Shown here: piece by piece, positions 1 to 64,000 of the stretch | How the letters are laid out: each line of letters starts with the position of its first letter | How positions within the stretch are numbered: the first letter of the stretch is position 1 | Origin: Solimonas variicoloris DSM 15731 | Lineage (GTDB): Bacteria; Pseudomonadota; Gammaproteobacteria; Nevskiales; Nevskiaceae | Direction: 5' to 3' | DNA length: 64,000 bases | Assembly: GCF_000382285.1 (NCBI RefSeq) | Contig: NZ_KB907926.1 | Span: 124,001-188,000 of the forward strand | Position numbers and translations under genes: made by a program | Notes under the pieces: generated by a model | What the model was told of the DNA's origin: nothing | What the model saw: the letters and a program-made list of their open reading frames with translations, nothing else | Database searches by the model: none

Positions 1-128
1 AGCTCGTCGACACGCCGCGCGCTCAGCACCAGCCTGGCGCCCTGCCGGCTGGCAAGCACCGCCATCGCTTCGCCGATGCCGCTCGAGGCGCCGGTGATCC
101 AGATCGTCTTGCCCGCCAGGTCCGTCAT
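1..128 (-). CDS. SDR-family oxidoreductase, N-terminal part (runs off window start)
   Basis: Only the first 42 codons lie in the window. The protein starts [20 protein letters not shown] and carries TGASSGIG, the glycine-rich NAD(P)-binding motif of classical short-chain dehydrogenases, at residues 13-20. The next strand ends in SARR, typical of the second Rossmann strand. The ATG at 126-128 is the first in frame and fits the family start. The substrate cannot be told because the catalytic YxxxK region is outside the window. It is upstream-facing relative to the aldolase gene and not obviously in an operon with it. Confidence 0.85.
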
Positions 129-310
129 GCGCGTCTCCGAATGTCAGGCGCGCAGTCTGCCACGGCGCGCGTCGTGCGCCTGCGCGCAAATTTGGCCCCG
201 TCGCTGCCGCGCCATCTGCGCGTAACCGTGCGGCATCGGCGCGGTCGGCGCCGACCGCGCGGGCATCACGCCGGCGTGCGCACGCCGCGGCCGGAAAAAC
301 GCGCGCCAAA

Positions 311-343
311 GAAAACGCCCGCCGCATCGACTGCGGCGGGCGT
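311..343 (-). terminator. Rho-independent terminator of the aldolase gene
   Basis: A perfect 12-bp stem (ACGCCCGCCGCA, 315-326, with its complement at 332-343) has a 5-nt loop. Read on the minus strand it is followed by TTTTC. It lies about 40 bp beyond the aldolase stop codon. Confidence 0.85.
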
Positions 344-381
344 CGTCACGGCGCTTCAGCGAGCGCCGGCGCGGACCGGCT

Positions 382-1395
382 TCAGGCCGCCTTTTCGAGC
401 GCGGCGTCCCACTTGCCGAGCGCGGCGAGGCCGTTCATGTGCGCGCGATGCAGATGCGCGACGCGGCCGGCGTCGGCGTTCTTGCCGCCCCAGGCCTTCA
501 GCGCCGCGGCCTGCAGGGCGCGGCCGTACGAGAACGTCAGCTTCCACGGCAGCGGACCCATCTTGTTCATCAGGTCAAGGTGCGCGGTCGCGTCCTCGTC
601 CGACTGGCCGCCCGACAGGAAGGCGATGCCCGGCACCGCACCCGGCACGTGGCGCTTGAGCGTGCGCAGCGTGGCGGCGGCGACCGTCTGGCGATCGGCC
701 TGCACCGGGCACTTCTTGCCGGAGATGACCATGTTCGGCTTGAGCACCATGCCCTCGAGCAGGACCTTCTGCTTGCCGAGTTCGACGAACACCGCTTCGA
801 GCGTGCGATTGGTGACGTCCTCGCAGACCTCGATCGTGTTGTCGGCGTCCATCAGCACTTCCGGCTCGACGATCGGCACGATGCCGGCTTCCTGGCACAG
901 CGCCGCGTAGCGGGCCAGCGCGTGCGCGTTGGTGTGGATGCAGTAGTCGCTCGGGATGCCGTTGCCGATGGTGATGACGCCGCGCCACTTGGCGAAGCGG
1001 GCACCGGCCTCACGGTACTTGACGAGGCGCTCGCGCAGGCCGTCGAGGCCTTCGGTGACCGTCTCGCCCGGCGCGCCGGCGAGGTCCTTGGCGCCCTTGT
1101 CGACCTTGATGCCCGGGATCACGCCCTTGGCGGCGAGCAGCTGCGGGAACGGCGTGCCGTCGAGCGCCTTCTGGAACAGCGTTTCCTCGAACAGGATCAC
1201 GCCCGAGGTGTACTGCTCGAAGCCCTGGGTCGTGAACAGCATGTCGCGGTACGCCTGGCGATGCGCTTCGGTGTTCTCGATGTTGATGCTCTTGAAGCGC
1301 TTCTCGATCGTGCCCGTGCTCTCGTCGGCGGCCAGGATTCCCTTGCCCGGGGCGACCATGGCGAGCGCGGTTTCGTTCAACAACTTCTCGTTCAT
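382..1395 (-). CDS. Class I fructose-bisphosphate aldolase
   Basis: Cleaves fructose 1,6-bisphosphate to dihydroxyacetone phosphate and glyceraldehyde 3-phosphate in glycolysis and gluconeogenesis, by a metal-independent Schiff-base mechanism. The 337-residue protein is of the eukaryote-like class I type: it begins [20 protein letters not shown] and contains [15 protein letters not shown], and the Schiff-base lysine motif is in EGMVLKPNM. Further family blocks are [12 protein letters not shown] and [11 protein letters not shown] start at 1395 because family members begin about there. An upstream in-frame extension of 29 codons has no family similarity. A GGAG lies about 11 nt before the ATG. 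The gene is monocistronic with its own terminator. wrbA diverges from it. Confidence 0.95.
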
Positions 1396-1663
1396 AAGTT
1401 CCAATGCTCCGCTGTGTATTCCGTGTCCCGGCCCAACCCGGTCAGGGGCCAGAAGTTTAGAGGAAGGGCATGCCAAATTCACTTACCGGCCTGTTGGCGG
1501 CGCGCGGCTGCCGAAAGGCGACAGACTGCCGCAATGCGCGCGCCGCATCCGTGCCGGCGCGCACGCAACCGCTGTCCGCGGCGCCGCGGCCGATGGCGGT
1601 CGCCGGCGACCCCGCGGCGGATTAAGCTGCGGCTCCATCCCCTCGACACGCCGGAGCGCTCCC

Positions 1664-2266
1664 ATGGCCAAGATCCTCGTGCTCTATCACAGCCTCTACG
1701 GCCACATCGAAGCGATGGCGCAGGCCGTCGCCGCCGGGGCCGGCGAAGTCGCCGGCGTGGAAACCAGCCTCAAGCGCGTCCCCGAGACGACGAGCGAGGA
1801 CGTCCTCGCCAAGATCGGCGCCAAGCTGCACCAGACCGCGCCGGTCGCGACGGTCGACGAACTGGCCGGCTATGACGCGATCCTGTTCGGCACGCCGACA
1901 CGCTTCGGCAACATGACCGGCCAGATGCGCACCTTCCTCGACCAGACCGGCGGCCTGTGGGCCAAGGGCGCGCTGATCGGCAAGATCGGCAGCGTGTTCA
2001 CCTCGAGCGCCACCCAGCACGGCGGCCAGGAAAGCACGCTGCTGACTTTTCACACCAACCTGCTGCATCACGGCATGATGATCGTCGGCCTGCCGTACAG
2101 CTGCGCCGCGCAGATGGGCCTCGACGAAATCAAGGGCGGCAGCCCGTACGGCGCCTCGACGATCGCCGGCGGCGACGGCAAGCGCATGCCCAGCGAGCAG
2201 GAACTCGGCATGGCGCGCTTCCAGGGCAGGCACGTCGCGCAGATCGCGGTCAAGCAGTTCGGCTGA
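1664..2266 (+). CDS. wrbA: NAD(P)H:quinone oxidoreductase, WrbA type
   Basis: FMN-dependent flavodoxin-fold enzyme that reduces quinones by two electrons, protecting against redox cycling. The protein has 200 residues, the usual WrbA length. It opens with the phosphate-binding loop [16 protein letters not shown] (residues 4-19), continues with [20 protein letters not shown] around residues 77-96, and has the WrbA-specific [12 protein letters not shown] and GLPYS blocks. The start is decided by GGAG eight bases before the ATG. The long in-frame extension further upstream is antisense to the aldolase gene and is not real. It is a single gene divergent from the aldolase gene. Confidence 0.95.
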
Positions 2267-2280
2267 AGCGTGCCCCGCTC

Positions 2281-2308
2281 GTGACCTCGCGCGGCGCGCA
2301 TGTACAAT
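2281..2308 (+). promoter_or_regulatory. Promoter of tRNA-Ser
   Basis: GTGACC (2281-2286, 4 of 6 match to the -35 consensus), a 16-bp spacer and TACAAT (2303-2308) stand 18 bp before the mature tRNA 5' end. This is inferred from position and consensus only. Confidence 0.6.
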
Positions 2309-2326
2309 CCCGCCGCGCCGCGCGAC

Positions 2327-2414
2327 GGAAGGGTGGCAGAGCGGTTTAATGCACCGGTCTTGAAAACCGGCGATGGGCAACCATCCGTGGGTTCGAATCC
2401 CACCCCTTCCGCCA
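2327..2414 (+). tRNA. tRNA-Ser (anticodon TGA)
   Basis: An 88-nt tRNA with a long variable arm, as in class II tRNAs. The acceptor stem GGAAGGG (2327-2333) pairs with CCCTTCC (2404-2410), followed by G and an encoded CCA (2412-2414). The anticodon stem CCGGT/ACCGG encloses loop CTTGAAA, with anticodon TGA at 2361-2363, reading UCA. The T arm is GTGGGTTCGAATCCCAC. It stands alone between wrbA and the alpha-galactosidase locus. Confidence 0.97.
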
Positions 2415-2543
2415 AGACGATGATCGGAGCGCCTCGGGCGCTCCGCTGCTTTCGGCGCTTCGAGATTTTCCGGAAAAGCGAGCATCGCCAGAATCGCGCC
2501 GCTCATCGCCAGCGGCGGTCGCCCGCGGCGCTTCGCGAAACGC

Positions 2544-4437
2544 TCAGCCGCCGCCGCAGCGCAGCGTCGCCTCGGCCCAGTCGGCATGGCCGCCGTCGAT
2601 GCCGTGATCGGCGTCGCCGACGTGCAGGACCAGCGTGCTGACGTCGCGGATGTCGAGCGCCTCGATGCGCAAGGCTTGATCGCCGCTTTTCATGACGCCG
2701 CTGTCCCAGAGCTTGACGCCGTCGCCCCAGACCTCGAACTGCGCGTATCCGGGCAGCCCCAGCCGCGTTCTGCCCTTGTCGTCGACGCCGACGATGCTGC
2801 TGAACGTCGAGCACCGGCCGTTGAGCCGATAGACGATGTTGGCCAATGCATTGACCGCGATGCCCTGCTCGTAGCTCGTGCCGCCGAGCTGGAGCGCGCC
2901 GCCGCCGACGGCCTGATTCCGGTAGAGCCCGTCGGACTGCAAGGGGTCCAGCGTCGAGGTGGTCACCAGCGCTTCGATCGGCTCCGCGCCGAGGGCGATG
3001 ACGCCATCGAAGACGCGCTCCTTGCCCTTGATGACGAAGATGGCGGTGCCGTGCGGCGGCACGGCCTTCGCGATATAGGCGCCCGTCACGTTGCCGACCT
3101 GCGTATGCGTCCACAGGTCGCGGACCGTCACCGCGCCTTCGAAGCCCAGATTGGCGAGATCGACGCCGATGTCGGCCGCGGTTGTCGTGCCGTTCACCAT
3201 CGCCACGGCCCACGCCCCCGAGACGGACAGCGGACGTTTCCACACCTGCAGCACGCCGTCCGGATGGGCGGAAATTTCCGTGAGCGCATGGCCGTTGGCG
3301 GCATTGGCGGCGAGCGAGGCCGCCACGTCGAGCGCGGGCGACAGCGTCAGCAGATCCTGATTGACGGCGATGATGTCGCGATTGGCCAGAATCTCCAGCG
3401 TCTCGCGCGACTGGCTGGCAAGATCGTTGCCCGCCAGCAGCGGACTGAGGAACATCGCCCACATCGCAAACTGCGTCTTCTGCGCGTCCAGCCAGTACGC
3501 CTCATCGGACGCGTTGCCGACCTGCAGCATGTCCAGATCGTTGAAGTAGGCGGGGCCGATGACGTAGCTGGCGTTGGCGTGGGCGTAGTAGATGCTGTCG
3601 GCGATCGTCGACCAGCTCTTGCCGACGTTCTCGGAGACGCGCGGCATTCGACACGGCGCGCGCCGGGAACGGCACCAGCGGGCTGTACCACTGCCCGCTC
3701 CAGAAACCCTCGAGCGCCAGCGGATCGGCGCTCACGAAGATCGGCTGCGTCGGCCGCTCGCCGGCGTCGGCGGCGTTCGCGTCGAGGTTGCGCTGCCGCG
3801 CCTTGAGCAGGGCGTCGTGCATGACGCCATAGCTCGCGGTGAAGCTGCCGCAGGAATCGTATTTGAGGTAATCGACGCCCCAATCCTGAAAGCTCTGGGC
3901 ATCCTGCGCTTCGTGCAGATAGCTGCCGACGCCGCCGGCGTATCCGTCCATGCCGGCGCAGGTGCGGCCGAAGAAGCTCGGCGATTCGTAGAGCCCGAAC
4001 AGCAGATTCAGTTCGGGATTTTTCCGGCTGTGCAGTGCGTGGATCTTCTGCGCCAGCGCCTTCATGCCGGGCACGACGACGATGGTGCCGTCGCTCTGCA
4101 CCTGCTCTTGGTCGGGAAACTTGTCCTGGTTCGAACGCAGCGCCCCGTCCGCATCCCGGCCATCCATCCAGCAGTCGTCGAGATTGACGTAGCGATAGCC
4201 GGCGTCGATCAGACCGGAATCGACCAGGGCCTGCGCCTGGGCGAGGACCGCGGTCTCATTCAGGTCGTCGCAGCGAAAGTAGTTCCATGAATTCCAGCCC
4301 ATCGGCGCGCGCTTGTACGTACCATCAACGGCATCGACGGCGTCGACCGCCGGGCTGTCGCTTCGGCCGCAGCCCAGCATCGAGAAGGCGGTGAAAACGA
4401 TCACGCCCGTCATGCGACTCGAATGCATATTCCCCAT
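2544..4437 (-). pseudogene. GH27 alpha-galactosidase lipoprotein with C-terminal NPCBM domain, frameshifted
   Basis: Two adjacent minus-strand frames together make one GH27 protein. The upstream frame (4437 down to about 3657) has an export signal with a possible lipobox (MLGC), then APMGWNSWNYF, YVNLDDCW and the nucleophile motif DYLKYDSCG. The downstream frame (from about 3656) continues with CRMPRVSENVGKSW, then FNDLDMLQVGN, a beta-sandwich domain, and an NPCBM-type carbohydrate-binding module ending in HADWAEATLRC. Moving from one frame to the other needs one extra base skipped, around 3656-3663 in a GC-alternating run. The gene is therefore either a recent pseudogene or carries a sequencing error. 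In the intact family a WR..GD block holds the acid/base Asp. Here the matching stretch reads RVSEN, so that residue should be checked. Initiation could also be at the ATG at 4428. Confidence 0.8.
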
Positions 4438-4820
4438 GTCCCCTTGTCGTCGATAACCGGCATCGCGCAGCCCCGAGACCCGCCTTCCGCGAAGGCGTCG
4501 ATGGGCAAGCGAGGCTGGAAGTCAGCGCGAAGCCGGGCCTCGGAGACCGTCGCCGGAGACTCTTTCCGGTCGGAACTCAGGCCGTGTCGCGTATCCGGCG
4601 GATGCTAGTCGGCGCGAATGACATCCCGATGGCGAGCACCGGACAGCCGACGTCGATCAGGCCGCGCGCGCAAGAAGGCGGCGCGGCCCTGCAGATCACC
4701 GATTGAACGACGGCTTTCGCCTCTTGCGGCCAGCGCAAGAGCGGCACTTCGCTGCGCCGCTACTGGGCGCCCGGCGCGGTCGTCAGCCGATGGGGCCGCG
4801 CGCGGTTCCGACTAGAGCCT
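4438..4820. other. Non-coding stretch upstream of the alpha-galactosidase
   Basis: I see no supportable gene here. The short open frames are arginine-rich and lack ribosome binding sites. The only structure I see is an 8-bp perfect hairpin (CTCTTGCG/CGCAAGAG, 4721-4741, loop GCCAG) without a T run. No clear promoter for the alpha-galactosidase gene is recognisable. Confidence 0.5.
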
Positions 4821-4974
4821 GTTAGGGAAGGTCTGAAAACTCTGGCCATTGCGAAGCCGCGCAGCGGCCGTGGTGATCCAGAGACATCGCTTGCGTAGGG
4901 CACTACTGGATGGCTTCGTCGCCTGCGGCGCCTCGCCATGACGGAATAGGGACTTCATTCAGACCTTCCTTAAC
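4821..4974. mobile_element. MITE-like element with 17-bp inverted ends (IS5-like)
   Basis: GTTAGGGAAGGTCTGAA (4821-4837) and its near-perfect inverse at 4958-4974 (16 of 17) bound a segment of about 150 bp with no open frame. The inner 12 bp GGAAGGTCTGAA are perfectly repeated. The outer TTAG and TTAA both fit a YTAR target site. IS5-group elements typically carry ends of this kind and YTAR target duplications (from memory). The body (4845-4943) is a copy of the interspersed hairpin repeat that recurs at 5028 and 10494. Confidence 0.55.
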
Positions 4975-5027
4975 GACAACAGCGACGCTATTGGCATTCG
5001 CAGGCCTTGGGGAAGATCGGAAAAAAC

Positions 5028-5129
5028 CTGTCATCGCGAGGCCGCGCAGCGGCTGTGGCGATCCAGGGACGCCATTTGCACCGTGCGCCGCTGGATGGCT
5101 TCGTCGCCTGCGGCTCCCTCGCCATGACG
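5028..5129. repeat. Interspersed hairpin repeat, copy 2
   Basis: A roughly 100-bp imperfect palindrome starting GTCATCGCGAGGCCGCGCAG and ending CTCGCCATGACG. It is closely similar to the body of the MITE-like element just upstream (shared blocks CCGCGCAGCGGC, GATCCAG and GGATGGCTTCGTCGCCTGCG). Its ends GTCATCGCGAG and CTCGCCATGAC are inverted repeats with one mismatch. It sits directly after the rluB stop codon and may act as its 3' end structure. Confidence 0.65.
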
Positions 5130-5143
5130 ATGTATAGGGTTCC

Positions 5144-6370
5144 TCAGCGGCTACGCGAGCGGCCGGGCTTGCCGCCGCGCGGCGCCGGACGCGCCGGACG
5201 CGCACCGGCAGGCGCCGGGCGGGACTCGCCTCGCCGCGCCGTACCGCTGCGCGGTGCGGCGCGGTCGGTACGCGGCGCCGGCGTCTGGCGCTCCGCCGAG
5301 GACCGGCCCTGGTGTTCCGTTGTGGACCGGCTCCGGCGCTCCACCGCGGGCCGACTCTGGCGCTCTGCCGTGGAGCGGCTCTGGTGTTCCGCCGCGGGCC
5401 GGCTCCGGCCTCGCGCTTCGCGCGGTTCGCGCACCTCGCGCCGCTCGGCGGCACGCGGCTCGCGCCGCTCCTCGCTGCGCGCCCGCGCGCCGCGGCCCGC
5501 GCCGGGCTCGCGGCGCCGGCCTTCGGATTCGCCGCGCGGTTCACCGCGCGCCGCGGTCCGCGGTGCCGGCCGCTGCGACGGCTGGCCGCGTCCGGGGCGG
5601 CGCTTGGTTTCAAGCCCGGCTTCGGCCTCGCTGAGGCCGACCGCGTCGAGCAGCGTCAGCAGCTCGGCCGGCGTCGCTTCGCGCGCGGTGCCGGACTTGA
5701 TGCCGCGACCGAGTTCGATCGGGCCGTAGCTGATGCGGATCAGGCGGCTGACCTGCAGATCCTGCGATTCGATCAGGCGCCGCACCAGCCGGTTGCGGCC
5801 CTCGCGCACGCTGACGTGAAACCACTGATTGGCGCCCTCGCCGTCCTCGTTCTCGCCCGCCTCGACGCGCTCGAAGCGCGCCACGCCGTCGTCGAGCTCG
5901 ACGCCGGCCTTCCAGCGCGCGATGACGCCGTCGTCGACGGTGCCGAGCACGCGCACGGCGTAGGTGCGCGGAATCTCGAAGCTCGGATGCGTGAGGCGCC
6001 GCGCGAGTTCGCCGTGATTGGTGAACAGCAGCAGGCCCGAGGTGTTGATGTCGAGGCGGCCGACCGCGATCCAGCGGCCGGATTCGAGCTTCGGCAGCTT
6101 GCGGAACACGGTGCGCCGCCCCTCGGGGTCGTCGCGCGTGACGAGTTCGCCGACGCGCTTCTTGTAGATCAGCACGCGCGCCGGCTCGGCCTTGCGCTTG
6201 AGCGACACCGGCCGGCCGTCGACGCGGATGTGGTCCTCGTGATCGACTTTCTGGCCAAGCTCGGCCGGCTTGCCGTTGACGAGGATGCGGCCCTCGTCGA
6301 TCAGGCGTTCGATCTCGCGGCGCGAGGCGACGCCCGCGGTCGCGAGCAGTTTCTGGATACGTTCACTCAT
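5144..6370 (-). CDS. rluB: 23S rRNA pseudouridine synthase, RluB type, with long basic tail
   Basis: Isomerises a uridine in 23S rRNA helix 80 (U2605 in E. coli numbering for RluB). The N-terminal S4 RNA-binding domain (residues 1-60, RIQKLLATAGVASRREIE) is followed by the RsuA/RluB catalytic domain with GRLDINTSGLLLFTN, which holds the catalytic Asp. From about residue 250 to 408 the protein is a low-complexity Arg/Ala/Pro/Glu tail (repeated RS.AERQSRPA-like units), much longer than the usual disordered tail and highly basic. The ATG is preceded by GGGAGGA. Neighbouring scpB-scpA is a conserved partner set. RluE or RsuA would be the alternatives; the neighbourhood favours RluB. Confidence 0.9.
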   Translation of the reverse strand: MSERIQKLLATAGVASRREIERLIDEGRILVNGKPAELGQKVDHEDHIRVDGRPVSLKRKAEPARVLIYKKRVGELVTRDDPEGRRTVFRKLPKLESGRWIAVGRLDINTSGLLLFTNHGELARRLTHPSFEIPRTYAVRVLGTVDDGVIARWKAGVELDDGVARFERVEAGENEDGEGANQWFHVSVREGRNRLVRRLIESQDLQVSRLIRISYGPIELGRGIKSGTAREATPAELLTLLDAVGLSEAEAGLETKRRPGRGQPSQRPAPRTAARGEPRGESEGRRREPGAGRGARARSEERREPRAAERREVREPREARGRSRPAAEHQSRSTAERQSRPAVERRSRSTTEHQGRSSAERQTPAPRTDRAAPRSGTARRGESRPAPAGARPARPAPRGGKPGRSRSR

Positions 6371-6493
6371 GGCACGTCCTCCCGACGTTCCGATGACTCC
6401 GCGGCGCCGAATGCGCGCGCGGGCGATGCAGCATCGTCGCCACCCGGCGGCGATGCGAAGACGCGGCCCGGAGCGGCCCGCGCGATGGATGCT

Positions 6494-7381
6494 TCAGCGC
6501 GCGTCGCGCTCGGATTCGTCGGGACGGTCGTCGTCCGCCGACGGCGTCTCGAGCGGTTCGGCATCGCCTTCGGCCAGCGAATCCGGCGTGTCGACCGGCG
6601 CCGCCTCGATGCCGCGGTCGGCCTCGTCCGCGCCGGCCGATTCGACGGCGTCGTCGGCCGGCGTCTCGACGGGGTCTTCCGCCACTTCCGGCGCCGACGG
6701 CGCCTCGTTGCCCGCGGCCTCGTCGCCGGGCGCCGGCGCCGCGAGCGCGTGCCCTTCGTGCAGCTGTTCGCCGAGACGCGCGAGCGCGGTCTCCAGCTGC
6801 TGCGGATCCTTGATCTCCGGCAGCGACGGCAGGTCGTCGAGCGTGCGCAGGTTCAGATCGTCGAGCAGCTGATGCGTGGTGCCGAACAGCGACGGACGGC
6901 CCGGCACTTCCTTGACCCCGACTTCGCGGATCCAGCCGCGGTCGAGCAAGGTGCGGATGATGTTCGGCGACAGCGCGACGCCGCGCACGTCCTCGATCTC
7001 GCCGCGCGTGATCGGCTGGCGATAGCAGATCAGCGCCAGCGTTTCGAGCAGCGCGCGCGACAGGCGCGGCGGCTTTTCCTGATAAAGCTTGCCGACCCAT
7101 TCGGCGTATTCGCGCCGGACCTGGATGCGCCAGCCGCTCGATACCTCGACCAGCTCGGCGGCGCGCGCGGCAAGGTCCTCGGCGAGCTTGGCGAGCGCCT
7201 CGCGCACGTCCTTCTTGGTCACGCCGAGGTCGTGCGCGAGCATGCGCTGCAGCTGCTCGGTCGGCAGCGGCTGTTCGGACGCGAGCAGAATCGCTTCGAG
7301 GATGCGGTCGAGCTGGGCGATGCGCTCGTCGGCGGTGTTCTGGATGTCGAGATCGACCTGCGGATCGATGGCTTCGCTCAC
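6494..7381 (-). CDS. scpB: Segregation and condensation protein B
   Basis: Winged-helix partner of ScpA and SMC in the bacterial condensin. The core (residues 18-190) has LDRILEAILLASEQPL, the winged-helix block KDVREALAKLAEDLA, and LALICYRQPITRGEIEDVRG with DRGWIREVG. About 100 C-terminal residues are an acidic Ala/Glu/Asp/Pro low-complexity tail. The start is the GTG at 7379-7381, which overlaps the scpA stop in GTGA, and no ATG is available nearby in frame. The gene is last in an overlapping operon (peptidase, trpS, GNAT, scpA, scpB). The SMC it serves lies 10 kb away in this window. Confidence 0.93.
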   Translation of the reverse strand: MSEAIDPQVDLDIQNTADERIAQLDRILEAILLASEQPLPTEQLQRMLAHDLGVTKKDVREALAKLAEDLAARAAELVEVSSGWRIQVRREYAEWVGKLYQEKPPRLSRALLETLALICYRQPITRGEIEDVRGVALSPNIIRTLLDRGWIREVGVKEVPGRPSLFGTTHQLLDDLNLRTLDDLPSLPEIKDPQQLETALARLGEQLHEGHALAAPAPGDEAAGNEAPSAPEVAEDPVETPADDAVESAGADEADRGIEAAPVDTPDSLAEGDAEPLETPSADDDRPDESERDAR

Positions 7382-8259
7382 GTCGGCGACTCCGGTTCGG
7401 GTTCTTCTTCGATCGCGGCCGGCCGCGGCCGCGCCGGCATGACGAGGATCGGCGCGAACGGCCCCTGCTGCTCGATGTCGAGCATCGCCGAACGCGCCAT
7501 TTCGAGGATCGCGAGGAAGCAGACGACGACGCCGAGGCGGCCTTCCTCCGGATCGACGAGCTGGTCGAGCCGGGTCGGGCCTTCCTGGATGCGGGCCAGG
7601 ATGTGCGTCATGCGCTCGCGCACCGACAGCGGCTCGCGCGAGACCTCGTGATGCTTGAACAGCGCCGCGCGCTCCATGATGTCGCGGAACGCGAGCACCA
7701 GCTCGCGCAGCGTCGGCATCGGCAGCTGCGTCGTGGTCGGGATCACCTCGGGGCGCGCCTGGGCGAGGAAGAAATCGCGGCCGATGCGAGGCAGCTTCTC
7801 GATCTCCTCGCTCGCGGTCTTGAATCGCTCGTATTCCTGCAGGCGGCGCACCAGCTCCATGCGCGGATCGCCCTGCTCCTGCGCCTCGTCCGGCGGCGGC
7901 CGCGGCAGCAGGATGCGCGACTTGATCTCGGCGAGCAGCGCGGCCATCACCAGGTATTCGGCGGCCAGTTCGAGCTTCATGTCGCGCATCAGCTCGATGT
8001 ACTGGATGTACTGCTGGGTGATCTTCAGGACCGGAATGTCGAGGATGTTCAGGTTCTGCTTGCGGATCAGGTACAGCAACAGATCGAGCGGGCCCTCGAA
8101 GGCGTCGAGGAACACTTCCATCGCGTCCGGCGGGATGTAGAGGTCCTCGGGCAGCTTGTCGAGTGCATGGCCGTGCACCTTCGGCATGCGGCCGGCATCG
8201 GCCGCCTCGGCCGGCGCCGCGCCCTGCTCCTGTTCCTGCTCGGCCTCGTGCTCGCTCAT
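7378..8259 (-). CDS. scpA: Segregation and condensation protein A (kleisin)
   Basis: Kleisin subunit bridging the SMC heads. The 293-residue protein shows the ScpA N-terminal block FEGPLDLLLYLIRKQNLNIL and DIPVLKITQQYIQYIELM, a middle MAALLAEIKSRILLPRP block, and a C-terminal winged-helix region with VVCFLAILEMARS. The first 30 residues are Glu/Gln/Ala rich. The start at 8259 is chosen because ATGA joins it to the preceding acetyltransferase stop. A second in-frame ATG 27 codons later is possible. It overlaps scpB by 4 bp, implying coupled synthesis of the two condensin subunits. Confidence 0.94.
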   Translation of the reverse strand: MSEHEAEQEQEQGAAPAEAADAGRMPKVHGHALDKLPEDLYIPPDAMEVFLDAFEGPLDLLLYLIRKQNLNILDIPVLKITQQYIQYIELMRDMKLELAAEYLVMAALLAEIKSRILLPRPPPDEAQEQGDPRMELVRRLQEYERFKTASEEIEKLPRIGRDFFLAQARPEVIPTTTQLPMPTLRELVLAFRDIMERAALFKHHEVSREPLSVRERMTHILARIQEGPTRLDQLVDPEEGRLGVVVCFLAILEMARSAMLDIEQQGPFAPILVMPARPRPAAIEEEPEPESPT

Positions 8260-8731
8260 GCCGATGCGTCCCGTTCCCAGTGCCAGACGATGCCATCGTG
8301 CGGGTCGCGCAGGCTGTCGCGCAAGCGAAAGCCGAGCTTGCGCAGCACGCGCGTCGCCGCGCTTTCGTGCGAGCCGGTCTGCGCGCAGACGGTCAGCGCC
8401 GGCGCGGCCTGCCAGGCCAGCGCGAGGAGCTTCTGCACCATCGCCGTGGCGACGCCCTGGCCCTCGTGGCCGGGGAAGCTGTAGCAGGCGATCTCGACCT
8501 TGCCGTCGCGCGGTGGCGCCTTGAAGGCGCAGGCGCCGACGATCTCGCCGCCGGCCAGCGCCAGATAGCCGATCCACGGCGGCTCGAAGCCTTCCATCGC
8601 GTAGAGCCGCGCCGTGCCGTCGAGCACGTCCTGCACCAGCGGCGTCGGCTCGGTGGCGCGGAACGCCGGCTCGCCATCCTCGAGGATGGCGATCAGACGC
8701 AGGTCGTCGGCGCGGATCGGCAGCACCGCAG

Positions 8732-8735
<4 letters not shown>
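8256..8735 (-). CDS. GNAT-family N-acetyltransferase
   Basis: 159 residues with the GNAT fold. The acetyl-CoA pyrophosphate-binding motif is represented by [18 protein letters not shown] (residues 92-109), preceded by the beta-strand [10 protein letters not shown] and followed by the C-terminal [12 protein letters not shown] block. The substrate is unknown. It starts with GTG in a GTGA overlap with the trpS stop and ends in an ATGA overlap with scpA, so it is embedded in the operon and presumably co-translated. Nothing shows whether it modifies a condensin or tRNA-synthetase-related target. Confidence 0.85.
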
Positions 8736-9735
<1,000 letters not shown>

Positions 9736-9739
<4 letters not shown>

Positions 9740-10422
9740 GTGCCGGGCATCAGGGCGCTGCTCGCATTGAGACCGAGCAGGGTGTAGAGAACGGATTCGG
9801 CGATCGCCAGCGGCCAGAACATGATGGCGCTGAGCAGGCCGGGAATGAGCACGAGGCCGAGCAGGATGAACATGCCGTAGGGCTCGAGCCTGGCGTACTG
9901 GTAGGCGGCGCGCGCCGGCAGCAGGCCGGTCAGCACCCGGCCGCCGTCGAGCGGCGGCAGCGGCAGCAGGTTCAGCACCATCAGCACCAGATTGATGATG
10001 ATGCCGGCGACCGCCATGTAGCGCAGGCCCATCCAGATGCCGTCGGCGGACCCGACGGCCAGCGCCAGCTTCAGCAGCAGGCCCCAGCCGATCGCCATCA
10101 GGCCGTTCGACAGCGGGCCGGCGGCGGCGACCAGCGCCATGTCGCGGCGCGGGTTCTTCAGATTGCGGTAGTCGACCGGCACCGGCTTGGCCCAGCCGAA
10201 CAGGAAGCCGCCGAGCAGCAGGAGCAGGCCGGGCACGAGGATCGTGCCGACCGGATCGATGTGCCGGATCGGGTTCAGGCTGAGGCGGCCGAGCATCTGC
10301 GCGGTGCGATCGCCGAGCGCGCGCGCGGCGTAGCCGTGCGCGGCCTCGTGCACGGTGATCGCGAAAATGACGGGAATGGCCCAGACGGCGATCTTCTGGA
10401 CCAGCGAGAGTTCGATCGGCAT
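9736..10422 (-). CDS. Site-2 protease (M50) family membrane metalloprotease
   Basis: Polytopic membrane zinc protease of the small S2P/Rip group. The HExxH zinc motif is HEAAH (residues 25-29) in the first transmembrane helix. The second conserved motif, [12 protein letters not shown], supplies the third zinc ligand near residue 155. About six hydrophobic helices are visible across 228 residues, with no PDZ domain. It is the first gene of the operon. There is no Shine-Dalgarno before the ATG, and TATAAT ends only 6 nt upstream of it, so its mRNA may be leaderless. Its substrate is unknown. Confidence 0.88.
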
Positions 10423-10428
10423 GCGCCG

Positions 10429-10434
10429 ATTATA
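10429..10434 (-). promoter_or_regulatory. -10 element (TATAAT), putative leaderless promoter of the peptidase-trpS-scpAB operon
   Basis: A perfect TATAAT on the minus strand ends 6 nt before the ATG at 10422. It sits in a partly palindromic segment (CGCCGAT..ATCGGGGCG). No convincing -35 hexamer is seen at 16-18 bp. The position predicts transcription start at or within a base of the AUG. Confidence 0.5.
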
Positions 10435-10493
10435 TCGGGGCGACGCCCCGCCCCGCTCGCGACCACGACGCCGGCGCAGGGCTGAATCACGCC

Positions 10494-10566
10494 GTCATCG
10501 CCAGTCCGCGCCGCGGCGGTGGCGATCCGCAGACACCCCCGGCGTCGCGCGCCGCCGGATGGCGCC
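10494..10566. repeat. Interspersed hairpin repeat, copy 3 (degenerate)
   Basis: GTCATCGCCAGTCCGCGCCG, then GGTGGCGATCC and GCCGGATGGC, follow the same order as copies at 4845-4943 and 5028-5129, but the right half is eroded. It lies in the gap between the divergently placed peptidase operon and the yciO stop codon. Confidence 0.5.
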
Positions 10567-10617
10567 GGCGCCGACGGCACCGCGCCGCGCCGATGCGTGA
10601 ACGCTTTCGGAACTGGC

Positions 10618-11241
10618 CTAGAGGCCGAGCGCGGCGACGTCGCCCTTGCCCTGGCGGACCAGGCGCACGCCTTCCTCGCTGAGGTCCAGCACCGTGGTCG
10701 GCACGGTGCCGCAGGGCCCGCCGTCGATGACGATGTCGACCTCGCGGTCGAGCCGCTCGCGATAGTCGTCCGGCGCGTTGACCGGTTCGTCCTCGCCCGG
10801 GAACTGCAGCGTGCACGAGATCAGCGGCTCGCCGAGCGTCTCCAGCAGCGCCTGGGCGATGACGTGCTCCGGCACGCGAATGCCGATGGTCTTGCGTTTC
10901 TCGTGGGCGACGCGCTTCGGCAGTTCCTTGGTCGCCGCCAGGATGAAGGTGTACGGCCCCGGCGTCAGCTGCTTGAGCAGGCGGAACTGGCGGTTGTCGA
11001 CGCGCGCGTAGGTGGCGATCTCCGACAGGTCGCGGCAGACCAGCGTGAACTGGTGATGGCGGTCGAAATCGCGGATGCGGCGCAGGCGGTCGGCGGCGTC
11101 CCGGTCGTCGAGATGGCAACCGAGCGCATAGCAGGAATCGGTCGGGTACGCGACGACGGCGCCCTCGCGGATGCGCTGCGCGACCTGCCCGAGCAGGCGC
11201 TTCTGCGGGTTGACGGGATGCAGCTCAAGCCATTCGGCCAC
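10618..11241 (-). CDS. yciO: YciO, Sua5/YrdC-domain protein
   Basis: Single-domain member of the Sua5/YrdC/YciO family, whose better-known relatives make threonylcarbamoyl-AMP for tRNA t6A. At 207 residues it matches E. coli YciO length and sequence pattern: HPVNPQKRLL, VVAYPTDSCYALGC (residues 29-42), FTLVCRDLSEIATYARVDN, LTPGPYTFIL, and KRKTIGIRVP with EPLISCTL. Whether YciO itself makes threonylcarbamoyl-AMP in vivo is uncertain. The start is GTG at 11241, supported by GCGGAG 6-7 nt upstream. It is divergent from yciB. Confidence 0.9.
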   Translation of the reverse strand: MAEWLELHPVNPQKRLLGQVAQRIREGAVVAYPTDSCYALGCHLDDRDAADRLRRIRDFDRHHQFTLVCRDLSEIATYARVDNRQFRLLKQLTPGPYTFILAATKELPKRVAHEKRKTIGIRVPEHVIAQALLETLGEPLISCTLQFPGEDEPVNAPDDYRERLDREVDIVIDGGPCGTVPTTVLDLSEEGVRLVRQGKGDVAALGL

Positions 11242-11324
11242 GGCGTTCTCCGCAAGTCAGTGGAAACCTATTGTAGAACCTCCGTTCGCAGTGGCGCCGG
11301 GCGCGGCGCCGCATCGGCAGCGGC

Positions 11325-11330
11325 TACAAT
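11325..11330 (+). promoter_or_regulatory. -10 element (TACAAT), putative leaderless promoter of yciB
   Basis: TACAAT is followed by exactly 7 nt and then the ATG of yciB at 11338. No ribosome binding site is present between them. An alternative ATG at 11329 overlaps the hexamer and would be upstream of the expected transcript start. Confidence 0.5.
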
Positions 11331-11337
11331 GGCGGCG

Positions 11338-11868
11338 ATGAACGCCTTCCTCGATTTCCTGCCGGCGCTGCTGTTCCTCGGCGCCTACGCCGCTTACGGC
11401 ATTTATGTCGCCACCGCCGTGCTGATCGTCGCGATGTTCGCGCTGGTCGCCTGGTACTGGTTCCGCGAGAAGCGCCTGCACCGGGCGCACTTCATCACCG
11501 CGCTGGTCGCGCTGGTGCTCGGCGGCCTGACGCTGTACGTGCACGACGCCAGCTTCATCAAGTTCAAGCCGACCGTCGTTTACGCGGTGTTCGCGCTGGC
11601 GCTGCTCGGCAGCCACGTGATCGGCGACAAGGTGCTGCTCGCGCGCCTGCCGCAGAAGACGATCCAGCTGCCCGATCCGGTCTGGCGCAAGGTGAATTTC
11701 GCCTGGGCGGTGTTCTTCGCCGGCTGCGCCGTGCTGAACCTGTACGTCGCCTACAACTTCTCGGAAGCGACCTGGGTCAAGTTCAAGACTTTCGGCTTCA
11801 CGGCGCTGATGTTCGTCTTCCTGATCGGCCACGCGCCGTTCCTGAAGCGCTACCTCCCCCAGCAGTGA
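11338..11868 (+). CDS. yciB: Inner-membrane protein YciB (IspZ/intracellular septation A family)
   Basis: A 176-residue polytopic inner-membrane protein with about five hydrophobic helices. The family start [20 protein letters not shown] fixes initiation at 11338 rather than at the ATG 9 nt earlier. Other family blocks are [29 protein letters not shown] and the conserved VNFAWAVFF. The family has been linked to cell-envelope and septation functions, with no enzymatic activity known. It opens an operon yciB-yciI-bolA-barrel with 4-bp overlaps. Confidence 0.92.
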
Positions 11869-11876
11869 AGCGCCCC

Positions 11877-12179
11877 ATGCTCTACGCCATCATCTCGCAC
11901 GACGCCGCCGACAGCCTCGCCCGGCGCCGCACCCACCGCCCCGCACATCTGGCGCGCCTGACGGCGCTGCAGGACGAAGGCCGCCTGGTGATCGCCGGTC
12001 CGCGCCCGCGCATCGACGCCGCCGATCCGGGCGAAGCCGGCTTCTCGGGCAGCGTCGTGATCGCCGAGTTCGACAGTCTCGAAGCCGCCCAGGCCTGGGC
12101 GGCGGACGACCCCTTCGTGCACGCCGGCGTCTACGAGCGGGTCGAGGTCTATCCCTTCGTCAAGACCCTGCCGAAGTGA
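11877..12179 (+). CDS. yciI: YciI-family protein
   Basis: Small ferredoxin-like alpha/beta protein, 100 residues from the ATG at 11877. [38 protein letters not shown], and [20 protein letters not shown] are the family blocks, including the conserved His/Asp pair proposed as an active site. Function is unproven; distant relatives act on ring-cleavage products. A GTG at 11865 overlaps the yciB stop (GTGA) and could be the actual start, adding MKRP. I prefer 11877 because homologues begin MLY. Confidence 0.9.
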
Positions 12180-12466
12180 AACGCGTCGAGCAGATCCGCA
12201 CCGCCCTGGTCGCGGCCTTCGCGCCGGCATCGCTGCAGGTCGACGACGACAGCGCCGCGCATGCCGGCCATGCCGGCGCGGCCAGCGGCCGCGGTCATTT
12301 CCGCGTCGACATCGTCGCCGCCGCGTTCGCGGGCATGACGCCGGTCGCGCGTCATCGCGCCGTCTATGCCGCGCTCGGCACCTTGATGGTCAGCGACATT
12401 CACGCACTGTCGATCCGCGCCCGCACGCCGGACGAAGCGGCGCAGGCCGCCGGCGAGCGCGCTTGA
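12176..12466 (+). CDS. bolA: BolA-family protein
   Basis: 96 residues with the BolA fold: IRTALVAAF, a short variable His-containing segment, [21 protein letters not shown] (the conserved FxV block and the RHR motif) and [14 protein letters not shown]. BolA proteins pair with monothiol glutaredoxins to handle iron-sulfur clusters, and BolA itself also affects cell shape. The start is GTG in a GTGA overlap with the yciI stop. Confidence 0.92.
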
Positions 12467-13614
12467 GCCGCAGCCGGCGCCGCGCCGTCGCCGCCGCCCT
12501 CATCGCGCTCGGCGGCGCGGGTGCGGCGACGCCGGCCGCCGCGGCCTGGCTGCCCGATCGCGCGCGCATCGACGAACTGCTCGCCTCGCTCGGCGGCAGC
12601 GACGCGCTCGATCCGTCGCAGCCGATCGACTGGGGCGTGCTGCCCGGCCCGTTCTACATGCCGGAGACGAGCCTGGGCGTCGGCGTCGCGCTGGTCGGCC
12701 TGTACCGTCCGGATCGCGAAGTGCCGGACACGCCGCTGTCGTCGCTGACGCTGACCGGCTACGTCAGCGTCAGCGGCCTGTTCGGCCTGAGCTTCGACAA
12801 CTACAGCTTCTTCGCCGGCGACCGCTGGCGCCTGTTCGTCGACGGCGCGCTGAAGAACCAGCCGGACGAGTACTGGGGCATCGGCTACGCCGCCGGCCGC
12901 GACGACCATTCGCAGGGCTACACCGCGCGCTCGTTCGAGCTGTGGCCGAAAGCCTATGCGCGCGTCGCGCCGTCGACCTGGGCCGGCCTCGGCTGGAGCG
13001 TGAACCAGCTGCACGCCGCCGCGCTCGACGACGGCGCCGGCAACGCGATCCACGACACCGCCGACGGACCGTCGGTGTTCAGCTCGGGCCTCAGCGCGCA
13101 TCTGCTGCACGACACCCGCGATTTCGTGCCGAACCCGGCGCGCGGCCACGCCCTGAGCGTCGACTACGCCGTCTACGCGCCGGCCTTGGGCAGCGACACC
13201 CGCTTCACGGTGCTCAACACCCGCTACGGGCACTACCTCGCGCTCGACGCGAAGAACACGCTGGCCTTCGAGCTGTACGGTGATTTCCGCGCCGGCGCCG
13301 TGCCGTGGAACATGCTGGCGACGCTCGGTGACGACGCGCGCATGCGTGGCTACTACAACGGGCGCTATCGCGACCGCGACGTGCTCAGCACGCAGCTCGA
13401 ATGGCGCCGCCAGCTGGCCTGGCGCCACGGCATGACGCTGTGGGCCGGGGCCGGCACGCTGGCACCGCGCCTCAGCGATCTGGGCGAGCATTGGCTGCCG
13501 AGCTACGGCGCCGGCTACCGCTTCATGTTCAAGCCGCGCGTCAACGTGCGCCTCGATCTCGGCATCGGCCGCGGCAGCAGCGGCGTCTACTTCCAGGTCG
13601 GCGAAGCGTTCTGA
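12463..13614 (+). CDS. Outer-membrane beta-barrel protein, BamA/TamA-like surface antigen domain
   Basis: 383 residues. The N-terminus [20 protein letters not shown], ending in ATPAAAA before WLPD, is a Sec signal peptide. There is no POTRA array, so the protein is essentially one D15/Omp85-type barrel. DARMRGYYNGRYRD near residue 290 is the loop-6 RGY motif of that superfamily. Amphipathic strands alternate to a C-terminal phenylalanine (VGEAF), the usual Bam-recognition signal. The start is TTG, overlapping the bolA stop (TTGA). Short Omp85-like barrels of this kind exist as stand-alone proteins with unknown cargo. A role in envelope assembly is inference only. Confidence 0.82.
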   Translation: MSRSRRRAVAAALIALGGAGAATPAAAAWLPDRARIDELLASLGGSDALDPSQPIDWGVLPGPFYMPETSLGVGVALVGLYRPDREVPDTPLSSLTLTGYVSVSGLFGLSFDNYSFFAGDRWRLFVDGALKNQPDEYWGIGYAAGRDDHSQGYTARSFELWPKAYARVAPSTWAGLGWSVNQLHAAALDDGAGNAIHDTADGPSVFSSGLSAHLLHDTRDFVPNPARGHALSVDYAVYAPALGSDTRFTVLNTRYGHYLALDAKNTLAFELYGDFRAGAVPWNMLATLGDDARMRGYYNGRYRDRDVLSTQLEWRRQLAWRHGMTLWAGAGTLAPRLSDLGEHWLPSYGAGYRFMFKPRVNVRLDLGIGRGSSGVYFQVGEAF

Positions 13615-13648
13615 GGCGTGTTCGCGCGGCTCGCGCGTCGCCGCGGCT

Positions 13649-17166
<3,518 letters not shown>

Positions 17167-17898
17167 TCACAGGCCGTTGCGCTTGGTCCACGCGTCGACT
17201 TCGGCGGCGAGCACGCGCTGCGCCTCGGCCGTGAAGACCTGGCGGTTGGCGTCGAAGACCTCGGCATTGAGCTGCTCGGCGAGCGCACGCGTGGTCGCGA
17301 CCAGATCGTCCAGCGCCGCGCGCGGCCGGGCCTCGTTCGGCAGCACCATGAACACGGTCAGGCCGGGCGTCGAAAAGCTCTGCTGCTCGGCCGGATCGAG
17401 CGTGCCCGGCTTGATCAGGCTGGCCACCGAGAACACCGGCTGCTCGCCGAGCAGGCGGTGATAGATCTTGCGATCGCCGTACTGCAGGCCCTGGCTGGCC
17501 AGCGCCTGATGGATCTTCGGCCCGAAGATCGCCGTGCCCTCGCGCTCGGCGATCAGCAGCGTGATGATCTTTTCCTCGAACACCTTCTTCGGCGCCTCGA
17601 GGGCCGGCTCGGCACGCGCCGCCGGCTGGCCGAACAGCGGCACGGTCTCGCCTTCGCCCAGGCCCGGCTCGACGCGCCTGCGCGGCTTGCCGACGCCAAA
17701 CTCGTCGAACTCGCCCTTGCTGGAGAACATGTCCATCTGGTCCTGGGCCGGCAGCTTCGGCGCGCGGCCGACCGCTGGCCCGCCCGCGCCCGGCGGCGTC
17801 CAGTCCTTCGGCATCTTCCCGCCGCGCCGGCTGGTGATGTAGATGGCGATGACCGCCGCTGCCCCCAACACCAGCAACGCCCATTGCAACGCGCTCAT
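17167..17898 (-). CDS. zipA: Cell division protein ZipA
   Basis: Membrane anchor for FtsZ at the divisome. The 243-residue protein has one N-terminal transmembrane helix (SALQWALLVLGAAAVIAIYI), a basic segment, a short Pro/Gly-rich linker and the C-terminal FtsZ-binding domain (from about residue 108: KIITLLIAEREGTAIFGPKI, FSVASLIKPGTLDP, PGLTVFMVLPNE). The ATG overlaps the smc stop (ATGA), giving the usual gammaproteobacterial order smc-zipA-ligA. The linker is shorter than in enterobacteria. Confidence 0.93.
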   Translation of the reverse strand: MSALQWALLVLGAAAVIAIYITSRRGGKMPKDWTPPGAGGPAVGRAPKLPAQDQMDMFSSKGEFDEFGVGKPRRRVEPGLGEGETVPLFGQPAARAEPALEAPKKVFEEKIITLLIAEREGTAIFGPKIHQALASQGLQYGDRKIYHRLLGEQPVFSVASLIKPGTLDPAEQQSFSTPGLTVFMVLPNEARPRAALDDLVATTRALAEQLNAEVFDANRQVFTAEAQRVLAAEVDAWTKRNGL

Positions 17899-20800
17899 GT
17901 CCCCGTTCCTGCCTGTTGGTTCTCGGCCTGTGAAGTCAGCTCGACCGCCTGCTCGATGTCCACGCTGACGAGCCGCGAGACGCCGGGCTCCTGCATGGTC
18001 ACGCCGTGCAGCTGCTGGGCGAGCTCCATCGTGATCTTGTTGTGCGTGATGATAATGAACTGCACGTTCTGCGACATCTCGCGGACGACTTCGCAGAAGC
18101 GGCCGACGTTGGCGTCGTCGAGCGGCGCGTCGACTTCGTCCATCAGGCAGAACGGCGCCGGATTGAGCTGGAACAGCGCCAGCAGCAGCGCCGCCGCGGT
18201 CATCGCCTTCTCGCCGCCGGACAGCAGGTGGATCGTCGAGTTGCGCTTGCCCGGCGGCCGCGCCATGACGCGCACGCCGGTTTCGAGCAGGTTGTCGTCG
18301 GTCAGTTCGAGATAGGCCTCGCCGCCGCCGAACAGCTTCGGGAAACGGTCGCGGAACACGCCGTCGACCTTGTCGAAGGTCTGCTTGAACAGCTCCTTGG
18401 TCTCGGCGTCGATCTTGCGGATCGCCTCCTCGAGCGTTTCCAGCGCGCCGTGCAGGTCGTCGTGCTGCTCGGCGAGATACTTCTCGCGCCCCTGCGCTTC
18501 TTCCAGTTCCTGGATCGCCGCCAGATTGATCGCGCCGAGGCGTTCGATGCGGCGCACAGTCGTCGCCAGCTTCTCTTCCCAGTTCGGCAGCGTGGCGTCG
18601 GCATCGAGTCCGTCGAACAGCGCCTCGCGCTCGAAGCCGGTTTCGCGGATCTGTTCCTCGAGGCTCTGGCGATGCGCGCGCAGGTTCTCGAACTCCAGAC
18701 GGGCCTGCTGCAGCTTCTCGACGGCGGCATCCTTTTCGAGCTCGGCGGCGCGCGCCGCCTCGACCGCCGCCTGCAGCGCGGCGTCGACCGCGGCCGCGGC
18801 CTCGCGCAGCGCGCGCAACTGCTCGCGCGCCACGCCGACCTGGGCGCGGGCCTGCTCGACGTGTTCGGCGTGCTGGGTCAGCGGCTCGTTGAGCTCGGCC
18901 GCCTTCTCTTCCTCTTCCGCCCGGCGCATCAGCAGCGCCTCGCGATTGGCGGCCAGATCCTTCAGCGACTGCTCGAGCGCGGTCTGCGCGCTGCGCCGGC
19001 CGGCGAGATTGACCTGCAGCTGCCCGCGCGCCTGCTGCGCCTGCTGCAGCGCCAGCCGCGCGCGGCCGACGAGATCGCGCTTGCGCTGCAGCGTCTGCTG
19101 CATCTCGGCGCGCTTGTCGCGCAGCTCCTGGGCGATCTGTTCGAGCGAGACCAGCCGCGTCTTCGACTCGTCGAGTTCGCGGCTCTGCTGCTCGCGCGCC
19201 TCGCGCAGCGTCTCGATCTCCTGCGTCAGGGTCTGCGCCCGCGACTGCATCTGTTCGAGGCGCACCGCCTGCGACTGCCGGAACGCCATCTTCTGCGCCT
19301 GGCGGTGCCGTAGCTGATCGAACTTCGAGGAGACGTCGCGGCGCTCCTGCTCCATCGCGTGCGTGCGGCCGCGCAGCTCGCCGAGCACGCGCTCGCGTTC
19401 GAGCACCTGCTGCTGCTGTTCTTCGACCTGCGCCTTGAGCTGCTTGAGCAACTGGCCACGGGCGATCACGCCGCTGCGGTCGTCGCCGCGCTTCGGATAG
19501 CGGACCCAGAGCCGGCCGCGCCACAGGCCGTCGGCGGTGATCACCGACTCGCCGGGCGCCAGCGTTCGGGCGACGGTCTCGGCCTCGGCCGCGTCGGCGG
19601 CGATGTGGATGCCGGCGAGCCAGTCGAGCACCGCCTGCGGACCGCTGACCTTGGCGGCCAGCCCGCTGCCGCCCTGGCCGAGCTGCTCGCTGAGCAATGC
19701 GATGCCGGCCTTCGGCCCGCCCTGGATCGCGTGCAGCCGCTCGTCGAGGCCGGCGACCAGCGGCGCCTGCAGCAAGCCTTCGAGGACCTGCTCGACCGCC
19801 GCCTCCCAGCCGGTCTCGACCTGCAGGGCCGAGGCCAGGCGCGGCGCATCGGCGAGCTGGTACTGGCGCAGCCACTGATTCAGCTCGGCGTCGTCCTGGC
19901 GCAGCGCCGCCTGCTGCAGCGTCTCCAGCGAGGCGACGCGGCCGCGCGCCGATTGCAGCGACTGCCGTGTCTCGTGCAGCGCGGTCTCGGCCGCGGTGCG
20001 CTCGTCGCGCAGCGTCTGCAGCGTCTCGTCCATCAGCTGCAGACGCGCCTCGGCCTGCTGCAGCTCGTCGCCGAGCGTACTCAGCTCGTGGTCGGCCTCG
20101 TTCAGGCTGCTCTGCACCGGGCCGATGTTGAGCGCCGCCAGCTCGTTCTCGAGACGCCTGAAACGCTCCTCGCCCTGGAAGCGCGCGCGCTCCAGCTGCT
20201 GCACGCGCACGCGCTCCGCCTCGGTCTGCGTCAGCGGCGTCTCGGCGTCCTGCTGGAAGTGGTCCCAGCGGCGCTGCTCGGCCTGGGCGTCGTCCTCGGC
20301 CTCGATCAGCGCGCCCTGGGCGCCGGCTTCGTGCTCCTCGGCGATCTGCGCCTGCTGTTCGAGCTCGACCAGCTCGCGCGCCGCCGCGTCGAGACGCTGG
20401 CGCTCGCGCAGCTCGCGCGCCTCGATCTCGGCGAGCTGGCGGTTGAGCTGGTCGAGCTCGCGCGCCTTGAGCTGCTGCAGCTCGCGGGCGTGCTGCAGGC
20501 TCTGTTCCTGGCGCGCCAGCGCAGCCTCGGCGGCGTAGACCGTGCTCTGCTCCTCGCCCAGCTTCTGCGCCTGCACGCGCTGCTCGATCTCGGCGGCGAC
20601 GCGCGCCTCGCCGGCGCGGCTGACGCGCGTGCGCACCGCTTCCAGCGCCGCCTCGAATTCGGTGATCGCCGTCTCGTGCGCCTGGCTCTGCGCCTCGAAC
20701 TGGCGGGCGCGCAGCGCCAGGATCTCGGCACGCAGCTGGCGTTCCTGGGTCTTGAACTCGCGGTACTTCTCGGCGTTGGCGGCCTGTCGGGTCAGCACTT

Positions 20801-21419
20801 CGAGGCGCTGCGTGATTTCCGCGCGCAGGTCATTGAGGCGCGCCAGGTTCTCGCGCGTCTGCTTGATGCGCGACTCGGTCTCCTTGCGGCGATCCTTGTA
20901 CTTGGAAATGCCGGCCGCCTCTTCGAGCCACTGGCGCAGTTCCTCGGGCTTGGCCTCGATCATGCGCGAGACCATGCCCTGCTCGATGATCGCGTACTGG
21001 TTCTTGCCGCCGAGACCGGTGCCGAGGAACAGGTCGGTGACGTCGCGTTTGAGGCACTTGCGGCCGTTCAGGAAATACTGCGAGCTGCCGTCGCGCGTCA
21101 GCTCGCGGCGTACGGAGATTTCCGCGTAGGCGGCGTAGTTGCCGGTGACCGAGCCGTCGGAGTTGTCGAAGATCAGCTCGACCGACGCGCGGCCGACCGG
21201 CTTGCGCGTCTTGGAGCCGTTGAAGATCACGTCCTCGGCGTCCGAGGAACGCAGGTTCTTCATGCTCGTCTCGCCGAGCACCCAGCGCACGGCGTCGATG
21301 ACGTTCGACTTGCCGCAGCCGTTCGGCCCAACGACGCCCGTCAGATTCGAAGGCAGCGGCAAGTGGGTCGGATCCACGAACGACTTGAACCCGGCGAGTT
21401 TGATACCCGAAAGTCGCAT
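17895..21419 (-). CDS. smc: Chromosome segregation protein SMC
   Basis: ATPase of the ScpAB-SMC condensin. The 1174-residue protein starts MRLSGIKLAGFKSF, with Walker A in GPNGCGKSN at residues 32-40. A long coiled coil and hinge near the middle (GWEAAVEQVLEGLLQ, ADGLWRGRLW) lead to a second coiled coil. The C-terminal head has signature LLSGGEKAMTAAAL and Walker B CLMDEVDAPLDD. I start at 21419 because the first 56 codons of the longer open frame are not SMC-like. Partners scpA and scpB are in this window at 6.5-8.3 kb. Confidence 0.97.
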   Translation of the reverse strand: MRLSGIKLAGFKSFVDPTHLPLPSNLTGVVGPNGCGKSNVIDAVRWVLGETSMKNLRSSDAEDVIFNGSKTRKPVGRASVELIFDNSDGSVTGNYAAYAEISVRRELTRDGSSQYFLNGRKCLKRDVTDLFLGTGLGGKNQYAIIEQGMVSRMIEAKPEELRQWLEEAAGISKYKDRRKETESRIKQTRENLARLNDLRAEITQRLEVLTRQAANAEKYREFKTQERQLRAEILALRARQFEAQSQAHETAITEFEAALEAVRTRVSRAGEARVAAEIEQRVQAQKLGEEQSTVYAAEAALARQEQSLQHARELQQLKARELDQLNRQLAEIEARELRERQRLDAAARELVELEQQAQIAEEHEAGAQGALIEAEDDAQAEQRRWDHFQQDAETPLTQTEAERVRVQQLERARFQGEERFRRLENELAALNIGPVQSSLNEADHELSTLGDELQQAEARLQLMDETLQTLRDERTAAETALHETRQSLQSARGRVASLETLQQAALRQDDAELNQWLRQYQLADAPRLASALQVETGWEAAVEQVLEGLLQAPLVAGLDERLHAIQGGPKAGIALLSEQLGQGGSGLAAKVSGPQAVLDWLAGIHIAADAAEAETVARTLAPGESVITADGLWRGRLWVRYPKRGDDRSGVIARGQLLKQLKAQVEEQQQQVLERERVLGELRGRTHAMEQERRDVSSKFDQLRHRQAQKMAFRQSQAVRLEQMQSRAQTLTQEIETLREAREQQSRELDESKTRLVSLEQIAQELRDKRAEMQQTLQRKRDLVGRARLALQQAQQARGQLQVNLAGRRSAQTALEQSLKDLAANREALLMRRAEEEEKAAELNEPLTQHAEHVEQARAQVGVAREQLRALREAAAAVDAALQAAVEAARAAELEKDAAVEKLQQARLEFENLRAHRQSLEEQIRETGFEREALFDGLDADATLPNWEEKLATTVRRIERLGAINLAAIQELEEAQGREKYLAEQHDDLHGALETLEEAIRKIDAETKELFKQTFDKVDGVFRDRFPKLFGGGEAYLELTDDNLLETGVRVMARPPGKRNSTIHLLSGGEKAMTAAALLLALFQLNPAPFCLMDEVDAPLDDANVGRFCEVVREMSQNVQFIIITHNKITMELAQQLHGVTMQEPGVSRLVSVDIEQAVELTSQAENQQAGTGT

Positions 21420-21504
21420 TGAAGATGGTCTGATCTTGGGGCCGTCGCCGGCCGGTGTGCTTCCCGTCCTGGCGTACGGCCATCGCGAGGCCAGCGGACA
21501 CGGT

Positions 21505-21534
21505 GGGCTAGTGTAAATGGGGCTAGTGTAAATT
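21505..21534. repeat. Two tandem 15-bp units between smc and queF
   Basis: GGGCTAGTGTAAAT followed by one variable base occurs twice head to tail (21505-21519 and 21520-21534) in the divergent smc-queF spacer. The units contain TACACT on the minus strand, a possible -10 for smc. They could be a duplicated promoter or a tandem regulator site. Confidence 0.5.
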
Positions 21535-21607
21535 AGGCGCCCTGCCGTGACAGCGGCCCGCCGCGGCACGGCGCCGTCCCCCTCCAAGATTCCGGAATCC
21601 CCGCCCC

Positions 21608-22033
21608 ATGACGACCCAAGCCAGCAAGAAGCTGGAGACCTTCGCCAACCCCGCGCCGCAGCGCGACTCGTGCATCCGCCTGCGCATGCCCGAATTCACC
21701 TGCCTGTGCCCGATCACCGGACAGCCCGACTTCGGCACGCTGTATCTGGAGTACGTCGCCGACAAGAAGTGCATCGAGCTGAAGTCGATGAAGCTGTACA
21801 TCTGGAGCTTCCGCAACGAAGGCTGCTTCCACGAGGCGGTCACCAACCAGATCGTCGACGACATCGTCAAGGCGATCGCGCCGCGCTACGTGCGCCTGAC
21901 GGCGGTCTTCAACGTGCGCGGCGGCATTTACACGCACGTCACCGCCGAGCACCGCAAGAAGGGCTGGAACGGCGAGCTGCCGCCGCCGGCCTGGCACGTC
22001 GACCCGACCGGCGCCGGCCAGACGCCGGCCTGA
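21608..22033 (+). CDS. queF: preQ0 reductase (NADPH-dependent 7-cyano-7-deazaguanine reductase), short form
   Basis: Reduces preQ0 to preQ1, the last free-base step before insertion of queuosine precursor into tRNA. The 141-residue protein is the unimodular YkvM-type QueF, unlike the about 280-residue E. coli form. It has the nucleophilic Cys in [13 protein letters not shown], the QueF NADPH-binding block [15 protein letters not shown], and the substrate Glu/His in [11 protein letters not shown]. gluQ, which modifies queuosine to glutamyl-Q in tRNA-Asp, lies 6 kb away. The start follows CCCCGCCCC without a strong ribosome binding site. Confidence 0.95.
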
Positions 22034-22135
22034 ACGCCCGCGCCGCCGCCTCAGAACCAGCGCCGTCCGGTCCGCAGCCGGGCGGCGGACCTCGTCGCAG
22101 ATCCTGACGACGTCCGGACCTGCCCGCGCCGTCGC

Positions 22136-23695
22136 TCAGGGCGGGTAGCCGGTGATGCGGCGAATGCTGCGATACAGCGGCCGGAGCCGCCCATACATGC
22201 GGCAGTAGACCTCGCGATACAGGGCGTCGTAAGTCCGCGCCGCATCCGGATCGGGTTCGAAGCGACGGCCGACGCGCGCCATCGCCCGCACCGCCGCGGC
22301 GTGGTCGGCGTGCCAGCCGAGCGCGACCGCGGCGTTCATCGCCGCACCCAGGCCCGAGGTCTCGTAGATCTGCGGCCGTTCCGCCGGACGGTTGAAGACG
22401 TCGGCGGTGATCTGCATCGCCGCGTCCGACTGCGAACCGCCGCCGGCGACGCGCAGCAGCCGGATCGGCCGGCGCAGCCGGCGTTCGATCTGCTCGCAGC
22501 CGCCGCGCAGCCCGTAGACCAGGCCCTCGAGGATCGCGCGATAGAAGTGCGCCCGCGTGTGCACGTCGCCGAAGCCGATGATCGCGCCCTTGGCCTCCGG
22601 GCCGGGCTCGCGCACGCCCGGCGACCAGTACGGCTGCAGCGTCAGGCCCATCGAGCCCGGCGGCACCGTGCGCACCAGTTCGTCGAACAGGGCCTCGACC
22701 GGCACGCCGCGCGCGTCGGCGAGACGCTGCTCGTGCAGCGCGAACTCGCGCTTGAACCAGCTCACCATCCAGAAGCCGCGGTAGATCTGGATTTCCGTAT
22801 TCCAGGCGCCCGGCTGCGCCGCCGGGTACGCCGGCACCAGACGCTGCACCTCGACGTAGCGCGGCTGCACGGTATTGATCGTCGCCGTGGTGCCGAAACT
22901 GAGCTGGGCGACATCGGGCTCGATGACGCCCGAGCCGAGCACTTCGCAGGCCTTGTCGGCGGCAGCGGCGATCAGCGGCAGCCCCGCCGGCAGGCCCAGC
23001 GCCGCTGCCGCCGCGGCCGTCAGCGTTCCGAGCGGACGCCCGGGCGCGACCAGCTCCGGCAACTGATCGCGACGCACGGCGAGTGCCTGCCACTTGAAGT
23101 CGGCGGGCCGCGCCCAGGTCTGACGCTGGTAGTCGAACGGCAGGAAGCCGACCTGGCTGCCCGCGGAGTCGACGTAGCGCCCGCTCAGCCGCCAGTTCAG
23201 CCAGCCGGACAGCAGCAGGAAATGTGCGGTCTCGCGCCACAGCGCGGGTTCGTGTTCGGCCAGCCAGTTGGCTTCGGCTTCACGCTGGAAGTGCGCGATC
23301 AGCGCGCTCGCGCCGATCGCGCGAAACGCGGCGCGCCAGGCGAGGCTCAGCGCCGGCAGCCGCGTCGCCCGGCGCTGGTCGAGCCAGAGGATCGCCGGAC
23401 GCAGGACGCGGCCGGCGGCGTCGGTGCAGACGACGGTGGCACGCTGCGTCGTCAGGCTCAGCGCGGCGACGTCGGCCGGCTGCGCGCCGTCGCGCCACAG
23501 CGCCTGGCAGGCGGCGACCAGCGCCTGCCAGTAGACCTCCGGGTCCTGCTCGGCGGCGCCCGGCTGCGGCGACTGGTAGGTCGGCTCGAACACCTGCTGC
23601 GCGCGCGCCAGCAGCTCGCCCTGGGCATCGAACAACAGCGCCCGCGCGCTTTGCGTGCCGACGTCGAGGCTGAGAACGCAGCGCGCGCGGCTCAT
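22136..23695 (-). CDS. FGGY-family carbohydrate kinase (glycerol/xylulose kinase-like)
   Basis: 519-residue ATP-dependent sugar or polyol kinase. The N-terminal phosphate-1 motif is LSLDVGTQSARALLFD. LSLTTQRATVV and PAILWLDQR follow. The C-terminal half has the FGGY signature region IRLLRVAGGGSQSDAAMQI and SGLGAAMNAAVALG. The start at 23695 overlaps the glpD-like stop (ATGA). It forms an operon with the GlpD-like dehydrogenase and an AGPS-like flavoprotein, so glycerol or a glycerol-like polyol is the likely substrate. This differs from a plain glpK by its neighbours and sequence. The exact substrate is not deducible. Confidence 0.85.
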   Translation of the reverse strand: MSRARCVLSLDVGTQSARALLFDAQGELLARAQQVFEPTYQSPQPGAAEQDPEVYWQALVAACQALWRDGAQPADVAALSLTTQRATVVCTDAAGRVLRPAILWLDQRRATRLPALSLAWRAAFRAIGASALIAHFQREAEANWLAEHEPALWRETAHFLLLSGWLNWRLSGRYVDSAGSQVGFLPFDYQRQTWARPADFKWQALAVRRDQLPELVAPGRPLGTLTAAAAAALGLPAGLPLIAAAADKACEVLGSGVIEPDVAQLSFGTTATINTVQPRYVEVQRLVPAYPAAQPGAWNTEIQIYRGFWMVSWFKREFALHEQRLADARGVPVEALFDELVRTVPPGSMGLTLQPYWSPGVREPGPEAKGAIIGFGDVHTRAHFYRAILEGLVYGLRGGCEQIERRLRRPIRLLRVAGGGSQSDAAMQITADVFNRPAERPQIYETSGLGAAMNAAVALGWHADHAAAVRAMARVGRRFEPDPDAARTYDALYREVYCRMYGRLRPLYRSIRRITGYPP

Positions 23696-25203
23696 GGCGG
23701 CGGCGCGTGCCGCGTACGCCAGATCGTGCGATAGCGCTCGCACTCGCGCAGCCAGCGCGTCTCGTCCCAGCCGAGCACCTCGCGGCACAGCGCGCCGATC
23801 GGCGCGTACAGGGCCTCGCCGCCGCGCGGACTGACCAGCCCGAGGCGCGTGCGCCGCAGCAGCAGGTCGTCAAGATGCAGCACCGCTTCGTGCTGCAGCG
23901 CCCAGCGCAGCTCGGCAAGGCAGTACGGGGTATCGCCGAGCGGCTGCCGCTCGGCCTCGGGCGCGGCGCCGATCGCGGCGGCGCCGACGCGGCCGTAGCG
24001 CGCCGCGAACCGATCGCCGGCCTGCGCCTCGAACAGCGGTGTCGCCGATGCCGGCCGCAGGCCCGGCTGCTGGCGGGCGGCGGCCTCGAGCACTTCGCGC
24101 GCGGTGACCCGAAAGGTCGTCAGCTTGCCGCCGGTGATGCCGACCAGACCGGGCGCGGTCCACAGTGCCGATTCGCGCGACTCGCTCGACGGGTCGGCCT
24201 GGCCGCCGGCCACCACCGGGCGCACGCCGGCGTAGGTGGCCAGCGCCTCGTGCGCCTGCAGCGGATGATCCGGAAACTGCGCCTGCAGTCCCTCGATCAG
24301 GTAGGCAAGCTCGGCGGCGGTCGGCCGCGGCTGGGCGAGGTCGTCGTCGTGATCGAGATCGGTCGTGCCGTACAGGATCGCGCCTTCCCAGGGGTAGGCG
24401 AACACCGGCCGGCCGTCGCGCGGGTGCAGCCAGGACACCGCCTGCCGCAAGGGCAGCTGCTGCGCCGAGAACAGCAGATGGCTGCCGCGCAGCGGCCGCA
24501 GCTTTGGCGCACCGGGAGGCGCGCCGTCCAGGCGATCGGCCCAGGCGCCGGTGGCGTTGACGACCACGGCGGCGCCGATCTCGCGCTCGCTGCCGTCGGC
24601 CACGTCGCGCAGCGTCACGCCGGCGACACGGGCGCCGTCGCGCCGCAGCCGAGCCTCGGTGTAGTTGATCGCCGTGCCGCCGGCGGCGACGGCGTCGACG
24701 ATCAGGCGCAGCACCAGACGCGCGTCGTCGGTCTGGGCGTCCTCGTAGAGCATCGCGCCGCGCAGCTGCTCGCGACGCAGCGTCGGTTCGCGCGCCAGCG
24801 CGGCGTCGGCACCGAGCCAGGCCGAACGACGCACGCCGGCCATCGCGTCGTAGAGCCGCAAGCCGATCTGCATCAGCCAGCGGCCCGGCGGACGGTCCGC
24901 GTAGATCGGCATCACGAACGGCAGCGGCGCCACCAGGCCCGGCGCTTCGCGCAGCAGGCGCTGGCGCTCGCGCACCGATTCGCGCGTCAGGCGCCACTGC
25001 CCGCTCTTGAGATAGCGCAAGCCACCGTGGACCAGCTTGGACGACGCCGACGAGGTGCCCGACGCGTAATCGCCGGCTTCGACCAGCAGCACGCGCGCGC
25101 CGCTGCGCACAGCTTCGCGGAACACGCCGGCGCCGGTGATGCCGCCGCCGATGACGACGAGGTCGTAGCGCCCGGCGAGCTCGGACAGCGCGGGTCGCTT
25201 CAT
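23692..25203 (-). CDS. FAD-dependent glycerol-3-phosphate dehydrogenase, GlpD-like
   Basis: Oxidises sn-glycerol 3-phosphate to dihydroxyacetone phosphate and passes electrons to quinone at the membrane. The 503-residue protein has the FAD dinucleotide-binding motif VVIGGGITGAGVFREAV (residues 16-32), the GlpD block SSASSKLVHGGLRYL, VNATGAWAD, LRGSHLLF, WEGAILYGTTDLDHD, and GLVGITGGKLTTFR, plus the C-terminal domain with CRCxxR replaced by a LxECERYRTIWRT segment. It sits between an AGPS-like oxidase (4 bp upstream) and an FGGY kinase (overlapping). This suggests a pathway in which a glycerol derivative is phosphorylated and oxidised. Confidence 0.9.
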   Translation of the reverse strand: MKRPALSELAGRYDLVVIGGGITGAGVFREAVRSGARVLLVEAGDYASGTSSASSKLVHGGLRYLKSGQWRLTRESVRERQRLLREAPGLVAPLPFVMPIYADRPPGRWLMQIGLRLYDAMAGVRRSAWLGADAALAREPTLRREQLRGAMLYEDAQTDDARLVLRLIVDAVAAGGTAINYTEARLRRDGARVAGVTLRDVADGSEREIGAAVVVNATGAWADRLDGAPPGAPKLRPLRGSHLLFSAQQLPLRQAVSWLHPRDGRPVFAYPWEGAILYGTTDLDHDDDLAQPRPTAAELAYLIEGLQAQFPDHPLQAHEALATYAGVRPVVAGGQADPSSESRESALWTAPGLVGITGGKLTTFRVTAREVLEAAARQQPGLRPASATPLFEAQAGDRFAARYGRVGAAAIGAAPEAERQPLGDTPYCLAELRWALQHEAVLHLDDLLLRRTRLGLVSPRGGEALYAPIGALCREVLGWDETRWLRECERYRTIWRTRHAPPP

Positions 25204-25207
25204 CGGC

Positions 25208-26800
25208 TCAGGCGAACAACTTGCCGGGATTCATCATCTGCTGCGGATCGAGTTCGCGCGCCATCGCCCGCAGCAGGTCGAGGCCGAGCGCGCCCTTCTC
25301 GTGCACGAGGTACGGCGCGTGATCGACGCCCACGCCATGCTGGTGACTGATCGTGCCGCCGCAAGCGACGATCGCCTCCGAGACGCGCCGCTTGAGACGG
25401 CGCCAGCGCTCGAGATCGGCATCCGGATCGCCGGCCGAGCGGAACACGAAGGTCGAGTAGACGCTGCAGCCCTGGCGGTAGACGTGCGACAGATGCGTGA
25501 ACGCATGCACGCGTTCATTGTCGCCCTGCAGCACATCGACGGCGGCGGCCTCGATCGCCCGCATCGTCGCCGTCGCCTGCGGCCAGTTGACGGCGGTCTC
25601 GACGGTGTCGGCGGCGTAGCCGGCGTCCCACAAGGCGTTGCGCAGCAGCGGACCGCGGAAACGGTTCTTGGCCCAGCCCTTGCCGATCGTCTTGCCGACG
25701 TGCACGCCGCGGAAACGCTTGGCGATCGCCAGCGCGTCGCGGCGCATGCGCCGCGTCTCGCCGAGCGTGCCGGTGGCGCCGAACACCATCATGCATTGGC
25801 CGCCGGCGATGCCGCGCATGCCGAGGTAGCGGCGCAGCCACTTGATCAGCTCGGCATGACCGGCGAGGCGCAGCTGCGTTTCGGTTTCGATCTCGTTCGA
25901 CAGGCGCAGCATCGACAGCGGCACCTCGGCCTGCACGATCGCCCGCACTGCTTCGGCGCCGAGATCCCAGCTGGGAAAGAACACCGCGTGGAAATCCTCG
26001 GCCTGTGGCAGGCGCCGCACGCGCGCCGTGACCTCGGTCAGCAGACCGAGCCGGCCTTCCGAACCGAGCACGAGCTCGCGCAGATCGGGACCCGCCGACG
26101 AGGCCGGCACGCCGCCGACCGTCCACTCGCCGCGCGGCGTCGCCAGGCGGCCAGCGGCGAACAGATTTTCGATGCGGCCATAACGCAGCGACTGCTGGCC
26201 CGACGAGCGCGTCACGACCCAGCCGCCGAGCGTCGAGAACTCGTAGGACTGCGGAAAATGTCCGAGCAGGTAGCCGCGCTCGCGCAGCTGCGCCTCGATC
26301 TGCGGTCCGGGCGTGCCGGCGCCGAAGGTGGCGAGCAACGAGCGCTCGTCGAAGGCCTGCAGGCGGTTCATGCGCTCGAACGAGATGTTGACGACCGGCC
26401 GGTCGCCGGACGGCACCTGCAGATGCCCGACGACGCTGGTGCCGCCACCATAAGGAATGACGATGGCGCCGAGCTTCTGCGCCTCGGCCAGCGCCTCGGC
26501 GGCCTCCTCGTGAGAAGCCGGCAGCGCGACGGCGTCGGCAACCGGGCCGAAGCGGCCGGCCTTCATCGCCACCCAGTCGGGGAAGCTCTGGCCACGCGCA
26601 TGCAGCAGACGGGTCCGCGCGGCGACATCGAAGCGTGCGCTCGGCGCAACCCGGCTCGACGGCACGGCGCGCAAGCTCGTCTCGAGGTCGGCGTCGCGCG
26701 GCGGCCGGCCCTCGCCGACGCGCTCGCGCAGGAACGTCAGCGCGTCCTCGCTCAGCGCGTACTGATCGGATTCGTCGCCCCAGCCGTTCCAGCGCCGCAT
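25208..26800 (-). CDS. FAD-binding oxidase, alkyldihydroxyacetonephosphate synthase-like
   Basis: 530-residue flavoprotein of the VAO/PCMH superfamily. The FAD-binding PCMH domain contains VIPYGGGTSVVGHL (residues 114-127), TFGAGTPGPQIEAQL and STLGGWVVTRSSGQQS. The C-terminal cap has the AGPS-like blocks CSVYSTFVFRSAGDPD, GGTISHQHGVGVDHAPYL and PQQMMNPGKLF. Eukaryotic AGPS makes the ether bond of ether lipids; bacterial homologues are mostly uncharacterised. It is the first gene of the operon. The ATG is preceded by AAGGGGG, and a TATACT lies about 25 nt upstream. D-lactate or 2-hydroxyacid dehydrogenase activity is an alternative, but the GlpD/kinase neighbours favour a glycerol-linked substrate. 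Confidence 0.85.
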   Translation of the reverse strand: MRRWNGWGDESDQYALSEDALTFLRERVGEGRPPRDADLETSLRAVPSSRVAPSARFDVAARTRLLHARGQSFPDWVAMKAGRFGPVADAVALPASHEEAAEALAEAQKLGAIVIPYGGGTSVVGHLQVPSGDRPVVNISFERMNRLQAFDERSLLATFGAGTPGPQIEAQLRERGYLLGHFPQSYEFSTLGGWVVTRSSGQQSLRYGRIENLFAAGRLATPRGEWTVGGVPASSAGPDLRELVLGSEGRLGLLTEVTARVRRLPQAEDFHAVFFPSWDLGAEAVRAIVQAEVPLSMLRLSNEIETETQLRLAGHAELIKWLRRYLGMRGIAGGQCMMVFGATGTLGETRRMRRDALAIAKRFRGVHVGKTIGKGWAKNRFRGPLLRNALWDAGYAADTVETAVNWPQATATMRAIEAAAVDVLQGDNERVHAFTHLSHVYRQGCSVYSTFVFRSAGDPDADLERWRRLKRRVSEAIVACGGTISHQHGVGVDHAPYLVHEKGALGLDLLRAMARELDPQQMMNPGKLFA

Positions 26801-26885
26801 ACCTGCCCCCTTCGGTGGAGCCGGAGTATAAGCGGCGATCCTGACAATCCGTGTGGCCCTGCACCACGCGGCGACCGGCTGTGCC

Positions 26886-27695
26886 TCAGGCCGCGGCGCG
26901 GCTCGTTTCGTGCGGGCGATTGCGCTCGGCGAGCACGGTCTGCAGCGTGTCGAGCGTCACCCACGGCAGGCCATCGAGATGGCCCTTGAGCACGCGCGTC
27001 GGCGCGCCCGGCTCGCCGAGGCTGCTGACGACCAGGGCCGCTTCCGTGAAGTCCTGTTCGAGCGTGTCGCGATTGATCGTGACCACCGCCGCGACGCCGG
27101 CCGCCGCCGCCGCCTCCAGGCCCATCTCCGAATCCTCGAGCGCGACGCATTCATGCGGCTGAAGGTTCAGCCGCCGCATCGCGAGCTGGTAAAGATCCGG
27201 CGCCGGCTTCTTGCGTTGCACTTCCTCGCCGCTGGCGATGACCTCGACTTCGGCCGCCAGCTCGGGCCCCATGCTGTACTTGAGCACCGGCCTGAGCGTT
27301 TTCAGGCTGGCGTTGGTGACGATCGCCAGGCGCACGCCGGAGCCGCGCGCCTCGCGCATGATGCGGGCGATGCCCGGACGCAGGGGCACGCGGCCATGCC
27401 GCATGTAGCGCTTGAAGTAATGTGATTTCAGCGCGTGGACCTTGCTGACCCAGGCGTCAACGTTCTGCTGCGCCTCGACCGTCTCCGGGCCGAGTTCCGG
27501 CTGGTAATGCTGCAGGTAGTGCTTGAGGCGCTCGCGCCCGCCGGGCTGCTTCAGCAGCTTGCGATAGAGCTTGGGCCCCCAGCGGAACGGCAGTTCGAGA
27601 TTACGAAAGGCGCGATTGTAGGCAGGGCGATGGCCGAGCGCCTCGGTATCCGCCAGCGTGCCATCGACGTCGAACAGTACCGCTCGCAAACTCAT
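26886..27695 (-). CDS. HAD-superfamily phosphatase (subfamily IA, CbbY-like)
   Basis: 269 residues. The HAD catalytic loop I FDVDGTLADTE (residues 8-18) holds the nucleophile and acid Asp. Motif II is in RLAIVTNAS, and motifs III/IV are GEEVQRKKPAPDLY and CVALEDSEMGLEAAAAAG. The insert between loop I and motif II is a helical cap typical of subfamily IA, resembling beta-phosphoglucomutase and CbbY. Substrate unknown. The start is supported by CGGAG. It lies on the same strand, 85 bp after the AGPS-like gene start, so it is a separate unit upstream of that operon. Confidence 0.88.
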   Translation of the reverse strand: MSLRAVLFDVDGTLADTEALGHRPAYNRAFRNLELPFRWGPKLYRKLLKQPGGRERLKHYLQHYQPELGPETVEAQQNVDAWVSKVHALKSHYFKRYMRHGRVPLRPGIARIMREARGSGVRLAIVTNASLKTLRPVLKYSMGPELAAEVEVIASGEEVQRKKPAPDLYQLAMRRLNLQPHECVALEDSEMGLEAAAAAGVAAVVTINRDTLEQDFTEAALVVSSLGEPGAPTRVLKGHLDGLPWVTLDTLQTVLAERNRPHETSRAAA

Positions 27696-27849
27696 GGCCG
27701 CCGCTCCGAATCCGCGGTGCAGTGCCGATGAGATCCATCAGGGTCCATATTGCTTTTCAAACGGCTACAACGTGAAGTTACTGTACCATGCGGCGCCGCC
27801 GAGTCGACAGGAACGACTGTGAACGGCGGCACCGTCCGAACCCCGCAAC

Positions 27850-28767
27850 ATGACCGCTTGTTCCGCCGCCGGATCCTATCGCGGCCGCTTCGCGCCGACG
27901 CCGAGCGGTCCGCTGCATCTCGGTTCGCTGCTGACGGCGCTCGCCAGCTATCTCGACGCGCGCCGCAACGACGGACGCTGGCTGCTGCGCATCGACGATC
28001 TGGACCGGCCGCGCTGCGTGCCGGATGCCGATACGCAAATCCTTCGCCAACTCGAGGCGCATGCCTTGTATTGGGACGAGGCACCCCGCTATCAGTCGCA
28101 GCATCTGGCCGAGTACGAGTCGGCACTGGCGCGCCTCGCCGCACAAGGCCGGCTCTACGCCTGCCGCTGCACACGGGCGGCGCTGGCGGCCAGCGCCTGG
28201 CCCGGCCCTGACGGCCCGGTCTATCCCGGAACCTGCCGCACGCTACAGCTGCCGTTCAAGGACCAAGCGCTGCGCGTCTCGGTAGCGGATGGCCTGCTGC
28301 ACATCGACGACCGCATCCAAGGGCAGCTGCAGCGCGATGCGGCCACGGAGCTCGGCGACTTCGTCGTGCGGCGGCGCGACGGCATCATCGGCTATCACCT
28401 CGCCTGCGCCGTCGACGAAGCGGCCCAAGGCATTACCGACGTCGTGCGCGGCGCCGATCTGATCGGCGCCACTTTCGCGCAGACCGTGCTGCAGCAGGCG
28501 CTGGCGCTGCCGATGCCCCGCTACGCGCACGTGCCGGTCCTGGTCGACGCGAGCGGACATAAGCTTTCCAAGCAGAATCATGCGACGCCGCTGGACACTG
28601 CCAAGGCCGGCGCGAATCTCTGGCAGTGCCTGCGATGGCTGCAGCAGGCGCCGCCCGCGGCACTGCGCGGAGCCGCGCCCGCCGAGCTCCTCGACTGGGG
28701 CGTCGCCCATTGGCGGGCGGATGCCCTGCGCGAGCGCCATCGCCAGACGGTGGAGGCCGGGCCCTAG
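27850..28767 (+). CDS. gluQ: Glutamyl-Q tRNA(Asp) synthetase
   Basis: A truncated glutamyl-tRNA synthetase paralogue that attaches glutamate to queuosine in the anticodon of tRNA-Asp. The 305 residues comprise the catalytic domain only, without an anticodon-binding domain. The HIGH-like motif is in RFAPTPSGPLHLGSLLTALA (residues 12-31). The zinc-binding cysteines are in YACRCTR and YPGTC, and the KMSKS-equivalent is HKLSKQN. FVVRRRDGIIGYHLACAVD and VVRGADLIGATFAQ are further GluRS blocks. The ATG has no clear Shine-Dalgarno. It is divergent from the HAD gene and followed by phaR. queF, needed to make queuosine, is nearby. Confidence 0.95.
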   Translation: MTACSAAGSYRGRFAPTPSGPLHLGSLLTALASYLDARRNDGRWLLRIDDLDRPRCVPDADTQILRQLEAHALYWDEAPRYQSQHLAEYESALARLAAQGRLYACRCTRAALAASAWPGPDGPVYPGTCRTLQLPFKDQALRVSVADGLLHIDDRIQGQLQRDAATELGDFVVRRRDGIIGYHLACAVDEAAQGITDVVRGADLIGATFAQTVLQQALALPMPRYAHVPVLVDASGHKLSKQNHATPLDTAKAGANLWQCLRWLQQAPPAALRGAAPAELLDWGVAHWRADALRERHRQTVEAGP

Positions 28768-28827
28768 TTCTGGCATGATGCGCCGCAACACGCTGCATCG
28801 CAGCAAAGCCTCGTGAATCCGGTGCTT

Positions 28828-29346
28828 ATGTCCGACGTCCGCATCATCAAGAAGTATCCGAACCGTCGCTTGTACGACACGCACATCAGCCGCTACATCA
28901 CGCTGGAGGAAATCCGCCAGCTCGTGCTGCAGGATGTGAAGTTCCGCGTCGAGGACAAGCGCACGCACGAGGACATCACGCGCAGCATCCTGCTGCAGGT
29001 GATTGCCGAGCAGGAGGAAGGCGGCGACCCGATCTTCACCACCGAACTGCTCGAGTTCATCATTCGCTACTACGGCGACCCGATGCAGAACAGCATCGGC
29101 CGCTATCTCGAACTGTCGGCCCGCCTGTTCCAGGAGCAGCAGGATCACTTCACCGATCAGCTGCGCCAGATGCTCGGACAGGCCCAGCAGCCGCTGCAGG
29201 TGCTCAAGGAAATGGCCGACCGGCAGGTGCCGATCTGGCGCTCGATCCGCAAGGAGTTCCTGCACAACATCCAGGCCAGCGCCCAGGCGATCAAGCGCCG
29301 CACCGGCCGTGACGACGAGCAGGTGCAGAAGGACGTGCTGCCCTGA
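28828..29346 (+). CDS. phaR: Polyhydroxyalkanoate synthesis regulator PhaR
   Basis: DNA- and granule-binding repressor of PHA storage genes such as phasins. The 172-residue protein begins MSDVRIIKKYPNRRLYDTHI, the PHB accumulation N-terminal domain, followed by ITLEEIRQLVLQDVKFRVED and two PHB_acc repeats (DITRSILLQVIAEQE, TELLEFIIRYYGDPMQ). I start at 28828. A GTG five codons earlier is possible, but homologues begin at MSD. A strong terminator follows at 29397. No PHA synthase or phasin gene is in the window. Confidence 0.93.
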   Translation: MSDVRIIKKYPNRRLYDTHISRYITLEEIRQLVLQDVKFRVEDKRTHEDITRSILLQVIAEQEEGGDPIFTTELLEFIIRYYGDPMQNSIGRYLELSARLFQEQQDHFTDQLRQMLGQAQQPLQVLKEMADRQVPIWRSIRKEFLHNIQASAQAIKRRTGRDDEQVQKDVLP

Positions 29347-29396
29347 GGCTCGCCGCGAGGCCGTGACGAAAGCGTCACGTCTTTTCCGAATCTGTC

Positions 29397-29428
29397 ATAA
29401 GGCCTTCATCTTGAAGGCCTTATTTTTT
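29397..29428 (+). terminator. Rho-independent terminator of phaR
   Basis: ATAAGGCCTTCA (29397-29408), loop TCT, and its perfect 12-bp complement (29412-29423) are followed by TTTTT (29424-29428). It lies 51 bp after the phaR stop. Confidence 0.92.
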
Positions 29429-29436
29429 GACCAAAA

Positions 29437-29466
29437 TTGACCGATCGGTCAAGTCTTTTCTATACC
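29437..29466 (+). promoter_or_regulatory. Promoter overlapping a 16-bp palindromic operator
   Basis: TTGACCGATCGGTCAA (29437-29452) is a perfect palindrome resembling TetR-type operators. Its first half supplies TTGACC as a -35, and TATACC (29461-29466) follows after 18 bp as a -10. The arrangement would let a repressor dimer block RNA polymerase. The transcript would start near 29473 and reach the terminator at 29577. No regulator gene adjoins it. Confidence 0.55.
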
Positions 29467-29472
29467 GCATCG

Positions 29473-29577
29473 CAACGTGAATCGTCCGCCGCGCCGGCGA
29501 TTCGAACCGCTCTCCTCCAGAAAGGCCACGCGCCTTTCTCGCACCTTACCCTCCGCCTGCGGAGGGTTTCCTTTTTT
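29473..29577 (+). ncRNA. Candidate small RNA with C/U-rich anti-Shine-Dalgarno segment
   Basis: The span between a consensus-like promoter and a strong intrinsic terminator is about 105 nt and encodes no credible protein. It could fold into three hairpins: CGCCG/CGGCG (29487-29499), AGAAAGG/CCTTTCT (29519-29539), and the terminator. Between the first two lies CTCTCCTCC (29510-29518), unpaired in this model and complementary to a Shine-Dalgarno sequence, as in trans-acting regulatory RNAs. Sequence context only; expression is unproven. Confidence 0.45.
29548..29577 (+). terminator. Rho-independent terminator of the candidate small RNA
   Basis: ACCCTCCGC (29548-29556) pairs with GCGGAGGGT (29559-29567) around CT (effective loop CCTG), followed by TTCC and six T. 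Confidence 0.88.
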
Positions 29578-29600
29578 CCGCCACACCCATCCGCCCGCTA

Positions 29601-29636
29601 AACGAAAACGGCGCACCGAGGTGCGCCGTTTTCGTT
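29601..29636. terminator. Bidirectional terminator downstream of pnp
   Basis: A 17-bp perfect inverted repeat (AACGAAAACGGCGCACC, 29601-29617; complement 29620-29636), with an A run on one flank and T run on the other, so it can terminate both strands. It stands 13 bp after the pnp stop. Confidence 0.93.
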
Positions 29637-29649
29637 ACTTCGCTACCGA

Positions 29650-31764
29650 TCAGGCCTCAGCCGGCGCCCCGACGTCGCTCGACTTCATCGACAGGCGGAT
29701 CTTGCCGTCACGGCTGACCTCGAGCACCTTGACGCGCACGGTCTGGCCTTCCTTGACGACATCCTCGACTTTCTCGACGCGCTTGTCGGCGAGCTGCGAG
29801 ATATGCACCAGACCATCCTTGCCCGGGGCGATCGTTACGAACGCGCCGAAGTCCATGATCTTGGCAACGCGGCCTTCGTAGATCGTGCCCACCTCGACAT
29901 CACGCGTCAGCGCATTGATGCGCGTGATCGCGGCTTCCGCCGCTTTGCCGTCGACCGCGGCGATCTTGATCGTGCCGTCGTCTTCGATGTCGATCGTCGT
30001 GCCGGTTTCCTTGGTGATCGCCTGAATGGTCGCGCCACCCTTGCCGATCACGTCGCGGATCTTGTCCGGGTTGATCTTGATCGTGGTGATGCGCGGCGCA
30101 TGCGGCGACAGCTGCGAACGCGGCGTCGGCAGCACCTGCACCATCTGCTCGAGAATGTGCAGACGCGCGGTCTGGGCCTGCTGCAGCGCCTGGGCCATGA
30201 TCTCGCCGGTGATGCCGGTGATCTTGATGTCCATCTGCAGCGCGGTGATGCCGTCCTTGGTGCCGGCCACCTTGAAATCCATGTCGCCGAGGTGATCCTC
30301 GTCGCCGAGGATGTCGGTCAGCACGGCCCAGCGTCCTTCCTCGAGGATCAGGCCCATCGCCACGCCGGCCACCGGCGCCTTGATCGGCACGCCCGCATCC
30401 ATCAGCGCGAGGCACGCGCCGCAGACCGAGGCCATCGAGCTCGATCCGTTCGACTCGGTGACTTCCGAGACGACGCGGACGACGTACGGGAACTCCCTGT
30501 CGAGATCCGGCATCACGGCGGCAACGCCGCGCTTGGCGAGGCGGCCGTGGCCGATCTCGCGGCGCTTCGGCGCGTTCAGGCGGCCGGTCTCGCCGACGCA
30601 GTACGGCGGGAAGTTGTAGTGGAACATGAAGTGCTCATGCCACTCGCCTTCGACGGCGTCGATGATCTGGTAATCCTTGCCGGTACCCAGCGTGGTCACC
30701 GCCAGCACCTGCGTCTCGCCGCGCGTGAACAGCGCCGAGCCGTGGGTGCGCGGCAAAACGCCGGCCGACATCGCCAGCGGACGGACCGTGAAGCGATCGC
30801 GGCCGTCGATGCGCGGCGCGCCGTCGAGGATACGGTTGCGGACGATCTTCGCCTTCAGTTCCTCGAGCTCAGCCTTGAGCTGATTCTCGGTGAACGGCGC
30901 ATCGGCGGCGCGGGCGGCCTTGGCCTTCTTGGCAACCTCATCGAGCTTGGCGTAGCGCGCCTGCTTCTCGGTGATGCCGTAGGCGTCGGCGATCTCGGCT
31001 TCGAACTGGGCGACGAAAGCCTTGACGACCGAACGGTCGGCGGGCTGCCAGTCCCACTTCGCCTTGCCGGCTTCGGCGGCGAACTCGTTGATCGCCTGGA
31101 TCGCGGCCTGCATCTGCTCGTGGCCGAACAGGACAGCGCCGAGCATGACCGGTTCGGACAGCATCTTGGCTTCCGACTCGACCATCAGCACGGCGTCCTT
31201 GGTGCCGGCGACGACGAGTTCGAGATCCGAGGTTTCCAGTTCGGTGGCCGTCGGATTGAGGATGTAGTTGCCATCCTTGTAGCCGACCTTGGCGGCGCCG
31301 ATCGGACCCTGGAACGGGATGCCGGACAGGGCCAGCGCCGCCGAAGCTCCGAGCATCGCCGGAAGGTCACCGTCGATCTCCGGATTCAGCGACATCACCA
31401 TCGCCACGATCTGGACTTCGTTGTAGAAGCCTTCCGGGAACAGCGGACGCAGCGGACGATCGATCAGGCGCGAGGTCAGCGTTTCCTTCTCGGTCGGACG
31501 GCCTTCGCGCTTGAAGAAGCCACCGGGGATGCGGCCGCCGGCGTAGAAGCGCTCCATGTAGTCGACGGTCAGCGGGAAGAAGTCCTGCTCGGGCTTGGCT
31601 TCCTTCTTGCCGACGACGCTGACGAAGACGACGGTGTCGTCGACGTGCACCATGACCGCCGCAGTCGCCTGGCGGGCGATCGCAGCGGTCTCGAACGTCA
31701 CATTGTGCTTGCCGTAGCGGAACGTCTTTTTGACGGGCACGGCTGGAGTGGCAGGTACTGCCAT
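29650..31764 (-). CDS. pnp: Polyribonucleotide nucleotidyltransferase (PNPase)
   Basis: Phosphate-dependent 3'-5' exoribonuclease of the RNA degradosome. The 704-residue protein has two RNase PH-like domains (first: [50 protein letters not shown]; second: [20 protein letters not shown] with active-site Asp in the GDFKVAGT-like [12 protein letters not shown]), then KH ([15 protein letters not shown]) and S1 ([19 protein letters not shown]) domains. AGGGG precedes the ATG. It follows rpsO across a hairpin, the classical rpsO-pnp arrangement. Confidence 0.98.
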
Positions 31765-31797
31765 GGGTCTACCCCTGAATTCTGGCGGTCAAAACGA

Positions 31798-31821
31798 CTG
31801 CGCCGCTTGTTAGCGGCGCAG
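31798..31821 (-). terminator. Hairpin between rpsO and pnp (attenuator/processing site)
   Basis: CTGCGCCGCT and its perfect 10-bp complement enclose TGTT/AACA and overlap the rpsO stop codon. On the minus strand TCGTTTTG follows. The short T run suggests partial termination, comparable in position to the rpsO terminator with downstream pnp readthrough in E. coli. Confidence 0.65.
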
Positions 31822-32079
31822 ACCGAGCTCAGCGATGAGCTTGCTGTAGCGGGCTTCGTCCTTCCGCTTCAGATAGTCCAGCATCTGGCGACGCTGGTTG
31901 ACCATCTTCAGCAGGCCGCGGCGCGAGTGATTGTCCTTCTTGTGCGCTTCGAAATGCGGTGCCAGCACATTGATGCGCTCCGTCAGCAGCGCCACCTGGA
32001 CTTCGGGAGAGCCCGTATCATTCTTGCCGCGGGCGTACTTCTTGACCACGTCCGCCTTGCGTTCAACCGTCAACGTCAT
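31810..32079 (-). CDS. rpsO: 30S ribosomal protein S15
   Basis: 89 residues, the standard S15 length. S15 is a primary binder of 16S rRNA central domain. [15 protein letters not shown] starts the protein, then [33 protein letters not shown] and [13 protein letters not shown]. The start at 32079 is chosen over an upstream in-frame ATG at 32124 because homologues begin here and GGAG/AAGG precede it. It has its own promoter inside the end of truB. Confidence 0.98.
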
Positions 32080-32125
32080 TGCCTTCAACTCCGGGAACAA
32101 TTCTTCGATCTTTACAAAGTCCAAT

Positions 32126-32155
32126 ATATTAGCTTTTCTGGCGGCTTTCTCACAA
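32126..32155 (-). promoter_or_regulatory. Promoter of rpsO-pnp
   Basis: On the minus strand TTGTGA (32155-32150), 18 bp, TAATAT (32131-32126). It lies immediately downstream of the truB stop codon, about 45 bp before the rpsO ATG. The AT-rich composition stands out from the surroundings. Confidence 0.7.
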
Positions 32156-32156
32156 G

Positions 32157-33083
32157 CTAGCCGCCCTGGTCTGTCTGCAGCCAGCGCTGCGGACGCAACC
32201 AGCCCTCCTCATCCGTACAGGCCAGGCCGAGCAAGCGCCCGGCACCGTCGAGTACCGCCACGCGTTGCCCGCGCACCAGCCCCGCCATACGTTGCGGCTG
32301 ACCGTGTGCCAATGCGCCGGCGCGAACCTCATCAACGGCAACGGCCGGCCAATGCCGCAGCGCTTCGGCCAGGCCGAGCAGGTGAACATCGAGCGCCGCG
32401 GGCTGCTCGGCGAGCGCCTGCAGCGCGTCGAGCGTCAGCATCGGACGATCCCAGAACGGCGCGACGCCGGTGCGCCGCAGCGCCCGCAGATGGGCCTTCT
32501 GTCCGACGGCGGCCGCAATATCCTCGGCCAGCGTCCGCACGTAGGTGCCCTTCGAGCACAGCACCTCGAACTCGAATTCGGCGCCGCTGAAATCGAGCAG
32601 CTCGAGCTCGGTGATCGTGATCGGGCGCGGCTCGCGCTCGACGCTCTGCCCTTGTCGCGCCAGCTCGTAGAGCGGCCGCCCATCGCGCTTGAGCGCCGAA
32701 TGCATCGGCGGGATCTGCCAGAGATGGCCGCGCAACCCACGCATCGCCTCGCGCAGCTGCGCCTCGGTCAGCCCCGCGGGATCCGATACCGCGATCACCT
32801 CGCCCTCGGCGTCGCCCGTCGAGGTCTGCTCGCCCAGACGAACGCGCGCGCGGTAACGCTTGTCCGACTCCAGCAGCACGCCGCTGAGCTTGGTCGCCTC
32901 GCCGAGGCAGATCGGCAGCATGCCGGTCGCCAGAGGATCGAGGCTGCCCGTATGCCCCGCCTTCTCGGCGCGGAACAGGCGTTTGACGCGCTGCAAGGCA
33001 TCGTTGGAGCTGAGCCCGAGCGGCTTGTCGAGCAGCAGAACGCCGGAAATGCGCCGTCGCGGCAGGCGCGCTGAAACCGCCAT
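32157..33083 (-). CDS. truB: tRNA pseudouridine(55) synthase
   Basis: Makes the universal pseudouridine 55 in the T loop of tRNAs. The 308-residue protein has [20 protein letters not shown] (residues 14-33), the catalytic Asp in [55 protein letters not shown], and [14 protein letters not shown], followed by the TruB C-terminal PUA-like domain. It lies 9 bp after the rbfA stop, in the nusA-infB-rbfA-truB operon. Confidence 0.97.
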
Positions 33084-33092
33084 GAAGGTCGC

Positions 33093-33458
33093 TTACTCGC
33101 CGTGGTGTTCGTCGCGGCGCACGGCGTCGCGGATCAGCGCGCTGATGCGATCGCCCTCGCGCATCGCGAGGTCGGCCGTGAAATGCAGCTGCGGTACATA
33201 ACGGACGCTCAGGCGCTCACCGAGCTCGTGGCGCAGCTTGCCCGCCGCATGGGCCAGCCCCTTGATCGCGTCCTTGAGCTGCTCATCGGAACCGAGGAGG
33301 CTGACCGAGACCCGGGCATTGCGCAGATCCGGCGACACGTCGACGCGCGTCACGGTGACGCCGGCGACGCGCGGATCGGAAAGCTCGTTGCGAATCAGCA
33401 GGGCCAGCTCGCTCTGGAGCTGGGTATTGAGGCGAAGCTTGCGGGGATACTCTTTCAT
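33093..33458 (-). CDS. rbfA: Ribosome-binding factor A
   Basis: Cold-shock-linked 30S maturation factor. 121 residues with the KH-like RbfA fold: RKLRLNTQLQSELALLIRNE, DPRVAGVTVTRVDVSPDLRN, ARVSVSLL, KLRHELGERLSVRYVPQLHF. The start is at 33458 by homology (MKEYPRK). The open frame extends 51 codons upstream into infB sequence and those codons are not real. The ribosome binding site is weak, and a 9-bp hairpin (33467-33499) lies just upstream, so expression may depend on readthrough from infB. Confidence 0.95.
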   Translation of the reverse strand: MKEYPRKLRLNTQLQSELALLIRNELSDPRVAGVTVTRVDVSPDLRNARVSVSLLGSDEQLKDAIKGLAHAAGKLRHELGERLSVRYVPQLHFTADLAMREGDRISALIRDAVRRDEHHGE

Positions 33459-33466
33459 CGAAAGGC

Positions 33467-33499
33467 GACGGAGCCAGCCATAGCTGAGCCGGCTCCGTC
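33467..33499 (-). promoter_or_regulatory. Hairpin in the infB-rbfA spacer
   Basis: GACGGAGCC and GGCTCCGTC form a 9-bp perfect stem with a 15-nt loop between the infB stop and rbfA start. No T run follows, so it is more likely a processing or translation-control element than a terminator. Confidence 0.4.
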
Positions 33500-33505
33500 C
33501 TGATC

Positions 33506-36220
33506 TTACGCCGCTGCGGCCTGCACCGTGCGGCGAACCTCGATGCGCTGGAAGCACTCGATCTGATCGCCCGCCTTGACGTCGTTGTAGTCCTTGACGC
33601 CGATACCGCATTCGGTACCCGCCTCGACCTTGGCGACGTCGTCCTTGAAGCGACGCAGCGACTCAAGCACGCCCTCGTAGACCACCGTCTGATTGCGCAG
33701 CACGCGAATCGGCAGATTGCGCTGTACCGAGCCTTCGATGACGAGACAGCCGGCGATGTTGCCGAGCTTGGAGCTGCGGAACACCTCGCGCACCTGGGCG
33801 ATACCGACGATCTGCTCGCGCGTTTCCGTGCCGAGCAGACCCGACACCGCATTGCTGACGTCGTCGATGATGTCGTAGATGATCGAGTAGTAACGGACGT
33901 CGACGCCGGTGTCCTGGATACGCTTGCGCGCAGCGCCGTCGGCGCGGACATTGAAGCCGATGATGATCGCCTTCGATGCCATCGCCAGATCGATATCCGA
34001 CTCGTTGATGCCACCGATCGCCGTCGATAGCACGTTGACCTTGACCTCTTCGCTCGGAATCTTGCGCAGCGCTTCGGTGATCGCTTCGGCCGAACCCTGA
34101 ACGTCGGCCTTGACCATGATGTTGAGCGACTTCTGCTCGCCCTGGCCCATGTTGGCGAAGACCTGCTCCATGCGCACGGCCTGATTCTGCGCCAGCTTCT
34201 GCTCGCGCAGCTTCTGCTCGCGCAGCAACGCGAGCTCGCGCGCCTTGCGCTCGTCGGCGACCACGACGACGTCGTCGCCTGCATCCGGCGCGCCGGACAG
34301 GCCGAGCACCTGGACCGGAATCGACGGACCTGCTTCCTTCACCGGTTTGCCGGCTTCGTCGAACATCGCGCGCACGCGACCGAAATGCGGACCGGTGAGG
34401 ATGACGTCGCCCTGGCGCAGCGTGCCGGCGCGAACCAGCACAGTCGCGACCGGACCGCGCCCCTTCTCGACCGAAGCCTCGAGGATGTTGCCGCGTGCCG
34501 GCGCATCGACCGGCGACGTCAGCTCCAGCACCTCCGCCTGCACGAGGATCGCATCGAGCAACTCATCGATGCCGGCGCCGGTGAAGGCTGAAACGCCGAC
34601 CACCTGCGTGTCACCGCCCCAGTCTTCAGGAATGACGCCTTCCTTCGACAGCTCGTTCTTCACGCGGTCGAGGTCGGCTTCCGGCTTGTCGATCTTGGTG
34701 ATGGCGACAATCGTCGGCGCGTTCGCGGCCTTGGCGTGCTGGATCGCTTCCTTGGTCTGCGGCATCACGCCATCGTCGGCAGCAACAACCAGAATGACGA
34801 TATCGGTGACCTGCGCACCGCGCGCACGCATGCGGGTGAACGCTGCGTGGCCCGGCGTATCGAGGAAGGTGATGATGCCCTTCGGCGTCTCGACGTGATA
34901 GGCGCCGATATGCTGAGTGATGCCACCGGCCTCGCCCGCGGCAACACGGGTCTTGCGGATGTAATCGAGCAGAGAGGTCTTGCCGTGGTCGACGTGACCC
35001 ATGATGGTCACGACCGGCGGACGCGTTTCGCGCTCGCCATCGGCCTGCTCGCCGGTCACGGCCTGCTCAAGGCTCTCCTCGAAGTCGGAGGCCTTGACCA
35101 TGCGCGCCTTGTGGCCCATTTCCTCGACCATCAGCGCGGCCGTGTCCTGGTCCAGCGTCTGGTTGATCGTCGCCATGATGCCGTTCTTCATCATGACCTT
35201 GATCAGCTCGACCGCCTTGACCGCCATGCGGTTGGCGAGTTCTCCGACGGTGATGGCTTCGGGCACCTCGACCTCGCGCACGATCGGCGCAACCGGCTTT
35301 TCGAAGCCGTGCACGTTGTCGATGCGAATGCGGCCCGACGGCTTTTTCTGCTTCTTGTCGCGCTTGCCGCCCTTGCCTTCCGACAGGTGCAGTTCCTGGC
35401 GATGAACACGGTCGTCACGGCCACCGCGACCGCGATCGCTGCCCGGCGCAGCGGGAGCCGGCGCCGCAGCCGGCGTCGGTTGCCGATCGCCACGCACCGG
35501 CGCCGGCGGCGTACGCGGCTGCGCCGCCATCTGGCGCGCCGCTTCAGCCGCGCGGCGCACGTTCTCGGCGGCCCGCATGCGAGCCTGTTCGCGCTCCCAC
35601 TTCTCGCGGTACAGCGTGTCTTCCTTGAGGCGGCGCTCGTGCTCGGCGCGCTGCGCCTGAACGGCAGCCTCAGCTTCGGCCCGCGTGCGCGCTTCCGCTT
35701 CCTCGCGCTGCCGACGCTCCAGATCTTCCTGCTGCCGCTTGGCCTCCAGCTCGGCGGCGGCAAGCGCTGCCGCTTCACGCTGCGCCCTTTCAGCGGCTGC
35801 CGCTTCTTCGGCCCGACGCTGCGCTTCCGGGTCGACCTCGACGACGACCTCCGGAGTCGGCACCGCCGCCGGCACGGCCGCCGCTGGCACCGCCGCCGGA
35901 ACTTCCGGCAGCTCATCCGACTTGACGAAGGTGCGCTTCTTGCGGACCTCGATGCTGATCGTCTTCGACGGCGCACCACGGCCACCGCCGAGCTTGAGCT
36001 CGGTGGTTTCCTTGCGCTTGAGTGTGATGCGGCGCGGCTCGGCAGCACTCGCCAGCCCCGTCTTCTGCTTGAGGTAGTTCAGCAAGGCGACTTTGTCGTC
36101 GCCCGAGATCGCCGACTGCGCGTCCTTGACGGACACACCGGCCTCATGAAACTGGGAGAGCAGTTCGTCGACCGGACGATTGAGCTCTTTCGCAAAATCT
36201 TGAACAGTTACGGTTGACAT
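33506..36220 (-). CDS. infB: Translation initiation factor IF-2
   Basis: GTPase that brings fMet-tRNA to the 30S subunit. 904 residues: the IF2_N domain ([20 protein letters not shown], start of protein), a second associated domain, a long Glu/Ala/Arg-rich coiled linker (about residues 120-330), then the GTPase core with [26 protein letters not shown] and TKIDK, and the C-terminal domains II-IV (PADILVTG-like [27 protein letters not shown]). The start at 36220 is chosen by homology. The longer open frame upstream is nusA antisense-frame noise. It follows nusA by 40 bp. Confidence 0.98.
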
Positions 36221-36260
36221 CCGTATTCCCCGGGCGCGAGCCCAGATTTCCTGATTCGGA

Positions 36261-37751
36261 TCAGGCGTAAGCCTTGGCGCGGGCGGCCATGATGAGTTTC
36301 GACGCGCGTTCCTCGCCGAATTCCGGCAGCGTCTCGAGCAGCTCGTCGGTCGCCAGATCGGCAAGCGCTTCGCAGCTCGTGACACCGACTTCGGCAAGCT
36401 GGTAAGCCGTGTCCTCGTCCATGCCCTCGACGGCGAGCAGATCCGACGACGGCTGCGCATGAGCACGCTGCTCGGCCTTGGCGATCGCCTTGGTCAGCAG
36501 CACGTCGCGTGCACGATTGCGGAGCTCCTCGATGATCTGATCATCGAACTCCTCGATCTGCATCATTTCCTGCGCCGGCACGTAAGCGACTTCTTCCAGG
36601 GTGGTGAAGCCTTCCTGGACGAGCACGCTCGCAACCTCGGCATCAACGTCGAGGTGCTCCATGAACATTTGCAGTACCGACTGGTTTTCCTCTTCCTTCT
36701 TCGACTCCGCCTCGGCGGTCGTCATGACGTTGAGGATCCAGCCCGTCAGCTCGGAAGCCAGCCGGACGTTCTGGCCGCCACGGCCGATCGCCTGCGCCAG
36801 CTTCTCTTCGGCCACGCCGATCGTCATCGCGTGCGCTTCTTCGTCGACCACGATCGTCTCGACTTCCGCCGGGGCCATGGCGTTGATGACGAACTGCGCG
36901 ACGTTCTCGTCCCACGGCACGATGTCGACGCGCTCGCCGGCCAGCTCGTTCGAAACACTCTGCACGCGCGAGCCGCGCATGCCGACGCAGGCACCGACCG
37001 GATCGATGCGCTTGTCCTTGGCCTGCACCGCAATCTTGGCGCGCAGGCCCGGATCGCGGGCGGCGCCCTTGAGATCGATCAGGCCCTGCGCAATTTCCGG
37101 CACCTCGAGCTTGAACAGCTCCATCAGGTACTCAGGCATCGTGCGCGACAGGAACAGCTGCGGGCCACGCACCTGCGGGCTCACTTCATAGAGATAGCCG
37201 CGAATACGGTCGCCCGGACGAACCGGCTCGCGCGGGATCAGGTGGTCGCGCAGGATGATCGCTTCGGCATTCGAGCCGAGATCGACGATCACACTGCCTC
37301 GCTCGAGACGCTTGACCTGCCCCGAGATCAGCTCGCCGACGCGATCCTTGAACGCGGCGACGATCTGCGCGCGCTCGGCTTCACGCACCTTCTGCACGAT
37401 GACCTGCTTGGCCTTCTGCGCACCGATACGACCGAAGTCGACCGAATCAACCTTGCGCTCGATGACGTCGCCCGGCTGCGCGTCGGCGTCTTCCTTCTGC
37501 GCGTACGAAAGCTTGATCTGCCGTTCCGGAAATTCGAAGTCCTCGCTGTCGTCCTCAAGGACCGTCCAGCGGCGGAACGTCTCGTACTCGCCGGTTTCGC
37601 GGTCGATCGCGACACGCAGTTCAGCCTCGTCGCCGTACTGCTCCTTGGCCGCAGACGCGAGCGCAGCTTCGAGCGCCTGGAAGATCAGCTCTTTCTCGAC
37701 GCCTTTCTCGTTGGAAACGACATCGACCATCAGCAGGATGTTCTTGTTCAT
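36261..37751 (-). CDS. nusA: Transcription termination/antitermination factor NusA
   Basis: RNA-polymerase-bound factor affecting pausing, termination and antitermination. The 496-residue protein has an N-terminal RNAP-binding domain ([20 protein letters not shown]), S1 ([18 protein letters not shown]), KH1/KH2 ([35 protein letters not shown]) and two acidic C-terminal repeats ([38 protein letters not shown]). The start at 37751 follows homologues. A GTG at 37763 overlaps the rimP stop (GTGA) and would add four residues; AGGAG lies 11 nt before the ATG. Confidence 0.97.
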
Positions 37752-37759
37752 GCCTTGCT

Positions 37760-38215
37760 TCACTCCTGATCGTAATCCGGTACGAGCCGCGCCCGCTCGA
37801 TCTCGGGCAGCGGAATTTCGGCCAAGCCTTCTTTGGTTTCCAGACGAAGCGTGTCGCCTTCGAGGCCGCGGATGAATCCGACGTAGCGGCGGCGTCCGTT
37901 GAGCGGAGCGATCAGCTGAACGCGCGCCTGCTCACCGACGAAGCGCAGAAAATGCGCCGGCTTGACGAGCGGGCGATCCAGCCCCGGCGACGAGACTTCA
38001 AGTCGATAAGCGCTGCGGATCGGATCCTCGACGTCGAGGACGCCGGCGACTTCCTTGCTGACGCGCTCGCAGTCGTCGATGGTGATGCCGGCGGGAGCGT
38101 CAATGTAGAGACGCAACATGGCATTGCGGGGGCTTGGGCTGTACTCGAGCAGCAGCAGTTCATAGCCGATGCTTTCGACCACCGGCTCCAGAATCTGCTC
38201 TAAACGCTCTTGCAT
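37760..38215 (-). CDS. rimP: Ribosome maturation factor RimP
   Basis: 30S assembly factor. 151 residues: LEQILEPVVESIGYELLLLE, the N-terminal alpha/beta domain with NAMLRLYIDAPAGITIDDCE, VSKEVAGVLDVED, YRLEVSSPGLDRPLVKPAHF, and the C-terminal SH3-like domain with YVGFIRGLEGDTLRLE. An upstream GTG at 38230 (adding MPLAA) is an alternative start, with GGAG too close to it. The ATG at 38215 fits homologues. First gene of rimP-nusA-infB-rbfA-truB. Confidence 0.95.
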   Translation of the reverse strand: MQERLEQILEPVVESIGYELLLLEYSPSPRNAMLRLYIDAPAGITIDDCERVSKEVAGVLDVEDPIRSAYRLEVSSPGLDRPLVKPAHFLRFVGEQARVQLIAPLNGRRRYVGFIRGLEGDTLRLETKEGLAEIPLPEIERARLVPDYDQE

Positions 38216-38273
38216 TGCCGCCAAAGGCACGCTCCAAAATCAGCGATACAGCATAAAAACCAAAAAACCAATA

Positions 38274-38298
38274 AAAAAGGCCCGCAAGGGGCCTTTTT
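38274..38298 (-). terminator. Terminator downstream of tRNA-fMet
   Basis: AAAAAGGCCC (38274-38283) and GGGCCTTTTT (38289-38298) form a 10-bp stem with a 5-nt loop. On the minus strand the T run extends to six. It separates the tRNA gene from rimP. It is symmetric, so it could also act on the plus strand. Confidence 0.9.
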
Positions 38299-38311
38299 CA
38301 AGCCAAATCAT

Positions 38312-38388
<77 letters not shown>

Positions 38389-38402
38389 CCAGACAGACAA
38401 AA

Positions 38403-38431
38403 AGTATAGCCGTACCAGCTCATGCATGCAA
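38403..38431 (-). promoter_or_regulatory. Promoter of tRNA-fMet
   Basis: TTGCAT (38431-38426), exactly 17 bp, TATACT (38408-38403) on the minus strand. Transcription would start about 8 nt before the mature 5' end. It lies downstream of the tRNA-Leu terminator, so tRNA-fMet is its own unit. Confidence 0.82.
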
Positions 38432-38481
38432 GCCAAACGACTGTGCCGGCGCCGAAAAAACATGGGCCGGCGCGCCCTTCC

Positions 38482-38505
38482 AAAAAACATCAGGCTAGCC
38501 CTGAT
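38482..38505 (-). terminator. Terminator downstream of tRNA-Leu
   Basis: ATCAGG and CCTGAT (38505-38500 and 38494-38489, minus strand) enclose GCTAG, followed by G and six T (38487-38482). Confidence 0.85.
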
Positions 38506-38520
38506 TCAGCCAACCTGCCT

Positions 38521-38605
38521 TGGTGCCCACGGAGAGACTCGAACTCCCATGACTTTCGCCGCTACCACCTCAAGGTAGTGTGTCTACCAATTCCACCACG
38601 TGGGC
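38521..38605 (-). tRNA. tRNA-Leu (anticodon GAG)
   Basis: 85 nt with encoded CCA and a long class II variable arm. The acceptor GCCCACG pairs with CGTGGGC, discriminator A. The anticodon stem CTACC/GGTAG encloses TTGAGGT, anticodon GAG (38571-38569), reading CUC and CUU. It lies between secG and tRNA-fMet, as leuU does in E. coli. Confidence 0.96.
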
Positions 38606-38632
38606 TAACGCAGGGACGACAACGGGGCGCGA

Positions 38633-38661
38633 ATTCTAGCGCCTCATTTTCGATTTGTCTC
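38633..38661 (-). promoter_or_regulatory. Promoter of tRNA-Leu
   Basis: GAGACA (38661-38656), 17 bp, TAGAAT (38638-38633), about 28 bp before the tRNA 5' end. The -35 overlaps the last base of the secG stop codon. Confidence 0.6.
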
Positions 38662-39017
38662 TACTCCGGAACGACTGGCGCCTTCTTTTCTTCGCCGGTC
38701 GCCGGTGCGGCCGGCTCGGCGGCGCTCGGGGCTTCGCCGGCGGCGGCCGGCACACGGTCGACAACCGAGCTGCTGCCCGGATCGCGCTGGCCGTGCACCA
38801 GATAGGCAAGCGCCAGGCTCACGCAGAAGAACACCGTCGCCAGCCACGCCGTGGTCCGCGACAGAAAATTCGCCGAGCCGCGCGAACCGAACACGGTGCC
38901 TGAGGCGCCGCTGCCGAAGGCAGCACCGGCATCGGCACCCTTGCCGTGCTGGATGAGGATCAGACCGACCAGCGCAACCGCAACCAGAACCTGGATGATG
39001 ACCAAAATCGTATACAT
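38661..39017 (-). CDS. secG: Preprotein translocase subunit SecG
   Basis: Small SecYEG component aiding protein export. 118 residues: first transmembrane helix (TILVIIQVLVAVALVGLILI), the conserved loop QHGKGADAGAAFGSGASGTV, second helix (TAWLATVFFCVSLALAYLVH), and a Pro/Ala-rich C-terminal tail of about 45 residues. The start at 39017 is chosen because MYTILVIIQV fits SecG. Codons upstream overlap tpiA and are not used. It lies 7 bp after the tpiA stop. Confidence 0.95.
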   Translation of the reverse strand: MYTILVIIQVLVAVALVGLILIQHGKGADAGAAFGSGASGTVFGSRGSANFLSRTTAWLATVFFCVSLALAYLVHGQRDPGSSSVVDRVPAAAGEAPSAAEPAAPATGEEKKAPVVPE

Positions 39018-39024
39018 GCTCGAC

Positions 39025-39795
39025 TCACTGACACAGCGACTGCGCAGCCGCGCAGATCGCAAGGAATTCCGCCGCCTTCAGCGACGCGCCGCCGATCAAG
39101 CCGCCGTCGACGTCGGCATTCGCGAACAGCGACGCCGCGTTGTCGGCCTTGACGCTGCCGCCGTAAAGAATACGGGTTGAATTAGCAATTTTAGCATTGG
39201 CTGCGGCCAGCTGACCACGCAGGAACGCGTGCGCCGCCTGTGCCTGCTCCGCGCTCGCCGTACGCCCGGTGCCGATCGCCCAGACTGGTTCATAGGCAAC
39301 GATGGCATTCTTGAACGCTTCGACCCCGGCCGCTTCGAGCACCGCTGCGAGCTGGCGCGCCAGGACGGCCTCGGTTTGGCCCGCCTCGCGTTCCTCAAGC
39401 GTCTCGCCGACGCAGAGGATCGGCTGCAACCCGCACAGCTGCGCCGTCTTGAACTTGCGCGCCACGAGCGCGTCGGTCTCCCCATAGAGGGCACGCCGCT
39501 CGGAATGGCCAACGAGCACGTATGAGCAGCCGATATCTTTGAGCATGCCGCCGTGAATTTCGCCGGTGTACGCGCCGGGCTTCTCCTGCTCGCTGAGGTT
39601 CTGCCCGCCGAGCTGCACGCTGCTGCCATTGAGTCCCGCGCCGACCGATTCGACGTAGACGGCCGGCGGGCAAACGACAACGTCGATATCCGGATAGCGC
39701 TTCGAATCGAACACCACGTCGTGCACGAGGTTCGCGTTCGCATCCCGCGAGCCGTTCATCTTCCAGTTTCCCGCCACCATCTTGCGACGCGCCAT
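39025..39795 (-). CDS. tpiA: Triose-phosphate isomerase
   Basis: Interconverts dihydroxyacetone phosphate and glyceraldehyde 3-phosphate. 256 residues: [14 protein letters not shown] (catalytic Lys in NWKMNG), [11 protein letters not shown] (catalytic His), the catalytic Glu in [13 protein letters not shown], and the phosphate-binding [14 protein letters not shown] and [15 protein letters not shown] precedes the ATG by 7 nt. Its place between glmM and secG is the Pseudomonas-type order. With the class I aldolase at 0.4-1.4 kb it covers the triose section of glycolysis. Confidence 0.98.
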
Positions 39796-39826
39796 CTTCT
39801 TGCTCCCAAACTTTGCGTGTATGCCT

Positions 39827-41160
<1,334 letters not shown>

Positions 41161-41164
<4 letters not shown>

Positions 41165-41997
41165 TTCGTCTTCCTGAATTCACGCAAGGCCTGGGCGACG
41201 CGAATCGCGTCCGCCGTGGCCTTCACGTCGTGGACGCGCACTATAGCGGCCCCTTGCCAGACGGCAATGGCGGCGACCGCCAGCGCGCCCGGCAGGCGTT
41301 CATCGACCGGCCGGCCGAGCAGCTCGCCGAACATCGCCTTGCGCGAGACGCCGATCAGCACCGGCAGCCCCGCTGCGAGCGCATCGGCCTGTGCGAGCAG
41401 CGCGAGATTGTGTTCGAGACGCTTGCCGAAGCCGATGCCCGGGTCGATGCAGAGCCGCGAACGGGGGATGCCGGCTCTCTCGCAGGCGGCCACGCGTTCC
41501 GCCAGAAAGCCGCGAACCTCGGCCAGCACGTCGTCGTAGTGCGGGGCCCGCTGCATGGTCTTCGGCTGCCCCTGCATGTGCATCAGGCAGACGGCCGCGC
41601 CCGCCTCGCGCGCGGCATCGAGTGCGCCCGGCGCCTGCAAGGCGTAAACATCGTTGATCAGTTCCGCACCCGCCGCACAGGCGGCGCGCATGACTGCTGG
41701 CTTCATCGTGTCGATCGAGATCGCGACATCGAATTCGCGGCGGATCGCTTCGATGACCGGCACGACCCGATCGATTTCCTCGGACTCGCCGACCGCTTCC
41801 GAACCAGGTCGCGTCGATTCGCCGCCGACATCGACGATGCCGGCGCCCTCCCCGATCATTTCGCCGGCACGCCGCAGCGCAGCCTCGACGGTCCGGTGCC
41901 GGCCACCGTCCGAGAATGAATCCGGCGTGACGTTGAGAATCCCCATCACGACCGGCGCGTCGAGCGGCAGCGTACGTCGCGGCAGTTGCAGCAACAT
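41161..41997 (-). CDS. folP: Dihydropteroate synthase
   Basis: Joins p-aminobenzoate and hydroxymethyl-dihydropterin pyrophosphate in folate synthesis, the sulfonamide target. 278 residues: [16 protein letters not shown] (residues 18-33), [85 protein letters not shown] and [15 protein letters not shown]. The start at 41997 is supported by GGAAGAAGAG and by length. The much longer open frame upstream reads through the ftsH 3' end. It follows ftsH across a hairpin. Confidence 0.97.
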
Positions 41998-42020
41998 CTC
42001 TTCTTCCAATATCCGGGAGA

Positions 42021-42056
42021 CAACGAAGAAGGCCGGCTCTCGCCGGCCTTCTCGTT
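42021..42056 (-). terminator. Hairpin between ftsH and folP
   Basis: AGAAGGCCGG and CCGGCCTTCT (42027-42036 and 42043-42052) make a 10-bp perfect stem, extended by AACGA/TCGTT with a one-base bulge. Only two T follow, so it is a weak terminator or an RNA-processing structure. Confidence 0.5.
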
Positions 42057-42059
42057 CTG

Positions 42060-44000
<1,941 letters not shown>

Positions 44001-44036
44001 CGTCGGAGACCTGTCGGAATTACGGACGATTGCACC

Positions 44037-44684
44037 TTACACCGCACGGAAGTTGCGCGCCAGCAAATAAACTTCACTAGAGCGCGCCCGCGAAGCCTTG
44101 GGCTTGCGGATGCTGACGGTCTCGAACGCCTCGCGCATGACCTTCAGATAGGCGTCGAAACCCTCGCCCTGAAACGCCTTGACCAGCAGCGTGCCGCGCG
44201 GCTTCAGATGCGCCTTGGCGAACTCGAGCGCCAGCTCGCAGAGATGGATGCTGCCGGCCTGATCGGCGGCGTCGACGCCCGACAGGTTCGGCGCCATGTC
44301 ACTGAGCACCACGTCGACCGACAGGTCGCCGACCTTGGCCTCGAGCTGGTGCAGGACCGCGTCCTCGCGAAAGTCGCCGACGATGATGTCGACCGCCGGG
44401 ATCGGATCGAACGGCAGGATGTCGAGCGCGAACAGCTGGCCCTTGGCGCCGAGCAGCGGCCGGGCGTACTGGCTCCAGCCGCCCGGCGCGGCGCCGAGAT
44501 CGACGACGATCTGACCCGGACGCAGGATCTTGTCCTTCTCCTGGATTTCCTTGAGCTTGAACACGGCCCGCGAGCGATAGCCCAGTCGCCGGGCTTCCTG
44601 GACGTACGGATCGGACTCGTGCTCGGCGAGCCAGCGGGCGGAACTGGGGCGGCGTTTCTGCGTCATGGAGGGAGCGGCAGTCAT
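44037..44684 (-). CDS. rlmE: 23S rRNA 2'-O-methyltransferase (U2552)
   Basis: Heat-shock-type rRNA methyltransferase (RrmJ/FtsJ) acting on 50S particles. 215 residues from the ATG at 44684: [33 protein letters not shown] (catalytic Lys), SAM-binding [15 protein letters not shown], the catalytic Asp in [12 protein letters not shown], and [11 protein letters not shown] with the catalytic Lys. Initiation at the ATG at 44666 (MTQKRR, aligning with E. coli) is an alternative, but it has no ribosome binding site, while GGCGGG precedes 44684. yhbY, usually near rlmE, is absent from the 61-bp gap to greA. Confidence 0.95.
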
Positions 44685-44745
44685 GCCCGCCGAGATGCGG
44701 GCGAAATCGCCGGCTTCAAGGTCCGGGCCTGAAAGACGTCCTGCT

Positions 44746-45222
44746 TTAGAGGTAGCGGACGCCGACAACCTCGAACTCGCGCACGCCTTGCGGCGTCGCG
44801 ACTTGCACGAAGTCCCCTTCGGCCTTGCCGATCAGGGCCTTGGCGATCGGGCTGTTGACCGACAGCAGGCCCGCCTTCACGTCCGCCTCGTCCTCGCCGA
44901 CGATCTGGTAGTTCATTTCCTCGCCGCTGTCGGCGTCGGCGAGCTGCACCGTCGCGCCGAAGATGATCTTGCCGTGCGCCGCGACCTGCTTGGGGTCGAT
45001 GATCTGGGCGTTCGACAGCTTGGCCTCGATCTCCTGGATCCGCCCCTCGTTGAAGCCGTGCTGCTCGCGGGCCGCGTGGTACTCGGCGTTCTCCTTGAGA
45101 TCGCCGTGCGAACGCGCCTCTTCGACGGCAGCGATGATCGTCGGCCGCAGCTCGCTCTTGCGGTGCCGGAGTTCTTCGCGCAGCTTCTCGGCGCCGCGCA
45201 GCGTCATCGGGGTCTTGCTCAT
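44746..45222 (-). CDS. greA: Transcription elongation factor GreA
   Basis: Rescues backtracked RNA polymerase by stimulating transcript cleavage. 158 residues: N-terminal coiled coil ([20 protein letters not shown], with the acidic tip motif [16 protein letters not shown] containing the conserved Asp/Glu pair) and C-terminal FKBP-like domain ([36 protein letters not shown]). The start at 45222 is chosen by homology, with GATAGAG upstream. The in-frame extension of 31 codons overlaps a terminator. Confidence 0.96.
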
Positions 45223-45247
45223 CTCTATCCCGTTATTTCGAATGGAC

Positions 45248-45287
45248 AAAAGGACCGCGTGTCGGCGGCTTAGCCGACCTTCGGTCC
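45248..45287 (-). terminator. Nested terminator-like structure between carB and greA
   Basis: On the minus strand GGACCG and CGGTCC enclose an inner GTCGGC/GCCGAC stem with loop TAAGCC, and TTTT follows (45251-45248). Between carB and greA it should separate carAB transcription from greA. Confidence 0.65.
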
Positions 45288-45369
45288 GACTGGGGATACG
45301 CAAAGATACCATCACGGCCCGGGCACGCCCACCCCGCAGGGGCGGCGCGACCGGGCCGCGGCCGGCGGA

Positions 45370-48615
<3,246 letters not shown>

Positions 48616-48635
48616 CTTGCGACTCGTCTGACGGG

Positions 48636-49286
48636 CTAGTTGGCCGCGGCCGTTGCCAGCCGGGCACTGAAACTCAGGAACAGGGCACCGACCCCACCGG
48701 TCGCCCCGGCGCTCAGGCGCCGGCGCACGCGGAACGCCGCGGCGAGGCGGTGGCCGGCGAAGATCAGGGTGCTCAGGTAGGCAAAGCTCGCGATCTGCAC
48801 GATCGCGCCGAGCGCGGCGAACGACAGCGCCGGATACGGGTAGCTGCGATCGACGAACTGAATGAAGAACGACATGAAGAACAGGATCGCCTTCGGGTTC
48901 AGGAGGCTGATCGCCAGCGCGCGCTGGAACGGCCGCGCCGTCGCCGGCTCGGCGAGCGGCGCCGTTGCCGCCGGCTGCGCTTCGCGATGCCAGGTCCGCC
49001 AGGCGCCGCGCAGCAGGCTCAGACCGAGCCAGGCCAGATAGGCGGCGCCGGCCCACTTGAGCGCGAAGAACAGCTGCGGATAGGCGCGCAGCAGCGAGGC
49101 GACGCCGGCAGCCGCCAGCAGCATCAGGATGAAATCGCCGACGAACACGCCGCAGGCCGCGCGATAGCCGGCGCGCACGCCATCGCGCGCCGCCACGCTG
49201 AGCACGAACATCGAGTTCGGGCCGGGCAGCACGACGATGATCACCACTCCGATCACGTAAGTGGCGATGTCGGTGATTCCGAACAC
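48636..49286 (-). CDS. LysE/RhtB-family amino-acid exporter, LeuE-like
   Basis: 216-residue inner-membrane exporter with six predicted helices. [20 protein letters not shown] (LysE signature region), [20 protein letters not shown], and [20 protein letters not shown] match the E. coli leucine exporter LeuE (YeaS) most closely. It starts with GTG at 49286, 5 bp after the carA stop, and is followed by carB after 20 bp. It is therefore inserted in the carA-carB operon and presumably co-transcribed. Substrate specificity is inferred only from similarity. Confidence 0.88.
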
Positions 49287-49291
49287 GGGGC

Positions 49292-50428
49292 TTACCGCTG
49301 TTCCGCCATCAGGCCCACGAAGCGGTCGAACAGTTCGGCGACGTCGTGCGGGCCGGGGCTGGCCTCGGGATGCCCCTGGAAGCTGAAGGCCGGCGCATCG
49401 AGCACGCGCAGACCCTGGTTGGAACCGTCGAACAGCGAGCGGTGCGTGGCGACGACATTCTTCGGCAGCGTCGCCTCGTCAACCGCGAAGCCGTGATTCT
49501 GGCTCGTGATCATCACGCGGCCGGTTTCCAGATCCTGCACCGGATGATTGGCGCCGTGGTGGCCGAGCTTCATCTTCAGCGTCTGCGCGCCCAGCGCGAG
49601 ACCGAGAATCTGGTGGCCGAGGCAAATGCCGAACAGCGGAATCTTCTTGGCGAGGAAGGTGCGCGCGGCGGCGATCGCGTAATCGCAGGGTTCCGGATCG
49701 CCGGGGCCGTTCGACAGCATGATGCCGTCCGGCTTGAGCTTGAGCACCTCGGCGGCGCTGGTCTGCGCCGGCACCACGGTGACGCGGCAGTCGCGGTCGA
49801 CGAGCAGGCGCAGGATGTTCGACTTGATGCCGTAGTCGTAGACCACGACGTGGAAGCGGCCGCCTTCGCGCAGCGTCTCGCGGTTGGTCTCCAGCGTCCA
49901 CGAGCCGCGCGTCCACGCGTACGGCTTGGTCACCGAGACGACCTTGGCGAGGTCCATGCCCTTCAGGCCGGGAAACGCGCGCGCCGCGTCGAGCGCCTTC
50001 TTCTCGGTGATGCGGCTGCCGGCGAGGATGCAGCCGTTCTGCGCGCCCTTGTCACGCAGGATGCGCGTCAGGCGACGCGTATCGATGCCGGCGATCGCAA
50101 CCGTCTTGTTGGCTTTCAGATACTCGCGGAAATCCTGCGTCGAGCGGAAATTGCTGTGCCGGCGCGGCACCTCGCGCAGCACCAGGCCGGCGATGTGCAC
50201 GCGCTCGGATTCCGCGTCCTCGGCATTGGTGCCGACGTTGCCGATGTGCGGATAGGTCAGCGTGACGATCTGCTCGCGGTACGAAGGATCCGTGAGGATT
50301 TCCTGATAGCCGGTCATCGCTGTGTTGAAAACGACTTCACCGACCGTTAGACCATCGGCGCCGATGGAAACGCCCTTGAAGATGGAACCATCGGCGAGGG
50401 CAAGCAGGGCCGGTTTGAAGTCGGTCAT
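49292..50428 (-). CDS. carA: Carbamoyl-phosphate synthase small (glutaminase) subunit
   Basis: Hydrolyses glutamine and channels ammonia to CarB. 378 residues: N-terminal [36 protein letters not shown], the class I glutaminase domain with [13 protein letters not shown], the nucleophile Cys in [24 protein letters not shown] and the catalytic His-Glu in [14 protein letters not shown]. The start at 50428 is chosen by homology. An AGGA about 12 nt upstream is embedded in a leader structure (50429-50515) with a promoter at 50510-50538. Confidence 0.98.
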
Positions 50429-50436
50429 CGGCGGAT

Positions 50437-50503
50437 CTAATCCTGGGAGGCGGACACGAAAACGGGGGCGTGTCGTGCGTCTAGCGCCCCCGTACTGGAT
50501 TAG
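50437..50503 (-). promoter_or_regulatory. Structured 5' leader of carA (possible attenuator/SD-sequestering fold)
   Basis: The outer arms CTAATCC (50503-50497) and GGATTAG (50443-50437), 7 bp, enclose a 9-bp hairpin ACGGGGGCG/CGCCCCCGT (50493-50485 and 50470-50462, loop 14 nt) followed by TTTCG. The downstream outer arm overlaps the AGGA that would serve as ribosome binding site. It could work as a weak attenuator or a translation switch. Inferred from sequence. Confidence 0.5.
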
Positions 50504-50509
50504 GCCGGC

Positions 50510-50538
50510 ATTATATTGGTGCAGCGCCGCAAGGTCCA
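50510..50538 (-). promoter_or_regulatory. Promoter of carA-leuE-carB
   Basis: TGGACC (50538-50533), 17 bp, TATAAT (50515-50510) on the minus strand. The transcript would start near 50503 with a leader of about 75 nt. Confidence 0.75.
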
Positions 50539-50593
50539 TCAAAACTTCGCGAAAAAATCCCCCAGACCGGCCGCGATCCGCGCCGCCGACCTT

Positions 50594-51901
50594 TCAGCCT
50601 TGCGCCGGCAGCACGGTCCCCTCGACCTCGCCGAAACCGATCCGCGCCACCCCCTCGCCGGTGCACCAGCCGCGCAGGACGACGCGATCACCGTCGGCCA
50701 GGAAGCTGCGCGCCTCGCCGCCGATCGTCAGCGGCCGCTGCCCGCCTGCGGTCAGTTCGAGCAGCGAGCCGGCTTCGCCCGGCGTCGGCCCCGACTGCGT
50801 GCCGGTGCCGAGCAGATCGCCCGGGCGCAGATTGCAGCCGTTGACGCTGTGGTGGGCGACCAGCTGCGCGATCGTCCAGTACGCGTGCCGGAAGCTGGTC
50901 TCGGACAGCGCCTGCGGCGCCTCGCCGCGCGCGCGCATCGCCGCCGTCTCGATCAGCACCTGCAGGCGGATGTCGAAGGCGCCCGCGGCCCGGTTCGCCG
51001 CCGAATCGAGGTACGGCAGCGGCGCCGGATCGCCGTCCGGACGCACGAACGGCCGTCGGTACGGCGCCAGCGCCTCCAGCGTCACGATCCACGGTGAAAT
51101 CGTGGTCGCGAAGTTCTTGGCGAGGAACGGACCGAGCGGCTGGTATTCCCAGGCCTGCAGATCGCGCGCCGACCAGTCGTTGAGCAGACAAAGTCCGAAG
51201 ATGTGCGACTCGGCCTCGGCGATCGGCACCGCCTGGCCGAGGGCGTTGCCTGGGCCGACGAAGACGCCGAGCTCGAGCTCGTAATCGAGCTTCTTCGACG
51301 GCCCGAAGGTGGGCGCCGCCGCGCCCGGCGCCAGCGTCTGCCCGCAGGGCCGTGCGAAGCGCTGGCCGGAAACGCCGATCGACGAACTGCGCCCGTGGTA
51401 GCCGATCGGCACCCACCGGTAGTTCGGCAGCAGCGGCTGGTCGGGCCGGAACAGGCGGCCGACGCTGGTCGCGTGGTGGATCGAGGCATAGAAATCCGTG
51501 TAGTCGCCGATCGTCGCCGGCAAGGCGTACTCGGCCTCGGCCTGCGCCAGCAGGCAGGGCTCGAGCGTCGCGCGCAGCGACGAACCCTCGCGCAGCGCGC
51601 GCGACAGCGCCAGGCGCAGTGCCGACCAGGCCGGCGCACCGAGCGCCATCAGCGCGTTCAGCGTCGCCTGCGCGCCGGCCTGCAGGGCCTGCGCCGCGAG
51701 GCCTTCGAACGGTGCGCGTGCGGCGAGCGCCGCCAGATCGACGATCCGCTCGCCGATCGCGACGCCGCCGCGCCACGCCTCGTCCGTGCCGCGACGGCGG
51801 AACACCGCGAACGGCAGGTTCTGGATCGGAAAATCACCGTCGGACGCCTGCGCGCCGGGCACCCAGCTGCGCAGCGACGGCGCGTGTGTTTCGTTGAGCA
51901 T
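50594..51901 (-). CDS. fahA: Fumarylacetoacetase
   Basis: Last step of tyrosine/homogentisate breakdown, giving fumarate and acetoacetate. 435 residues: N-terminal SH3-like domain (LRSWVPGAQ, FPIQNLPFAVF) and the FAH domain with IHHATSVGRLFRPDQPLLPN, YHGRSSSIGVSGQ, FGPSKKLDYELELGVFVG, NDWSARDLQAWEYQPLGPFL, and GDLLGTGTQSGPTPGEAGSL. I start at the ATG at 51901; a TTG at 51913 in the hmgA overlap is a possible alternative. It follows hmgA by 5 bp, so the two form an operon. Maleylacetoacetate isomerase is not in the window. Confidence 0.96.
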   Translation of the reverse strand: MLNETHAPSLRSWVPGAQASDGDFPIQNLPFAVFRRRGTDEAWRGGVAIGERIVDLAALAARAPFEGLAAQALQAGAQATLNALMALGAPAWSALRLALSRALREGSSLRATLEPCLLAQAEAEYALPATIGDYTDFYASIHHATSVGRLFRPDQPLLPNYRWVPIGYHGRSSSIGVSGQRFARPCGQTLAPGAAAPTFGPSKKLDYELELGVFVGPGNALGQAVPIAEAESHIFGLCLLNDWSARDLQAWEYQPLGPFLAKNFATTISPWIVTLEALAPYRRPFVRPDGDPAPLPYLDSAANRAAGAFDIRLQVLIETAAMRARGEAPQALSETSFRHAYWTIAQLVAHHSVNGCNLRPGDLLGTGTQSGPTPGEAGSLLELTAGGQRPLTIGGEARSFLADGDRVVLRGWCTGEGVARIGFGEVEGTVLPAQG

Positions 51902-51906
51902 GAAGA

Positions 51907-53211
51907 TCAGCAATGTGCGGGATCGAAGTGCTTGCGCAGGCCCTGCCAGCAGGCGCGGTAATCACGCTGCCGATGCGGGGCATCGACGGCGGCGCGCGCC
52001 GGCACGAGCGGCAGCCGGGACTCGAACATGAAGGCCATGGTGTCAGCGATGCGCTCCGGGCGCGACAGGTCGGCGTGGCTCGCCCGCTCGAACGTCGCCG
52101 CATCGGGGCCGTGGCCGCTCATGCAGTTGTGCAGCGAGGCGCCGCCGGGCACGAAACCGTCGGCCTTGGCGTCGTAGACGCCGTGGATCAGGCCCATGAA
52201 TTCGCTGGCGACGTTGCGGTGGAACCACGGCGGCCGGAACGTGTCCTGCATCACCAGCCAGCGCGGCGGAAAAATCACGAAATCGAGGTTGCTGACGCCG
52301 TCGCTGTCGCTTGGCGCGTGCAGCACGAGGAAGATCGACGGGTCGGGATGGTCGTAGGAGATCGAGCCGATCGCGTTGAAGCGCCGCAGATCGTAGCGAT
52401 ACGGCGCGTGACGCCCGTGCCAGGCGACGACGTCGAGCGGCGAATGGTCGATCTGCGCGCGCCACAGGCGGCCCTGATACTTGGCGAGCAATTCGCCGTC
52501 GACCTCGCGATCCTCGTAGGCCGCAACCGGCGTCTCGAAGTCGCGGGCATTGGCGAGGCCGTTGGCGCCGATCGGACCGAGATCCGGCAGCTTCAGCGGC
52601 GCACCGAAGTTCTCGCAAACATAGCCGCGCGCCGTCGCGTCGCGCAGTTCGACGGCGAAGCGCACGCCGCGCGGGATCACCGCGATCTGCTGCGGCTCGA
52701 GCTCGATGCGGCCGAGTTCGGTCGCCAGCCGCAGGCGTCCGAGCTGCGGCACGATCAGCAGTTCGCCGTCGGCATCGTAGAACCAGCGCTCGCGCATCGA
52801 GCGGTTCGCTGCATAGAGATAGATCGCGCAACCGCTCTGCAGCGCCGGCCCGCCGTTGCCGGCGTAGGCGACGAGTCCGTCGACGAAGTCGGTCGCTGCG
52901 GTCGGCAGCGGCAGCGGACCCCAGCGCAGCGGCTCGGGCGTCGCCAAGCCGTCGGCCAGCGCTTCGATGCCGGCATGCGGCAGCGGCATGAACGCGCCGT
53001 GCGTCAGCGCCGGGCGGATGCGGTACAGCCAGGTGCGCCGGTTGGCATGGCGCGGCGCCGTGAATGCGGTGCCGGACAGTTGCTCGGCGTAGAGACCGTA
53101 GGCACAGCGCTGCGGCGCATTGCGACCGACCGGCAGCGCGCCGGGCAAGGCCTCGGTCGCGAACTCGTTGCCGAAGCCGCTCTGGTACGGCGCGCCGCTG
53201 GCGATACGCAT
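51907..53211 (-). CDS. hmgA: Homogentisate 1,2-dioxygenase
   Basis: Fe(II) ring-cleavage dioxygenase converting homogentisate to maleylacetoacetate. 434 residues: [33 protein letters not shown], cupin core with [40 protein letters not shown], and the iron-ligand region [18 protein letters not shown] and [12 protein letters not shown]. The start at 53211 is fixed by GGAGGAG five to seven nt upstream; the long extended frame continues antisense to the marR gene. hmgA-fahA is divergent from a MarR regulator. Confidence 0.97.
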
Positions 53212-53284
53212 GGGGACTCCTCCGGCGGTCGGGCGCCTTCGCCGGCTCGTGCCAAGCTCGACGGCTCGCTGCGCCGCTTCTATA

Positions 53285-53298
53285 GTTGTGATCGCAAC
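53285..53298. promoter_or_regulatory. Palindromic operator in the hmgA-marR divergent region
   Basis: GTTGTGATCGCAAC is a 14-bp palindrome with one mismatch (GTTGYGATCGCAAC), placed between hmgA and the divergent marR-type gene. Size and symmetry fit a MarR dimer. CTATAG next to it may belong to the hmgA -10. It is likely bound by the adjacent regulator. Confidence 0.55.
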
Positions 53299-53346
53299 CA
53301 TCGTAGAAAGCGACCCGGACCGGGTCAAGACGGGAGAAACCCCGGG

Positions 53347-53880
53347 ATGCCCGCCGCCACCGAGCTGCAGCTGCTGCGCTTCCTGCCGTTCCGCCTCAAC
53401 CGGCTGGCCGTCGAAGTCAGCCAGAATCTGGCGCAGATCTACCGGCAGCGCTACGGCATCGATGTCCCGGAATGGCGCATCCTCGCCACGCTGGGCGCCG
53501 AAGGCCGCTGCACGGCACAGGCGATCGCCGCCTCGACGCGCATGCACAAGACCCGCGTCAGCCGCGCGGTCGCCTATCTGCGGGAAGCGGGTCACGTCCG
53601 CGTCGCGGGCGGCACGGCCGACGGCCGTGAAACGCAGCTGCAGCTGACGCCGCGCGGGCGCCGCCTCTACGAAACGCTGGTGCCGCTGGCGCTGGCGCGC
53701 GAGCGCGAGTTGCTCGCCACGCTGGACCCCGTCCTGGCCGCGGCCTTTCTCGAAGCGCTGGACCGTCTCGAAACGGCGCTGCAGCTGCCGCGCACCGAAG
53801 CCGCCCTTCGCGCCGGCCGGCCCGAAGGGCCGCGGCAGACGGCCCGGCAAACGTCCGGCAGCACCGCGCGAAGTACCTGA
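53347..53880 (+). CDS. MarR-family transcriptional regulator
   Basis: 177 residues, winged helix-turn-helix. [20 protein letters not shown] opens the core, [20 protein letters not shown] is the helix-turn-helix, [20 protein letters not shown] is the wing, and [18 protein letters not shown] follows. About 25 residues form a charged C-terminal tail. It is divergent from hmgA-fahA and the likely repressor of that operon, with homogentisate or a related aromatic acid as ligand (inference from position). GGGAG lies about 14 nt before the ATG. Confidence 0.92.
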
Positions 53881-53887
53881 GGCCGAG

Positions 53888-55333
53888 CTATAGCGGCACG
53901 CCCATCGCGCGGCCGATCTGCCAGATGTTCTTGTCGACCTGTTCCGAGACCATCATGATGACCGACTGCTCGGCGCTCATCTTGGCGGCCTCCTGCAGCG
54001 CCCAGCCGAGCGCATACGCAGTCTCGATCGCCGGAATGACGCCCTCGTGTTTGCTGAGGTCGTAGACAGCGCGCTTGGCAGCCGCCGGCGTGCCCTTCAC
54101 ATACTCGACGCGGCCGCTCGCCTTGAGCCAGGCGTGTTCGCGCGTCGTGCGCGGATAATCCATGCCTTCGAGAATCACCGCCGCGCGCTGCTGCTCCTGC
54201 AGCGTCAAGGTCTGCGGCCCGCCGCCGCCGCGCTCGGCAGCGGCATCGAGATGATCGCGCGTTTCGACGCAGACCAGGCGGGTGCCGGCCGCGCGCAGGA
54301 ACGGCGGAAACAGGCCGATCGCATCGGCATTGTCGCCGGCGCGCGCGACCAGCAGGTCCGGCACTTTCTTGTTGATCGCATACAGCTGGCGACGACATTC
54401 GCGCCCCGCCACCGAAGCCATTTCCAGCGACAGCATCGGATACGGGTGCGGCGCCGCGTCGAGCCCCATCGCCAGAAAGCACTCGCCGAGATTGGCGACC
54501 CAGTGCGCCCAGGCCTCCTTGCGGATGTCGCTGGTCTTGCTCGGCCCGGTGCCGGCCTCGAGGACCTGGGCGCCCATCATCCACATGCGGAACAGATTTC
54601 CGGCCTGCAACTGCATCTGGCAGCTTTCCATGTAGACCACCGCGTCGAGCCCGAGGCGCGCTGCCACCGAGGCGAGCACCACGCCGCTGCGCCCGTTGGC
54701 GCTGAAACCGACCAGCGTCTTCTTGCCCATGCGCTTGGCCAGCATCGCCTGGCCGCACAGCGCCGCGAGCAGGTGCGAGGGCTGGGCGCTGAGGTCCTCG
54801 CGCTTCAGATAGATGCGCGCGCCGCCGACATGGCGCGACAGCGAAGCGGCGAACTGCAGCGAAGTCGGGTGTCCGGCGCTCTGGATCAGCTCGGCGTCGA
54901 GCTCGGCGATGAAATGCGGGTCCTTGCGCACCGCCTCGTAGGCTTCGGCGACTTCGGCAAGCGGCTTGCGGAAACGCTCGTCCTCGCCGATGCGCTTGTA
55001 CTCGCGCGGGGCGGACGCCCTGGCGGCGATGTACTCGACCTTGCCGTCGACCTCGGCTTCGAGAAACATCGGATCGTCGAGGGCGATGATGCGTCCCATG
55101 CTGACGATCCGGCTCCAGTCCTGCGAGCGCCGCAGGTTCGGAATCATGTCCTGGACCTGGCGCGCGTGCTTGAGGAAAGCCTCGACCCGGCGCGTCTCGT
55201 AGTACAGCTCGACCAGCTTCAGCCGCAGGTCCAGGACGGTGGGCTGGCTGGCGATCTGACGCAGCAGCAGCTTTTCGAGATCGTCGTAGAACGCCCCCGT
55301 ACTCTGAACCCTGACACTGCCGCGCTCCGTCAT
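53888..55333 (-). CDS. TrpB-fold protein lacking the PLP lysine (putative pseudoenzyme) with FimV-like N-terminus
   Basis: 481 residues. Residues 155-478 align with tryptophan synthase beta: [71 protein letters not shown] and [14 protein letters not shown]. The catalytic positions are lost. The Lys of HKxN is Leu188 (SHLLA), the Glu of AETGAGQHG is Phe210 (GFSANGRSG), the phosphate-binding GGGSN is RAGDN, and SGRGDKD is SEQVDKN. Residues 10-95 are a helical segment ([32 protein letters not shown]) resembling the repeat near the C-terminus of FimV. The ATG is preceded by GGAAGGGG, and a TATACT lies about 27 nt upstream. It is not linked to trp genes. Function unknown. Confidence 0.85.
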
Positions 55334-55379
55334 AGCAGCCCCTTCCCGTTGAGGCGGCCAGTATAAGGGGGGCTCCGCG

Positions 55380-56465
55380 TCAGAGCGCCAGATCCAGCTG
55401 GTCGCCGGCTTGCGGCGGCACGCGGAACTGCGTCGTCGACAGCCAGGCGCTGCGCTCGCCGGTATTCAGGCCCAGACGCCGGCAGGCCAGGTCGAAACGC
55501 TGGCGGATGATGCGCGCGTACTCGCCCTGCCCGGTCATGCGGCTGCCGAACGCCGGGTCGTTGTCGCGGCCGCCGCGCATCTGCCGGACCAGGCTCATGA
55601 CGTGCTCCGCCTTCAGCGGCAGATGCGTCTCCAGCCATTCGCGGAACAAATCCTTCACCTCGTGCGGCAGACGCAGCGGGATATGCGCCGCCTGCCGCGC
55701 GCCGGCCGCGTGCGCCGCGGCGAGGATGCTTTCCAGTTCGGCATCGTTGACGAAGGGAATGACCGGCGAATACAGCACCATGGTCGGGATACCCGCCTCG
55801 GACAAGGCCCGTAGCGTACGCAGACGCGCCGCGCCGGAGGCGGCGCGCGGCTCCAGCGTGCGCTTGAGCTCGGGCTTGAGCGTGGTGATCGAGACCGCGA
55901 CCGTCGCCAGACCGTCGCGCGCCAGATCCTGCAGCAGGTCGATGTCGCGCTCGATCAGGGTGCCCTTGGTGACGATGCCGACCGGATGGCGGAAACGCAC
56001 CATTACTTCGAGCAGGCTGCGCGTGATGCGCAAATCCCGCTCGACCGGCTGGTACGGATCGGTATTGGCGCCGAGCGAGATCATCGAGCAGCGGTAGCCG
56101 GGCCGGCGCAGCTCGGCCTCCAGCAGCGCTGCGGCGTTCGGCTTGTAGAACAGCTGCGTTTCGAAATCGAGGCCCGGCGACAGGTTCAGATAGGCGTGCG
56201 TCGGCCGCGCGTAGCAATAGATGCAGCCGTGCTCGCAGCCGCGATACGGATTGATCGACTGCGTGAACGGCAGGTCCGGAGAATCGTTGCGCGCAATGAT
56301 CGTGCGTGCCTGCTCGACGTGCAGCGTCGTCGCCTGCCGCGGCGGCGCGTCTTCGTCGAGCAGCCAGCCGTCGTCGAAACGCTCGGCGCGGCGCGACTCG
56401 AAGCGCCCCTCCGGATTGGAGACGGCGCCGCGCCCCTTCGGCGGCACGGACCCGGCGTCGCGCAT
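55380..56465 (-). CDS. Radical SAM protein, PA0069 family (SplB-like)
   Basis: 361 residues. The iron-sulfur motif is CEHGCIYC (CxxxCxxC) in SINPYRGCEHGCIYCYARPT, residues about 70-89. SLGANTDPYQPVERDL, VGIVTKGTLIERDIDLL, VAVSITTL and IPTMVLYSPVIPFVNDAE follow. The family resembles spore photoproduct lyase, but its reaction is not established. The ATG at 56465 follows a small open frame whose stop is two bases upstream (TGAGATG), implying coupling. Confidence 0.92.
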   Translation of the reverse strand: MRDAGSVPPKGRGAVSNPEGRFESRRAERFDDGWLLDEDAPPRQATTLHVEQARTIIARNDSPDLPFTQSINPYRGCEHGCIYCYARPTHAYLNLSPGLDFETQLFYKPNAAALLEAELRRPGYRCSMISLGANTDPYQPVERDLRITRSLLEVMVRFRHPVGIVTKGTLIERDIDLLQDLARDGLATVAVSITTLKPELKRTLEPRAASGAARLRTLRALSEAGIPTMVLYSPVIPFVNDAELESILAAAHAAGARQAAHIPLRLPHEVKDLFREWLETHLPLKAEHVMSLVRQMRGGRDNDPAFGSRMTGQGEYARIIRQRFDLACRRLGLNTGERSAWLSTTQFRVPPQAGDQLDLAL

Positions 56466-56466
56466 C

Positions 56467-56652
56467 TCAGGCTCGGCGCCGGCCTGCGGCGGCGACGCGC
56501 CGCTCGTCGGCGCTGGCCGTACGGCCGGAGGTCACGCCGCGCCCGGCGCGATCGCTCGGCCGTGCCGGAGCGCCGCCGCCCGGCGCGCGCATGGCGTTCG
56601 CATCAAGCGCGACGCGGGCGGCACAAATGGCACGGCAGCGCAGGCGAGACAT
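56467..56652 (-). CDS. Possible small upstream ORF of the radical SAM gene
   Basis: 61 codons, Arg/Ala rich (MSRLRCRAICAARVALDANA at the start). It has no recognisable family. In favour: the ATG is preceded by CCGGAG at a good distance, and the stop is directly joined to the radical SAM start. Against: composition is what random high-GC frames give. It may be a leader peptide or not translated. Confidence 0.3.
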   Translation of the reverse strand: MSRLRCRAICAARVALDANAMRAPGGGAPARPSDRAGRGVTSGRTASADERRVAAAGRRRA

Positions 56653-56699
56653 GGCAACTCCGGAACCCGGCGACGGCGCCGGACGGCGCCGTCATCGTT

Positions 56700-57193
56700 C
56701 TACCGCGGCCCGGCGAGTTGCGCCAGGCGGTTCAGGGCTGCGCCGCTGACGCGATTGATGATCCACTCGCGCTTCATCTCGGCACCGAGGCTCTGGTAGA
56801 AGCGGATCGCCGGCTCGTTCCAGTCGAGCACGGTCCATTCGTAGCGCCCGCAACCGCGTTCGACGCCGATGCGCGCGACCTCGGCGAGCAGGCGCTTGCC
56901 GATGCCGAGCCCGCGAAACGCCGGCTGCACGAACAGGTCTTCGAGGTAAATGCCCGGCTTGCCGACGAAGGTCGAGTAGTTGTGGAAGAACAGCGCGAAC
57001 CCGGCCGGCTCGCCGTCGGCCTCGGCGATGATCGCCTCGGCGTACGGCCGCGCGCCGAACAGGTGCTCGCGCAGGCTGTCCTCGCCGGCGACGCACTCGT
57101 GCGCGAGTTTCTCGTACTCGGCGAGCGCGCGGATCAGCGCCAGCAGAAGTGCCGTGTCGGCGACGCTCGCCGCGCGGATCGTGATCGTCGCCA

Positions 57194-57194
<1 letters not shown>
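56700..57194 (-). CDS. GNAT-family N-acetyltransferase (diamine acetyltransferase-like)
   Basis: 164 residues with all GNAT motifs: ITIRAASVADTALLLALIRA, motif D/A FVGKPGIYLEDLFVQPAFRG, LGIGKRLLAEVARIGVERG (acetyl-CoA loop), and WTVLDWNEPAIRFYQSLGA. The IYLEDLFVxPxxRG block and WxVLDWNxxAIxFYxxLGA are shared with spermidine/spermine-type acetyltransferases, so a polyamine or amino-acid substrate is plausible. The ATG shares one base with the dapB stop (TGATG), forming an operon. Confidence 0.88.
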
Positions 57195-58015
<821 letters not shown>

Positions 58016-58089
58016 TTAGCGGCGCGCCGCGCCGCCCGCAGCACATCGCGGCGCCCTTTCGGCGCGGCCGCCCGGCCGCGCACGCCGGT

Positions 58090-59034
58090 CTAGATGTCGG
58101 CCTCGTGCGGCTCGGCCGCGAACGCCAGGCCCAGAGCGCCGGCACCGACGTTGATGCCGCCGGTCACGCTCATCATGCTCTCGATGCACTCAACGCCGTG
58201 CTCGCTGCAGGTCCGTAGCAGATGCTCGTAGCCCGGCAAGGCGCGCATCTCGGCGAGGTCGCCGCCGTAGCACAGGCCCAGCGTCGGCGTCAGCAGGCCG
58301 GCGCGGACGCGCTCCCCGGCGTAAGTGAACAGCCGTGCGCAGGCGTCGTCGAAGTGACGCGGCTTGGCGACCGGTCCCGTCTCGTTGCGATAGCCGCGCA
58401 CGATCGGCTTGATGTCGAGCATGGTGCCGAGCGCCGCGCCGACCCAGCCGACGCTGCGGTCGCCCTTCTTCTGGCCGCGCACGCGCAGGTAGTGCAGATC
58501 GCGCGGCACCATGTAGCCGTAGGTGTTCTGCACGATGAACTCGGCGCGCTCGCGGATCTTGTTGGGGTTCGCCGTGCCAGCCTCGATCAGGCGCACGATC
58601 TCGACCGCGCTGATCGCCTGCGCGACGAACAGGTTCTGCGTGTCGATCACGCGCAGCGCAAACGGCCCCGGAATGCCGGCCTGGGCGCGGATCGGCTTGT
58701 AGTCGCGCAGGATCGCGAACGAAGCCTGCGTGGCGTTGGCGTGGATCGGACTGCGGCTGCTGGCAATGGTCAGGCAGAACACGAAGTCGTAATCGAGCAC
58801 CAGCTTGCGCAGGAACACGTCGCGAATCTGCTCGACCGAGAACGGTGACGAGCCGGCGTCGCCCCTGGCGCCGAGTCGCTCACGATAGAAGCGCAGCGTG
58901 GTTTCGGGATCACGCCGGTCGATCAGGTCCTGACCGTCCAGATGGATGGTGATCGGCAGGATCTGGATCTTGTGCCGCTCGATGAACTCCGGCGGCAGAT
59001 CGCAGGCCGAATCGACGACGACGCCGATGCGCAT
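58090..59034 (-). CDS. DegV-family fatty-acid-binding protein
   Basis: 314 residues. The family start IGVVVDSACDLPPEFIERH is followed by ILPITIHLDGQDLIDR, a serine-containing lipid-head loop (TIASSRSPIHANA), VIDTQNLFVAQAISAVEIVR, and the C-terminal GAALGTMLDIKPIVRGYRNE and SVTGGINVGAGALGLAF. DegV proteins bind fatty acids, and FakB members feed a fatty-acid kinase in Firmicutes. No FakA is seen here. The ATG has an unusually strong Shine-Dalgarno, GGGAGGAGGGAG. Single gene. Confidence 0.93.
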   Translation of the reverse strand: MRIGVVVDSACDLPPEFIERHKIQILPITIHLDGQDLIDRRDPETTLRFYRERLGARGDAGSSPFSVEQIRDVFLRKLVLDYDFVFCLTIASSRSPIHANATQASFAILRDYKPIRAQAGIPGPFALRVIDTQNLFVAQAISAVEIVRLIEAGTANPNKIRERAEFIVQNTYGYMVPRDLHYLRVRGQKKGDRSVGWVGAALGTMLDIKPIVRGYRNETGPVAKPRHFDDACARLFTYAGERVRAGLLTPTLGLCYGGDLAEMRALPGYEHLLRTCSEHGVECIESMMSVTGGINVGAGALGLAFAAEPHEADI

Positions 59035-59088
59035 GAGACTCCCTCCTCCCTCGCAAGTGGACCGCAGCCGGCCCGTGACCGACGCTTT

Positions 59089-59469
59089 CTATTTTTCGCG
59101 GCGCTTGGCTTCGAGCCAGCGCGCTTCCATCGCGTCGAGTCGTCGAGGATCGCCGATCGGCGGCAGCTGTTCAAGCGCGGCGCAGACGTGCGCAAAACGG
59201 CGCGCGAACTTGGCGTTGGTGCCGGCCAGCGCGGCCTCCGCGTCGACGCCGAGATGGCGGGCAAGGTTCACTGCCATGAACAGCACGTCGCCGAGTTCCT
59301 CCTGCGTGCGCAGGCGCCCCTGAGTCGCCGCTTCCTTGAGTTCGGCCACTTCCTCGTCGAGCTTGTCCCAGAGCTCGTCGAGCTGGCGCCAATCGAAGCC
59401 GAGCTCGGCGGCCTCGTGCTGCAGGCGCAGCGCCTCGGCGAGCGCGCCCTTGCCGGCGTCGGCACTCAT
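59089..59469 (-). CDS. MazG-like nucleotide pyrophosphohydrolase domain protein (single domain)
   Basis: 126 residues corresponding to one MazG domain: LQHEAAELGFDWRQLDELWD, the metal-binding EEVAELKEA (ExxE pattern) and EELGDVLFMAVNLARHLGVD (ExxD), then NAKFARRFAHV. Full MazG has two such domains and about 265 residues; this is the C-terminal half only, without frame remnants of the other half nearby. It may hydrolyse nucleoside triphosphates. Its ATG overlaps the stop of the Nudix gene (ATGA), pairing two nucleotide-cleaning enzymes. Confidence 0.88.
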   Translation of the reverse strand: MSADAGKGALAEALRLQHEAAELGFDWRQLDELWDKLDEEVAELKEAATQGRLRTQEELGDVLFMAVNLARHLGVDAEAALAGTNAKFARRFAHVCAALEQLPPIGDPRRLDAMEARWLEAKRREK

Positions 59470-60116
59470 CGGCGCATCCTTCCGGCGAGATCCCAGAGCA
59501 TGCCGGCGGTCGCGCCCCAGATGCGGCGCCCCTGCCAGTTGACCTCGTAGATCGGCACCTCGAAACCGGCGCGCTCGAACAGCTTGCGCTCGAAGTTCGC
59601 CGGCTCGGCGAGCACCGAGAACGGCACGTCGAAGACCTCGGCGACTTCGTCCTGCTGCAGCGACAGCATCGGCTCGGGATCGACGATGCCAACCACCGGC
59701 GTCACCAGAAAACGGCTCAGCGTCGGGAAGTCGTCGAGATAGCCGACGATCTCCACGCTCGCCGGATCGAGGCCGACCTCTTCCTGGGCCTCGCGCAGCG
59801 CGTTGTCGACGGCGGTGATGTCGGAGGCATCCTTGGCGCCGCCCGGAAAGGCGATCTGGCCGCCGTGCGCACGCAGATTCGGGGCGCGCACCGTCAGCAG
59901 CACATGCAATTCGCTGCCGCGGCGGATCATCGGCACGAGCACGGCCGCCGGCCGCAAGCTTGCCCGCATCGCCGCCGGCATCAGCTTGTCGAGCAGCGGC
60001 ATTTCCAGCGTGGCGATCGGCCGCGGCGTCTCCAGGTGCGTGTCGGCCAGCGCCGCCCGCAGGCGCCGCTCGAGCTCGGCGGCGGATACGGGTCGGTTCG
60101 GTTCGGGAGCATTCAT
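59466..60116 (-). CDS. Nudix hydrolase, CoA pyrophosphatase (NudL) type
   Basis: 216 residues. The UPF0035 block VLLTVRAPNLRAHGGQIAFP is followed by GGAKDASDITAVDNALREA and QEEVGL, the Nudix box (an Asp stands where the first Glu is usual). The E. coli NudL (YeaB) pattern FPGGxxDxxD is matched. Predicted to cleave CoA or dephospho-CoA to phosphopantetheine. It is divergent from a thioesterase pair that also acts on CoA thioesters. No Shine-Dalgarno; TAAACT lies exactly 7 nt before the ATG. Confidence 0.9.
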   Translation of the reverse strand: MNAPEPNRPVSAAELERRLRAALADTHLETPRPIATLEMPLLDKLMPAAMRASLRPAAVLVPMIRRGSELHVLLTVRAPNLRAHGGQIAFPGGAKDASDITAVDNALREAQEEVGLDPASVEIVGYLDDFPTLSRFLVTPVVGIVDPEPMLSLQQDEVAEVFDVPFSVLAEPANFERKLFERAGFEVPIYEVNWQGRRIWGATAGMLWDLAGRMRR

Positions 60117-60123
60117 CGTCGTC

Positions 60124-60129
60124 AGTTTA
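60124..60129 (-). promoter_or_regulatory. -10 element (TAAACT), putative leaderless promoter of the Nudix gene
   Basis: TAAACT on the minus strand ends exactly 7 nt before the ATG at 60116. Mirror image of the TAGAAT at 60151 that serves the divergent thioesterase gene; the whole spacer is 47 bp. Confidence 0.4.
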
Positions 60130-60150
60130 GCGGAGCCGCCGGGCTCGACC

Positions 60151-60156
60151 TAGAAT
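60151..60156 (+). promoter_or_regulatory. -10 element (TAGAAT), putative leaderless promoter of the thioesterase operon
   Basis: TAGAAT ends exactly 7 nt before the ATG at 60164, with no ribosome binding site in between. No clear -35. Confidence 0.5.
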
Positions 60157-60163
60157 CGTCGCC

Positions 60164-60619
60164 ATGAGCGATCCCGACTTCATCGACGCGCTGCGCGAGC
60201 GCTATCTCGCGCTGTCCCCGCACATGGCCGAATGCGGCATGCAGGTCGGCGCGCTCAGCGCCGACGCCGCGGTCCTGATCCTGCCCTGGCGCGAGGACTG
60301 GCTCGGCGACAGCGAGAGCGGCCGCATCAATCCCGGCGTCATCACCGTACTGGTCGACAGCGCGGCCGGACTGGCGGTGCTGGCCCGCGTCGGCCAGCGC
60401 GAGCCGATCGCCACACTCGATTTGCGCATGGATTACCTGCGGCCGGCGTTTCGCGGTGCTGCCGTGCACTGCCGCACCAGCTGCTTTCGTTTGACGCAGA
60501 GCATCGCCTTCGTCCGCGCCACCGTCTGGCAGCACGACGAGGAGCAGCCGATCGCCAGCGCGCAGCTGGTCTTCATGCGCTCGAACGCGCCACGCCCCGG
60601 CCAGGCAGGTGCGCCATGA
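60164..60619 (+). CDS. PaaI-type hotdog thioesterase
   Basis: 151 residues with the hotdog fold: MQVGALSADAAVLILPWRED, GRINPGVITVLVDSAAGLAV (central helix with the catalytic Asp/Ser region), ATLDLRMDYLRPAFRGAAVH, and SIAFVRATVWQHDEEQPIAS. The family hydrolyses acyl-CoA or aryl-CoA thioesters; the substrate is unknown. It overlaps the next gene, a second hotdog protein, by ATGA. Such tandem pairs probably act as a heteromer. Confidence 0.9.
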   Translation: MSDPDFIDALRERYLALSPHMAECGMQVGALSADAAVLILPWREDWLGDSESGRINPGVITVLVDSAAGLAVLARVGQREPIATLDLRMDYLRPAFRGAAVHCRTSCFRLTQSIAFVRATVWQHDEEQPIASAQLVFMRSNAPRPGQAGAP

Positions 60620-61059
60620 GCGCCTGGAGCGAAGCCCGGCGCGCGGCGCGCGAACGCGGCGACTATGCACCGCTGGTGGCACTGATTCCGTACGCGCGCT
60701 TTCTCGGCATGCGGGTCGAGCCGCATGAACAGCGGCCGCGCCTGCGCCTGCCGTTCCGCGACAGTCTGGTCGGTAATCCGCGCCTGCCGGCCTGGCACGG
60801 CGGGGTGACGGCGGCGTTCATGGAGAACACCGCGCTGCTGCATCTGCTGCTGCAACTCGATGCCCAGCGCATGCCCAAGAGCATCGATTTCGCGATCGAC
60901 TACCTGCTGTCGGGCCGTCCCGAGGACCTGTACGCGGACTGCGAGATCACACGGCTCGGCAGTCGTGTCGCGCAGACGCAGATCCGCTGCTGGCAGAGCG
61001 ATCCGGCGCGGCCGATCGCCATCGCGCGCGCTCATTTCCTGCTGTCGGCGTCGGAATGA
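60616..61059 (+). CDS. Second hotdog-fold thioesterase
   Basis: 147 residues: LIPYARFLGMRVEPHEQRPR, LPAWHGGVTAAFMENTALLH (hotdog helix with Glu rather than Asp in the active-site position), KSIDFAIDYLLSGRPEDLYA, and SRVAQTQIRCWQSDPARPIA. It is clearly related to the preceding protein in layout but differs in sequence. The start is in an ATGA overlap with it, and it ends in ATGA with the next small gene. Confidence 0.88.
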   Translation: MSAWSEARRAARERGDYAPLVALIPYARFLGMRVEPHEQRPRLRLPFRDSLVGNPRLPAWHGGVTAAFMENTALLHLLLQLDAQRMPKSIDFAIDYLLSGRPEDLYADCEITRLGSRVAQTQIRCWQSDPARPIAIARAHFLLSASE

Positions 61060-61334
61060 ATCCTTACCGGGACTGGCTGACGCTGCGCGAAATCGACGCC
61101 GCCGCCGGGCTCGCCAAAGGCCACGCGTTCCGCCGCTTCAAGCAGCTCGCGGCGCTGCGCGAGGAAGGCGTCGACTATCGCGTGCTCGATCATCGTCTGG
61201 CGACGTCCGAGATCGCGACGCTGCGCGCCGAGGGTCGCATCCACGGCAGCAGCATCAACGTCGTTCTGCTCGCGCCCGATTTCGCCGCAGCCTTGCTGGG
61301 GTCGCTGCGCGACGCCCCGCCGCGACACCAGTAA
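61056..61334 (+). CDS. Conserved-looking hypothetical protein
   Basis: 92 residues: WLTLREIDAAAGLAKGHAFR, a possible helix-turn-helix, then RFKQLAALREEGVDYRVLDH and GRIHGSSINVVLLAP. It resembles a small DNA-binding or excisionase-like fold in its first 35 residues, but I do not recognise the family. It overlaps the thioesterase stop (ATGA) and ends the three-gene unit. The 4-bp overlap and good codon use argue that it is real. Confidence 0.6.
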   Translation: MNPYRDWLTLREIDAAAGLAKGHAFRRFKQLAALREEGVDYRVLDHRLATSEIATLRAEGRIHGSSINVVLLAPDFAAALLGSLRDAPPRHQ

Positions 61335-61363
61335 GCGGGCTTTCCATCTCGTCCGTTCTTGGG

Positions 61364-61393
61364 TTGTACGGCGCCGCGAGCTGGGCTTACGAT
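61364..61393 (+). promoter_or_regulatory. Promoter of the SCP2-domain gene
   Basis: TTGTAC (61364-61369), 18 bp, TACGAT (61388-61393), 32 bp before the ATG at 61426. Confidence 0.65.
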
Positions 61394-61425
61394 GCGCACT
61401 CCTCACACCATTTCCGGAGCGTCTC

Positions 61426-61740
61426 ATGTCTGCTGCTGAACTGCTGAAGAACCTGCCGTCCGCCTTCAATGCCGCCGAGGCGAGCGGCACCGATTGCACG
61501 ATCCAGTTCAACTGCTCGCAGCCGGTCCATGCCGTCGTCAAGAACGGCGCCTGCGCGGTCGTCGACGGCGTGTCCAGCGCGGCCGACGTGACGATCACGA
61601 TGGAAGACGACGATCTCGTCGCGCTGATGAAGGGCGAGCTCAACGGCATGACCGCGTTCATGACCGGCAAGCTGCAGGTCGAGGGCGACCTGATGCTCGC
61701 GCAGCGCCTGCCGGCCCTGTTCGACTCCAGCAAGCTCTAA
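61426..61740 (+). CDS. SCP2 sterol-carrier-domain protein
   Basis: 104 residues forming a single SCP2 lipid-binding domain: LLKNLPSAFNAAEASGTDC, IQFNCSQPVHAVVKNGACAV, the central ADVTITMEDDDLVALMKGEL, NGMTAFMTGKLQVEGDLMLA and QRLPALF. It binds fatty acids, acyl-CoA or ubiquinone-like lipids. GGAG lies six nt before the ATG. A terminator follows at 61766-61792, inside the next gene. Confidence 0.93.
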   Translation: MSAAELLKNLPSAFNAAEASGTDCTIQFNCSQPVHAVVKNGACAVVDGVSSAADVTITMEDDDLVALMKGELNGMTAFMTGKLQVEGDLMLAQRLPALFDSSKL

Positions 61741-61743
61741 GTC

Positions 61744-62436
61744 TTGTCGGCCACGCAGGACACGACCCCGGGCCTCGAAGCCCGGGGTTTTTCGTTTGCG
61801 CTGGAACGCGGCGCCGGCGGGCTCGAACTGCACGCGCGTCATCATCCCGAGTTCAAGCCGATCCGCTGCGACTGGACCGGCGCCGAGCTGGCGCGCCGCA
61901 TCGCCGCCGGCAAGAAGCAGTTGCTGGCGCGCGCGATCGGCCTGCACAAGCATCCGCAGGCCGAGGTGCTCGACGCCACCGCCGGACTCGGCCGCGACGG
62001 CTTCACGCTCGCTGCGCTCGGGGCGCGGGTGACGATGGTCGAACGCCAGCCGCTGTTCGCGGCCCTGCTCGAGGACGCGCGCCTGCGCGCCCTCGCCGAC
62101 CCGCGCTGGCGCGAAACGGCCGAGCGCATCGAGCTGATCGCCGGCGACGCTGGCGCGCTGATGCGCAGCGGACGGCGCTGGGACGTCGTCCATCTCGACC
62201 CCATGTATCCGCACCGCGGCAAGCAGGCCCTGCCGCAGAAGGAAATGCAGCTGCTGCGCGAACTGACCGGCAGCGATCCGGATGCCGAGGCGCTGCTCGC
62301 CCCGGCGCTCGTCTGTGCGCGCCTGCGCGTCGTCGTCAAGCGGCCAAGCGCCGCGCCATTTCTCGCCGACCGTGCGCCGGCATTCCAGATCAGCGGCACG
62401 CAGGCGCGCTACGACGTGTACCTGCCCGCGGCTTAG
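61744..62436 (+). CDS. rsmJ: 16S rRNA (guanine(1516)-N(2))-methyltransferase
   Basis: 230 residues, RsmJ (YhiQ) family: HLELR-like LELHARHHPEF, AIGLHKHPQAEVLDATAGLG, RDGFTLAALGARVTMVERQP (SAM site), VVHLDPMYPHRGKQALPQKE (catalytic DPM(Y/F)P), and LRVVVKRPSAAPFLAD. Initiation is TTG at 61744, 3 bp after the SCP2 stop; no other start codon is available before the conserved core. The strong terminator of the SCP2 gene (61766-61792) lies within codons 8-17, so expression needs readthrough or an unseen start. Confidence 0.88.
   Translation: MSATQDTTPGLEARGFSFALERGAGGLELHARHHPEFKPIRCDWTGAELARRIAAGKKQLLARAIGLHKHPQAEVLDATAGLGRDGFTLAALGARVTMVERQPLFAALLEDARLRALADPRWRETAERIELIAGDAGALMRSGRRWDVVHLDPMYPHRGKQALPQKEMQLLRELTGSDPDAEALLAPALVCARLRVVVKRPSAAPFLADRAPAFQISGTQARYDVYLPAA
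61766..61792 (+). terminator. Intrinsic terminator inside the 5' end of rsmJ
   Basis: CCCCGGGC (61766-61773), loop CTCGAA, GCCCGGGG (61780-61787), then TTTTT. Perfect 8-bp GC stem with a T run, 26 bp after the SCP2 stop. Confidence 0.88.
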
Positions 62437-62468
62437 GGCCGGCGAGCGGATCGCGTCCGCGGTACCGC

Positions 62469-62572
62469 CTGGCGAACCGCCAGACTCCGGCTCCTTGGCC
62501 ACGGCAGGGGCGAGCCGCGCAACGGGGTGATTCCCGCGAAGCGGGCCGCAACGTCGCCTGGCGGTTCGCCAG
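62469..62572. repeat. Paired palindromes in inverted orientation (REPIN-like)
   Basis: CTGGCGAACCGCCAG (62469-62483) and its exact inverse complement (62558-62572). Each is itself a hairpin (CTGGCG/CGCCAG, 3-nt loop). A small CCCGC/GCGGG hairpin (62533-62545) lies between. Two REP-like hairpins facing each other over about 75 bp match the layout of a REP doublet. Confidence 0.5.
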
Positions 62573-62951
62573 ACGGCATCCCGCAGCACCCTATCGAACG
62601 CTGGTTGCCGCATCGCGGGCAGTTCCTTCACAAGCCGCAGGACCGGCAAGCCCCACCCAGCGCTAGAACAGCGGCGCCCCGGTCAGGACCCGCCGGGACG
62701 CTAGGCGGTGCTCGACCTGATGGGCGCCTGCCGCATCGGCGAGTTCATGGCCCTGACGGTGAACCTCAATCACGTCACCGATGCAAAGCAGCTCTCCAGC
62801 CGGTACGGGTCGCAGTCCTGCTACGTCGCCCCGCGCGGGATCAGCGCCAGCCGGAGCTGGCAATTCTGGGCTGCAACGCGAGCCGCACGGCGGATCCGGA
62901 CCGGCCGGATCTGCCGCGCCGCAGCGGTGGATGCGCGCGCCACGGATGCGG

Positions 62952-62957
62952 AATACT
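62952..62957 (+). promoter_or_regulatory. -10 element (AATACT), putative leaderless promoter of the SixA-like gene
   Basis: AATACT (4 of 6 consensus) ends exactly 7 nt before the ATG at 62965, and no Shine-Dalgarno is present. Weak by itself; it gains weight from the same spacing elsewhere in the window. Confidence 0.35.
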
Positions 62958-62964
62958 CGCATCC

Positions 62965-63462
62965 ATGCGCCTGCTCACTGTCGTCCGCCACGCCAAGTCG
63001 TCGTGGGACCATCCCGAACTCAGCGATTTCGAACGCCCGCTCAACGACCGCGGCCGCCGCGACGCGCCGCGCATGGCGGCGTGGGCGCGCCAGGCGCTCG
63101 GCGTGCCGGATCGCATCGTCAGCAGCCCGGCGCTGCGCGCGCTGACGACGGCGCGCCTGTTCGCCGACGCGTTCGGCATCGACAGCCATCAACTGCTGAT
63201 CCAGCCCCGCATCTACGAAGCGGCGTTGCCGACGCTGCTGCGCCTGGTGCGCGGCTTCGATGACGCCGATCGCCACGTCATGCTGTTCGGACACAACCCG
63301 GGTCTCAGCGAACTGGCACACGCCCTGGCGCGCTGTCCGTTCGACGATCTGCCGACCTGCGCCGTCGCGCAGATCGCATTACCGATCGAACATTGGGCGC
63401 TGCTGGCGGAGCACGACGGGGCGCTGCGCGACTATCAGTTCCCGAAGCGCTTGCGCGACTGA
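62965..63462 (+). CDS. Histidine phosphatase family protein, SixA-like
   Basis: 165 residues. LLTVVRHAKSSWDHPELSDF carries the RHG-type phosphohistidine motif (RHA, His8), then ERPLNDRGRRDAPRMA, the second catalytic block SSPALRALTTARLFAD, and MLFGHNPGLSELAHAL with the second His. SixA removes phosphate from the HPt domain of ArcB in E. coli. No phosphorelay gene is in the window, so the target is open. Confidence 0.9.
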   Translation: MRLLTVVRHAKSSWDHPELSDFERPLNDRGRRDAPRMAAWARQALGVPDRIVSSPALRALTTARLFADAFGIDSHQLLIQPRIYEAALPTLLRLVRGFDDADRHVMLFGHNPGLSELAHALARCPFDDLPTCAVAQIALPIEHWALLAEHDGALRDYQFPKRLRD

Positions 63463-63549
63463 GCCGGGCGCGCATCCCCCAGCATCAGCAGGGCCCCGCC
63501 GCGAGTTGCCGCAAGCCGGCGTGGAACCGCCCGCCGCTTGCCGGTGCGC

Positions 63550-64000
63550 TCAGGCCGGCGCCGGTTGCAGCGACGGCGCGGCATCGAAGGCGTGGCCGCG
63601 GTCGAGCAGGTAGTCGAGCCACTTGTTGAGCAGCAGATTGCGACGCCACTGCGCCGAGAGGAAGGCGTGGGCGGCCGGATCGGCGTCGTCCTCCGCCTCC
63701 CATGGCGGGCGCTGGCTGCATTCGAGCGCCTCGGCGACCGATGCATCGCGATACAGGCGCACCCACAGGTCCGGCTGCCGGCGCACCCCGGCCTCGTCGA
63801 CGAATTCATAGGTCAGGCGCAGCGTCTGCGTATAGCGGTCGCGCTCGACGATCTCCAGATGCAGCGGACAGTCGCGCTCGCTGCGCGAGACCACGCGCTG
63901 GCGCGGCGCATGGCCGTCGAGCGCCGGCAGCAGCCGTTGCAGCATGCGGTAGTTCCGCTCGTAGAGCTCGAGCAGATGCGCAATACGCCGCGGCTTGCCG
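63550..64000 (-). CDS. DUF1249 (YqiB-like) protein, partial at window end
   Basis: The frame is open through the window end, reading GKPRRIAHLLELYERNYRML then QRLLPALDG. LLELYERNYRMLQRLLP is the conserved N-terminal DUF1249 pattern, so the real start is beyond 64000 and the ATG at 63945 is internal. Further on: LHLEIVERDRYTQTLRLTYE, WVRLYRDASVAEALECSQ, and NKWLDYLLDRGHAFDAAP. It resembles E. coli YqiB, which neighbours nudF and cpdA there. Function unknown. Confidence 0.88.
   Translation of the reverse strand, partial: GKPRRIAHLLELYERNYRMLQRLLPALDGHAPRQRVVSRSERDCPLHLEIVERDRYTQTLRLTYEFVDEAGVRRQPDLWVRLYRDASVAEALECSQRPPWEAEDDADPAAHAFLSAQWRRNLLLNKWLDYLLDRGHAFDAAPSLQPAPA

Follow-up and report, generated by a model that had tools for sequence, protein, structure and literature searches.

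The 64,000-nucleotide stretch of Solimonas variicoloris DSM 15731 analysed here (the window) encodes a 481-residue protein that joins a TPR-like block derived from FimV to a homologue of the tryptophan synthase beta subunit (TrpB) in which the catalytic residues have been lost. The protein belongs to a family of 31 members that lack these residues throughout, form a single clade, are under purifying selection and in six cases carry the FimV_N domain. We consider it probable that the TrpB pseudoenzyme provides a scaffold descended from FimV/HubP with its binding head; the window copy would be a reduced and probably cytosolic version of such a scaffold. The features of the gene are collected in Table 1.

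Table 1. Features of the pseudo-TrpB gene and its upstream flank (window coordinates)
Feature	Position	Strand	Basis
Whole gene, 481 aa: FimV-type TPR block and pseudo-TrpB domain	53888..55333	-	intact frame, ATG start
FimV-derived TPR-like block, residues 15-95 (approx.)	55049..55291	-	matches to host FimV frame and to FimV elsewhere
Predicted TrpB-fold pseudoenzyme domain, residues 119-481	53891..54979	-	profile matches and alignment
R114, invariant in family (31/31), just ahead of TrpB-like region	54992..54994	-	
Leu188, at position of PLP Schiff-base lysine (Lys87)	54770..54772	-	alignment
Phe210, at position of catalytic Glu109	54704..54706	-	alignment
R331-A-G-D-N-A-D337, in place of phosphate loop region CVGGGSN	54323..54343	-	alignment
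Segment of residues 357-397 (V356 to R398), 41 aa here	54143..54265	-	alignment
R398, invariant in family (31/31); Pro in 27/27 comparison TrpB rows	54140..54142	-	
S463-E-Q-V-D-K-N469, in place of SGRGDKD	53927..53947	-	alignment
46-nt gap to upstream gene; AAGGGG before ATG, TATACT-like element	55334..55379	.	
Radical SAM gene, directly upstream, same strand	55380..56465	-	

Results

A TrpB homologue without its catalytic residues

Residues 121-474 of the window protein aligned to the trpB profile TIGR00263 with an E-value of 1.7e-73 and 247.9 bits, without reaching the profile cut-off of 392.45 bits, and a Pfam PALP match was found at E 3.7e-19. The top PDB match was chain B of 5ey5 (LBCA-b, E 7.4e-74). 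The host genome carries a separate intact canonical trpB, which scores 621.7 bits. The HPYP and EG(V/I)IPA blocks are retained, in agreement with the description of the C-terminal part as TrpB-like in the first-pass annotation of this DNA, and a third fold block, REHAWLK..GR, is like HPYP and EGVIPA well retained in the window copy and in most members of the short clade described below. As judged from sequence, this part is predicted to keep the TrpB fold in three dimensions. Out of 150 columns that are near-invariant in a comparison set of TrpB rows (at least 26/27), 33 are kept in at least 25/31 family members.

Alignment confirmed the earlier placing of Leu188 and Phe210 at the positions of Lys87 and Glu109 (residue names which we take to follow E. 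coli/Salmonella TrpB numbering) and of SEQVDKN opposite SGRGDKD; the proposed pairing of GGGSN with RAGDN proved to be two residues out of register, the true counterpart being G333-D-N-A-D337. Lys87 is kept in none of the 31 family members (three have a gap there) and neither is Asn236, the Asn of GGGSN, against 27/27 comparison rows for each (25 of the 27 rows being different), where the lysine and GGGSN are present in 24 rows by construction because these were picked by their TGAHK and GGGSN motifs, a filter that dropped none of the 24 loci tried. Glu109, which was not selected for, is likewise kept in 0/31 family members and in 27/27 comparison rows, and the Ser of GGGSN survives in 1/31 members. 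The pseudoenzyme reading, to which orthologues with the PLP lysine would have run counter, thus holds across the family. The further claim that every cofactor contact had been lost is right for Lys87, Glu109 and Asn236 and too strong as a whole, because the window copy retains four contacts: His86 (H187), Glu350 (E437), Ser377 (S463) and the first Gly of GGGSN (G333), which are kept family-wide in 11/31, 12/31, 7/31 and 22/31 members, respectively.

The N-terminal block matches the cytoplasmic TPR region of FimV

The N-terminal block of the window protein matches the FimV frame of the host (G000:C12:34915-35139, E 8.0e-7) over residues ~577-652 of the 849-aa host FimV, that is its cytoplasmic TPR block; FimV_Cterm of the host FimV lies at 807-850 of the open frame, outside the matched region. 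The resemblance to a repeat near the FimV C-terminus that had been noted at first is therefore correct as to a link with FimV, the matched part being the cytoplasmic TPR block and not FimV_Cterm. Besides the split piece of G023, twenty matches of the window query in genomes of the same order cover the N-terminal part only: 17 agree in contig and open-frame length with an independently found FimV_N match, two (G028, G034) occur where fimV appears split over contigs, and one (G040:C20:76270) is not FimV. Together with FimV_N in six long homologues, the 17 matches in FimV frames bear out the link to FimV independently.

Profile searches did not recognise the block: residues 1-119 gave no Pfam or NCBIfam match when searched alone, and TPR_19 reached 23.6 bits in the relative G025, below the cut-off of 25. 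FimV_N (PF25800) is absent from the window protein and from its open frame, no match to LysM/FimV_core (TIGR03505) or FimV_Cterm (TIGR03504) was found in the protein, and among seven proteins searched FimV_Cterm was present in host FimV only. No transmembrane helix was detected in the window protein, the top 19-residue hydropathy of 1.61 falling inside the TrpB part.

Many genomes of the order contain second FimV_N frames of ~320-760 aa without a pseudo-TrpB match at these places (for example G006:C3:58251, G002:C12:49389, G034:C17:3806, G031:C3:155166 and G068:C18:56257), which are further FimV-like paralogues.

Architectures and distribution of the family

Homologues, window protein included, number 31 in 26/85 genomes of the order: 25 of these genomes account for 30 full-length places, and the 26th has one split gene. 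A further TrpB-type match is listed in 25 of these 26 fusion genomes, none being shown in G016 (79% complete). The contig search gave one relative, a family member in Solimonas flava (L023) that is 92% identical. FimV_N precedes the TPR-pseudoTrpB unit in 6/31 members (G021b, E 4.2e-23; G015b, 2.3e-8; G016b, 2.5e-13; G073, 3.5e-20; G061, 2.2e-27; G060b, 3.9e-13), two of which score with FimV_core below its cut-off of 43.45 bits (G015b, 38.6; G016b, 16.1), the other four having no match. Membrane helices are candidates by simple hydropathy only: a stretch above 1.9 outside the TrpB part was found in seven relatives, namely four of the six FimV_N members, where it lies ahead of the TPR block, and G025, G015a and G062, which have a helix of 2.6-3.1 at the N-terminus and no FimV_N. 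The helix candidates of the remaining FimV_N members are weaker (G016b, 1.62; G060b, 1.70). In the other 22/31 members, including the window protein and the split G023, there is no FimV_N in the frames, and hydropathy outside the TrpB part nowhere exceeds 1.9. The G023 member is divided between two frames (L032 8076-9530 and 9089-9523, minus strand), with the TPR block and the TrpB part in different frames, possibly through a frameshift or a sequencing error, and G016b ends short of the usual C-terminus.

The gene is accessory, since 5/11 genomes of the genus, host counted, are without it (G002, G004, G005, G006, G010). In these five the radical SAM gene adjoins carA, the two matches lying 133-236 bp apart, and a search for remnants at E 1e-6 found none; in G009 the pseudo-TrpB gene is at another place. 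Outside the order, none of the matches listed from 365 class genomes joined both parts, and among the matches listed in the class surveys the TPR block and TrpB occurred together in the window's own row only. The first of these surveys covered 370 genomes at least 90% complete (the 365 lying outside the order), with up to four candidates scored per genome and matches listed down to about E 6e-110; the second covered 369 genomes, with rows at E<=1e-42 and up to seven candidates scored, and all 34 genomes with at least two matches in the first survey were searched a second time. A divergent fusion could have escaped these surveys.

Tree and origin of the fusion

The phylogeny of the TrpB part was computed under LG+G4 from the 31 family members with 15 rows of the same order, nine of other orders and three second-type TrpB paralogues, which served as the root. 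All 31 members form one clade with support of 100/100, in a tree where several long branches are flagged, including the join of the outgroup with the family. A deep split divides it in two. The long clade, with 10 members (98/93), contains every one of the six FimV_N types, two members that have a helix only and two that are soluble; in the short clade, with 21 members (100/99), G025 branches first with weak support (89/72).

The order of genes in the host is asd-fimV-truA-trpF-trpB (asd, truA and trpF assigned by eye). Canonical fimV lies within 2.3-6.5 kb of trpB on one contig in 62/73 genomes, the two being on different contigs in the remaining 11, in a count that takes one hand-picked fimV place and one hand-picked trpB place per genome (78 and 76 genomes) and omits fusion-borne FimV_N and some trpB fragments. 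Because canonical fimV is so close to trpB, a fimV::trpB fusion is the likely origin of the family, and it could have come about by duplication of the fimV-trpB stretch followed by an inner deletion.

The family would go back to a single event in which a fimV-type gene was joined to trpB, in an ancestor belonging to the order (probably Nevskiales). The first members were probably membrane proteins of the FimV/HubP type, with signal peptide, FimV_N, membrane helix and TPR, whose acidic linker and FimV_Cterm had given way to a dead TrpB domain, and the window copy would then be a reduced form that has shed the periplasmic and membrane parts. A single fusion with later losses of these parts is the simplest history; we word the ancestral state conditionally because no member of the short clade has FimV_N.

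Remodelling of the former active site

Two arginines are invariant in the family (R114 and R398) and three charged residues, R331, D337 and E464, are each present in 21/21 members of the short clade, which suggests that a new site may be maintained. A ligand sensor could be built in this way, the reshaped PLP pocket binding a small molecule (an amino acid, indole or a phosphate compound) and thereby altering what the TPR block holds. The strict conservation of the new charges in the former phosphate/pyridine cradle of the short clade and the survival of H187, E437 and S463 of the old site in the window copy would fit such a function, but the same charges could merely be salt bridges that close the pocket, and a ligand common to the whole family is unlikely because the long clade does not share R331, D337 and E464. 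We hold the sensor to be unlikely on the whole, and still an open option where the short clade is concerned.

The equivalent of K167, in Salmonella presumably a contact to the alpha subunit, is kept in 1/31 family members against 27/27 comparison rows. The stretch bounded by V356 and R398, which we take to line the indole tunnel, has been cut from the 55-56 residues of the comparison rows to 13-51. Both changes would speak against a dead subunit that binds the alpha subunit TrpA to activate it and release free indole, as a plant TSB-like protein does, a reading that we hold to be quite improbable. A dead TrpB paralogue with such a role exists in eudicots, according to PMC12727527, and a trpA-like ORF was recognised by eye near the host trpB (L024 11135-12256); but the plant protein, by the same source, changed two key residues, whereas the greater part of the PLP site has disappeared here.

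Still less probable is an active enzyme of other chemistry, with PLP held non-covalently or on another lysine, or with no PLP. The well-retained fold blocks would be in keeping with an enzyme, but Lys87, Glu109 and Asn236 are gone in 31/31 and the alignment of the 31 members contains no family-specific conserved lysine column: the sole strongly conserved one, K177, is common to TrpB, and positions 39, 204, 205, 420 and 468 have Lys in 16-20 members.

Purifying selection

By the Nei-Gojobori method, dN/dS between the window gene and its nearest relative G007 is 0.120 (0.087 for the TrpB part and 0.223 for the N-terminal part), and over 13 family pairs it ranges from 0.058 to 0.470. The N-terminal part changes faster and taken alone reaches 0.688 in one pair (window against G003), and canonical trpB gave 0.241 in one pair (window genome against G006). 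The family is under purifying selection and, with an intact frame here, is therefore not decaying, as the first-pass annotation had argued. A functionless trpB duplicate on its way out, which the patchy presence (26/85 genomes of the order, missing in 5/11 of the genus), the split G023 gene and the short G016b might bring to mind, is hardly credible, being already contradicted by the dN/dS values and the frames retained (a single open frame in 30/31) and fitting poorly with one clade that has invariant new residues. Loss of the catalytic residues in 31/31 members, a single clade and purifying selection speak for the conserved pseudoenzyme proposed at the outset and, taken with the TrpB homology, would make the protein a TrpB-fold pseudoenzyme as far as sequence can tell.

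Genomic neighbourhood

On its upstream side the gene is followed by the radical SAM gene, a GNAT gene and dapB, and on the downstream side by MarR, hmgA, fah, carA, a LysE-type gene and carB, in this order. Since the radical SAM gene is on the same strand and just 46 nt away, the two genes are likely co-transcribed; it also adjoins the pseudo-TrpB gene in G007, G003, G008 and G001. The good ribosome binding site and -10 element claimed earlier find a counterpart in the AAGGGG and TATACT-like elements upstream of the gene, and a sigma-70 scan of 53700-56600 detected no promoter. The hmgA, fah and MarR genes occupy 50594-53880 of the window, between the pseudo-TrpB gene and carA. Only the window and G007 have hmgA and fah beside the pseudo-TrpB gene, and neither gene was found at that place in G001, G003, G008 or six further congeners searched. 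Parts of the gene order are shared with G007, G003, G008 and G001; neighbourhoods are conserved among close relatives only, so that no partner is suggested by the operon and we rejected the neighbourhood as a guide to one.

One long member, G021b, sits between fliM and fliG: the FimV_N-pseudoTrpB gene (L039 8382-10964, plus strand) lies inside a flagellar cluster on the strand opposite to its flanking genes fliM (6411-7412, minus) and fliG (14517-15524, minus). A general link to flagella was rejected, fliM being no commoner in fusion genomes (19/26) than in the others (45/59) and G073, the genome of the G021b orthologue, showing no fliM match; flagella are not required. PilT (E<=1e-60) cannot discriminate because it was found in 83/85 genomes overall, among them 25/26 fusion genomes, G065 being the fusion genome that shows none. 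In G025, whose pseudo-TrpB is membrane-anchored, the gene for a ParA/MinD-type ATPase (L034 10885-11685, plus strand) follows one gene downstream of the pseudo-TrpB gene; ParA-type proteins are clients of HubP.

Discussion

We favour a binding function over catalysis because PLP chemistry has been lost, the framework of the fold is kept, new charged residues are invariant and the TPR block is of the FimV type. If it is the part through which a scaffold of FimV/HubP descent binds, the pseudo-TrpB would belong to an adaptor. Its TPR block and its remodelled TrpB body would attach to partner proteins or to a ligand other than PLP, and the adaptor would connect a client to FimV-like machinery of the pole or envelope. 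The pseudo-TrpB of the long forms occupies the place of the C-terminal domain that in HubP is the presumed main client interface, and may itself bind clients. A polar location of the window protein does not follow, because the short forms are without membrane anchor, FimV_N, LysM core and FimV_Cterm. That a polar landmark swapped its C-terminal client-binding domain for a dead TrpB, and that its descendants turned into cytosolic adaptors after losing the membrane part, is in our judgement a serious possibility that we stop short of calling probable. If true, a metabolic enzyme fold would have been turned into a docking or sensing module of the cell pole within one bacterial order.

TrpB is a much-studied PLP enzyme, and the family offers 31 natural sequences in which the PLP site is mostly dismantled and the sequence framework of the fold is kept. 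In the open-licence PMC literature we found no description of this TrpB pseudoenzyme family, nor of a bacterial pseudo-TrpB fused to a pole-organising scaffold. Since forms with FimV_N and helix, with a helix only and with neither all exist, a possible path from enzyme to scaffold domain can be traced. Such genes are probably easily mistaken for enzymes, because Pfam and NCBIfam profile searches of the window protein show the PLP-enzyme domain only. The new C-terminal head makes FimV/HubP clients, and differences between species, testable.

Comparison with known systems

Among TrpB proteins, the family resembles canonical TrpB (TIGR00263) in that the whole fold can be aligned and the HPYP and EG(V/I)IPA blocks are retained, but the window protein stays below the profile cut-off, is joined to a TPR block of FimV type and no longer has Lys87, Glu109, Asn236 or the greater part of the phosphate loop. 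The second TrpB paralogues of G020, G040 and G009 are likewise TrpB homologues beside another TrpB copy; unlike the family they retain Lys87, Glu109 and GGGSN and group outside it (the G009 frame being without its C-terminus). They are found at G020:C17:58813, G040:C54:46654 and G009:C1:85429-86546, the last in two match pieces and perhaps broken near the C-terminus. The plant TSB-like protein (PMC12727527) is a non-catalytic TrpB paralogue as here and shows that binding can be the way in which a dead TrpB works; by that paper it differs in its plant origin, in having two key residues changed and in having kept TSA activation, whereas little of the PLP site is left in the window family, which carries the FimV block.

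The polar landmarks FimV, HubP and TspA share with the family the FimV-like TPR block of the window protein and, in six relatives, FimV_N with hydrophobic stretches fit for a membrane helix. Unlike them, the window protein lacks FimV_N, LysM core, membrane helix and FimV_Cterm, and the long relatives have pseudo-TrpB in place of FimV_Cterm, with a linker after the helix that in the five measured is 46-102 aa long and 0-15% acidic. According to PMC12918733, the C-terminal TPR domain of HubP is the presumed main client interface, plays a minor role in swimming and has to be bound by PdeB for PdeB to be active.
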